Shown: one piece after another, positions 1 to 41,620 of the stretch
How positions within the stretch are numbered: position 1 is the stretch's first letter
How the letters are laid out: every line of letters starts with the position of its first letter
Assembly (NCBI RefSeq): GCF_004348725.1
Contig: NZ_SMKR01000052.1
Span: 1 to 41,620 of the forward strand
Source: Kribbella turkmenica
Lineage (GTDB): Bacteria; Actinomycetota; Actinomycetes; Propionibacteriales; Kribbellaceae
Direction of reading: 5' to 3'
Length of the DNA stretch: 41,620 nucleotides
The notes under the pieces: model-generated
Databases searched by the model: none
Told to the model about the DNA's origin: nothing
The model's input: only the letters and a program-made list of their open reading frames with translations
Program-made: the position numbers and the translations under genes

Positions 1-1207
1 GGGTCACGGCGATTTCCAGGCCGCCGCCGGGGCGGGGGACGGCGGCGACCGTGCCGGCGTGGGCTTCGGCGACCGAGCGGACGATGGAGAGGCCGAGGCC
101 GGCGCCCTTGCCGCCGACGAGGCGTTCGGCGCCCAGGCGGTAGAAGGGCTTGAAGAGCGCCTCGACCTCGTACGGCGGGATGTCGGGGCCGGTGTTGGTG
201 ACGACGACCTCGACGTGGTCGCCGACGGTCTTGCTGACGACGCGGACCCAGCGGTCACCGGCGGGCAGGTTGTGGCGGATGCCGTTCTCGACCAGGTTGT
301 GGACGAGGCGTTCGAGCAGCAACGCGTCGCCCCGGGTGGGTGCGTCGCCAGGCCCGCGGATGATCTCGACGCCGGCGGTCGACGCTTCGGCGGCGAGTTG
401 GCCGGCGACGTGGTCGACGATGTCGCCGAGGTTGACCGGGTAGACGGTGGTGAGTTGCTTCTCGGAGTCGGCGAGGATGAGCAGGCCGTCGATGAGTTGC
501 TCGTGGCGGGCGTTGATCGTGAGCAGGCTCTCGCCGAGTTCCTTCACGTCCGCGGACGCCGTGCGGCGGTGCATCGCGACCTCGACCAGGGCCCGGCCGA
601 GCGTGAGCGGCGTACGCAACTCGTGGGAGGCGTTGGCGACGAACCGGCGCTGGCCGTCGAACGAATGGTCGAGCCGCTCGACCATGGTGTCGAAGGCGTC
701 CGCGAGGTTCTTCACCTCGTCGTCAGGGCCCCGCAGGGCGATCCGCTCGTGCAGCGCCGCCGGTGACGCGGCGATCCGCCGGGCGGTGTCGGTGACCCGG
801 TGCAGCGGCGCCAGCACGCGCCCGGCGACCAGCCAGCCGAAACCCGCCGCCAGGCCGCCGACGACGAGCAGGGCGATGCTGCCCTGGGTGAGCAAGGACT
901 TGACCGCCGCCTGCCGTACCTGCTCCCGCTGCTTCTGGATGGCCTCGTCGGCGGCCGGTCCGGTCAGCACGTCGCCGTCCTTGTTCAGCACGAAGAGCTG
1001 ATTCGGCGGCCTCGGTGTCGGGGTCACCCCGGGCCTGGGGGTGTTGACGTACGTGCCCTGCACGAGCACGCGATGCCCGGTCCCGAGGTTGTTGTCGAAC
1101 AGCACGTACGTCAGCCCCAGCAGCAGGACGCCGGCCACCATGAACAACCCGCCGTAGATCAAGGTCAGCCGCCCCCGCAGCGTCAGCCGCCGCGGTGTCA
1201 GTGTCAC
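1..1207 (-). CDS. Two-component sensor histidine kinase (3' end outside window)
   Basis: Membrane histidine kinase partnered with the response regulator just upstream. The GTG start at 1207 overlaps the regulator stop in GTGA. The N-terminus has a membrane helix (LIYGGLFMVAGVLLLGLTYV), then a short Pro-rich extracytoplasmic loop, a second helix (SIALLVVGGLAAGFGWLVAG) and a HAMP-like linker. The H-box is ASHELRTPL, with phospho-acceptor His195 (codon 623-625). The ATPase domain shows an N-box (HNLVENGIRHN) and a G2 box (GKGAGLGLSIV). About 402 codons lie inside the window and the frame is still open at base 2, so probably only a few C-terminal residues are missing. The family autophosphorylates on His and passes the phosphate to the regulator. 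The signal is unknown; the divergent MacAB-like exporter suggests an envelope or antimicrobial stress cue (inference). Confidence 0.93.
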   Translation of the reverse strand, partial: MTLTPRRLTLRGRLTLIYGGLFMVAGVLLLGLTYVLFDNNLGTGHRVLVQGTYVNTPRPGVTPTPRPPNQLFVLNKDGDVLTGPAADEAIQKQREQVRQAAVKSLLTQGSIALLVVGGLAAGFGWLVAGRVLAPLHRVTDTARRIAASPAALHERIALRGPDDEVKNLADAFDTMVERLDHSFDGQRRFVANASHELRTPLTLGRALVEVAMHRRTASADVKELGESLLTINARHEQLIDGLLILADSEKQLTTVYPVNLGDIVDHVAGQLAAEASTAGVEIIRGPGDAPTRGDALLLERLVHNLVENGIRHNLPAGDRWVRVVSKTVGDHVEVVVTNTGPDIPPYEVEALFKPFYRLGAERLVGGKGAGLGLSIVRSVAEAHAGTVAAVPRPGGGLEIAVT

Positions 1208-1869
1208 GGGATGCGGTAGCCGACCCCGGTGACGGTCTCCACCAGCCCCGGCTCCCCCAGCTTCCGCCGCAGCTTGAGGATGGTCAGCCGCACCGCCCCG
1301 GTGAACGGATCCACGTGTTCGTCCCATGCCTTCTCCAGCAGTTGTTCGGCCGAGACGGTCGCACCGTCGGCTCGCAGCAGTTCGGCCAGGACGGCGAACT
1401 CCTTCTTCGACAGCGGTACGTACCGCCCGTCCCGGAACACCTCGTGCCGGGCCGGATCCAGGGTCACCCCGGCCCGGCGCAGTACCGGCGGATCCGCTGG
1501 ACGGCTCCGGCGCCCCAGGGCCAGCACCCGCGCAGCCAGCTCGGCGAACGCGAACGGCTTGGTCAGGTAGTCGTCCGCGCCCAGCCCGAGCCCGAAGACC
1601 CGGTCGGTCACCGCGGCCGCGGCGGTCAGCATCAGCACCCGGGTGTCCGACCCGGACTCCACCAGTCGACGGCACACTTCGTCGCCGTGGACGACGGGGA
1701 TGTCACGGTCCAGCACGAGTACGTCGTACTCGTGCACCGCCAAACGCTCGAGCGCGGTACCGCCGTCGCCGGTGACGTCGACCGCGTGGGACTCGTCCCG
1801 CAACCACTCCGCGATCGCTGCCGCCAGCAACGGTTCGTCCTCGACCACAAGCACTCGCACGCACTCCAT
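1204..1869 (-). CDS. OmpR/PhoB-family response regulator
   Basis: Transcription factor of 221 residues and cognate partner of the kinase that overlaps its stop codon. The receiver domain (about 1-115) has the acidic pair in VVEDEP, phospho-acceptor Asp54 in VLVLDRD, the conserved Thr in MLTAAAA and the Lys in YLTKPF. The C-terminal winged helix (about 130-221) shows LSKKEFAVLAELLR and VRLTILKLRRKLGEP, ending in the family's usual VTGVGYRIP. The start is ATG at 1869. A GTG three codons in would also give the usual receiver N-terminus. The gene is divergent from the lipoprotein-exporter operon at 1972, and the region between them carries 11-bp-spaced direct repeats expected for this class of regulator, so control of that operon is likely (inference). 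Confidence 0.95.
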   Translation of the reverse strand: MECVRVLVVEDEPLLAAAIAEWLRDESHAVDVTGDGGTALERLAVHEYDVLVLDRDIPVVHGDEVCRRLVESGSDTRVLMLTAAAAVTDRVFGLGLGADDYLTKPFAFAELAARVLALGRRSRPADPPVLRRAGVTLDPARHEVFRDGRYVPLSKKEFAVLAELLRADGATVSAEQLLEKAWDEHVDPFTGAVRLTILKLRRKLGEPGLVETVTGVGYRIP

Positions 1870-1881
1870 GATCCCCGATGC

Positions 1882-1927
1882 GCGTGTTTCCTGCGTGTTA
1901 TCGCCCTCGGAAACGGTGCGGAAACGG
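1882..1927. promoter_or_regulatory. Two pairs of 11-bp-spaced direct repeats (candidate regulator boxes)
   Basis: GCGTGTT occurs at 1882-1888 and 1893-1899. GGAAACGG occurs at 1909-1916 and 1920-1927. Both pairs have an 11-bp period, the spacing at which OmpR-family dimers bind head to tail. The GTTTCC in the first pair is the inverse of the GGAAAC in the second. The repeats lie between the divergent response regulator and lipoprotein genes. Confidence 0.5.
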
Positions 1928-1971
1928 CTCGCGGCCAAGGCTTGGCGCCAGAACCGACCCAAGGAGATGTG

Positions 1972-2490
1972 ATGCGCAAGACCACTCTGGCCGCGGCACT
2001 GCTGGCGACCGCCGCACTGCTGACCGGCTGCGCCTCGGAGGTGCCCGACGCGCAGGTCGCGTCGGGCACCGGGGCGCAGGCGCAGGCAACCGCACCCACC
2101 AGCGCGCCGGACGGCCTGAGCCGGGACGAGAAGGCGATCAAGTTCACCCAGTGTCTGCGGGAGCAGGGCCTCGACGTGCCAGACCCGGAGCCCGGCAAGG
2201 GTCCGATGCTCAAGTTCGACCGCAACTCGGGCGTCACCCGGGAGAAGGTGCAGCAGGCGATGGACGCCTGCAAGGAGTTCAACCCGCAGGGCGAGGGCGG
2301 GCCGAACCCGCAGCAGGAGGAGAACGGCCGGAAGTTCGCCGAGTGCATGCGGGAGAACGGCGTGGAGAAGTTCCCGGACCCCAAGCCGGGCCAGCGCGGC
2401 ATCATGATCGGCCCGGGGGTCGCTGACGACCCGGACTTCCAGCAGGCGCAGGAGACCTGCCAGCCGATCATGGCCGGAAAGCAGAAGTGA
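1972..2490 (+). CDS. Lipoprotein with two Cys-containing repeats
   Basis: Predicted exported lipoprotein of 172 residues. The signal peptide MRKTTLAAALLATAALL is followed by the lipobox LTGC, so Cys20 should be lipidated. The mature part holds two related units of about 45 residues. Unit 1 starts FTQCLREQGLDVPDPEPG and unit 2 starts FAECMRENGVEKFPDPKPG. Each contains a second Cys later (MDACKEF; QETCQPI), so each unit could form its own disulfide. A good ribosome-binding site, AAGGAG at 1961-1966, sets the ATG at 1972. It is the first gene of an apparent operon with the MacA/MacB-like genes. I recognise no enzyme; a substrate-binding or accessory role for the exporter is inference from position. 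Confidence 0.85.
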   Translation: MRKTTLAAALLATAALLTGCASEVPDAQVASGTGAQAQATAPTSAPDGLSRDEKAIKFTQCLREQGLDVPDPEPGKGPMLKFDRNSGVTREKVQQAMDACKEFNPQGEGGPNPQQEENGRKFAECMRENGVEKFPDPKPGQRGIMIGPGVADDPDFQQAQETCQPIMAGKQK

Positions 2491-2509
2491 TGCGCCGACA
2501 CTGACCGCC

Positions 2510-3541
2510 GTGGTCGTCCTGGCCGCCGGAGGCGCCGCGAGCGCGTTCCTGGTGAACCGGGGCGACACCAGCCAGGCAGCAGACCAGACCGCCGCCGCGG
2601 TACCCGTCAACACCGCCGAGGTCACACAGCAGACGCTCAAGGACACCGAGAGCGCGGACGGCGAGCTCGGCTTCGGTACGACGTCCGCCGCCGTCAACCG
2701 CGCGGCCGGGACGATCACCGGCGTCCCCGACAGCGGACAGGAGTTCCGGCGCGGCCACACGGTGTACAGCGTGGACAACAAGCCGACCACGCTGATGTAC
2801 GGCACTCTTCCGGCCTACCGGAGGCTCTCCGACGGCAGTGAAGGTACGGACGTCCTGCAGCTCGAGCAGAACCTCAGTGCGATGGGCTACACCGGATTCA
2901 CCGTCGACGACGAGTTCACCGAGGCCACGGCCGAGGCGGTCCAGGAGTGGCAGGAGGACCTGGGCCAGGACGAGACAGGGGCCGTCGAGCTCGGCAGTGT
3001 GCTGTTCGCACCGGGTCACATCCGGGTGGAGAGCGTGGAGGCGCAGGAGGGCGCACCGATCGGGCCGAACCAGAACGTCCTCACCTACACGGGTACGACG
3101 AAGGCGGTCACGGTCCAGCTGGACGCCGCCGACCAGCGGCTCGCGAAGCCGAACGCGAAGGTCGACGTCACCCTCCCGGACGGCGCCACCGTGCCGGGCC
3201 GGGTGGAGAAGGTGTCGACGGTGATCATCCCGGCCGAGAGCCCGGACAACGACCCGGAGACCAAGGTCGAGGTCATCGTCGCGATCGACAACCAGAAGGC
3301 GGTGGCTGCGTGGTCGCTGGCCTCGGTCGACGTCACCTTCACCGCGTCCGAGCGGAAGAACGTACTGACCGTCCCGGTGGCCGCCCTGGTCGCTCTGCGC
3401 GAGGGCGGGTTCGGCGTCGAGGTCTCCGACGGTACGGCGTCGCGCTACGTGCCGGTGAAGACCGGACTGTTCGCCGGCGGCCAGGTCGAGATCAGCGGCG
3501 CCGGGATCAAGCCGGGCACCGAGGTGGGGATCCCGAAGTGA
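2510..3541 (+). CDS. MacA/HlyD-like periplasmic adaptor with peptidoglycan-binding domain
   Basis: Membrane-anchored adaptor of a MacB-type exporter. It has a short N-terminal hydrophobic anchor ([15 protein letters not shown]), a region around 66-105 that may hold a split lipoyl/barrel domain, a PG_binding_1-like module at about 107-157 ([17 protein letters not shown] ... TAEAVQEWQ), and a C-terminal beta-rich adaptor region. The start is uncertain. GTG at 2510 is the first usable start in this frame and gives 343 residues. The ATG at 2490, which overlaps the upstream stop, hits TGA after four codons; one extra base there would give the typical N-terminus [15 protein letters not shown]. The stop overlaps the GTG start of the ATPase. 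Adaptors with this module occur in actinobacterial ABC export operons (family knowledge). Confidence 0.85.
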
Positions 3542-4203
3542 TCGAACTGACCGAGGTGACGAAGGTCTACCCGGGCGGCGTCACCGCCCTCGGCGGCGTG
3601 AGCCTGCGGATCGACCGCGGCGAACTGGTCGCGATCGTCGGGCCGTCGGGCTCGGGCAAGTCGACGATGCTCAACGTCCTCGGCACCCTGGACCGGCCGA
3701 CGTCCGGCACGGTCCGGATCGACCGGTACGACGTCGCGCGGCTGTCCGACTCGGGTCTGTCCGCGCTGCGGGCGACCCGGATCGGCTTCGTGTTCCAGCA
3801 GTTCCACCTGGCGGCCGGCGTACGGGCGCTGGACAACGTGGCCGACGGCCTCCTGTACTCCGGTCTGCGGCCGTCGGTACGGCGCAAGCGGGCGGCGGCC
3901 GCGCTGGAGCGGGTCGGCCTCGAACACCGCATGGACCACGAACCGCATGAACTGTCCGGTGGCGAGCGGCAGCGGGTCGCCGTGGCACGGGCGGTCGCGG
4001 GCGAGCCCGCCGTACTGCTGGCCGATGAGCCGACCGGGGCGCTGGATTCGGCGTCCGGCGCGGGGGTGATGCAGTTGCTGCGCGACCTGCACGCGAGCGG
4101 TACGACGGTCGTCATCATCACGCACGACCGGGACATCGCGGCGTCGCTGCCGCGGCAGGTCCGGATGCGCGACGGCCGGATCCTCGAGGAGGTGTACGCA
4201 TGA
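3538..4203 (+). CDS. MacB/LolD-type ABC transporter ATPase
   Basis: Cytoplasmic ATPase of 221 residues that powers the adjacent permease. All nucleotide-binding motifs are present: Walker [10 protein letters not shown] (35-43), Q-loop Gln near 87-88 (VFQQFHL), signature LSGGERQ (139-145), Walker B VLLADEP with Asp163/Glu164, D-loop GALD and switch His196 (IITHD). The length and the insert after Walker A are typical of the MacB/LolD/FtsE class, which works with four-helix permeases rather than pore-forming ones. The GTG start at 3538 overlaps the previous stop, and its own stop overlaps the permease ATG, so the three genes are translationally coupled. The substrate is unknown. Confidence 0.96.
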
Positions 4204-5417
4204 GTGGATCCCGCGCGAACGCCGAGCCGAAGCCGGCGAAGTTGTGGCCGCGCGACGTGGTCCGGGTCGGGGCGATCGGGTTGCGGACCCGCCCGATGCG
4301 GGCGTTCCTGTCCGCGCTGGGGATCGCGATCGGGATCGCCGCGATGGTCGCCGTGGTCGGCATCTCGTCGTCGTCACGGGCCGAGCTCGACGGGCAACTC
4401 GATGCCCTGGGCACCAATCTGCTGACGGTCGCACCGGGCACCCGGCTGACCGGCGAGGAGGCCCAGCTCCCGCTCACCGCGGAGGCGATGGTCGGCCGGA
4501 TCGGTCCGGTGCGGGCGCAGTCCGCGGTCGGCCGGGTCGACGACGCGTCGGTGTACCGGAGCGACAAGATCCCGGTCGTCGAGACCAACGGCATCATCGC
4601 GTACGCCGCCCGGCCGAACCTCCTGGACACGATCGGCGGCGTGGTCCGCAGCGGCAAGTGGATCGACGCGGCGACCGGCCGTTACCCGGCGACCGTGCTC
4701 GGGGCGAGCGCCGCCGAGCGACTCGGCATCACTCGCGCCGGCCCGGACACGCAGGTGCTGATCGGGGACAGGTGGTTCACGGTGCTGGGGATCCTGGAGC
4801 CCGCAGCGCTGGCTCCGGAGCTGGACAGCGCCGCGCTGATGGGCTGGCCCGCGGCGGACAGCACGCTGGACTTCGACGGGCACCCGACGACGATCTACAC
4901 CCGCTCGGACGACTCCCAGGTGGAGGCGGTCCGTTCGGTGCTCGGGGCGACGGCCAACCCGGAGGCGCCGAACGAGGTCGACGTCTCCCGCCCGTCGGAC
5001 GCGCTCGCCGCCAAACAGGCCGCGGGTGAGGCCTTCACCGGCCTGCTCCTCGGCCTGGGCGCGGTCGCGCTGCTCGTCGGCGGGGTCGGAGTCGCCAACA
5101 TCATGGTCATCTCCGTCCTGGAACGCCGGGCCGAGATCGGTCTGCGCCGTTCCCTGGGAGCAACCCGGGGCCAGATCCGCACGCAGTTCCTGACCGAGTC
5201 CCTCCTCCTGTCCGCCCTGGGCGGTGCAGGCGGCGCGCTCCTGGGCTCCGCGGTCAGCGCCGCCTACGCCTCGTACCAGAACTGGCTCACGGTCATCCCT
5301 GTGTGGTCCCTGGCCGGCGGGGTAGGCGCCACCCTTGTCATCGGAGCCCTGGCCGGCCTCTACCCAGCCATCCGAGCCTCCCGCCTCTCCCCCACGGAAG
5401 CGCTGGCAACTCCTTAG
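4200..5417 (+). CDS. MacB/FtsX-family ABC transporter permease
   Basis: Permease of 405 residues with the MacB topology. There is one helix near 32-56 ([23 protein letters not shown]), a large extracytoplasmic domain of about 220 residues, then three C-terminal helices ([63 protein letters not shown]). The FtsX-like motifs [19 protein letters not shown] and [16 protein letters not shown] are clear. The start ATG overlaps the ATPase stop. It is the last gene of the lipoprotein-adaptor-ATPase-permease operon. Its TAG stop overlaps the nuoH stop from the opposite strand, leaving no space between the two operons. MacB-type systems drive export or mechanotransmission across the membrane; the cargo here cannot be read from the sequence. 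Confidence 0.95.
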
Positions 5418-6364
5418 AGGAAGACGGTGACCCCGATGCCGGTGAGCGCGAGCTGGAGCAGCGCCACCGGCACGAGGGCCTGCCAGGCGAGCTTCTGGAG
5501 TTGGTCGGCGCGCAGCCTCGGGAAGGAGACTCGGACCCAGATCACGACCAGGGACACGAACGCGATCTTCAGGATGGACCAGATCCACCCGATGGAGTCC
5601 GGCCCGGGGCCGCTCCAGCCGCCGAGGAACAGGACCGACGTGAGTCCGGCGAGGACGACGATGCCGGCGTACTCGGCGAGCAGGAACATGGCGAACCGGA
5701 GACCGGTGTACTCGGTGTAGGGCCCGAAGATCACCTCGGAGTCCGCGACCGGCATGTCGAACGGCGGCCGCTGGAGCTCGGCGAGTCCGGCGATGAAGAA
5801 CACCACCAGCCCGGGCAGCTGCCAGAGCAACCACCACGGGTTCCACGCCTCGGCGATCCCGGTCAGGCTCAGCGTCCCGGCCGCGACCGCGACACTCGCC
5901 GCCGACAGCACGAACGGGAGCTCGTAGCTCATCAACTGGGCGGCGACCCGGAGCCCGCCGAGCAGGCTGTACTTGTTGCCGCTGCCCCAGCCCGCCATCA
6001 GCGAGCCGAGAACGCCGATGCTCATCACCGCGAGCACGAAGAACAGACCGGAGTCCAGGTCCGCACCGACGATGCCCGGCGCCAGCGGGATCGCGGCGAT
6101 CGCGGCCAGGTACGGCAGGATCGCGACGATGGGGGCCCACTCGAACACCCGCCGGTCCGCGGCGGCCGGGACCACGCTCTCCTTCTGCACGAACTTCACG
6201 CCGTCCGCGACGAGCTGCGCCCAGCCGTGGAACGCCCCGGCGTACATCGGGCCGAGTCGCGACTGCATGTGGGCCATCACCTTGTGCTCGGCCTGACCGA
6301 CCAGCAAGGGCGCCACCAGGAAGGCGACGATCACGCCGACCACCCGCACCACGAACTCGACCAT
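5414..6364 (-). CDS. nuoH: NADH-quinone oxidoreductase subunit H (complex I membrane subunit)
   Basis: Membrane subunit of 316 residues that forms the quinone-binding junction of complex I. Family motifs are clear: HMQSRLGPMYAGAFHGWAQ and LADGVKF-type sequence near the start, then AELQRPPFDMPVADSEV followed by EYTGLRFAMFLLAEY. Eight or so hydrophobic helices can be traced. It is shorter than many actinobacterial NuoH proteins. It is separated from nuoC by about 276 bases that hold an operator-like dyad and a gene remnant, so it may have its own promoter. Genes usual in a complex I operon next to nuoH (nuoD, nuoG, nuoI) are absent nearby. Together with nuoB, nuoC and the distant nuoA it looks like part of a second, partial complex I. 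Confidence 0.93.
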   Translation of the reverse strand: MVEFVVRVVGVIVAFLVAPLLVGQAEHKVMAHMQSRLGPMYAGAFHGWAQLVADGVKFVQKESVVPAAADRRVFEWAPIVAILPYLAAIAAIPLAPGIVGADLDSGLFFVLAVMSIGVLGSLMAGWGSGNKYSLLGGLRVAAQLMSYELPFVLSAASVAVAAGTLSLTGIAEAWNPWWLLWQLPGLVVFFIAGLAELQRPPFDMPVADSEVIFGPYTEYTGLRFAMFLLAEYAGIVVLAGLTSVLFLGGWSGPGPDSIGWIWSILKIAFVSLVVIWVRVSFPRLRADQLQKLAWQALVPVALLQLALTGIGVTVFL

Positions 6365-6387
6365 GACCGCACCCTACCGACTCCGGC

Positions 6388-6409
6388 TTGACCTCAACCA
6401 ACGTTGAGG
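6388..6409 (+). promoter_or_regulatory. MerR/SoxR-type operator over a -35 element
   Basis: A perfect dyad CCTCAAC-caac-GTTGAGG (6392-6409, 18 bp) overlaps a -35-like TTGACC (6388-6393). MerR-family regulators such as SoxR bind 18-bp dyads of the form CCTCAA...TTGAGG placed in a long promoter spacer (family knowledge). The expected -10 about 19-20 bp downstream is poor (AAGGCT), so the promoter may be inactive. It points rightwards, away from nuoH, toward a gene remnant. Confidence 0.55.
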
Positions 6410-6442
6410 GCGAAGGCTGGTACTCCATCGATCACGCCCCGT

Positions 6443-6529
6443 CGTACGGCGCGGGGTTCCCTCTGCACCGTCACAAACGGCCAGGTCACCCGCGAAGAGG
6501 TCTTCTACTACACCCCTCCGCACGCCTGA
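6443..6529 (+). pseudogene. C-terminal remnant of a small protein, possibly SnoaL-like
   Basis: An open stretch without a start codon ends in GSLCTVTNGQVTREEVFYYT and PPHA before TGA at 6527-6529. The strand-turn-strand pattern looks like the last hairpin of an NTF2/SnoaL-fold protein, but the family call is tentative. It lies just downstream of the MerR-type operator, as if the gene once controlled by it had lost its 5' part. Confidence 0.4.
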
Positions 6530-6640
6530 GCTCATCCCGATCATCGGAAAGAAACGTGCAGCCGGCGACCACAGGTTCTCGCGAAGGCGAACTCACGGAC
6601 GTTCGAGAGTACGGGCGGGCCAGCCCCGGTGCCGTCGGGA

Positions 6641-7396
6641 TCACGAAGGCGGGTCCACCGGCGGCTGCTGGTCGGTGGGCGCTGGCTCAGCAGGCGCCTG
6701 GGGCTCGGCCGGCGGCGCTTCGGCTTGTTTGCGGGTACGGCGTTCAGCACCGGCTCGGCGGGGACGGGCCGGGGTGGACGCCGCCTGAGCAGGCGCCAAC
6801 GGGTCCGGGTCGGCTGCGCCGGGCGGCCGCGGACCCCAGGTGTCCGGATCCGGCACGCCAGGCGGCAGCGTGCGCCGCCGGCTGGGCGCGCCGTGAGCGG
6901 GAGCCTGGTCCGACTCGCCCGGCTCTTTCGCGCCGGGCCAGGGCTTGGCGACCCGGGACGCGAGGATGAACTCCTTGCGGAGTGGGTTGCCTTCGAAGCC
7001 GTCAGGGAGCAGCAGTGGGATGAGGTTCGGGTGGTTCTCGAAAGTGATGCCGAACATCTCGTGCGTCTCGCGCTCGTGCCAGTTGGCCCCGGCGTACACG
7101 TCGGACAGGCTCGGCAGCGAGGGGTTCTCCCGCGGGACCAGGGTGCGCACCAACACGTGCTCGACATGCGAGCCACCCCAGAAGTCGGCGAGGTGCGACA
7201 CCACCCGGAACCCGTCGGTGAGCTCGTCGCTCGCGGTCAGGAAGTCGAAGAACGTCAGCCCGACGGCTTCCCGCAGTATCTCGTGCGCGGCGACCCACGA
7301 CTCCGCCGGTACGTCGATCGCCACCGGGCCGAAGCTGTCGGCCTGCTTCGCGGCGATCCCCGCGCCGGTCAGCGCGTCGAGGGCGTCAGCGCTCAC
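6641..7396 (-). CDS. nuoC: NADH-quinone oxidoreductase subunit C with long Pro/Ala-rich tail
   Basis: Peripheral subunit (30-kDa family) of complex I that helps form the quinone-reducing Q-module with NuoB and NuoD. The diagnostic block is present: [19 protein letters not shown] (107-125), [16 protein letters not shown] (128-143). The conserved domain ends near residue 155. The remaining 95 or so residues are a disordered-looking Pro/Ala/Arg-rich tail (for example [19 protein letters not shown]) not seen in canonical NuoC. The start is GTG at 7396, overlapping the nuoB stop in GTGA. No nuoD follows; the next gene on this strand is nuoH after a gap of about 276 bases. Confidence 0.93.
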
Positions 7397-7953
7397 GGCG
7401 GCGTCACCAGGCCGCGGGTCAGGGCCGCGGCCGACGGCTCCTCGTACCGGCTCGTCATGTCCTCGCCGGCGATCTTCTCCTGGAGCTTGAGGATGCCCTG
7501 CAGCAGTGCCTCCGGCCGCGGCGGGCAGCCGGGCACGTACACGTCGACCGGAATGACCTGGTCGACGCCCTTGGTGACGCAGTACGAGTCCCAGTACGGG
7601 CCGCCGGAGTTCGAGCAGGAACCGAACGAGATCACGTACTTCGGCTCCGGCATCTGGTCGTAGAGCCGCTTGATCGCGGGCGCCATCTTGTCCGTCACGG
7701 TGCCGGACACGACCATCAGGTCGGCCTGCCGGGGACCGGGCGCGAACGGGATCACGCCCAGCCGGATGAAGTCGTGCCGGCCCATCGACGCGGCGATGAA
7801 CTCGATCGCGCAGCAGGCGAGGCCGAAGTTGAACACCCAGAGGGAGTACTTGCGGCCCCAGTTCAGCAGATACCGGACCGGCTCGGGCGCGAGCTTCGCC
7901 AGCGCACCCACGTCCGGCCGCACGGTCGGCATCGGCAGCTCGGTCTGGGCCAT
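7393..7953 (-). CDS. nuoB: NADH-quinone oxidoreductase subunit B (N2 cluster subunit)
   Basis: Q-module subunit of 186 residues that carries the terminal iron-sulfur cluster N2, the electron donor to quinone. The four cluster ligands are visible: the tandem Cys47-Cys48 in FGLACCAIE, Cys113 in [12 protein letters not shown] and Cys143 in VPGCPPRPE. All catalytic landmarks are intact, so this copy should be functional if its partners exist. The ATG at 7953 lies only 4 bases after the stop of the epoxide-hydrolase-like gene, which suggests that nuoB and nuoC are transcribed from the hydrolase promoter and may be translationally coupled to it. Confidence 0.95.
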
Positions 7954-7957
7954 GCCC

Positions 7958-8812
7958 TCAGCCTAGTCCGACAATCTCCTCGGCGAGGACCTCCGGGTAC
8001 TCCAGCGGCGCGTAGTGGCCGACGCCGTCGACGAACCGCAGCCGTTCGTCGCTGAAGAAGTCGTCCAGCCGGTCCGACCAGGCGCGCGGGAACAGCGGGT
8101 CGAACTGCGGCCACAGAACCACCGTCGGTACGGCGATCCGGTCGTACGACGCCGGCGCCGTCTCGGCGGCCGAGGTGGCGACCGAACCCGCACCGGCCCG
8201 GTACCAGTTGATCGACGCCGTGAATGCACCCGGCCGCGAGTACACCTCCACCAGGTGATCCAGTTCCGGCTCGAACCCGGGCCCGGACCAGTGCGTCCAG
8301 AAGTGCCGCAGGTACGACCGGACCGCCTCGGGGTTCCCGTCGATCAGCTCCTCGATCACCGGCAACCGGTGGAACGCCTGGTACCAGAACTCCGCTTGCG
8401 CATGCTCGGAGAACACCCGCTTCCCGATCCCCGGCAGCGGCGGTGCCAGCACCATGCCGCGCACCAGGTCTGGCCTGTTCCGGGCGATCCACTGCGCGAC
8501 CCGGCTGCCGATGTCGTACCCGGCGAGCACCGGCCGGTCGAGCCCGAGCTCCTCGATCAGCCCGACAACGCTCCGCCCTTGCGCTTCAACGCCGTACTGC
8601 GAGGGATCCGTCGACAGCCTGTCCGACTCGCCGAACCCGCGCAGATCGGGCACCACGACCTCCAGCCCGCGCTCGACGAGCATCGGCGCCAGCAGGCGGT
8701 AGTCCGTCCGGTCCCCCGGCCAGCCGTGCAGCAGGACGACCGCCGGCCCTTCGCCGTCTCGGTCGTACGCCAGCGAGAACCTGTCCACCGCGCTACTCAG
8801 CATGCACCACAT
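7958..8812 (-). CDS. Alpha/beta hydrolase, epoxide hydrolase-like
   Basis: Soluble alpha/beta-hydrolase of 284 residues. The oxyanion-loop motif is HGWPG (29-33). The nucleophile elbow GYDIGS places an Asp (Asp100) where esterases have Ser, which is the hallmark of epoxide hydrolases and haloalkane/haloacid dehalogenases. Asp238 (PQFDPLFP) and His266 (GVGHYAPLE) complete a plausible triad. The cap-domain motif NWYR, with Tyr as ring-opening acid, favours an epoxide hydrolase over a dehalogenase. Start choices are ATG 8812 or ATG 8803. It is the first gene of a minus-strand run with nuoB and nuoC, and divergent from the NCS1 permease. The substrate is unknown. Confidence 0.85.
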
Positions 8813-8814
8813 TC

Positions 8815-8868
8815 TTGACCACCCTGAGGTCCCGGCCTACCGTGATTGAACAGGACTGGACAGGTTCA
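8815..8868 (+). promoter_or_regulatory. Promoter and candidate GntR operator for the NCS1 operon
   Basis: TTGACC (8815-8820), a 17-bp spacer and TACCGT (8838-8843) form a well-spaced sigma-70-type promoter. Just downstream, TGAAC (8847-8851) and GTTCA (8864-8868) form an inverted repeat around the expected transcription start, and the text between them repeats GGAC. An operator there would suit the GntR regulator encoded at the end of the operon (inference). Confidence 0.55.
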
Positions 8869-8885
8869 TTCGGGTTGGAGACGGC

Positions 8886-10349
8886 ATGGCCGATCAGCTT
8901 GAGGTGCGGGGACCGGAGTCGCGGGCGCTCGCGGTGGAGAGCAACGGGCTGAACGTGATCGCGGACGAGGAGCGGAAGGGCCGGCCGAGTCAGCTGTTCT
9001 GGCCGTGGTTCGGGGCGAACGTCTCGGTCCTCGGCCTGAGTTACGGCGCGTTCGCGCTCGGGTTCGGCATCTCCTTCTGGCAGGCGCTGATCGCCGGCGT
9101 GATCGGGATCGTGTTCTCGTTCCTGCTGTGCGGGCTGATCTCGCTGGCCGGCAAGCGCGGGTCGGCGCCGACGATGGTGCTCAGCCGGGCCGCGTTCGGT
9201 GTCCGGGGCAACAAACTGCCGTCGTTGGTGTCCTGGTTGCTGACCGTCGGCTGGGAGACCGTGCTGACGATCCTGGCGACGCTCGCGACCGCGACCGTGT
9301 TCGAGCGCCTCGGCTGGGGCGGCGGCGCGATGACGAAGGTGATCGCACTGATCGTGGTCGGCGTACTCGTCGTCGTCTGCGGTGTCCTCGGGTTCGACCT
9401 GATCATGCGCGCGCAGGCGGTGATCACGATCGTCACCGGCGTGCTCACGGTCGTCTACATCGCCCTGGTCGCGGACCGGATCAGCTGGAGCACGGTCTCC
9501 GGCCTGCCGAGCGGGTCGGGCCAGCAGTTGATCGGCGCGCTGGTCTTCCTGATGACCGGCTTCGGCCTCGGCTGGGTGAACCTGGCCGCCGACTACTCGC
9601 GCTACCTCCCGCGGCGGTCGTCCGGCGCGGGCGTGGTCGGCTGGACCACGTTCGGGGCGTCCGTCGCACCACTGATCCTGTTCAGCTTCGGTCTGCTGCT
9701 GGCCGGGTCGTCGACCGACCTGAGCGAGGCGATCGCCGCCGACCCGATCGGTGCGCTGGCGGCCGCGCTGCCGATGTGGTTCCTGGTGCCGTTCGTGATC
9801 GTCGCCGTCCTCGGCCTGGTCGGCGGGGCGGTCCTCGACATCTACTCCTCCGGCCTGGCCCTGCTGTCGATCGGCCTGCCCGCGCCCCGGTACGTCGCCG
9901 CGTTCATCGACGGCCTGGTGATGATCGCCGGGACCATCTACGTGGTCTTCTACGGTGACGAGTTCCTCGGCGAGTTCCAGGGCTTCCTGATCACACTCGG
10001 CGTCCCGGTCGCGGCCTGGTGCGGCATCGTGCTGGCCGACATCTTCACCCGCCGGCGCGACTACGCCGAGGCCGACCTCTACGACCACCGCGGCCGGTAC
10101 GGCGACGTCCGCTGGCTGCCGGTGGTCACCATGGTGATTGCGACCGCCATCGGCTGGGGACTGGTCACGAACTCGCTGGCGAGCTGGCTGACCTGGCAGG
10201 GCTACCTGCTCGATCCGCTCGGTCTCGGCGGCAAGGAAGGTGCCTGGGCCTACGCGAACCTCGGCGTGCTGTTCGCGCTGGTCGCCGGGTTCGTGGTGCA
10301 ACTGGCCGGCGGGACGTCCGCCGTACGTAAGCAGGAAGAAGTGGGCTGA
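8886..10349 (+). CDS. NCS1-family nucleobase/allantoin-type permease
   Basis: Integral membrane transporter of 487 residues with about twelve hydrophobic segments. NCS1 hallmarks are FWPWFGANVSVLGLSYGAF in the first helix region, GSAPTMVLSRAAFGVRGN, and GWVNLAADYSRYLPR in the middle. NCS1 proteins import nucleobases, hydantoins, allantoin or related compounds with H+ or Na+. The start ATG at 8886 follows a GGAG about seven bases upstream. The stop TGA shares a base with the ATG of the next gene (TGATG), so permease and cysteine hydrolase are tightly coupled. This suggests uptake of an amide or ureide that the hydrolase then processes. Confidence 0.93.
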   Translation: MADQLEVRGPESRALAVESNGLNVIADEERKGRPSQLFWPWFGANVSVLGLSYGAFALGFGISFWQALIAGVIGIVFSFLLCGLISLAGKRGSAPTMVLSRAAFGVRGNKLPSLVSWLLTVGWETVLTILATLATATVFERLGWGGGAMTKVIALIVVGVLVVVCGVLGFDLIMRAQAVITIVTGVLTVVYIALVADRISWSTVSGLPSGSGQQLIGALVFLMTGFGLGWVNLAADYSRYLPRRSSGAGVVGWTTFGASVAPLILFSFGLLLAGSSTDLSEAIAADPIGALAAALPMWFLVPFVIVAVLGLVGGAVLDIYSSGLALLSIGLPAPRYVAAFIDGLVMIAGTIYVVFYGDEFLGEFQGFLITLGVPVAAWCGIVLADIFTRRRDYAEADLYDHRGRYGDVRWLPVVTMVIATAIGWGLVTNSLASWLTWQGYLLDPLGLGGKEGAWAYANLGVLFALVAGFVVQLAGGTSAVRKQEEVG

Positions 10350-10888
10350 TGGCTCCGGTACTCGCGCTGATCGACCTGCAGCGGATCTTCGCGGATCCGG
10401 ACTCGGGCTGGGCCGCGCCGGACTTCCAGCGGGTCGTGAAGCCGACCAAGGAGCTGATCGAGATCCTCTCGCCCGAGGTGGTCTTCACCCGGTTCGTCGC
10501 CCCCGAGAAGCCGGTCGGCTCCTGGGCGACGTACTACGAGCTGTACCCGTTCGCGCTGCAGTCACCGGACTCGGACGACTACCAGCTCGTGGACGAGTTC
10601 AAGGGAGCCCCGACGCTCGACAAGACCACGTTCGGCGCCTGGGGACCCGAGCTCGCCGACCGCGTCGGCACCGGCGGTCACCTGGTCCTGTCGGGCGTGA
10701 CCACCGACTGCTGCGTCATCACGACCGCACTGGCCGCGGTCGACGCCGGTGTCTACGTCCAGGTGGTCGAGGACGCCTGCGCCGGTGCCGACGACGCGAG
10801 CCACCAGAAGGCGATCGACATCATGCGGCTCTACTCGCCGATGCTGGAGATCGTCACCGTCGATCAGGTCCGCGCCCTGAACCAGTGA
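10349..10888 (+). CDS. Isochorismatase-like cysteine hydrolase
   Basis: Cytoplasmic hydrolase of 179 residues. The family triad can be placed: Asp9 (ALIDLQRIF), Lys92 (LDKTTFGAW) and catalytic Cys122 (SGVTTDCCVITTAL). A cis-peptide motif GVTTD precedes the Cys as usual. Enzymes of this class cleave C-N bonds in nicotinamide, N-carbamoyl compounds, ureidoacrylate, biuret and similar amides. The pairing with an NCS1 permease fits use of a pyrimidine- or hydantoin-derived amide, but the exact substrate cannot be told. Its ATG overlaps the permease stop and it is followed after 7 bases by the GntR regulator. Confidence 0.9.
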   Translation: MAPVLALIDLQRIFADPDSGWAAPDFQRVVKPTKELIEILSPEVVFTRFVAPEKPVGSWATYYELYPFALQSPDSDDYQLVDEFKGAPTLDKTTFGAWGPELADRVGTGGHLVLSGVTTDCCVITTALAAVDAGVYVQVVEDACAGADDASHQKAIDIMRLYSPMLEIVTVDQVRALNQ

Positions 10889-10895
10889 GCCGCCG

Positions 10896-11603
10896 ATGTC
10901 CGAGATCTCGCTGAAGCACGAGCGCATCGCGGCCGTGCTGGCCCGGGAGATCCGTTCCGGCCTGGTACGGCGGGGCGCCCAACTGCCCGGCGAGGTGGAG
11001 CTGGCCAAGCGGTTCTCGGTCAGCCGGAACACGGTCCGCTCGGCGCTCGCCGTACTGTCCGAGGACGGGCTGATCACCACCCGCACCGGGAAGGGCTCGT
11101 TCGTGCTGTTCGACGGGCGGCCACTGGACGGCCGGCTCGGGTGGACGCACGCGCTCGCCGAGCAGGGCGTCCAGACCCGGATGCGGACGGTCAAGATCGC
11201 CCTCGAACGGGACCCGGACCTGGCCGACCGGCTCGGGCTCGGCTCACCGGACATGATCGTGATCGAGCGCCTGCGGCAGCTCGCCGGCGGCGAGGCCATC
11301 TCGATCGAACGCAGTCGGCTCCCCGCGCTGGCGTCCTTGCGCGACCTGCCCGCGCGGGGCCTCGACAACGGCTCGATCACCGCCACCCTGCACAGCGCCG
11401 GCCTGCACCTCGACCACTGCGACCAACGCCTCCGCGGCCGCCCGCTGGATCCCACCGAGGCCGGTCTGCTCGGTCGGGCAACCGGCACGTGGTTCCTGCA
11501 CACGGAGCGCACCAGCTGGACGGCCGACGATCGTTTCGCCGAGTACGCCGAGAGTTTGCTGGATCCTGAGCACTTCGAGCTCAGCTTGTCCTACAGCAGT
11601 TGA
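10896..11603 (+). CDS. GntR-family regulator, HutC/UTRA subfamily
   Basis: Regulator of 235 residues. The N-terminal winged helix (about 5-72) shows LPGEVELAKRFSVSRNTVRSA and the wing EDGLITTRTGKGSFV. The C-terminal UTRA ligand domain (about 85-230) shows the usual VIERLRQLAGGEAISIERS strand. It is the third gene of the permease-hydrolase operon and most likely its ligand-responsive repressor, acting at the dyad near 8847-8868. The ligand is probably the transported compound or its product (inference). Confidence 0.92.
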   Translation: MSEISLKHERIAAVLAREIRSGLVRRGAQLPGEVELAKRFSVSRNTVRSALAVLSEDGLITTRTGKGSFVLFDGRPLDGRLGWTHALAEQGVQTRMRTVKIALERDPDLADRLGLGSPDMIVIERLRQLAGGEAISIERSRLPALASLRDLPARGLDNGSITATLHSAGLHLDHCDQRLRGRPLDPTEAGLLGRATGTWFLHTERTSWTADDRFAEYAESLLDPEHFELSLSYSS

Positions 11604-11653
11604 CCCGACGCTCGCTCCGCAGCCACTTCCTCGTCTCTGCGCTCATCGGCTAC

Positions 11654-11676
11654 CGCCGACGTGCGTGCGGTCGGCG
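11654..11676. terminator. Stem-loop after the GntR gene
   Basis: CGCCGAC (11654-11660) and GTCGGCG (11670-11676) form a 7-bp stem with a 9-base loop. There is no T-tract, so termination is uncertain. The rest of 11604-11800 shows no gene I can support. Confidence 0.3.
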
Positions 11677-11800
11677 TCGCCCCGACTCGAGACCGGGCAG
11701 TTCGGCCGAACGCGATGACGGCCGCCGGTGGACACGTCACCACGACGCGGTTGAGTGCGGCGGGGGCGATCACAAGCTGACTAAGGCGTCGCGGGCTCCG

Positions 11801-11860
11801 GCATAGGGAGTTGTGCCGATGCGGAAATCCACCTCAGGCGAGCACCGTTCAGGCATCGAC
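11801..11860 (+). repeat. Leader repeat, copy 1
   Basis: These 60 bases align without gaps to 12181-12240, exactly 380 bases downstream, with 41 of 60 identical by my count. The conserved cores are ATAGGGAG, CCGATG, ACCTCAG and GGCATCG. It immediately precedes small gene 1. Confidence 0.6.
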
Positions 11861-11878
11861 GAGTTCGCGGAGGAGAGC

Positions 11879-12037
11879 ATGCTCATCTACTCGACCAGTT
11901 CCGTCCAGGCAGAGGTCAAGTACCGCCAGGACCGGATCAAGCGCGACTTCCAGCGGCCGTTCTGGTTCTGGCGCAAGCCCAGGCCGGTGGCTCCCGCACC
12001 CCACGCGCCCGAGCTGCGGGCCCGTCCGGCGATGTGA
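11879..12037 (+). CDS. Small basic protein 1 of a tandem paralog triplet
   Basis: Protein of 52 residues starting MLIYSTSSVQAEVKYRQDR. A strong ribosome-binding site, GGAGG at 11869-11873, sits five bases before ATG 11879; an in-frame ATG at 11819 would add 22 residues but lies inside the repeated leader. It shares the core V-x-A-E-x-x-Y-R-x-x-R-x-x-R-D/E-F/Y with the proteins at 12276 and 12420. The core should be one charged amphipathic helix; the C-terminus is Trp/Pro/Arg-rich (FWFWRKPRPVAPAP), unlike the other two. No signal peptide or membrane helix. Function unknown. Confidence 0.65.
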   Translation: MLIYSTSSVQAEVKYRQDRIKRDFQRPFWFWRKPRPVAPAPHAPELRARPAM

Positions 12038-12068
12038 ACGCCAGATCGCCGCCTGTCCCACGTCCACC

Positions 12069-12101
12069 GGCGCGGCCGGCTCTTCGGAGCCCGGCCGCGC
12101 C
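12069..12101. terminator. GC-rich hairpin with TTCG loop after small gene 1
   Basis: Left arm 12069-12082 pairs with right arm 12087-12101 (one bulged base) around a TTCG tetraloop, an unusually stable loop. It lies 32 bases after the stop of small gene 1. The T-tract is weak (cgtcgttc). It may act as a terminator or a 3' stabiliser. Confidence 0.55.
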
Positions 12102-12124
12102 TCGTCGTTCCGGGGTCCGCGGGC

Positions 12125-12152
12125 GGTCCCTACGCCGTACCTGAGGTCCCTA
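12125..12152. promoter_or_regulatory. GGTCCCTA direct repeat, 20-bp period, upstream of small gene 2
   Basis: GGTCCCTA occurs at 12125-12132 and 12145-12152, two helical turns apart; the second is followed by GGACC, giving a local near-palindrome. The half-site resembles those of DevR/DosR-type response regulators in actinobacteria, but the left halves are degenerate, so the identification is tentative. Confidence 0.35.
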
Positions 12153-12180
12153 GGACCGCCTATGAGTCACCGGGCGCGGT

Positions 12181-12240
12181 GGATAGGGAGGAGTTCCGAT
12201 GTGCGGGCCTACCTCAGAGGAGCAGATTCGAGGCATCGGC
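12181..12240 (+). repeat. Leader repeat, copy 2
   Basis: Second copy of the 60-base leader (see 11801-11860), upstream of small gene 2. The ATG within CCGATG is in frame with the small protein in copy 1 but not in copy 2, so the conservation is unlikely to reflect a shared N-terminal extension and may mark a promoter or 5' UTR. Confidence 0.6.
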
Positions 12241-12275
12241 AGGGAGCCGGAGACACCACGTCCAAGGAGCACCAG

Positions 12276-12404
12276 ATGTTCACGAACGAATCGGTCAAGG
12301 CAGAGGTCGACTACCGCAGGGAGCGCCTCAGCCGCGACTTCCGGCAGCACCGGAGCACCCGGGGCCGCCGGCACCTCGTCCACCTGTTCGGCCGGAAAGC
12401 CTGA
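12276..12404 (+). CDS. Small basic protein 2 of the triplet
   Basis: Protein of 42 residues, starting MFTNESVKAEVDYRRERLSR. AAGGAG at 12264-12269 lies six bases before the ATG. It carries the shared helix core and ends in a basic tail (RSTRGRRHLVHLFGRKA). It is 15 bases upstream of the third paralog and probably co-transcribed with it. No recognised function; a nucleic-acid or membrane-surface contact by the basic tail is possible (inference). Confidence 0.65.
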   Translation: MFTNESVKAEVDYRRERLSRDFRQHRSTRGRRHLVHLFGRKA

Positions 12405-12419
12405 GGGGAGGCAGACAGC

Positions 12420-12581
12420 ATGTATCTCACACCTGACTACGTGAAGGCGGAGACCGACTACCGCCGGGAGCGGATCACCCGCGAGTACCGCGCGGCGAAC
12501 CGCCGGAAGCGCGCCGAGCGGACCGCGCGGACCGAGCCGCGGCACGCCCGCCGGGTCCTCCGACCCACGACGGCGGCATGA
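12420..12581 (+). CDS. Small basic protein 3 of the triplet
   Basis: Protein of 53 residues, starting [28 protein letters not shown]-type ribosome-binding site lies eight bases before ATG 12420. The core motif is followed by a very Arg-rich tail ([20 protein letters not shown]). The stop at 12579-12581 is followed ten bases later by a strong terminator, so the triplet ends here and does not read into the large LuxR gene. Proteins 2 and 3 are closer to each other (VKAE-x-DYRRER) than to protein 1. Confidence 0.68.
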
Positions 12582-12591
12582 CCGCCGGGAC

Positions 12592-12633
12592 CGCCGTCCC
12601 TGACCTGGAAGCACCGGTCAGGGACGGCGTTTT
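12592..12633 (+). terminator. Rho-independent terminator after the small-gene triplet
   Basis: A perfect 14-bp stem (12592-12605 with 12616-12629), arm CGCCGTCCCTGACC, with a 10-base loop, followed directly by TTTT (12630-12633) and CGTT. This is the clearest intrinsic terminator in the window. It also argues against starting the next gene upstream of it, at ATG 12578. Confidence 0.88.
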
Positions 12634-12694
12634 CGTTGCCACCGGCGACCACCGGAAGGGCTGCCGTCGATTTGTGTCGGCTCCAGGGGCGAAG

Positions 12695-15610
12695 ATGGAC
12701 GACGTGCCCTGGACCTCGACACCTCTCGTCGGCCGCTCTGCCGAGATGGCCGCCCTGCTCAGCGCCGTCGACGACGCCAAGACGCGTCGGGCCGGCGCCG
12801 TCCTGCTGTCCGGTGACGCCGGCGTCGGCAAGACCCGGCTGCTGGACGAGGTGGCCACCGGCGCGCACGAACGCGGGTTCGGCGTCCTGGTCGGACACTG
12901 CACCGACTTCGGCGACGCCGGTCTGCCGTACCTGCCGTTCACCGAGATCTTCGGCCGGCTGGCGGGCGACCGGCCCGACCTGGTCGAGAGCGTGCTCACC
13001 AACTTCCCGGCGATCGGCCGGCTGCTGCCCACGCACCGCCTGATCGGCGCCCAGCCCGTGCCGCAGGACGGCCAGCTGGACCGGGCCGCCCTGTTCGACG
13101 CGGTCCTGGGCGCGTTCACCGCGCTGTCGACCAGCGAGCCGCTGCTGGTGATCATCGAGGACGCGCACTGGGCCGACGACTCGACCCGGGACCTGATCGG
13201 TTTCCTGATCACCCGGCTCACCTCCCAGCGCCTGACCCTGGTGGTGTCCTACCGCAGCGACGACCTGCACCGCCGGCATCCGCTCCGCCGCCCGATCGCC
13301 GAGTGGTCCCGCAACCCGCGGGTCCGCCGGGTCAGCCTGCTGCCCCTGGACGCCGACGAGTCCCGCGTCCTGCTGAACTCGCTCCTCACCGAGCCGCTGC
13401 CGGAGTCCGAGGTACGGCGGATCCTCGACCGGGCCGGCGGGAACGCGTTCTTCACCGAGGAGCTGGTCGCGGCCGCCTCGATGGGCGACGGGGAGGCGGT
13501 ACCGCCGGATCTGGCCGATCTGCTGCTGGTCCGGCTCGATCCGCTGTCGGACGACGCCCGGCAGGTCGCCCGGGTGATCGCGGTCGCGGGCCGTCGGGTC
13601 CCGCACAACCTGCTCACCGCGGTCGCCGGGCTGCCGGACCGCGAGCTGGACGACGCCCTGCGCGAGCTCATCGACGCCCACATCATCGACGTACCGGCCA
13701 ACGACCGGTATTACTTCCGCCACGCCCTGCTGGCCGAGGCGGTGTACGACGACTTGCTGCCGGGCGAGCGCGTCCGGCAGCACTCGGCGTACGTGCAGGC
13801 GCTGAAGGACCAGACCGTCGCGGGGACGGCGGCCGAGCTCGCCGGGCACGCCACCCGGTCGCACAACCTGGCCGAGGCCTTCGAGGCCCGGGTGCGGGCC
13901 GGCGAAGAGGCCATCTCGGTGGCCGCGCCGCAGGAAGCACTCAAGCACTACGAGCTGGCGATGGAGCTGTTCCCGAACCGGTCGCCCGAGAGCACGATCG
14001 ACAAGATCTGGCTGACCGTGCAGACCGCGACCGCCGCGACACTGTCCTCGCAGCACCTGCGGGCGCTGAAGATCCTCCGTAAGGCGCTGGCCGAGCTGCC
14101 CGCGGACGCGTCCGGGATGGACCGGGCCCAGCTGCTGCTGCCGCTGGCCGACATCGCGCTGGTGATCGACCAGGACCAGGAGGCGCTCGAGGCGATCTCG
14201 CAGGCGCTCAAGCTGGTCAACGACGAGCCGGCCAGCGTGTTCAAGGCCCACGTCGCCTCGCTCTACGCCCGGGTCTCGGATGCGCTGGGCCGGCCGATGG
14301 AGGCCGAGCGCTGGGCGTTGCGGGCGCTCGAGATCGCTCGCGAGGCCGGTCAGGAGTCCGCGATGGGCGACGCCGGCATCACCCTCGCCGTGCTGCGTCG
14401 TCGGGCCGGCGATCCGGTCGGCGCGGTCCGGCAGCTGGAGGAGGCCGCGGTCCGGGCGCAACTGGCGGGCGACGCGGCGGCGGAGATCCGGAGCCGCTTC
14501 CTGCTCGGCTCGACGCATTACGAGCAGGGCGACCTGCAGAACGCGAAGTCCGCGCTGGCGCTCGCGATGAGGCGAGCCGGGGAGCTCGGACGCCAGTGGG
14601 CCGCGTACGGATTCGACGCGCGGCGAATGCTCGGGCTGACGCAGTTCGTCCTCGGCGAGTGGGACGACGCGGCGGCGACCGCCCGGACCGACTCGATGAC
14701 GCCGAACGCGTCCGCGGCGGCGCTGCGGGCGGTGGAGTTCGCAGTCCGCAGCGGGCGCGGTGACACCTCGGTCGCGGACGAGCTGGAGCGGCTGCGCAAG
14801 TGGTGGGACCTCGACGTGATGCTGCCGATCATCGGTCTGCAGCCGGCGGTGGACGCCTACCGGCAGCTCGATCAGCCGGCGGAGGCGGAGAAGCTGATCG
14901 CCGACGTGTCCGCGCTGCTCGAGGACGTGTTCCAGAGCGAGTGGTACATGGCGCGGATCCGGTTCTCGACCCTCGGGCTGCAGGTGCTGTGCCACCGGGC
15001 CGTGGGTGAGCCGTCCGCGGCCGAGGAGCTGGTGGACAAGGGGTCGGAGCTGCTCGCGGCCGGGCACGCGACGGCGGAGAAGGGCCTTCCGCCCGGGCGG
15101 CTGATGGGTGTCGAGGGGCTGGCGTGGCTCACGCGGCTCGAGGCGGAGTGGGAGCGGCTGCGCTGGCTGACCGGGATCGATCCACCGACGCCCGAGGAGC
15201 ACGTGTCCGTGTGGGAGCGGACGGTGGACGCGTTCGGGTACGGCTACATCTTCGAGCAGGCGTGGTCGCGGGTGCGGCTGTCCGCCGCGCTGCGGGCGGC
15301 GGGGCGGGTCGCGGAGGCGAACGAGCAGGCTGCGCTGGCCGCTGAGGTCGGGCGTGAGCTGGCGTCGAAGCCGCTGCTCGACGAAGTCGGCGGAGTGGAA
15401 GGTGGCGGGGCGAGCAGCCTGACGTCGCGGGAGACCGAGGTGCTCGCGCTGCTCGCCGAGGGGCGCACCAACCGGCAGTTGGCGCGGGAGCTGTACATCA
15501 GCGAGAAGACGGTCAGCGTGCACGTCTCCAACATCCTGGCGAAGCTCGGCGTCCGCTCCCGCACCGAAGCCGCCGCGGTAGCCCGCCGAGACGGCCTCCT
15601 GGACAACTAG
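12695..15610 (+). CDS. Large AAA-ATPase LuxR-family regulator (LAL type)
   Basis: Transcription activator of 971 residues from ATG 12695 (GTG 12674 is a seven-codon longer option). I start it after the terminator at 12592-12633; an ATG at 12578 keeps the frame open but would place the terminator inside the gene. The N-terminal ATPase shows LVGRSAEM, Walker [12 protein letters not shown] (residues 39-49) and Walker [14 protein letters not shown]. The middle, about 500 residues, is helical and TPR-like. The C-terminal LuxR helix-turn-helix is complete: [20 protein letters not shown] followed by [24 protein letters not shown] regulators often control carbon use or antibiotic genes; the target here is unknown. 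The small-protein triplet just upstream is a candidate partner or target. Confidence 0.94.
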
Positions 15611-15824
15611 CCCGCCGACGTCCACCACCACCGGACGCCCCCGCGCCCCACGAAAGCGCACAGCACGCCCTCAGGCTCGACCCGGGCAGGGCGCCGGGTC
15701 GGCCTGGGGCCCGACGACCGGGTCGCTCACGTTCGGCGCTGTGCGTGTCCGCCGAACGCGAGCGATCGGTATGCCGGGCGGAACCCGGGTGTGGGGCCCG
15801 GGTGTCTCGGGATCGTGCTGTGAA

Positions 15825-16061
15825 TCAGCCGTGGCCGCGGCGAGGACTGCTCTCCGTCTCGTTCCGCCGGGCCCTGTCCTGGGCGCGTGCTCCGGCGCGG
15901 GCGATCTCGTCACCGGTGTGCCCCCGCCGGTCACTGTCCATCGGTCGGTCCGGCTGGACGATGTCGTCGAACACGTGCTGCGCGTGCCGCATTCTGGTCA
16001 CAGTCAGTACCACGACTCCGGTCGCGACCAGCGCGATCACCACCCAGAGTTGCCACGACAT
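15825..16061 (-). CDS. Small single-pass membrane protein
   Basis: Hypothetical protein of 78 residues. The N-terminus is one membrane helix (WQLWVVIALVATGVVVLTVT) followed by an Arg/Asp/Glu-rich cytoplasmic tail. ATG 16061 has a GTGAGG-like ribosome-binding site. It converges on the LuxR gene; the 214 bases between them (15611-15824) hold GC-rich repeats around CCCGGGTGT but no gene I can support. No family recognised. Confidence 0.6.
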   Translation of the reverse strand: MSWQLWVVIALVATGVVVLTVTRMRHAQHVFDDIVQPDRPMDSDRRGHTGDEIARAGARAQDRARRNETESSPRRGHG

Positions 16062-16229
16062 CGCCTCACCGCCCTGTGTGCACCCCGTTTCCCCGCGTAG
16101 TCACCATAGCTGCGATTTCAGCGATTGGCGACGGCCTGTACGCAATCCGTTATTCCGGTGCGTGAGTTCGTGACGTTCGTTGCCAAATGCAATCACAAAG
16201 GGTGACCAGGCAACGATCTCGCCGCCTGA

Positions 16230-17120
16230 GCGAAGACTACGTTCAGTCACCGCTGCGCCCGCCTGCTGGCGTGTGCAGCGCTCACCGCCACCGTCATCGG
16301 CTGCTCCGTTGAGGACAACGAACGACCCGGCCAGGTACTACCCTCCGCCTCGGATCACAGTGCTGACAGACACCAAGAACCCTGCAGCTTCCCCTCGACC
16401 AGTACATGTTCTCGGTCAAGGACTACCGCCTCCTGAGCGAGGCTCACGGGATCCTCGTGCATCGCTGCATGCAGCGGTACGGCGCCAACTACCCGGTCCG
16501 GCCCTTTCAAGACGGCGGAGCTGAAACCAGGAACCAGGGCCGCTACGGCATCACGGATCCGGCTGAGGCCGGCCACTTCGGCTACCGCATGCCCGGCAGA
16601 GACAAGAAACCGGCGCCATCCGCACGACCCTATGACCCGAGGATCGACGCACTCCTCACCGGTACAGGCGCCCCTAGCGTTGCTGGCCGGCCGCTTCCCA
16701 AGGACGGCTGCGCCGGCGAGGCACAACGGTTTCTCGCCGGCGGGACCGCGGGGCCGGAAGACATCGCCGAGCCGATGGGAATGAAGAGCTGGGACCAATC
16801 CCGCGCCGACCCTCGAGTCCAGGAGGTCTTCGTGCGCTGGTCAGACTGTATGAAGAAGAACGGCCTGAACCACAGGACTCCGCTGGGTTCCAGTCGCGAC
16901 CGGGAGCTCGTCAAGAAGCTGACCCTCTCCAGATCAAGACGGCAGTCGCCGATGCCTCCTGTAAGCGGGAACCCAACGTGATCGGGACATGGGCCGCCGT
17001 CGAAGCGTCGTACCAGGAAATCCTCGTCCGCGAGAACAGACCAGCACTGGAGCTCCTTCGGAAGGCGAACCTGGCCTGCTATAACGGCGGCGACCGTCGC
17101 GGGCGGCCGAATCACTCAGG
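16230..17120 (+). pseudogene. Frameshifted lipoprotein pseudogene
   Basis: Three pieces of one protein lie in different frames. Piece 1 (about 16230-16370) is a lipoprotein signal, ARLLACAALTATVIGC, with the lipobox Cys at 16302-16304, but it has an in-frame TGA upstream and no start codon. Piece 2 (about 16370-16915) reads LPLDQYMFSVKDYRLLSEAH and HRCMQRYG, then a WSDCMKKNG block. Piece 3 (about 16910-17090) reads DPLQIKTAVADASCKR, TWAAVEASYQEILVRENRPA. The order and the LPLD-x-Y / CM / ADxxCK pattern match a lipoprotein family common in actinomycetes (family recollection). At least two frameshifts plus the lost start make it non-functional unless the sequence has errors. Confidence 0.7.
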
Positions 17121-17179
17121 ACGAGATTGCGCTTGTCAAATGCGGATATCGTGGTCGGACAGCAGCCTAGGAGCCGGCC

Positions 17180-17950
17180 ATGCCAGCCAGACACAAGGTC
17201 ATCGCCCGCCTCATCCAGCGCGACATAGCGGCCGGGACTCTCACTCCCGGCCAAGCCCTGCCAACCGATGAGGAACTGGCGCGCAAATACAAAGCCCCGA
17301 TCGAAGAGTTGCGGCTGGCGATCGCCCATCTGAGCAACAGCGGCCTGATCACAGTGGACGACGCCGGCGAAGCAGCGGTGAGCGACCCGCCGACCCAGAG
17401 CCATGTCACATCGGCATCAACCAGCTACCTGAAGCCGCTTCCGAGACACGACGACCAGTTCCACGAATCAGCAAGCCAACTCGGTCTGGCCGCGACCCAG
17501 CGGGTCGAGACCGATCAAGCGCCTGCGTCCGCCCAGATCGCGGATCGGCTCGACATCAAGCTCGGGCAGCAAGTGCTTCATCTACGGACCGTCCGACTCG
17601 CCGATGCTGTGCCGGTCGAACTGGAGGACACCTACTACCCCTGCGACCTGGTCGGCACCGGTCCCGCCGCGGCGGACAGCATCCCCGATGAGTTCCTTCA
17701 CAGGTTCGGCTGGACACGAGTGGGATGGCAGGACGCGATCACGGCTCGCTGTCCTACAGATGCCGAAGCAGCACACCTAGAGCTCACCGACCCCAGTCCC
17801 ATCATCGAGCGCACCCGAGTCCGCTACGCGAAGAAAAACGACGGGCCACCCCGGCCCGTCAGCTACACCCAGTCGGTTCTGATCGGAGGCCGCAACCAGT
17901 TGGTCTACCACCTCAAACAAGCCGACCTCCCCATCTCAATGAGGGGTTGA
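17180..17950 (+). CDS. GntR-family regulator with UTRA domain
   Basis: Regulator of 256 residues. The N-terminal winged helix (about 1-70) reads HKVIARLIQRDIAAGTLTPG, LPTDEELARKYKAPIEELRL; the recognition helix is less canonical than in most GntR proteins. The C-terminal UTRA region (about 95-245) has LHLRTVRLADAVPVELEDTYY and a final LIGGRNQLVYHL strand. AGGAG ends about five bases before ATG 17180. Codon use appears less GC3-biased than in flanking housekeeping genes, which suggests transfer. UTRA GntR proteins of this sort are often carried by integrative elements, and an integrase fragment lies 3 kb downstream (inference). Confidence 0.82.
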   Translation: MPARHKVIARLIQRDIAAGTLTPGQALPTDEELARKYKAPIEELRLAIAHLSNSGLITVDDAGEAAVSDPPTQSHVTSASTSYLKPLPRHDDQFHESASQLGLAATQRVETDQAPASAQIADRLDIKLGQQVLHLRTVRLADAVPVELEDTYYPCDLVGTGPAAADSIPDEFLHRFGWTRVGWQDAITARCPTDAEAAHLELTDPSPIIERTRVRYAKKNDGPPRPVSYTQSVLIGGRNQLVYHLKQADLPISMRG

Positions 17951-18093
17951 CGGCGCGCTCCCTCGCCCACAAGCCGACCTGATGGGTTCCAGACCACAAC
18001 GCGATCATCCGACGTGACATCCGAACGTCTGAAACTGGCATGAACGGGAGTTGATGAGCCGGGAGTTGGTGGCGTCTCTGACACACTTGACGG

Positions 18094-18612
18094 ATGAGAC
18101 CCGCGCTGTTTGGGCCCAGACTGCGCCTTGTGCCAGCGACCTTGGAGCACATCGACTTGTTCGCCGAGCTCAACTGTGACCCGGATGTGATGCGATATGT
18201 CACCGGACGATCGTCGTCGCGGGCCGAGGTCGAAGAGGAGTGGTCACGGCGCTTTGGGCCACGCACCGACGAGAGCCGCGGTCTGGGATACTGGGTCGGA
18301 TACTCCGACGCTCGCTTCATCGGCTGGTGGGGTCTCGGAGTCCCGACGGGCCAGTTGGATGCTGGCGAACTCGGCTTCCGGATCAAGAGTGAGCACTGGC
18401 GGCGCGGCTTCGGATTCGAGGGGGCGCGGTGCGTCATCGACCACGGCTTCTCCACCGTAGGTGTCCGGCTTATCTGGGCTGGCACTGTTGCGAGCAATGC
18501 CGCCTCACGCGCGACTCTGACGAAACTCGGCCTGCGCTGTATCGATGAGCCGGCGCCGGGCGTGCTCACATACGCGATCACACTTCAGGCGTGGCGCGCC
18601 GCCATGCACTGA
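18094..18612 (+). CDS. GNAT N-acetyltransferase (RimJ/RimL-like)
   Basis: Cytoplasmic acetyltransferase of 172 residues. The acceptor-side N-terminus LRLVPATLEHIDLFAELNCD and the GNAT core are clear: a beta-bulge strand (GELGFRIKSEHWRRGFGFEG, including an R-R-x-x-G-x-G/E-like acetyl-CoA loop) and the C-terminal ASRATLTKLGLRCID helix typical of RimJ/RimL proteins. The substrate could be a protein N-terminus, an amino group on a drug, or a small metabolite. It stands alone; 17951-18093 upstream shows only a likely promoter region. Confidence 0.9.
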   Translation: MRPALFGPRLRLVPATLEHIDLFAELNCDPDVMRYVTGRSSSRAEVEEEWSRRFGPRTDESRGLGYWVGYSDARFIGWWGLGVPTGQLDAGELGFRIKSEHWRRGFGFEGARCVIDHGFSTVGVRLIWAGTVASNAASRATLTKLGLRCIDEPAPGVLTYAITLQAWRAAMH

Positions 18613-18912
18613 AGGACAAACTGTCCGGCGGCTGAGGCGCGCTGATTCCTCCTTTGCGCGCCGATGGTGCACTTCTCGTGAAGTATTTTAGTTGCCGTTA
18701 GGTTGTTAGATGCTTGACCTCTCCCGCGCGGCCGCTTGCTGAGACCTGAACGCGCGCAGCCGATCCTTCGTCAGGCGTTCCCTCGTCCGCTCTGGTCCCA
18801 TCCGGTCGCGTGATCAGATTCGTAGCGCCTGACTCGGTGGCGGTCTCCGGCGTGTCCGAGTAGTACATCGTGCCGATCGTGATCTCTTGGTCGACGATGC
18901 GCCAATGTGTCC
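18613..18912. other. No supported gene
   Basis: This stretch is locally AT-richer (for example aagtattttagttgccgtt near 18680) and has frames that stay open only by chance or as decay products. A minus-strand frame reading HWRIVDQEITIGTMYYSDT could be an old gene fragment, but I cannot assign it. Confidence 0.4.
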
Positions 18913-19077
18913 TCATCGCGCGGGTCGCGCAGCGTTCATCGTGAGCGGGAATTCCGAGATGTAGTTGGGGTGCCCTGATCGCCGAGGGGCAGCGCATCGA
19001 GGATGCGTCGTATGCGGCGACCCAGTTCCGGCACTTTCGGGCTGCCGCGTTCGGATCAGATCGTCGACCACGCCCAT
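18913..19077 (-). CDS. Short ORF with good ribosome-binding site, possibly truncated
   Basis: Frame of 54 residues starting MGVVDDLIRTRQPESAGTG. AGGAG lies a few bases before the ATG, downstream of the protease stop on the same strand. After about ten residues the composition becomes unstructured, and a shifted frame reads VPELGRRIRRILDALPLGDQ, which looks more protein-like, so a frameshift near residue 12 is likely. Function unknown. Confidence 0.3.
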   Translation of the reverse strand: MGVVDDLIRTRQPESAGTGSPHTTHPRCAAPRRSGHPNYISEFPLTMNAARPAR

Positions 19078-19156
19078 CAGGATCTCCTGGTGCGGAGGAC
19101 AGTCCCGATGAGCGTGGCCCACCCTTCCCCCATCCGGAAGCCTGGTTCTGGCACGC

Positions 19157-20629
19157 CTAGGGTCTGCATGCGACCCGCGCGTACCGCTGGTCTGCCGAGT
19201 TGCTGTTGGCATCTGTCACGGTGACTGTGAGCTCGACGATGACCCAGCCGCCGGGACCCTGTGGCCCGGATGGGCAGCCCGCGCTGATCGACCGTTGGCC
19301 GTACCAGCCGCTGGTGCCGTTGAACGTCCACCAGAGCGACTCCACGGTGCCGGGCGACGTCGTCATCGAGCAGGCGATGGAGGTGCCTCCGGTGCAGGTC
19401 ATGGTGCGGACCGTCGGACCGTGCACTCGGTACAGGAGCCGGTTCGGGGACCCGGTGCCGACGTCATCGATCTGGTTCTTGGTCACGTTGTAGCGCAGGC
19501 TGTAGGCCACCTGGAGCGGCGAGGCGGTTGGGCTCTTGGACAGGTAGAGCGCTGCTGCGCCGGCGACGTGTGGAACTGCCATGGAGGTGCCGCTCTTCGT
19601 CCCGGTCGCGGTGTCGCTGGTTTTCAGCGCGGACAGGACGCCGCGCCCGGGAGCAAACAGGTCGAGGCATCTGCCCTTGTTGGAGTCGGGCCACCGGTCG
19701 TCGTCCTGTTCGGTCGCGCCTACGGTGATCGCGTCGAGCACTCTGGCAGGCGAGTAGTCGCAGGCGTCGTCGTTGTCGTTGCCGGCGGCCACAACGTAGG
19801 TGACTCCCTGGTCCGACGATCGCTTGACGGCATCGTCGATGCTGCCGGAGCCCGAGCCGCCCAGGCTCATGGTCGCCACTGCCGGTCTAACGTGGTTCGC
19901 GGTGACCCAGTCGATGCCTTGCACGATGTTGGAGACCGTCCCGTCGCCCGCGCAGTTCATCACCTTGACCGCGATCAGTCGTGCGGCCTTGGCGACTCCG
20001 TAAGTCGTGCCCCCGACCGTGCCGGCGACGTGGGTGCCATGGCCGTTGCAGTCGCTGGCGATGTTGTCCTCGTTGACGGTGTCGCGGCCGTAGCTGGCGC
20101 GGCCGCCGAACTCGTTGTGACTGATCCGGATGCCGGTGTCGATCACGTAGACGTTGACCCAGCCTGCTGTCGTGTCGTACTTGTAGTTCTGGTTCATGGG
20201 CAGATAGCGCTCATCGATGCGGTCCAGTCCCCACGGCGGATCCGGCTGGTCGGACGCGATCCGCATCACCCGGTCCGGTTCGACATAGGCGACCGCGGGA
20301 TCGGCGGCGATACGGCGCGCCTGCTGCTCGGTCATGGTGGCGGCGAATCCGGACAGGGCCGCGCTGTACGTCTGTGTGACGCGAGCTCCATGGCGGGACG
20401 CAAGCCCGCGCGCCGCCTCCCCAACCGCGCCGCGCCGTACCGCGTCGGTGAACACCACGATGTAGCGATCCTCGATGACGCCGGGGCCGCCGGCATTGCG
20501 AATCGGCCCCTCGGCGGCCGCCCACGCAGCACCAGCACGCGGTGTGATCATCACCGCCGCCAGCACCCCAGCCAGCGCGATGCCAACCGCGAGACGTAAG
20601 AGCCGGCCGATCTCGACCCGATTGGTCAT
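19157..20629 (-). CDS. Secreted subtilisin-like serine protease (S8 family)
   Basis: Extracellular protease of 490 residues. A signal peptide (1 to about 38; LAVGIALAGVLAAVMITPRAGAAWA) is followed by an inhibitor-I9 propeptide (about 54-124; DRYIVVFTDAV ... AYVEPDRVM). The catalytic domain has the triad Asp164 (VIDTGI), His197 (NGHGTHVAG) and Ser349 (SGTSMAVPHVAG), and the oxyanion Asn284 (AAGNDND), so it looks active. About 95 C-terminal residues form a beta-rich, PKD/Ig-like module. ATG 20629 is chosen because GGGAGG lies just upstream and a signal peptide follows; the frame stays open further upstream without one. Proteinase K-like organisation is typical of actinobacterial degradative enzymes. 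Confidence 0.94.
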   Translation of the reverse strand: MTNRVEIGRLLRLAVGIALAGVLAAVMITPRAGAAWAAAEGPIRNAGGPGVIEDRYIVVFTDAVRRGAVGEAARGLASRHGARVTQTYSAALSGFAATMTEQQARRIAADPAVAYVEPDRVMRIASDQPDPPWGLDRIDERYLPMNQNYKYDTTAGWVNVYVIDTGIRISHNEFGGRASYGRDTVNEDNIASDCNGHGTHVAGTVGGTTYGVAKAARLIAVKVMNCAGDGTVSNIVQGIDWVTANHVRPAVATMSLGGSGSGSIDDAVKRSSDQGVTYVVAAGNDNDDACDYSPARVLDAITVGATEQDDDRWPDSNKGRCLDLFAPGRGVLSALKTSDTATGTKSGTSMAVPHVAGAAALYLSKSPTASPLQVAYSLRYNVTKNQIDDVGTGSPNRLLYRVHGPTVRTMTCTGGTSIACSMTTSPGTVESLWWTFNGTSGWYGQRSISAGCPSGPQGPGGWVIVELTVTVTDANSNSADQRYARVACRP

Positions 20630-20731
20630 GCCGCACCTCCCATTACCTGAGTTACGTAGGACGGTAGGAAGAGCGACCGGCCGCTCGCATCGGGCAAATG
20701 TCCCATCCTCTGGCCGAGATGCGTACGCCTT

Positions 20732-21025
20732 TTTGCGCAGTGCCGGGCCGTAGGCACCACCACGATCCGGGCCCGGCTGCTGGCGGACTACGCGCCGTCG
20801 ACCGCCCGCAAGACGTTGTCCGCGCTGGCCCGGGTGCTGCAGCCGTGCTGGCGGCTGCAGCTGATCAGTCGCGACGACTACGAGCGCACCACTGACTCGT
20901 GCACCGTCGACGGCACCACGCTGACCGGCGCCGACGCGGGCCGGCACGTCGACGCTGGCGAGCTCGCCGCCCTGTTCACCTCCTGGGCGGCCGGCCCCCG
21001 GCACGGCGGCACCCGGGACGCCGCC
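20732..21025 (+). pseudogene. Tyrosine recombinase (integrase) N-terminal fragment
   Basis: The frame reads TTTIRARLLADYAPSTARKT, LSALARVLQPCWRLQLISRDDY, then GRHVDAGELAALFTSWAA and GTRDAA. This is the SAM-like N-terminal region and the start of the catalytic domain of XerC/phage-type integrases. The frame has no convincing start, and the R-H-R-Y catalytic part is missing because homology stops near 21025. It is a scar of an excised or decayed integrative element. From 21026 to 21233 I see no gene. Confidence 0.65.
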
Positions 21026-21233
21026 TTCGGCTCCCGAGATCGAGCGCTTGACCCGTCGCTATCACGGTCGTGCACTGGGAAAAGGGGTGACCGCCGTGTG
21101 GCCGATCGAGCCAGAATTCCACCCTGCCGATCGGCGAAACCTGCGCATGAGGGCGGCCGGCGATCCCCCGCGACAAGTCGTCGCGTTCGGAGCTCATCCC
21201 CAGCTTGGGCGTCACCCCGGCGACTGGTCGCCC

Positions 21234-21762
21234 TCAACTGTTTGGCCCCCAACCCGCCGGGCCGGGACAAACAGTTCGTACTGATCGCCCCCCGTGGAAG
21301 AGGTATGCCGCCCGGCCGTTGGCCGGTTCACGGAACGAGAGCACCTCGTGCACCCCGTGCTCCGGGGCGGCCGCGGTGCTCGTCAGCACCCCGTCGTACC
21401 GGCCGGCGACCAGGTCCGCGAGATCTCGGCCGGTTCGGCCGGCGGCACCGGTCGCTTCGGCAACCCGATCCCGGCCGCCTCGCGCAGGAGGTGGCCGACG
21501 AGCTCGTCGTACGGGCCCGGGGAGTCGCCGGGTCAACCTTGCCCTCGGCAACCAACTGCATGATCAGCGTGGTCGTCCACAGCTTGGTGACCGACCCGAT
21601 CCGGAGGATCGCGTCGGTGGTCGCCTCCACGCCGGTATTCAGGTTCAGCACGCCGGCTGCCCCCGCGCTCACCTCTCCGTCGGCGAACACCGCGACCGAC
21701 GCGGCCGGTACGTCGTACTTCCCGATCAGGCGGGCAAGGTCGCCGTCGAGCCAGGTCTGCAC
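21234..21762 (-). pseudogene. Beta-lactamase-family serine hydrolase, internally deleted and frameshifted
   Basis: The 5' part (GTG 21762, ribosome-binding site AAGGAG) encodes YDVPAASVAVFADGEVSAGA and the nucleophile motif SVTK in RIGSVTKLWTTTLIMQ. After VAEGKVD the reading jumps frame to GPYDELVGHLLREAAGIGLP, then to DLADLVAGRYDGVLTSTAAA and YLFHGG from the C-terminal domain. The central few hundred residues with the YxN and HxG motifs are gone. An intact member would have about 400-450 residues. It starts four bases after the dipeptidase stop, so it was once the second gene of that operon. Confidence 0.75.
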
Positions 21763-21766
21763 GGTG

Positions 21767-22777
21767 TCACTCCTTCGAGAGGACGCGGATCAGGTTCTCG
21801 CCGAGGATTTTGCGGACGGTCGCCTCCGGCAGGCCGCGGCGGAGCAGCGCCTCGGTGACCAGCGGCATGCCTGCCGGTCCCTCCAGGCCGGGGACGTACA
21901 CCTCGGCGTCCAGGCCCTGGATGACCAGCGGGCGGTCGCAGGCCGGGATCTTCTCCCCGAACACCTCCGCGACGAAGTCGCTGCCCAGGCCGACGTGGTC
22001 CTGGCCGGCGACGTCGACGACGTACTCGAGGTGGTCGGCCAGGTGGTCGACCGTCGGCTTCTCGGCGTCGGTCAGGAAGCCGGCGAAGAAGTTCACGCAG
22101 ACGACCCCGCCGGTCGCGGCGATCCCGCGCAGCTGCTCGTCGGTCAGGTTGCGGTGGTGCTCGCGGAGGGCGAACGCGCTGGAGTGCGAGGCGACGACCG
22201 GCTTGGTCGCCAGCTCGAGGATGTGCTCGACACCACCGCGGCCGACGTGCGAGACGTCGATCAGTACGCCGAGCTCCTCGAGCAGGCCGACTGCCTCGAC
22301 CCCGGCGTGGGTGAGCCGGCTGCCGGCGGCGTCCTCACCCGATCCGTCGCCGAGCGCGCTCCGGCCGAAGTGTGTGAACGACACCATGCGCACGCCGAGC
22401 CGGTGCAGGGTCTGCAGGAGCTCGAGGTCGTTGTCGATCTGCGGACAGCCTTCCAGAGCGAGAACCAGCGCGATCCGGTCTCCGCGTCCGGCGAGGTCGC
22501 CGGGGGTCGTACAGAGGACCACTTCGTCGGCGTTGGCCTCGGCGACGCGATGGGCGGCCTCGATCATCCGCAGCGTCTCGCGCAACGATCGCTCCGGCCG
22601 GAACTCGTCGTCGATGAACACCGGCAGCACCTGGACGTCGATGCCGCCCGCGCGCAACTGCGGGATCCACCGCTCCCGGAAGTATTCCGGCCAGACCTCC
22701 TTCGGACGCCGGGCGACCAGCATCAGCAGGTCGTTGTGCGCATCCGCCACCACCGCGTCCCGGTGCAGGTCGTCCAT
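21767..22777 (-). CDS. Membrane dipeptidase (renal dipeptidase family M19)
   Basis: Zinc dipeptidase of 336 residues. The metal ligands are all in place: His14 and Asp16 (ADAHNDLL), bridging Glu109 (LALEGC), His177 (IDVSHVG) and His198 (VVASHSS). Further family blocks are SFTHFGRSALGDG and DHVGLGSDF. There is no signal peptide despite the family name, so it is probably cytoplasmic, as in many bacteria. M19 enzymes hydrolyse dipeptides, some with D-residues. It is followed by the broken beta-lactamase-like gene and diverges from the ornithine-cyclodeaminase-like gene, so the set may once have handled D-amino-acid peptides or related metabolites (inference). Confidence 0.93.
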   Translation of the reverse strand: MDDLHRDAVVADAHNDLLMLVARRPKEVWPEYFRERWIPQLRAGGIDVQVLPVFIDDEFRPERSLRETLRMIEAAHRVAEANADEVVLCTTPGDLAGRGDRIALVLALEGCPQIDNDLELLQTLHRLGVRMVSFTHFGRSALGDGSGEDAAGSRLTHAGVEAVGLLEELGVLIDVSHVGRGGVEHILELATKPVVASHSSAFALREHHRNLTDEQLRGIAATGGVVCVNFFAGFLTDAEKPTVDHLADHLEYVVDVAGQDHVGLGSDFVAEVFGEKIPACDRPLVIQGLDAEVYVPGLEGPAGMPLVTEALLRRGLPEATVRKILGENLIRVLSKE

Positions 22778-22820
22778 CGGTTCCCTTTCGGTCGGCGGTG
22801 TCCAGCGTAATGTCGGGGCG

Positions 22821-23714
22821 GTGAGAGTGCTGAGATCCGAGGACGTCCGTCGTGCCGTGCCGATGAGTACGGCGGTCGACGCCGTCCGCGACGCCTTCCG
22901 GGAGGTGGCCGCGGGCCACTTCGTCCTGCCCGCGCGGCAGATCTTCGGCGACGGCGCGGTGCTGGTGATGTCGGCCTACCACTCGCCGACCGGGACCGCG
23001 GTGGTGAAGAAGATCGGGATCGCGCTCGACCAGGTGCCGGCGATCCGGGCCACGGTGATCTGGACCGGCGGCGGCCGGCAACTCGTCGCCGATGGCACCT
23101 CGATCACCACCCTGCGCACCGGCGCGGTCGTCGGCGTCGCGACCGACCTGCTCGCACCCGCCGACGCCTCCCGGCTCACGCTGATCGGGACCGGCGCTCA
23201 AGCCCCCGACCAGGTCCGCGCGGTTCTCGCCGTACGCCGGATCGCCGCGGTCACCGTCACCGGCCGCTCGGCCGATCGCGCCGCGGCCCTGGGCACGGCG
23301 CTCGCCGACGAGTTCCCCGGCGTCGAGTTCACCCCCAGTACGTCGATCGACGACGCGATCGCGGACGCCGACATCGTCTGCTGCGCGACGTCGTCGTCCA
23401 CCCCGCTCTTCGATGCCGACGCACTCCCCGAGCGTGTCCACGTCAACGCCATCGGCGCCTTCCGCCCCACCATGCGCGAACTCCCCCGCGAACTCCTCGC
23501 CACCGCTTCGGTCGTCATGGTCGACCAGGAGGAAGCCGCCCTCGAGGAGTCCGGCGAGATCATCGACGCCGTCTGCTCAGGAGCCCTCACCGACCTGCTC
23601 GAACTGGGCCCGGCCCTCTCCCGACCGCCCGCCCCCACCGGCCGCACGGTCTTCAAGTCCGTAGGCATCGGCGCCCAGGACTGGGCCATCGCCGCAGCCC
23701 TGGCGCGCGCCTGA
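22821..23714 (+). CDS. Ornithine cyclodeaminase / mu-crystallin family protein
   Basis: NAD(P)-binding enzyme of 297 residues. The N-terminal dimer domain has VKKIGIALDQ and the loop WTGGGRQLVADG; the Rossmann fold has LTLIGTGAQAPDQVRAVLAV and ADIVCCATSSSTPLF, followed by HVNAIGAFRP and the C-terminal KSVGIGAQDWAIAAA. Members act as ornithine cyclodeaminase, alanine dehydrogenase or imine reductase (pyrroline, ketimine), so the reaction is open. The start is GTG 22821, with GTG 22827 as an alternative; the ribosome-binding site is weak. It diverges from the dipeptidase with only about 43 bases between starts. Confidence 0.88.
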   Translation: MRVLRSEDVRRAVPMSTAVDAVRDAFREVAAGHFVLPARQIFGDGAVLVMSAYHSPTGTAVVKKIGIALDQVPAIRATVIWTGGGRQLVADGTSITTLRTGAVVGVATDLLAPADASRLTLIGTGAQAPDQVRAVLAVRRIAAVTVTGRSADRAAALGTALADEFPGVEFTPSTSIDDAIADADIVCCATSSSTPLFDADALPERVHVNAIGAFRPTMRELPRELLATASVVMVDQEEAALEESGEIIDAVCSGALTDLLELGPALSRPPAPTGRTVFKSVGIGAQDWAIAAALARA

Positions 23715-23719
23715 ACACC

Positions 23720-24076
23720 TCAGGTCCAGCGGAGGATGCCCTTGCGGTAGGCGTACAGGAGGCCTACCGCGACGAACGCGAGGAAGATGAACATCTCGAC
23801 CAGGGTGGCGAAGCCGAGGGTGGCGAAGATGGTGGCCCACGGGAACAGGTAGATCGCGTCGACGGCGAAAATCACGTAGAGGTACGCGAACAGGTAGTAC
23901 CGGATGTGAACCTGGGCCCACCCCTCGCCGACCGGGTCGACGCCGGACTCGTACGTCTTGAGCTTGCCCTCGGTCGGGTAGGTGACGGTGAGTGCCTTGT
24001 TCAGCGCGAACGCGCCGAGCAGTCCGGCCAGGCCGAGGACGACGACCGCCGCGATGACGCCATAGCTCTCCGACAC
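23720..24076 (-). CDS. nuoA: NADH-quinone oxidoreductase subunit A
   Basis: Small membrane subunit of complex I, 118 residues with three helices (IAAVVVLGLAGLLGAFAL; YYLFAYLYVIFAVDAIYLF; LVEMFIFLAFVAVGLLYAY). The loop motif KLKTYESGVDPVGEGWAQ and the acidic residue in VIFAVDAIYLFPWA are diagnostic. In complete operons nuoA directly precedes nuoB; here nuoB is about 16 kb away. It is a single gene, converging on the ornithine-cyclodeaminase-like gene with five bases between the stops. The nearest functional relatives on this side are korA-korB. Confidence 0.95.
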   Translation of the reverse strand: MSESYGVIAAVVVLGLAGLLGAFALNKALTVTYPTEGKLKTYESGVDPVGEGWAQVHIRYYLFAYLYVIFAVDAIYLFPWATIFATLGFATLVEMFIFLAFVAVGLLYAYRKGILRWT

Positions 24077-24086
24077 GGTCGAGAGT

Positions 24087-24911
24087 CTAGTTCGTGCAGA
24101 GCATGATCGAGTCGACCGCGACGTACGGTCCGTAGCCGGACCTCACGTCCGCGACCTGCAACCGCAGCCGGCTGACGCCGAGGATCTTGTGGTTCAGCCA
24201 GGTCTCGGTCTCCTGCTTCTGCAGCACCGAGGTGACGGCCTTGGTCCCGTCGTGCAGCGAGGTCCGCACGGTCCCGTCGGTCAGGTTGCCCAGCCAGTTC
24301 CGTACGTGGCTGCAGCCGGTCGAGTCCACCTCGCCCCAGACGGACCCACCCTTGTTCGCCAACAGGTCCGCCTCCGCCCGCCGTGGGCCCTCGCCCGGCG
24401 GGATGACCGTGAACTGCGGCCCACGACTCCCGCCGGCCGCCAGCAGACCTTTCCTGAAGATGCCGCGCCAGACGTAGTGCTCGAAGCTGATCATCGGCGA
24501 GATCGCCGTCGCGTACGGCGCCTGCGGCCCGACCGCGATCCGGTAGGTCCGGACCGATCCCGGCTGCACGGTCCTGATCGTCACGCTGGTCCCGGACGAG
24601 TACCCGTGGGCGACCTCCTGCCAGCGGCGCGCGGACGGGATCCACTGATGCAGCGGCACGCGGGTGCCCGTCTTCGGCGCCGGCGACAGCGTGCCGACCA
24701 CCGTGATGACGCCCTTGGTCGCGTCGGTGGTGCGGATGCTGTGGATCTTCACCGTTCGCGCCGGTGCTGTGACCGAGCTCGGCGCCACGGCCGCTTCCGT
24801 CGTACCGCCGAGTCTCAGGGCACTGTCCGCCGGGGCGACCGGAGCGGCACATCCGGTCAGCGCGAGGGCCGACAATCCGACAGCGGAACGCAGCAGCGGG
24901 CGAAGGCCCAT
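24087..24911 (-). CDS. Secreted lipoprotein, possible NPCBM-like C-terminal domain
   Basis: Exported lipoprotein of 274 residues. The signal peptide ends in the lipobox LTGC (Cys21). A Thr/Val-rich beta-sandwich region follows (VKIHSIRTTDATKGVITVVG), then a C-terminal domain with STGCSHVRNWLGNLTDG, LNHKILGVSRLRLQVADVRS and GPYVAVDSIMLC. The ending resembles NPCBM-type carbohydrate-binding beta-sandwiches (strands, G-Y-G, D-x-x-x-L-C), but this is tentative. GGAG precedes the ATG by about five bases. The upstream region (24912-25183) is shared with the divergent korA promoter. Confidence 0.78.
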   Translation of the reverse strand: MGLRPLLRSAVGLSALALTGCAAPVAPADSALRLGGTTEAAVAPSSVTAPARTVKIHSIRTTDATKGVITVVGTLSPAPKTGTRVPLHQWIPSARRWQEVAHGYSSGTSVTIRTVQPGSVRTYRIAVGPQAPYATAISPMISFEHYVWRGIFRKGLLAAGGSRGPQFTVIPPGEGPRRAEADLLANKGGSVWGEVDSTGCSHVRNWLGNLTDGTVRTSLHDGTKAVTSVLQKQETETWLNHKILGVSRLRLQVADVRSGYGPYVAVDSIMLCTN

Positions 24912-25090
24912 GAGAACTCCAACCAGTGGATCACAGCGTGCTCACGACACCCTGCCGGTTCTGATTGCGGATCGCAAGCGCACTGCTGCGGAGGGTGACA
25001 CCTGAGGGTTTCCCCTAGCCGAGGACGTCCACGTTTCAACACAGCGTCCCAGGCTGTGGACCACCGGGGCTTCCGCATGGTTCCGTACTA

Positions 25091-25120
25091 AGGGCGAACT
25101 AATATTGGGGTTGTCGCCCT
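25091..25120 (+). promoter_or_regulatory. Dyad overlapping a TAATAT -10 element upstream of korA
   Basis: AGGGCGA (25091-25097) and TCGCCCT (25114-25120) form a perfect 7-bp inverted repeat with a 16-base spacer that contains TAATAT (25100-25105), a good -10. The -35 17 bp upstream is poor (ATGGTT), which suggests an activator-dependent or alternative-sigma promoter. It sits about 80 bases upstream of the korA start. Confidence 0.45.
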
Positions 25121-25183
25121 GAACTGGGGGGATCGACCTGTCGTCCACGAAAGCGGCCGGCCGACCCAAGCTTCGACTTGGAG

Positions 25184-27178
25184 ATGAACAGAACAGTGAC
25201 CATCGAGGTCAAGCAGCTCGACCGCGTGGTGATCCGCTTCGCCGGCGACTCCGGCGACGGGATGCAGCTCACGGGGGACAGGTTCACAGCGGAAACGGCT
25301 TCGTTCGGCAATGACCTGTCGACGTTGCCCAACTTCCCAGCAGAGATCCGGGCACCAGCCGGAACACTGCCGGGAGTGTCGTCGTTCCAGCTCCACTTCG
25401 CCGACCACGACATCCTGACGCCCGGTGATGCGCCCGATGTGCTGATCGCGATGAACCCCGCCGCACTCAAGGCGAACCTGCGCGACGTGCCGCGCGGCGC
25501 CACCCTGATCGTCGACACCGCCGACTTCACCGCACGGAACCTGAAGCGGATCGGGTACGACGAGAACCCGCTGGAGACCGGTGAGCTCGAGGCCTACCAC
25601 GTCGTACCGCTGAACCTCACCGGGATGACGGTGGAGTCGGTCAAGGAGTTCGGGCTGTCCCGCAAGGACGCCTCCCGGGCGAAGAACATGTACGCCCTCG
25701 GCCTGGTGTCCTGGCTGTTCCAGCGGCCGGTCGAGTCGACGATCACGTTCCTGAAGACCAAGTTCGCCGGCAAGCCGGACATCCGGGACGCGAACATCGC
25801 GGCCTTCCGGGCCGGCTACAACTTCGGTGAGACCGCCGAGGAGTTCTCGGTCCGGTACGAGGTGAAGCCGGCCAGCATGGACACCGGCACCTACCGCAAC
25901 ATCTCCGGCAACCTCGCGCTCGCGTACGGCCTGGTGGCGGGCGCCCAGCGCTCAGGCCTGCCGCTGGTGCTCGGTGCCTACCCGATCACCCCGGCCTCGG
26001 ACGTGCTGCACGAGCTGTCGAAGCTCAAGCGGTTCAACGTCACGACGATCCAGGCCGAGGACGAGATCGCCGGTGTCGGCGCCGCCCTCGGTGCGTCGTT
26101 CGGCGGCGCGCTCGGCGTGACCACGTCGTCCGGCCCGGGCATCAGCCTGAAGTCGGAGACGATCGGCCTCGGCGTGATGCTCGAGCTGCCGCTGGTGATC
26201 TGCGACATCCAGCGCGCCGGCCCGTCGACCGGCATGCCGACCAAGACCGAGCAGGCCGACCTGCTGCAGGTGATGTTCGGCCGCAACGGCGAGGCCCCGC
26301 TGCCGGTGCTCGCGGCCCGGTCCCCCGCGGACTGCTTCGCGATCGCGGTCGAGGCCGCCCGGATCGCGGTGACCTACCGGACGCCGGTGATCGTGCTGTC
26401 CGACGGCTACCTGGCGAACGGCTCGGAGCCGTGGCAGATCCCGGTGATCGAGGACCTGCCGACGATCGACCCGGACTTCACCCTCGAGCCGAACGCGACC
26501 AACGACAAGGGCGAGCCGGCGTACCTCCCTTACCTGCGCGACCCGGAGACCCTGGCCCGCGCCTGGGCCATTCCGGGAACGGCGGGACTGGACCACCGGA
26601 TCGGTGGCCTGGAGAAGGAGGACAAGACCGGCAACATCTCCTACGACCCGGCCAACCACGACCTGATGATCCGCACCCGGCAGGCGAAGGTGGACGGCAT
26701 CGCCCGCTCGATCGAGCCGCTCGAGGTCGACGACCCGGACGGCGCGGCGAAGGTGCTGGTGCTCGGCTGGGGGTCGACGTACGGTCCGATCGGCGCCGGT
26801 GTCCGCCGGGTCCGCAAGGTCGGCGGCAAGGTCGCGCAGGCCCACCTGCGGTACTTGAACCCGTTCCCGCCGAACCTCGGTGACGTGCTCGGCCGGTACG
26901 AGAAGGTCCTGGTCCCGGAGATGAACCTGGGCCAGCTGGCGATGCTGCTGCGGGCCAAGTACCTGGTCGACGTGGTGTCCTACGCCCAGGTCCGCGGGAT
27001 GCCGCTGGGGGCGGCCGAGCTGGCCGAGGTGATCGGCAACCTGGTCGAGGAGACCGAGGGCATCGACGACGACGCCCGCCACCTCGGTGAGGCCGCGGCG
27101 GCGTTGAAGCACGGCGAGGCACTGGTCGACTCGAACGGCCACCTCACGACGGAGCTGAAGACAAGGGGAACACGATGA
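25184..27178 (+). CDS. korA: 2-oxoacid:ferredoxin oxidoreductase, alpha (gamma-alpha fused) subunit
   Basis: Large subunit of 664 residues of the enzyme that oxidatively decarboxylates 2-oxoglutarate (or another 2-oxoacid) with CoA to the acyl-CoA, reducing ferredoxin. The N-terminal gamma domain (about 5-190) begins with RFAGDSGDGMQLTGDRFTAE and continues with LPGVSSFQLHF. The alpha/pyrimidine-type domain (about 225-470) has AYPITPASDVLHELSKL, FGGALGVTTSSGPGISLKSE and QRAGPSTGMPTKTEQADL. This fused layout is typical of the oxygen-tolerant actinobacterial KorAB. ATG 25184 is used; TTG 25178 and GTG 25196 are alternatives. The stop overlaps the korB start, as expected for a stoichiometric complex. 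Confidence 0.95.
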   Translation: MNRTVTIEVKQLDRVVIRFAGDSGDGMQLTGDRFTAETASFGNDLSTLPNFPAEIRAPAGTLPGVSSFQLHFADHDILTPGDAPDVLIAMNPAALKANLRDVPRGATLIVDTADFTARNLKRIGYDENPLETGELEAYHVVPLNLTGMTVESVKEFGLSRKDASRAKNMYALGLVSWLFQRPVESTITFLKTKFAGKPDIRDANIAAFRAGYNFGETAEEFSVRYEVKPASMDTGTYRNISGNLALAYGLVAGAQRSGLPLVLGAYPITPASDVLHELSKLKRFNVTTIQAEDEIAGVGAALGASFGGALGVTTSSGPGISLKSETIGLGVMLELPLVICDIQRAGPSTGMPTKTEQADLLQVMFGRNGEAPLPVLAARSPADCFAIAVEAARIAVTYRTPVIVLSDGYLANGSEPWQIPVIEDLPTIDPDFTLEPNATNDKGEPAYLPYLRDPETLARAWAIPGTAGLDHRIGGLEKEDKTGNISYDPANHDLMIRTRQAKVDGIARSIEPLEVDDPDGAAKVLVLGWGSTYGPIGAGVRRVRKVGGKVAQAHLRYLNPFPPNLGDVLGRYEKVLVPEMNLGQLAMLLRAKYLVDVVSYAQVRGMPLGAAELAEVIGNLVEETEGIDDDARHLGEAAAALKHGEALVDSNGHLTTELKTRGTR

Positions 27179-28254
27179 GCACGGTCGAGCTCGGCATGCC
27201 GAGCCTGCCGAACGGTCTGCACGGCGTCCCGGCCGCGACCGAGCCGCAGAACCGCAAGGAGTACGTGTCGGACCAGGAGGTCCGCTGGTGCCCCGGCTGC
27301 GGGGACTACGCCGTACTCGCCGCCTTCCAGGGGTTCCTGCCGGAGCTCGGGATCAAGCGCGAGAACGTGGCGATGGTGTCCGGGATCGGCTGCTCGTCGC
27401 GGTTCCCGTACTACCTGTCGACGTACGGCATGCACTCGATCCACGGGCGCGCGCCGGCGATCGCGACCGGTCTCGCGGTGGCCCGGCCGGACCTGAGCGT
27501 CTGGGTGGTGACCGGTGACGGCGACGCGCTGTCGATCGGCGGCAACCACCTGATCCACACGCTCCGGCGGAACGTGAACCTGAAGATCCTGCTGTTCAAC
27601 AACCGGATCTACGGCCTGACCAAGGGCCAGTACTCGCCGACGTCGGAGCCGGGCAAGGTGACCAAGTCGACGCCGATGGGCTCGGTCGACAACCCGTTCA
27701 ACCCGGTGTCGCTGGCGCTCGGGGCCGAGGCGACGTTTGTGGCCCGGACGGTCGACTCCGACCGCAAGCACCTGACCCAGGTCCTGCGGGAGGCCGCGGA
27801 GCACCGCGGCACGGCGTTCGTGGAGATCTACCAGAACTGCCCGATCTTCAACGACAACGCGTTCGACGCGTTCAAGAACCCGGAGACCCGGGACGACGCG
27901 ATCATCCCGCTGGTGCACGGCGAGCCGATCCGTTTCGGCAAGGACGGCCACCTCGGCGTGGTCCGCGACGGCTTCGCCTCGCTGGCCGTGCGTGAGGTCG
28001 CGGACCTCCCGAACGGCGAGGCCGACCTGGTCGTTCACGACGCGCACACCGACGACCCGGCGTACGCGTTCGCGCTGTCCCGGCTGACCGACGGCGGCGT
28101 CCTGCACCAGGCCCCGATCGGCGTCTTCCGGAAGGTCGACCGGCCGGCGTACGACGACCTGGTCCGTCAGCAGATCACCACCGCCCAGGAAGCCCAGGGC
28201 ACCGGCGACCTGCAGGCCCTGGTCACCGGCTCCGACACCTGGACCGTCGACTGA
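27175..28254 (+). CDS. korB: 2-oxoacid:ferredoxin oxidoreductase, beta subunit
   Basis: TPP- and 4Fe-4S-binding subunit of 359 residues. WCPGCGDY supplies Cys39 and Cys42; Cys73 (GIGCSSRFPYY) and the later QNCPIFND Cys complete a likely cluster ligand set. The TPP motif is GDGDALSIGGNHLIHTLRRN, ending in LFNNRIYGLTKGQ. All expected catalytic landmarks are present. The ATG is inside the end of korA (4-base overlap). No ferredoxin gene is visible in the window, so the electron acceptor is encoded elsewhere. The dispersed complex I subunits nearby are candidate downstream acceptors of reduced ferredoxin (inference). Confidence 0.96.
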   Translation: MSTVELGMPSLPNGLHGVPAATEPQNRKEYVSDQEVRWCPGCGDYAVLAAFQGFLPELGIKRENVAMVSGIGCSSRFPYYLSTYGMHSIHGRAPAIATGLAVARPDLSVWVVTGDGDALSIGGNHLIHTLRRNVNLKILLFNNRIYGLTKGQYSPTSEPGKVTKSTPMGSVDNPFNPVSLALGAEATFVARTVDSDRKHLTQVLREAAEHRGTAFVEIYQNCPIFNDNAFDAFKNPETRDDAIIPLVHGEPIRFGKDGHLGVVRDGFASLAVREVADLPNGEADLVVHDAHTDDPAYAFALSRLTDGGVLHQAPIGVFRKVDRPAYDDLVRQQITTAQEAQGTGDLQALVTGSDTWTVD

Positions 28255-28258
28255 GTTC

Positions 28259-28321
28259 TCAGCTCAGGTAGACCCGGACGACCTTCTCGAAGGCGTCCGG
28301 GTCCTCCGCCTACGGGTAGTG
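28259..28321 (-). pseudogene. Alpha/beta-hydrolase C-terminal remnant forming a hairpin
   Basis: Read on the minus strand the codons give HYP, a stop, then AEDPDAFEKVVRVYLS and TGA (28259-28261). H-Y-P-x-x-E-D-P-x-x-F is the usual ending of alpha/beta-hydrolases just after the catalytic His, so this is the tail of a lost gene with one nonsense change. The same bases form a stem: ACCCGGACG (28272-28280) plus CCTT pairs with AAGG plus CGTCCGGGT (28294-28302) around a CTCG loop. It lies about 17 bases after korB and may now serve as its terminator, though there is no T-tract. Confidence 0.6.
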
Positions 28322-28337
28322 CGTCTATCGTGAGCGG

Positions 28338-29297
28338 ATGGACGACCGGGTGGTCCTGGTGGTGGCGTACGACGGTGTCGAGTTGCTGGACGTCGCCTGT
28401 GTGACCTCGTGTCTGGACATCGCCAACCGGATCGGCGCGAGTCCGCCGTACAAGGTCGTGCTGCTGTCGTTGGGCGCGCACGCCGTCACCTGTGACTCGG
28501 GCCTGCAACTACAGGCGCACGACGCGCTCGAGCGGTTCAACGAGCCGTTCGACACGTTGGTGGTGTCCGGCGGACTCGGGCACGAGAGGGCCGCGGCGGA
28601 CCCGCGACTGGTCGGCCACGTACGGCGTCTCGCCGCGTTGGCCCGCCGGGTCACGTCGGCGTGCACGGGAGCGACCGTCCTCGCGGAGAGCGGTCTGCTC
28701 AACGGCCGGCGCGCGACGACGCACTGGATGTACGCCGACCGGCTCGCGGCGAACTACCCGGAGATCCAGGTCGACGCCGACCCGATCTACATCCGGGACG
28801 GCCGGGTCGCGACGTCGGGCGGAGTCACCAGCGCGCTCGACCTGACGCTGTCGTTCATCGAGGAGGACCACGGCGAGGCGCTGGCCCGCGGGGTCGCGAT
28901 GGGCACGGTCGCCTACCTGCAGCGGCCGGGCGGTCAGTCCCAGATGAGCATGTTCGTGGCGACCCGGCTGAGCGGCGACCTGCTCGTCCGCCGGATCCGC
29001 GACCACATCCACAGCCACCTGGCCACCGACCTGACCACGCCCGCGCTGGCCCGGTTCGCCGGAGTCAGCGAGCGGCACCTGTCGCGGTTGTTCCTGACCC
29101 ACGTGCAGTCGACGCCGGCGCAGTACGTCCGCGGCGTCCGGACCGAGGCGGCCGCGCAACTGCTGGTGTCGGCCGAGGCGCCACTCGCGGCGGTCGCGCG
29201 ACAGTGCGGGTTCGGGTCGACCGAGTCGCTGCGGCAGGCGTTCCTCGACCGGTACGGCGTGCCGCCGTCGACGTACCGGCGGCAACAGGCCGGCTGA
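28338..29297 (+). CDS. GlxA-type transcriptional regulator (DJ-1/PfpI plus AraC)
   Basis: Regulator of 319 residues. The N-terminal DJ-1/PfpI-like domain (about 5-175) has VELLDVACVTSCLDIA, a nucleophile-elbow-like TSACTGATVLAESGLL and ATTHWMYADRLA. The C-terminal AraC domain (about 215-315) has two helix-turn-helix motifs: TTPALARFAGVSERHLSRLF and PLAAVARQCGFGSTESLRQA, ending in the usual YGVPPSTYRR. Members bind small metabolites or amino-acid derivatives and activate nearby catabolic genes. The neighbouring genes do not suggest a clear target. The promoter must lie within or next to the hydrolase remnant at 28259-28321. Confidence 0.94.
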   Translation: MDDRVVLVVAYDGVELLDVACVTSCLDIANRIGASPPYKVVLLSLGAHAVTCDSGLQLQAHDALERFNEPFDTLVVSGGLGHERAAADPRLVGHVRRLAALARRVTSACTGATVLAESGLLNGRRATTHWMYADRLAANYPEIQVDADPIYIRDGRVATSGGVTSALDLTLSFIEEDHGEALARGVAMGTVAYLQRPGGQSQMSMFVATRLSGDLLVRRIRDHIHSHLATDLTTPALARFAGVSERHLSRLFLTHVQSTPAQYVRGVRTEAAAQLLVSAEAPLAAVARQCGFGSTESLRQAFLDRYGVPPSTYRRQQAG

Positions 29298-29387
29298 CCG
29301 CAGGAATCCGGTCCGTTTCCCCACGGATCCGGACGCGATCACGGCTGCGCAGCTACCTCCGCGCCGGTATTCCGCAGGATCGGGGCC

Positions 29388-29954
29388 ATGACGAACAGGG
29401 GGTTGGCGGCCAGGTGGCCGACCGGACTGGCCCTGGTCACCGTCGCGGCCGCGCTCGCGCTGATCGTCGCGCTCGACCGGGAGGCCGAGTTCTTCGGCCC
29501 GGCGGTCGCGACGATGGCCGGGATCTACGTGATGGCGTACGCGATCGGGAGGCCTTGGACGGCGTGGGTCGCGTTCGCCGTCCTCAGCGCGGTCGCGTCG
29601 GCGTTCCACGGTCTCGACGCCGCCGGCGTGTGGTCCGTCGAGCCCGGCGTCGGGATGGTCGCGGTGCTGGTCGTGCTGTGGGTGTGGGCGGTCGTCCGGC
29701 GCCGGTACGCCGAGCCGGCCTTCACGCTGGAGACCGCCGGGACGGTCTTCTTCGGTGCGCTCACGATCGTCGTCGTCGCCACCGAGTCGGGGACCGCGAT
29801 CGCCGTCGCGGGCCTGGGCTGGTTGCTCCACGGCGCGTGGGACTCCTACCACTTCCGCGCGAACACGGTCGTCGCCCGCTCCTGGGCGGAGTACTGCGGC
29901 GTCATCGACCTGGCCGTCGGCACGGCCCTCCTCGTGACGGCGGTGACCCGATGA
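29388..29954 (+). CDS. Integral membrane protein of unknown function
   Basis: Membrane protein of 188 residues with about five to six helices (for example LALVTVAAALALIVAL; GVGMVAVLVVLWVWAVV; TVFFGALTIVVVATESG) and no signal peptide. Charged motifs are few: HGAWDSYHFRANTVV near residue 150 is notable for His, Asp and His in one loop. I do not recognise the family. It follows the GlxA-type gene after about 90 bases that contain an imperfect hairpin near 29308-29333, and converges on the DUF445 gene with a 21-base gap. Confidence 0.75.
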   Translation: MTNRGLAARWPTGLALVTVAAALALIVALDREAEFFGPAVATMAGIYVMAYAIGRPWTAWVAFAVLSAVASAFHGLDAAGVWSVEPGVGMVAVLVVLWVWAVVRRRYAEPAFTLETAGTVFFGALTIVVVATESGTAIAVAGLGWLLHGAWDSYHFRANTVVARSWAEYCGVIDLAVGTALLVTAVTR

Positions 29955-29975
29955 CCGACACCGAGGACCGCAACG

Positions 29976-31223
29976 TCAGAGCAGTTCGCTGACCGTGTGG
30001 ATGATCAGGCCGACGAGGGCACCGACGACCGTGCCGTTGATCCGGATGAACTGCAGGTCGCGGCCGACGTGAAGTTCGATCCGGGCCGCGGCCTCGCGGC
30101 CGTCCCAGCGTTCGATGGTGTCGGAGATGACCGAGACGATCTCGCTGCCGTAGGTGCGGATGACGTAGCCGACCGCCTCGGCGGCACGGGCGTCCACCTT
30201 CGACCGCAGGTCTTCGTCGTCCTGGAGCCGCTGCCCCAGATCCTGCAGCGCCTTGGTCCCGCGCACCCGCAGCGTGCTGGCCGGGTCGTTGATCGAGTCG
30301 ATCAGCGCGGTCCGGACGGCGTCCCACACCGCGGTCAGGCTGGAGCCCATGTCGGGATGCGTCAGCATCCGGGCCTTGAACGCCTCGAACCGGTCCATCA
30401 CCTCGGGATCGTGCTGGAGGTCCTCGGCCAACTGCCCGAGCAGCCGGTCGATCGCCTTCCGGGCCGCGTGCGACTGGTCGTCCCGGACGTCGGCCAGCCA
30501 GGCCAGCGCCTCCCGGTGGATCCGGTCGATCACCAGCCGGTCGACCCACTGCGGTGACCACCGCGGCGCGCGCGGACCGACGACCTCGGCCAGCAGGTCC
30601 CGGTTGTCGCGCAGCCAGTCGTGGGCCTCGACCATGAGCAGGTCGAACAGCGCGTGGTGCGCACCGTCGTCGACGACCGACCGCAGGAAGTGGCCGGCGA
30701 TCGGGCTCAGCGGCTCCTGCACGAACCGCGGCAGCAGCGACCCGCGGACGAACGCGGTCACGTCCTCGTCACCGAGCTTCGGCAGGGCCGCGCCGATCGT
30801 CCGAGCGCCCTCGGCCACGATCCGCTCGGCATGGTTGCCGGAGGCAAGCCACTCGCCGGCCCGGCGGCTGACCTCGGCGGTCGCCATCTTCCCGGCCACC
30901 ACCTGCTCGGAGAGGAAGTTCTCGGTGACGAACTGCTCCAGGCTCTCGGCCAGGCTGTCCTTGCGGGTCGGCACGATCGCGGTGTGCGGGATCGGCAGGC
31001 CGAGTGGCCGGCGGAACAGCGCGGTGACCGCGAACCAGTCCGCCAGCGCACCTACCATCGCGGCCTCGGCGGCCGCGTTCAGGTACCCCCAGCCACCGTC
31101 GCGGTGCAGCGTGACCACGTAGACGACGGCCGCGAGGACCAGCAACGACAACGCCACCGACCGCATCTGCCGCAGCCCGCGCCGCCGTACCTCGTCAGCA
31201 GCGCTCAACGTCAAGGTCGCCAT
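29976..31223 (-). CDS. DUF445 family membrane-anchored protein (YjiN-like)
   Basis: Protein of 415 residues. One N-terminal membrane helix (VALSLLVLAAVVYVVTLH) precedes GYLNAAAEAAMVGALADWFAVTALFRRPLG and LPIPHTAIVPTRKDSLAES, the signature blocks of DUF445. The body is a long set of amphipathic helices, and a second hydrophobic segment closes the protein (IRINGTVVGALVGLIIHTV), also typical of the family. The function is not established; members are thought to sit in the membrane with a large helical domain. Single gene, convergent with the membrane protein at 29388. Confidence 0.9.
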   Translation of the reverse strand: MATLTLSAADEVRRRGLRQMRSVALSLLVLAAVVYVVTLHRDGGWGYLNAAAEAAMVGALADWFAVTALFRRPLGLPIPHTAIVPTRKDSLAESLEQFVTENFLSEQVVAGKMATAEVSRRAGEWLASGNHAERIVAEGARTIGAALPKLGDEDVTAFVRGSLLPRFVQEPLSPIAGHFLRSVVDDGAHHALFDLLMVEAHDWLRDNRDLLAEVVGPRAPRWSPQWVDRLVIDRIHREALAWLADVRDDQSHAARKAIDRLLGQLAEDLQHDPEVMDRFEAFKARMLTHPDMGSSLTAVWDAVRTALIDSINDPASTLRVRGTKALQDLGQRLQDDEDLRSKVDARAAEAVGYVIRTYGSEIVSVISDTIERWDGREAAARIELHVGRDLQFIRINGTVVGALVGLIIHTVSELL

Positions 31224-31250
31224 ACACCGATCTAACCAAGTGACCGGTGA

Positions 31251-32456
31251 TCAGGCTGTGAGGCGAGTACCTCGGCGGTCCATGAGTCCGGAGATCAGGG
31301 CGAGGGCCAGGCCGGCGACGGCGAGCGCGGCGCCGACGCGGCTGGGCCACTCGTAGCCGTAGCCGGCGGCGAGTACGACGCTGCCGAGCCAGGCGCCGAG
31401 GGCGTTCGCGACGTTCAGCGTCGAGTGGTTCAGCGACGCGGCCAGCGACTGGCCCTCGTGGGCGACGTCCATCAGCCGGGTCTGCAGCGCCGGGACCAGG
31501 ATGCTCGCCGACAATCCCATCGCGAACACCGCGGCGAGCGCACCCGGCTTCGTCTGCGCGAGCCACCCGAACGTAGCCAGGACGACGGCGATCGCGATCA
31601 GGCCGCCGTACAGGCTCGGCATCAGGGCCCGGTCGGCGAGCCGGCCGCCGACGACGGTGCCGCAGGTCATGCCGACGCCGTACACGGCCAGCACGACAGT
31701 GACCGCGGCCTCGGAGAAACCGGCCAGTTCCGTCATCGTCGGGGTGATGTAGGAGTACGTCGCGAACATGCCGCCGAAGCCGACCATGCCGACCAGCAGC
31801 GCCATCCACACCTGCGGCCGGGACAGCGCGCTCAACTCGCTGCGGACGTTCACGTCGCTGCCCACCGGCTGCGGCGCCACCCAGAACCAGACCGCCACCA
31901 GCGTCAGCAGCCCGAGCCCGCCGACGGCCAGGAACGGCACCTGCCAGCCGAGCCTCTGGCCGAGCAGGGTGGTCACCGGGACGCCGATGATGTTGGAGAC
32001 CGGCAGCCCGACCATGCTCATCGAGACCGCCCAGGCACGCCGGCCGGCCGGTACCATCGAGGCGGCGACCACCGCACCGATCCCGAAGAACGCGCCGTGC
32101 GGCACCCCGGTCAGGAAGCGCGCGGCCATCAGGAACTCGTAGCCGTCGGCAACGGCCGACAGCACGTTGCCGAGCACGAACACCGCCATCAGCCCGAGCA
32201 GCAGCCGCTTCCGCCCGGTCCGCGCCCCGAGCGCCGCGATCACCGGCGCCCCGACCACCACCCCGATCGCGTACGCCGAGATGACGTGACCGGCGGTCGG
32301 GATCGAGATGTCCACCCCGTCGGCGATCTGCGGCAGCAGGCCCATGGTGACGAACTCGGTGGTGCCGATCGCGAACCCGCCGGTCGCCAGCGCGAACAAC
32401 GCGAGCCCGACGTGCCGCGCCGTCAGACCACTGTCAGGAGTCACCGAAGTTGTCAC
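31251..32456 (-). CDS. MFS exporter (DHA1; AraJ/PbuE-like)
   Basis: Twelve-helix exporter of 401 residues. The family start LALFALATGGFAIGTTEFVT and the MFS signature loops ALGARTGRKRLLLGL (after helix 2) and VVGGRLADRALM (after helix 8) are clear, as is ARFLTGVPHGAFFGIGAVV in helix 4. This subgroup exports sugars, purines, chloramphenicol or other small compounds; the substrate is unknown. GTG 32456 is the furthest upstream start giving the usual N-terminus, but the ribosome-binding site is poor. It is divergent from the lactate 2-monooxygenase gene, and the shared upstream region contains striking direct and inverted repeats, so the two are probably co-regulated. Confidence 0.92.
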   Translation of the reverse strand: MTTSVTPDSGLTARHVGLALFALATGGFAIGTTEFVTMGLLPQIADGVDISIPTAGHVISAYAIGVVVGAPVIAALGARTGRKRLLLGLMAVFVLGNVLSAVADGYEFLMAARFLTGVPHGAFFGIGAVVAASMVPAGRRAWAVSMSMVGLPVSNIIGVPVTTLLGQRLGWQVPFLAVGGLGLLTLVAVWFWVAPQPVGSDVNVRSELSALSRPQVWMALLVGMVGFGGMFATYSYITPTMTELAGFSEAAVTVVLAVYGVGMTCGTVVGGRLADRALMPSLYGGLIAIAVVLATFGWLAQTKPGALAAVFAMGLSASILVPALQTRLMDVAHEGQSLAASLNHSTLNVANALGAWLGSVVLAAGYGYEWPSRVGAALAVAGLALALISGLMDRRGTRLTA

Positions 32457-32470
32457 ACCTGATTGTCACA
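32450..32470. promoter_or_regulatory. TTGTCACA direct repeat at the MFS gene start
   Basis: TTGTCACA occurs at 32450-32457 and 32463-32470, a 13-bp period. On the minus strand this reads TGTGACAA twice and covers the GTG start and translation-initiation region of the MFS gene, where a bound protein would block expression. Could be chance, since the first copy is partly coding. Confidence 0.4.
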
Positions 32471-32474
32471 TCGG

Positions 32475-32559
32475 TCCGCCAGGCCATCACAATCCGCTGC
32501 CGCTGCGGGCGTTGAGCGTAGGCGCCGCGCGACCGGCCCGGTTGTGATGGCCTGGCGGA
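32475..32559. repeat. 18-bp perfect inverted repeat between divergent genes
   Basis: TCCGCCAGGCCATCACAA (32475-32492) recurs as its exact reverse complement at 32542-32559, with a 49-base spacer. It lies between the MFS exporter start (32456) and the lactate monooxygenase start (32583). It could be two operator copies, one per promoter, that loop together, or the ends of a very small MITE-like element; no convincing target duplication flanks it. Arms of this length do not occur by chance at this distance. Confidence 0.85.
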
Positions 32560-32582
32560 TCGCCACCATGCAAGGATCCGGC

Positions 32583-33734
32583 ATGGGCAACTTCGGAGAC
32601 CACCAGCTGGGCATCTACCTGCAGGGCATGTTGCAAGGGACCAGGCCGGAGATCACCACCGACCTGGCCCGGCTGGAGTCCCAGGCGGCCGGGAAGCTGT
32701 CGGCGGAGGCGATGGGATACATCGTGCCGAGCGCCGGCAGTGGTGCGACCGCGCGGGCGAACCTGGCCGCGTTCGACCGTTGGCGACTGGTGCCGCGGAT
32801 GCTGCGGGGCAGCACCGACCGCGACCTGTCCTGCACCGTCCTCGGTACGCCGATGCCCGCGCCCGTGCTGATCGCGCCGATCGGCGTGCAGACGCTGGCG
32901 CACCCCGACGGCGAACTGGCGACCGCCCGGGCCGCCGACGCTCTCGGGCTGACCTACACGCACTCGACGCAGGCGAGCCACGCCTTCGAGCAGATCGAGG
33001 CCGCCAGCAAGTGGTTCCAGCTCTACTGGCCGACCGACCGCGACGTCTGCCTGAGCTTCCTGCAGCGCGCGACGGCCAGCGGGTACGGCGTCCTGGTCGT
33101 CACCCTCGACACCGGCACCCTCGGCTGGCGGCCGGCCGACCTGGACCGCGGCTTCCTGCCGTTCCTCAACGGCGACGGGCTGGCGAACTATTTCAGCGAC
33201 CCGGCGTTCCAGGCGAAGCTGGTCAAGCCGGTCACGGAGGACCCGGCCGCGGCGGTGATGCACTGGGCGCAAATGTTCCCGAACATCGGCCTGGGCTGGG
33301 ACGAACTGTCGTTCCTGCGCGACAACTGGGACGGTCCGATCGTGCTCAAGGGGATCACCGCGGTCGACGACGCCAAGCTCGCGGCCGAGCACGGGGTCGA
33401 CGGCATCGTGGTGTCGAACCACGGCGGCCGCCAGGTGGACGGCGCGATCGCGTCCCTGGACGCGTTGCCCGCGATCGCCGAGGCGGTCGGCGAGCAGCTG
33501 ACCGTGCTCTTCGACTCGGGCGTCCGCACCGGCTCGGACGCGGCCAAGGCGCTGGCGCTGGGGGCCGAGGCGGTGCTGCTCGGGCGCCCGCTGCTGTACG
33601 GTCTCGCGCTCGCCGGTCAGGCCGGCGTCGAGCACGTACTGCGCTGCTTCCTGGCCGAGCTGGACCTCACCCTGGCCCTGTCCGGGTACGCGAACCACCG
33701 GGAGCTGAACCGCGACTCGCTGGTCCGCGCATGA
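32583..33734 (+). CDS. L-lactate 2-monooxygenase (FMN-dependent alpha-hydroxyacid oxidase family)
   Basis: Flavoenzyme of 383 residues. The family normally oxidises lactate and, in the monooxygenase branch, yields acetate, CO2 and water. N-terminal GDHQLGIYLQGM matches the monooxygenase branch (for example the mycobacterial enzyme) better than LldD. FMN and catalytic residues: Tyr46, FQLYWPTDRDV, LDTGTLGWRP, Lys256 (VLKGI), His280 and Arg283 (SNHGGRQ), then FDSGVRTGSD. ATG 32583 is chosen because AAGGA ends six bases upstream; ATG 32568 would add five residues. Its stop overlaps the ATG of the HAD gene. Substrates other than lactate are possible within the family. Confidence 0.9.
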   Translation: MGNFGDHQLGIYLQGMLQGTRPEITTDLARLESQAAGKLSAEAMGYIVPSAGSGATARANLAAFDRWRLVPRMLRGSTDRDLSCTVLGTPMPAPVLIAPIGVQTLAHPDGELATARAADALGLTYTHSTQASHAFEQIEAASKWFQLYWPTDRDVCLSFLQRATASGYGVLVVTLDTGTLGWRPADLDRGFLPFLNGDGLANYFSDPAFQAKLVKPVTEDPAAAVMHWAQMFPNIGLGWDELSFLRDNWDGPIVLKGITAVDDAKLAAEHGVDGIVVSNHGGRQVDGAIASLDALPAIAEAVGEQLTVLFDSGVRTGSDAAKALALGAEAVLLGRPLLYGLALAGQAGVEHVLRCFLAELDLTLALSGYANHRELNRDSLVRA

Positions 33735-34387
33735 AAGCCGTCATCTTCGACCTGGACGACACCCTTTTCGACCACGTCGGCTCCGCGACGGCCGGGATCC
33801 ACAGCTGGATCCCGGAGCTGGGCGGTACGCCGTCGGACGAGCTGGTCGCGCGGTGGTTCATCATCGAGCAACACTGCTTCGACCGCTGGCTGAACGGGGA
33901 CACCACGCACCAGGGTCAGCGCCGCGAGCGGCTGCGTAGCTTCCTGCCGCTGATCGACCACCCGGTCCCCGAAGGCGACGCCGAGCTGGACGAGATCTAC
34001 ACCGGGTACCTCCGGCACTACCAGGAGAACTGGATCGCGTTCGCGGACGCCCGCCCTGCCCTGGACATTGCTCATAGCAACGGTTGGCGGATCGGCGTGC
34101 TGACCAACGGGAGCACTCTGCAGCAGAACGCCAAGCTGACCGCGATCGGTCTCGCCGACGAGGTCGACGTCGTCTGCACGTCGGAGTCGCTGGGCGCGAG
34201 CAAGCCGGATCCGCAGGTGTACCTCAGGACCTGCGAGGCACTCGGTGCGGACCCGGCCGACACGCTGATGATCGGCGACAACCTCGAGCTCGACGTCCTG
34301 GCGGCCCGGCAGGCGGGACTGACCGCGCACCACCTGGACCGGGCCGCCGGAGTCACCTTGCCCGACCTGGTCAGACCCCGCAGCTAG
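33731..34387 (+). CDS. HAD-superfamily phosphatase
   Basis: Phosphatase-like protein of 218 residues with all HAD motifs: I, FDLDDTLFD (nucleophile Asp7, acid Asp9); II, VLTNGS; III, Lys in GASKPDP; IV, IGDNLELDV. The C1-type helical cap lies between I and II. Such proteins hydrolyse small phosphates such as 2-phosphoglycolate or sugar phosphates; together with the flavoenzyme it could remove a phospho-hydroxyacid (inference). Start ATG overlaps the lactate monooxygenase stop (ATGA). Its last 17 bases overlap, antisense, the 3' end of the M15 peptidase gene. Confidence 0.93.
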   Translation: MKAVIFDLDDTLFDHVGSATAGIHSWIPELGGTPSDELVARWFIIEQHCFDRWLNGDTTHQGQRRERLRSFLPLIDHPVPEGDAELDEIYTGYLRHYQENWIAFADARPALDIAHSNGWRIGVLTNGSTLQQNAKLTAIGLADEVDVVCTSESLGASKPDPQVYLRTCEALGADPADTLMIGDNLELDVLAARQAGLTAHHLDRAAGVTLPDLVRPRS

Positions 34388-35132
34388 GCGCGTCCCAGAC
34401 GTTGCTCGTCCGGATGTCCACGTGCGTGTGGTCGTTGTGGCCCGGGTAGCCGGGACCGAAGATGCCACCGAAACCGTGGTTCCGGGCCTGCTTGGCCAGC
34501 GTGCAGAGCGAGTGCGAGCCGACCAGGTCGGCCGACCGGCCGTACAGGTGCTGGCTGTTGCTCGCACCACCGACAGCGTTGTTGCAGGAGATGCTGCGGA
34601 ACCCGCTGGTGACGATCAGCGGCTGGTCGCCGAGCGCGTGCCGCATCGCCTCCAGCTGCCACATGGTCTGCAAGGCGTTGGCCTTCGTGGCCGCCTCGCT
34701 CAGTGGCCCGCCGTCGAACCCGGAGCCGCCACAGCCGTCGTCCAACTCACTGTAGGTGAAGTGGATCGGCGTGCAGTCGTCGTCCTGCAGCGCGTAGATC
34801 TTGCTGAAGGTGGCCGGCCCGGCGATTCCGTCGGCCGCCAGCCCGTACGCCGACTGGAACCGCTGGACAGCCGCCTTGGTGGCCGGCCCGAACGCACCGT
34901 CCGTCGCGAGGTGACCGCCGTACCCGGGCCAACCGGCCACCCGGATCTGCAACTGCCGGACGTCCTCGCCGCTGGCGCCTTGGGAGAGCGTGCGGCCCCA
35001 CGTGTAGCAGCCGTCGGCGTGGGCCTTGGTCGCGGTGACCACTTGGGTGGTCACGGTCGCGCCCAGCATGGCCGCGAACAACGCGAGGATCGCGAGGATT
35101 CTGGGAAGAGGTTTGCTGAACAGTCGGGACAT
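34371..35132 (-). CDS. Secreted peptidoglycan-binding M15-type D,D-carboxypeptidase-like protein
   Basis: Exported protein of 253 residues acting on cell-wall peptides. Signal peptide (about 1-39, ending TKAHA), then a PG_binding_1 domain (about 48-112; GEDVRQLQIRVAGWPG ... ATKAAVQRFQ) and a peptidase M15A-like domain (about 122-250). Likely zinc ligands are His195 and Asp202 (SQHLYGRSADLV) and His237 (DHTHVDI). Several Cys pairs suggest disulfides. GGAGGT lies six bases before ATG 35132. The 122 bases upstream (35133-35254) hold the promoter region only. The 3' end overlaps the HAD gene by 17 bases in antisense. Confidence 0.92.
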   Translation of the reverse strand: MSRLFSKPLPRILAILALFAAMLGATVTTQVVTATKAHADGCYTWGRTLSQGASGEDVRQLQIRVAGWPGYGGHLATDGAFGPATKAAVQRFQSAYGLAADGIAGPATFSKIYALQDDDCTPIHFTYSELDDGCGGSGFDGGPLSEAATKANALQTMWQLEAMRHALGDQPLIVTSGFRSISCNNAVGGASNSQHLYGRSADLVGSHSLCTLAKQARNHGFGGIFGPGYPGHNDHTHVDIRTSNVWDAPSCGV

Positions 35133-35254
35133 CGGACACCTCCGGGGCGGTGAAGGAACCTGTCCGAGTCAGCATTGCGGCACAATCCACCCCTTGACCA
35201 GCCTTCAGCGAAACTTTCTGACAACGGCAGGCGAGCGGACGGTGCCGGCCGGGG

Positions 35255-36007
35255 TCAGATCCAGGAGTGCAGGTCGGCCGCGTCCTTGGCCAGGCGTTCC
35301 GGGGAGTCGTCGGCGACGAACTCCAGGAGGGCATTGATCTCGCGGTCCTCGGCCGCCAGGCGCTTGAGCACCGGGCGCCACAGGGACTCCCGCCCGGCCA
35401 GGGGAAGCCGGTTGCTGGCCGGCCACCAGGAGAACACGTGAACGGTGGTCAGCCAGGGCATCAGCGCCTCGAGCTGGTCGAGGCACTCGGCGTCGCTCAG
35501 GTCGACCGGCGGCTGCCAGTAGGTCTTGAGATTCGGTGCACCGACGTCGAGCAGCAGGGTGATGGTCGAGTCGACCTCGTCGGTCAGCGTGTTCCGGTGG
35601 TACTCCATCGCGATCTCGATCCCGGAGCCGGCCGCCACGTCGGCGAGCTCGGCCAGGCCGCGGGTGACCGCCATCCGGTCCCCCACCCCGGCGTCCGCCG
35701 TACCGACGTTGCCGGCCCAGACGCGGATCCTGGGCGCGCCGAGGGCGGCGGCGGTGGCGACGGCGGAGCGCATCTCCTCGCGGTCGACACTGCCGGCCCG
35801 CAGGTACGACCCGTACGCCGCGATCGACAGTCCACGGTCGTCACACAGGGCTTTCACCCGCTTCGCGGTGTTCAGGTTCCCGAGCGGCACGTGCACGTCG
35901 CCGCCCCACTCGACCGCCGCGAGCCCGGCCCCGACAGCGACGTCCACCACCTCGTCGGCCGTCAACTGGCGGAACGTCACCGAGACCAGACCGGTCCTCA
36001 CACCCAC
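35255..36007 (-). CDS. Sugar phosphate isomerase/epimerase-like TIM-barrel protein
   Basis: Protein of 250 residues of the xylose-isomerase-like TIM-barrel superfamily (AP endonuclease 2 fold). Strand-end motifs are AAVEWGGDVHVP, RIRVWAGN, IEIAMEYHRNTLTD (Glu/His metal-site candidates), LKTYWQPPVD, TTVHVFSWWP and ALLEFVADD. Members are metal-dependent isomerases or epimerases of sugars, inosose and related compounds; the substrate cannot be told. GTG 36007 is preceded by GAGGAGG with good spacing. It is divergent from rarD with about 100 bases between. Confidence 0.88.
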   Translation of the reverse strand: MGVRTGLVSVTFRQLTADEVVDVAVGAGLAAVEWGGDVHVPLGNLNTAKRVKALCDDRGLSIAAYGSYLRAGSVDREEMRSAVATAAALGAPRIRVWAGNVGTADAGVGDRMAVTRGLAELADVAAGSGIEIAMEYHRNTLTDEVDSTITLLLDVGAPNLKTYWQPPVDLSDAECLDQLEALMPWLTTVHVFSWWPASNRLPLAGRESLWRPVLKRLAAEDREINALLEFVADDSPERLAKDAADLHSWI

Positions 36008-36109
36008 GTGCGCCTCCTCGTGTCCACCCCTCTATCCAACCGCATCACGCCAGCGCATCTCACGTCATGAGCAAACAGCTTGGATGCCACTGTTCCGGAG
36101 GCATAGTGT

Positions 36110-37033
36110 GTGGTTGTGCCAGAGCAGCGGAGAGGGTTCGTCTACGGCCTCGCCGCGTACCTGGTCTGGGGTCTCTTCCCGCTGTACTGGAAGTTGCTGG
36201 ACAACTCCGGCGCGATCGAGGTGCTCGCCCACCGCGTCCTCTGGTCGATGGTGACGATCGCCCTGCTGGTCGTCGTACTGCGGAAGTTCGGGCGTGTGAA
36301 GACGGTCCTGCGGGATCCACGGCGGCGGTGGCGGCTGATCGCGGCCGCGGCGCTGATCTCGGTGAACTGGGGCACCTACATCTGGGGTGTGCACAACGAC
36401 CGGATCGTGGAGACCTCGCTCGGCTACTTCATCACGCCGCTGTTCACCGTCCTGCTCGGCGTCCTGGTGCTCAAGGAGCGGCTGCGGACCGTGCAGTGGA
36501 CGGCGCTGGCGATCGCCTTCGTCGCGGTGATCGGGCTGACGTTCGAGAACGGCCGGCCGCCGTGGGTGGCGCTCATCCTGACCTTCTCGTTCGGGTTGTA
36601 CGGGCTGGCGAAGAAGCAGGCCGGCGCCGGGGCGATCGAGGGGATGGCGATCGAGACGGCCACCGTCGCACCGGTCGCGCTCGCGGCGATCGTCGTCCTC
36701 GGAGTGCAGGGCCAGTCGACGGTCACCGACCACGGCGTCTGGTACCTGGTCGTGCTGCTGCTGGCCGGGCCGATCACCTCGGTCCCGCTGATGTTGTTCG
36801 GCGCGGCCTCGACCCGGGTGTCGATGACCACGCTCGGGCTGCTGAACTACATCACGCCGAGCATGCAGTTCGCGCTGGCGGTGCTGCTCTTCCACGAGGC
36901 GATGTCGCCGATGCGCTGGGCCGGCTTCGGGCTGGTGTGGCTCGCGCTGGCGATCTTCACCTGGGACAGCATGGCGCACCGGCGCCGGATCCAGTCGCTG
37001 GAACGGGCGGCGCTGACTGCCTCCGCAGTGTGA
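36110..37033 (+). CDS. rarD: RarD-type EamA transporter
   Basis: Ten-helix membrane protein of 307 residues of the drug/metabolite transporter superfamily. The RarD branch is marked by RRGFVYGLAAYLVWGLFPLYWKLL, EVLAHRVLWS, NWGTYIWGVHNDRIVETSLGYFITPL and LLNYITPSMQFALAVLLFHE. E. coli RarD was named for chloramphenicol sensitivity, but the transported compound is not settled. GTG 36110 is chosen because GGAGG at 36097-36101 is eight bases upstream; GTG 36116 would be too far. Single gene ahead of the PhoX promoter region. Confidence 0.93.
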   Translation: MVVPEQRRGFVYGLAAYLVWGLFPLYWKLLDNSGAIEVLAHRVLWSMVTIALLVVVLRKFGRVKTVLRDPRRRWRLIAAAALISVNWGTYIWGVHNDRIVETSLGYFITPLFTVLLGVLVLKERLRTVQWTALAIAFVAVIGLTFENGRPPWVALILTFSFGLYGLAKKQAGAGAIEGMAIETATVAPVALAAIVVLGVQGQSTVTDHGVWYLVVLLLAGPITSVPLMLFGAASTRVSMTTLGLLNYITPSMQFALAVLLFHEAMSPMRWAGFGLVWLALAIFTWDSMAHRRRIQSLERAALTASAV

Positions 37034-37079
37034 CTGTTCGATGTCTCCTTGCTACTGAGGTCAACCTACGCCGTGTGAC

Positions 37080-37123
37080 GTTCATCTGACCTTCACCCCG
37101 TTCCCGCTTCGGTTCCTTAGCCT
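37080..37123 (+). promoter_or_regulatory. PHO-box-like repeats and promoter of the PhoX gene
   Basis: GTTCATCTGAC (37080-37090) is followed directly by CTTCACCCCGT (37091-37101), two 11-bp units matching the GTTCACC-type direct repeat bound by PhoP in actinobacteria (family knowledge). A looser unit, GGTCAACCTAC, is at 37059-37069. A TAGCCT -10 lies at 37118-37123, so PhoP would occupy the -35 region, as expected for an activator. Phosphate-starvation induction of PhoX follows (inference). Confidence 0.65.
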
Positions 37124-37169
37124 CACGGCGTCCACAGCATTCTTCACGTGAGAAAGCCGGAGCCTTCGA

Positions 37170-39224
37170 GTGACCAAGTTCCTGCCGCTGATCAGTCAGA
37201 TCGGCACCCGCCACGGATCCCGCAGCTTCCGCACCTGCGCGCTCAAGTGCGCCAACCAGTGTGACCACGCCGAGCCGAACACCTCCGGCAACGAGCACAT
37301 CCAGACCGTGATGCGGTCGGCCTTCTCGCGGCGCAAGGTGCTCAAGGTCGGTGCGGCCGGTGTCGCCGCCGCCGGGATCGGCACGCTGGCCGTGAACCTC
37401 CCGGCCGCCGCCGAGCAGCCGGCCTCCGCCGCCGGCCCGGACGGCACGCTCCCCGGCTTCGGCCCGCGTGGTGGGCTGACGCACAGCGTCGTACCGCCGA
37501 ACCGCAAGGACGACATCGTCATCCCGCGGGGTTACGAGCAGGCCGTCATCATCGGCTGGGGCGACCCCGTCCTGCCCGGCGCGCCGAAGTTCGACGTCAA
37601 CAAGCAGACGCCTGAGGCGCAGGCCAAGCAGTTCGGCTACAACAACGACTACACGATGATCGTGCCGCTTCGCGACGAGCGGAAGGCGCTGCTCGTCTGC
37701 AACCACGAGTACACCGACGAGTACTTGATGTTCCCGACCGGCAGGTACGACGACGCCACCACCAAGAAGATCGCGATGGCCGCGCACGGCATGGCCGTGG
37801 TCGGCATCGAGCGGGTCGGCCGCAGCGGCGAATGGCGCCGGGACAAGCAGCTGCCGAAGTACAACCGCCGGATCACCGTGGACACCGAGTTCGAGGTCAC
37901 CGGCCCGGCGGCGGCCGACGCCCGGGTCGGCAAGAAGGCGTTCGGCACGATCGGCAACTGCGCCGGCGGTATCACCCCGTGGGGCACGATCCTGTCCGGC
38001 GAGGAGAACTTCCAGGGCTACTTCGACGTCTCCGGCGCTGTCGCCGCCGAGCACACCACCAGCTTCAAGCGGTACGGCGTACCGACCACGAAGACGACGC
38101 AGAAGGGCTGGAGCACGGTCGACGCGAGGTTCGACCTGGCCAAGACCCCGACCGAGGCGTACCGGTTCGGCTGGATCGTCGAGGTCGACCCCTACGACCC
38201 GAAGTCGACGCCGAAGAAGCGCAGCATGCTCGGCCGCCTCAAGCACGAGGGCGCCACCGTCACCATCACCGCCGACGGCCGGATCGCGGCGTACACCGGT
38301 GACGACGAGCGCGGCGAGTACATCTACAAGTTCGTCTCGACCGGCAGGTACGACGAGAAGAACCGGAAGGCGAACTTCGGCCTGCTCGACGAGGGCACGC
38401 TGTACGTCGCCAGGTTCACCGGCGACGGCTCCGCCGACGGCCTGTACGACGGCACCGGCCAGTGGATCCCGCTGACCTCGGACAAGGAGTCGTTCGTCCC
38501 CGGGATGAGCGTCGCCGACGTGCTGATCAACACCCGGCTCGCGGCCGACAAGGTCAGCCCGACCCGGATGGACCGGCCCGAGGACATCGAGCGCAACCCG
38601 GTCAACGGCAAGGTCTACGCCGCGCTGACCAACAACTCGAATCGGGGCGGCATCTTCGGGGTCGACGAGGCCAACCCGCTGGCCAAGTCGTTCGTCCGCG
38701 ACACCTTGGACGGACCGCTGGTGGAGAAGTCGGGCAACCGGAACGGCTACGTGCTGGAGCTCAGCGAGGAGGGCGACGACGCGGCCAAGACCGGCTTCTT
38801 CTGGAACCTGTTCCTGGTCTGCGGCGACCCGGCCGCGCAGGAGACGTACTTCGGCGGCTTCGACAAGACCAAGGTGAGCCCGATCTCCTGCCCGGACAAC
38901 GTCGCCTTCGACGGCTCCGGCAACCTGTGGATCTCCACCGACGGCAACGTGCTCGGTTCCAACGACGGCATCTTCACCGTCCCGGTGGCCGGCCCGAACC
39001 GCGGTCAGGTCAAGCAGTTCCTGTCCGTCCCGTTCGCCGCCGAGGCCTGTGGCCCGCTCATCTCCGACGACGACAGGACCGCGTTCGTCGCCGTCCAGCA
39101 CCCGGGCGAGACCGACGACGCGACCTTCGAGAAGCCGACCTCGACCTGGCCGCACACCCACAAGTACCCGCGTCCGGCGATCTCCTGCGTCTGGCGCAAG
39201 GACGGCGGCCGCGTCGGCAGCTGA
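37170..39224 (+). CDS. phoX: PhoX-family alkaline phosphatase (DUF839), Tat-exported
   Basis: Exported phosphatase of 684 residues, in a family that uses Ca2+ and Fe3+ and releases phosphate from organic esters. The actinobacterial N-region with spaced Cys residues (CALKCANQCDHAEPNTSGN, about 23-41) precedes a Tat signal with Arg54-Arg55 (FSRRKVLKVGAAG). DUF839 blocks include LLVCNHEYTDEYL, GTIGNCAGGITPWGTILSGE, TRMDRPEDIERNP, FSCPDNVAFDGSGNLWISTD-like text near 570-590, and AVQHPGE close to the end. GTG 37170 has GGAG about eight bases upstream. Single gene, followed by a strong terminator. Confidence 0.94.
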   Translation: MTKFLPLISQIGTRHGSRSFRTCALKCANQCDHAEPNTSGNEHIQTVMRSAFSRRKVLKVGAAGVAAAGIGTLAVNLPAAAEQPASAAGPDGTLPGFGPRGGLTHSVVPPNRKDDIVIPRGYEQAVIIGWGDPVLPGAPKFDVNKQTPEAQAKQFGYNNDYTMIVPLRDERKALLVCNHEYTDEYLMFPTGRYDDATTKKIAMAAHGMAVVGIERVGRSGEWRRDKQLPKYNRRITVDTEFEVTGPAAADARVGKKAFGTIGNCAGGITPWGTILSGEENFQGYFDVSGAVAAEHTTSFKRYGVPTTKTTQKGWSTVDARFDLAKTPTEAYRFGWIVEVDPYDPKSTPKKRSMLGRLKHEGATVTITADGRIAAYTGDDERGEYIYKFVSTGRYDEKNRKANFGLLDEGTLYVARFTGDGSADGLYDGTGQWIPLTSDKESFVPGMSVADVLINTRLAADKVSPTRMDRPEDIERNPVNGKVYAALTNNSNRGGIFGVDEANPLAKSFVRDTLDGPLVEKSGNRNGYVLELSEEGDDAAKTGFFWNLFLVCGDPAAQETYFGGFDKTKVSPISCPDNVAFDGSGNLWISTDGNVLGSNDGIFTVPVAGPNRGQVKQFLSVPFAAEACGPLISDDDRTAFVAVQHPGETDDATFEKPTSTWPHTHKYPRPAISCVWRKDGGRVGS

Positions 39225-39237
39225 CCAACCGCTGAGC

Positions 39238-39266
39238 GGGCCCGGCACCGAGTAGGTGCCGGGCCC
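39238..39266 (+). terminator. Terminator after PhoX
   Basis: Perfect 12-bp stem GGGCCCGGCACC (39238-39249) / GGTGCCGGGCCC (39255-39266) with a GAGTA loop, followed by TCTTGCGCTGTTT. It begins 13 bases after the PhoX stop. Confidence 0.85.
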
Positions 39267-39282
39267 TCTTGCGCTGTTTATC

Positions 39283-39301
39283 CTGGACGTTTAGTATCCA
39301 G
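39283..39301. promoter_or_regulatory. Small dyad over the -10 of the Rrf2 gene
   Basis: CTGGA (39283-39287) and TCCAG (39297-39301) flank a 9-base AT-rich centre that contains a TAGTAT -10-like element (39292-39297). It ends three bases before the ATG, so the transcript would be leaderless or nearly so. A site for autoregulation by the encoded Rrf2 protein is likely (inference). Confidence 0.45.
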
Positions 39302-39304
39302 ATT

Positions 39305-39787
39305 ATGAGGATGAACGAGGGCGTCGAGTGGGCGATGCACAGCTGCGTGAACCTCAGCTGGATGCCGGGTCAGCCGGTGACCGCCAGACACCTCGCCGCC
39401 TTCTACGACCTGCCCACGGCGTACCTGAACAAGCAGCTCCAGGCGCTCACCCGGGCCGGCATCCTCACCTCGGTCTCCGGGCCGAAGGGCGGCTTCCAGC
39501 TCGCCCGCGACCCGCGCAACATCACCCTGCTCGACATCGTCGTCGCCATCGACGGGCCCGACGAGGCGTTCCGGTGCACGCAGATCCTCAAGGCCGGCCC
39601 TGGCGCCGACCCGAAGGCGGACTACACCAAGACCTGCCTGGTCTCCCAGGCGATGCGGAGCGCGGAGCTCGCCTACCGCCGCGAGCTGGCGGGCCAGACC
39701 ATCGCGGACATCGCCGGACGCGTGGTGGAGACGACTCCCGAGGCGCCCGCCAACGCGCGCAACCGGTTCGCCAACCTCAGGTCCTGA
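39305..39787 (+). CDS. Rrf2-family transcriptional regulator
   Basis: Regulator of 160 residues. The winged helix is clear: VTARHLAAFYDLPTAYLNKQ, LQALTRAGILTSVSGPKGGF (about 25-64), followed by NITLLDIVVAIDGPDEAF. Cys residues are at 14, 91 and 111. The compact three-Cys cluster of NsrR/IscR-type members is not present, so an Fe-S cofactor is doubtful; redox sensing by thiols remains possible. ATG 39305 lies directly behind the promoter dyad. Downstream is only a cupin remnant, so its former target may have been that gene. Confidence 0.92.
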   Translation: MRMNEGVEWAMHSCVNLSWMPGQPVTARHLAAFYDLPTAYLNKQLQALTRAGILTSVSGPKGGFQLARDPRNITLLDIVVAIDGPDEAFRCTQILKAGPGADPKADYTKTCLVSQAMRSAELAYRRELAGQTIADIAGRVVETTPEAPANARNRFANLRS

Positions 39788-39821
39788 CCGCTTCGCTGCC
39801 ACCTCAACCTTTCCGCCGGAC

Positions 39822-39977
39822 GTGATCACGCCGGCCCAGGGCGACTTCCTCGTCGTACCGCCGAACACGCCGCACGCGTTAGAGGCCGCCGGCGAGACCG
39901 ACGCCGCCGAGCTCGGCCGGACCAGCGACCTCTACGACAACCACTACGTCGAAAGCGCGGCCTGGCAGGCGCGTTGA
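39822..39977 (+). pseudogene. Cupin-domain C-terminal remnant
   Basis: The frame from GTG 39822 reads ITPAQGDFLVVPPNTPHALE, then AAGETDAAELGRTSDLYDNH. G-D-F-L-V-V-P-P-x-x-P-H is the second cupin motif, with the metal-ligand His. The first cupin motif and the N-terminal half are missing; the 35 bases between the Rrf2 stop and this frame are too short to hold them. A deletion between the Rrf2 gene and this remnant is the simplest explanation. An intact small protein of 51 residues is less likely. Confidence 0.6.
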
Positions 39978-40064
39978 CCACCGAGTGTGCCCGGTCCGTC
40001 GCACGTCGCCGGGCTGGGCGTCGTCGCACCTCATGACCTTCCGGATTCCGGGAACAGTGCGGTC

Positions 40065-41579
40065 ATGGGGCACGACTGGTTCCTGACCGCGGAGGAGCGC
40101 GGCAACCCGGCGACGGACATCGACGTCGGCGGGCCGTGGATCGAGGGCAACCTGGTCCGGCCGCTGGTGCACGGTGCGACCTACTTCCAGCGGCTGTACG
40201 ACGAACTGCGCGTACTGCGGTCCGGCGACCGGATCTACTTCACCGACTGGCGCGGTGATCCGGACGAGGCGCTGATCGAGGACGGGCCCGGCATCGGGTC
40301 GATGTTGTGCGATCTGGCCCGGAAGGGTGTCGAGGTGCGGGCGCTGTTGTGGCGGTCCCACTCGGACCACCTGAACTTCAGTTCGCAGGAGAACCAGCGG
40401 TTCGGGACGGAGTTGAACGAGGCCGGCGGCGAGGTCCTGCTCGACCAGCGGGTCCGCCGGCTGGCGTCGCATCACCAGAAGCTGTTCGTGATCCGGCACC
40501 GCGACCGGCCCGAGGCCGACGTGGCGTTCGTCGGCGGGATCGATCTCTGTCACGGCCGGCGCGACGACGCCCGGCACCGGGGTGATCCGCAGACGGCCCC
40601 GATGGATCCGCGATACGGGTCCCGGGCGCCGTGGCACGACGTGATGCTCGAGGTGCGTGGACCCGCGGTCGGCGATCTGCTCCGGTGCTTCGTCGAGCGC
40701 TGGGACGATCCGCATCCGCTCGATCGGCGGACGCCGTACCGGATGCTGATCCAGCGGCTGTCCCGGATGCCGCGGCACCCGGAGCAACTGCCGGAGTCCT
40801 TTCCCGATCCGCCGCCGGCCGGGCCGCAGACGGTGCAGGTGCTGCGGACGTACGCGCACAAGCATCCTGGGTTCCCGTTCGCCCCGCGCGGGGAGCACAG
40901 CGTGGCGCGGGGTTACCTGAAGGCGCTCTCGCGGGCTCGGTCGCTGATCTACGTGGAAGACCAGTATCTGTGGTCGTCTGCTGTCACTGACGGGGTGCGG
41001 AAGGCCTTGGAGCGATCACCGGAACTGCGGGTGATCGCCGTCGTACCGCGGTACCCGGACCAGGACGGCCGGATCAGCGGTCCGCCGGCCCGGTTCGCCC
41101 AACTGGAGGCGTTGCGATTGCTGGAGTCGGACCGCGTAGCGGTCTACGACCTGGAGAACGAGGACGGCGTACCGATCTACGTGCACGCGAAGGTCTGCAT
41201 CATCGACGACCAGTGGCTGACCGTCGGCTCGGACAACTTCAACCGCCGTTCCTGGACGAACGACAGCGAACTCACCTGCGCCGTCGACTCCGAGTCCCTG
41301 GCCCGCGCCCTCCGCAGGGAACTCTGGTCCGAACACCTCTGCGCCGACACACCGGACCTGGACCCCGTCACCGGGTTCGCCCAGTGGCACCGAACCGCCG
41401 CCGCGCTCGACAAGTGGCACGCCTCCGGCCACCAAACCCCCCGGCCCCTGGGCCGGATCCGCGCCCACCACCCAGAACCGGTCACCCGCCTCCAGTCCGT
41501 TTGGGCCGGCTGGATGGCCCGCCACCTCTACGACCCCGACGGCCGCCCCCGCGCCATGCGCAAACAGAACGAGTTCTAG
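40065..41579 (+). CDS. Phospholipase D-family protein
   Basis: Protein of 504 residues with two HKD regions. The first is HHQKLFVIRHRDRPEADVAF with His137 and Lys139; the Asp is not at the canonical x4 spacing but a few residues later, which I believe is usual for this actinobacterial branch. The second is canonical: VHAKVCIIDDQWL followed by TVGSDNFNRRSW. Catalysis in the family uses the two His residues to cleave and transfer phosphodiesters; substrates may be phospholipids or cardiolipin-type lipids. No signal peptide is seen from ATG 40065, so it is probably cytoplasmic or membrane-associated. The upstream frame without signal features (from 39987) is ignored. Confidence 0.9.
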   Translation: MGHDWFLTAEERGNPATDIDVGGPWIEGNLVRPLVHGATYFQRLYDELRVLRSGDRIYFTDWRGDPDEALIEDGPGIGSMLCDLARKGVEVRALLWRSHSDHLNFSSQENQRFGTELNEAGGEVLLDQRVRRLASHHQKLFVIRHRDRPEADVAFVGGIDLCHGRRDDARHRGDPQTAPMDPRYGSRAPWHDVMLEVRGPAVGDLLRCFVERWDDPHPLDRRTPYRMLIQRLSRMPRHPEQLPESFPDPPPAGPQTVQVLRTYAHKHPGFPFAPRGEHSVARGYLKALSRARSLIYVEDQYLWSSAVTDGVRKALERSPELRVIAVVPRYPDQDGRISGPPARFAQLEALRLLESDRVAVYDLENEDGVPIYVHAKVCIIDDQWLTVGSDNFNRRSWTNDSELTCAVDSESLARALRRELWSEHLCADTPDLDPVTGFAQWHRTAAALDKWHASGHQTPRPLGRIRAHHPEPVTRLQSVWAGWMARHLYDPDGRPRAMRKQNEF

Positions 41580-41620
41580 ACCGAGCGGGTGGCCACCAGG
41601 TCGCAGAGGGCGTCGAGGGC
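41576..41620 (-). CDS. C-terminal end of an unidentified gene
   Basis: The minus-strand frame from the right edge reads ALDALCDLVATRSV and stops at 41576-41578. The stop overlaps the phospholipase D stop (CTAG). Fourteen residues are too few for a family; a polyprenyl synthetase end is one guess with little support. Confidence 0.4.
   Translation of the reverse strand, partial: ALDALCDLVATRSV

Follow-up and report, generated by a model that had tools for sequence, protein, structure and literature searches.

In this work we have analyzed three small related genes of Kribbella turkmenica in the window (the whole stretch of 41,620 nucleotides) and found them embedded in what is probably a self-contained regulatory module, in which the AAA-LuxR regulator encoded next to them would activate a distinctive promoter and the small proteins would constitute the output, in the manner of AfsR-afsS. 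The promoter-like element, the module and the co-occurrence of its parts are established by comparison of genome sequences. The module appears to be old, widespread and so far undescribed. The promoter was absent from the original prediction, as were the leaderless cases and the link to whiB7, and together they change the meaning of the locus.

Table 1 Features of the putative regulatory module in the window
Feature	Position	Strand	Remarks
CTAAGG repeat, candidate activator half-site	11781..11786	+	22 nt before TAGGG of promoter 1
Putative promoter 1	11804..11848	+	TAGGGA-N8-GATGCG-N8-CCTCAG-N5-CACCGT (-10); profile E=2.1e-4; start expected at ~11855
Small protein gene 1	11879..12037 (incl. 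stop)	+	52 aa; Trp/Pro-rich tail
CTGAGG and CTAGGA repeats	12141..12155	+	42 and 33 nt before TAGGG of promoter 2
Putative promoter 2	12184..12228	+	TAGGGA-N8-GATGTG-N8-CCTCAG-N5-CAGATT (-10); profile E=3.4e-13; start expected at ~12235
Predicted 5′ hairpin of gene 2-3 mRNA	12234..12252	+	stem ~12236-12250, loop AGGGA; compensatory pairs
Small protein gene 2	12276..12404 (incl. stop)	+	42 aa; AlphaFold single helix 4-38
Small protein gene 3	12420..12581 (incl. stop)	+	53 aa; Arg-rich
Intrinsic-terminator-like hairpin	12592..12629	+	perfect 14-bp stem (12592-12605 / 12616-12629), TTTTCG tail
AAA-LuxR (STAND/LAL) regulator gene	12695..15610	+	Pfam AAA_16 and GerE; ortholog profile from 12695

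Several lines of comparison indicate that the three open reading frames (52, 42 and 53 aa) are real and related. They have in common the core V-x-A-E-x-x-Y-R-x-[DE]-R-[IL]-x-R-[DE]-[FY], the DNA of which forms a three-copy direct repeat of 50 nt (78-80% identity), and BLASTP connects protein 1 with protein 3 (E=4e-5) and protein 2 with protein 3 (E=5e-9), so the triplet with a common motif that had been claimed is real. A Shine-Dalgarno-like stretch was recognized by eye before each ATG (GGAGGAG, AAGGAG and GGGAGG for genes 1, 2 and 3), in line with the predicted ribosome-binding site of each gene. The proteins had been said to belong to no named family, and searches of Pfam and NCBIfam at E≤1 indeed returned zero families for each of them; distant relatives of the small proteins (four in Pfam, three in NCBIfam) gave no match at E≤0.1. 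The AlphaFold2 model of the small protein, based on 87 sequences, consists of one helix spanning residues 4-38 (mean pLDDT 75.7, with the best values over the first 20 residues). AlphaFold overcalls helix in short charged peptides. The residues E, Y and R of AExxYR are each conserved in at least 90% of the 87 aligned proteins.

Homologs in other genomes had been required of a real set, and matches to the small proteins were present in all 36 other Kribbella genomes searched (best E of 8.6e-11 or lower). Three copies stand at one locus in 35 of the 37 Kribbella loci read, the window counted; the exceptions are L041, with two copies, and L048, which is split by a contig end. The pN/pS ratio of the 16-residue core amounts to 0.47, 0.46 and 0.43 for genes 1, 2 and 3 (n=35, 37 and 31), that of the tails to 0.62, 1.45 and 0.80; judged by these ratios the cores of all three genes are under purifying selection. 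The idea of one core with differing tails is borne out, the core being conserved and the tails evolving faster. The excess of synonymous changes proposed as a check of coding function was found in the core of all three genes and was missing from the gene 2 tail, where pN exceeds pS together with an unusually low pS (0.19). Along gene 2 (12276-12401) the synonymous divergence is unusually low (pS 0.19-0.22) and codons such as GCA and AGG are conserved, which may reflect constraint at the nucleotide level. Relatives of gene 3 occur on other Kribbella contigs (L047, L057) and in family f4 (L077-L080) with no such regulator nearby; their upstream region is different, with a common GTCGRATC...GTTCGT noticed by eye, and possibly represents another promoter type.

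Alignment of the regions upstream of genes 1 and 2 revealed an element composed of phased TRRGG direct repeats followed by GATGTG-N8-CCTCAG-N5-[CG]ANNNT. The likely -10 hexamer is [CG]ANNNT, with GATGTG at the -35 position and a 19-nt spacer holding CCTCAG; this assignment was made because three loci (L053, L061 and L160) have the start of a small ORF 6-7 nt past the hexamer, with no Shine-Dalgarno sequence visible by eye, as fits a leaderless transcript. Upstream of TARGG the word CTRRGG was observed 100 times in 91 homologous promoters against a mean of 20 in dinucleotide shuffles, a five-fold enrichment, the commonest spacing being 22-23 nt (37 of 100), followed by 31-32 nt (8 at 31 nt) and a scatter at 42-45 nt. 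The spacer CCTCAG is the same kind of word in inverted orientation. The sequence TGAGGTAG was encountered 38 times (0.1 expected) in 69 non-Kribbella promoters and zero times in 22 Kribbella promoters. Other searches were uninformative: the word CCTNAGG by itself shows no enrichment in the window (10 occurrences, 8.1 expected), a sigma-70 consensus scan returned nothing, and TAGGGANNNGTNCNGATG with two mismatches was not specific in its own genome (83 matches vs 81 in the reversed control); one exact match to TAGGGANNNGTNCNGATG, in L082, looked unrelated. The K. turkmenica genome contains no third promoter match (next E=0.19). Gene 3 has no promoter of the GATGTG/CCTCAG type of its own, and we infer that it is co-transcribed with gene 2.

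The mRNA of gene 2 is predicted to begin with a hairpin. In an alignment of 35 distinct sequences 92.7% of the cells are paired and 25 cells are changed on both sides, values of which neither was reached in 500 shuffles; four pairs are changed on both sides, a number attained by 101 of the 500 shuffles as well, and the count of further pair types is lower than in shuffles. Slid controls with the partner column shifted left 19-46% paired and none changed on both sides. The two outermost pairs are often broken, the hairpin is lost in L063, and no counterpart was seen by eye before gene 1. At the other end of the set a strong terminator had been predicted, which agrees with the perfect 14-bp stem followed by TTTTCG and with a comparable hairpin between gene 3 and the regulator gene in 29 of 31 Kribbella loci scanned (none in L073, a weak one only in L068); the T-run 3′ of it varies between the loci. 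A simple terminator scan listed nothing because its loop limit is 8 nt and the loop here has 10 nt. An Rfam search of 11500-12800 gave three matches, all far below the gathering scores. Upstream of the set are encoded a permease of the cytosine/purine type, a protein with an isochorismatase domain and a GntR-UTRA regulator.

The large AAA-LuxR regulator claimed to lie beside the triplet was confirmed by its domains, AAA_16 (E=8e-30, residues 49-222 of the 1010-aa ORF) and the GerE/LuxR HTH (E=3e-21, residues 946-1002). The ortholog comparison makes 12695 the preferred start over that of the open reading frame at 12578. Large size, an N-terminal AAA ATPase with a Walker motif (GDAGxGK, invariant in 13 orthologs) and a C-terminal LuxR/GerE HTH are the marks of LAL (MalT-type) regulators, and by this comparison the protein is an ordinary LAL in architecture. 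Mean identity among 13 diverse orthologs is 75% in the HTH, 49% in the AAA domain, 55% in residues 223-450 and 36% in residues 451-940; the HTH is therefore as constant as a constant DNA target would predict. In the 36 other Kribbella genomes the best alignment is 69-94% identical to the regulator of the window. An ortholog profile detected a clear ortholog (at least 1122 bits) in 17 of 17 genomes, two of them with two copies, and the next-best paralog scored 536.

The exact pattern GATGTG-N8-CCTCAG-N5-SANNNT is present in 111 of 391 genomes of the order, including all 38 Kribbella (reversed control zero), and in 24 of 394 genomes of a class sample (one match in the reversed control). Nine of the latter 24 lie outside the order, and in eight of these the regulator, with 49-53% identity over the covered part, is encoded directly downstream; in the ninth (L201), as in L161, the promoter words probably occur by chance. 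When 84,980 named genomes were scanned with a longer promoter pattern, at least 117 loci were obtained. The 117 matches listed are all actinobacterial by title and comprise Kribbella, Nocardioides, Pimelobacter, Mumia, Aeromicrobium, Terrabacter, Terracoccus, Arsenicicoccus, Ornithinimicrobium, Austwickia, Pedococcus, Intrasporangium and Kineococcus as well as metagenome-assembled genomes (MAGs), some labelled Sporichthyaceae, Frankiales, Pseudonocardiales or Acidimicrobiales. In 93 of the 117 loci listed the promoter is followed by a gene for a small basic protein and, on the same strand within 2.5 kb downstream, by a regulator ortholog. The promoter stands before whiB7 in eight (L235, L236, L253, L277, L279, L297, L301 and L302), before a second family of small basic proteins in four (L234, L283, L286 and L291), before a captured ligase gene in one (L308), and before a small ORF with room for a regulator that is not there in three (L228, L247 and L312); eight end before the downstream gene could be read.

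An automatic rule assigned 70 of the 92 promoter sites in the first 80 loci to the AExxYR family. These 70 small proteins have a median length of 50 aa and a median net charge of +7; 55 have a Shine-Dalgarno-like stretch and 15 start at most 8 nt from the -10 hexamer. Homologs beside LuxR regulators, suggested as a check of the original prediction, thus extend far beyond the genus, while tandem sets did not prove to be the rule: two promoter copies (promoterless small genes fall outside this count) were found among the 117 loci listed in Kribbella, one record being labelled Streptomyces, and otherwise only in L268, a Nocardioides MAG. On this distribution the Kribbella triplet is a genus-level expansion of an older system. 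The second small family has the pattern ..TTALMLT.L..D..G....RRRDLRRRQ.. and in three loci adjoins an aldo/keto reductase gene in the same order (Pfam for L283). In two Mumia loci (L228 and L312) a gene for a LigD primase-polymerase (Pfam for L228, E=2e-91) follows the small basic protein and replaces the regulator. In genome G747 (C3:677387, L395) a further match to the promoter, accompanied by a possible small ORF (MYGTSHHQDVAKPEVESRFGG...), lies away from the regulator.

Two Kribbella carry a gene for an ATP-grasp / L-amino acid ligase enzyme that is joined in frame to the initial codons of gene 2 and preceded by a copy of promoter 2. The promoter is diverged (E=3.5e-4) in K. steppae (L394, genome G017, 2220-3572), where the first nine codons read MVTNDSVKA, and exact in Kribbella sp. 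VKM Ac-2568 (L308, 7347-8000), where the protein begins with MFTTDSVKAEV. The enzyme of K. steppae matches Pfam LAL_C2 (E=9e-24), and that of L308 was assigned by its matching sequence.

The eight whiB7 products, inspected by eye, display four cysteines, G(V/I)WGG and an AT-hook-like RGRPR (or RPGRPR) tail. The L297 protein matches Pfam Whib (E=1.4e-14), and its best PDB chain is WhiB7 of M. tuberculosis (7kif, E=3.4e-28); three of the eight were tried against NCBIfam and gave no match at E≤0.1. In five of the eight loci whiB7 starts 6 nt past the -10 hexamer, so that these transcripts look leaderless, and in L253, L301 and L302 the distance is 20-32 nt. The whiB7 link is absent in the genome of the window, since no third promoter match was found there.

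In the order, Kribbella left aside, there is a strong tendency for promoter and regulator to occur together: with the exact promoter pattern and the regulator at E≤1e-200, both were found in 68 genomes, the promoter alone in 5, the regulator alone in 76 and neither in 204 (p=5e-26). Three of the five promoter-alone genomes belong to family f2; G272 has a partial regulator downstream of the promoter (38% identity over 718 aa, on a short contig), and in G387 the contig stops ~200 bases past the promoter. Twenty regulator-positive genomes without the exact promoter were picked by hand, 16 outside family f2 and 4 within it. A promoter match of 12-14 of 15 positions was present in 15 of the 16, 13 of these with a recognized AExxYR ORF; G233 reached a promoter score of 11 of 15 and no small ORF was found in it. 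The four f2 genomes scored 9-10 of 15 and had no credible small ORF. Where the promoter also drives remote targets, namely whiB7 in G747, G748, G749, G750 and G754 (the loci L235, L301 and L302 not being part of this set) and the second small family in G746, G751, G752 and G753, the regulator locus itself has an upstream promoter match in all nine genomes.

Taken as a control module, the locus would work as follows. The STAND ATPase-LuxR protein, being MalT-like, would sense a signal and oligomerise, bind the phased repeats and recruit RNA polymerase to weak promoters; with the regulator gene downstream behind the terminator, read-through into it would create positive feedback. The small proteins, for which a single basic helix bearing a conserved E-Y-R patch and a tail rich in Arg is predicted, would act as output effectors binding RNA, the ribosome or another partner, and in Kribbella this output would have grown to three proteins that are alike in the core and differ in their tails. 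The link between regulator and promoter is drawn from neighbourhood and co-occurrence only, the 76 regulator-positive genomes lacking the exact promoter and the small proteins that occur where there is no regulator speak against the module, and a simple activator array leaves the inverted CCTCAG in the spacer unexplained.

Several proteins bind MalT and damp or tune it. The small proteins could likewise be dedicated partners of the regulator, peptides that bind its AAA/TPR part and provide negative feedback, as is suggested by the place of promoter and small gene upstream of the regulator on the same strand in most loci listed, by their mostly joint presence or absence in the 20 regulator-positive genomes and by the high conservation of the core E, Y and R. 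We nevertheless regard such a role as unlikely, and effectors are preferred, because relatives of the small proteins exist with no regulator nearby (L047, L057, L077-L080, L228, L247 and L312), the same promoter drives whiB7 and an unrelated small family, and Kribbella keeps three diverged copies per one regulator; the four f2 genomes read, which have the regulator and no recognized small protein, argue in the same direction.

A large part of the co-occurrence stems from the locus of the regulator itself, and the promoter could therefore be read by a different factor, such as a particular sigma factor or WhiB7, the latter acting on its own gene as well as on this operon; the AAA-LuxR protein would then be a target and not the controller. 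Such an arrangement would suit the unusual -35 GATGTG and the presence of whiB7 among the targets, WhiB7 being autoregulated according to the excerpt consulted of PMC4921905. The position just upstream of the -35 is C-rich here vs the AT-rich run of known WhiB7 promoters described in that excerpt, the upstream direct repeats at preferred spacings argue for an activator, and the co-occurrence is accompanied by an unusually constant regulator HTH; control by another factor therefore seems rather improbable to us. That the conserved element is a coding leader, either extending protein 1 at its N-terminus or forming a regulatory uORF (MCGxTSDEQ..), is highly improbable and was set aside because the frame is not kept: the ATG within GATGTG follows a G-rich stretch and is in register with gene 1 in 19 of 29 loci, but only 8 of the 29 genomes (two with an early stop) keep the register for gene 2, the sixth codon is TCA in the compared leaders, a sign of nucleotide-level constraint, the small ORF of L053, L061 and L160 starts just past the -10, and whiB7 lies behind the same element. 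The open frames from ATG 11819 and ATG 12199 accordingly look like promoter DNA and not like protein.

Under the preferred reading of regulator, promoter and effectors as one module, an unannotated family of 40-55 aa proteins, a promoter class and a regulator family would make up a common control module of actinobacteria, spanning Kribbella, Nocardioides, Terrabacter, Ornithinimicrobium, other actinobacterial genera and some uncultured lineages. It would connect a STAND sensor with small proteins and, in part of the species, with whiB7, the master regulator of resistance. More tentatively, and with somewhat less than even confidence, we propose a stress regulon, in which tiny arginine-rich helical effectors would be switched on, along with whiB7, by a STAND-LuxR activator dedicated to a promoter class of its own; if true, the antibiotic-resistance programme could thereby be entered by a second route, which would often be leaderless. 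Equally tentative, as part of the same proposal, is the suggestion that the promoter was useful enough to be captured by a ligase gene in two Kribbella species. If the module is real, its promoter code can be read and looked for in further actinobacterial genomes, so that regulon and signal become directly testable. Among the open-access papers listed no description of the module was found, and to that extent the small protein family, the class of promoter and the connection with whiB7 are undescribed. Annotation of small ORFs can overlook conserved genes beside well-annotated regulators.

Among the known systems the WhiB7/WblC regulon shares with the module the gene whiB7, which in Nocardioides and its relatives is one of those that follow this promoter. 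According to the excerpt of PMC4921905, known whiB7 genes are marked by an AT-rich WhiB7 site and by a long 5′ leader in which a small ORF may lie; neither is part of the promoter described here. The regulator of the window resembles MalT and other LALs in its N-terminal AAA ATPase, TPR-like middle part and C-terminal LuxR HTH. The repeat motif is unlike the MalT box. MalT itself binds two decanucleotides in direct repeat, as given in the part of PMC6099782 consulted. The LALs compared, in the excerpts describing them, control catabolic or antibiotic genes, in contrast to the small basic proteins and whiB7 here.

In Streptomyces the genes afsR and afsS are adjacent. The likeness to this pair, in which only the arrangement was compared, consists of a large ATPase/TPR regulator, a target gene for a small protein and direct repeats (PMC10936776, in excerpt). 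According to the same excerpt the STAND regulator AfsR activates afsS, the promoter of which has the weak -10 hexamer CACTGT and, like SARP promoters, an extended -10/-35 spacer. CACTGT is found also in many gene 1 promoters, and the element described here has an extended spacer too. AfsR differs in its SARP (OmpR-type) DNA-binding domain and its 22-bp box overlapping the -35 (PMC10936776, in excerpt), whereas in the module of Kribbella the LuxR/GerE domain is at the C-terminus and the repeats lie upstream.
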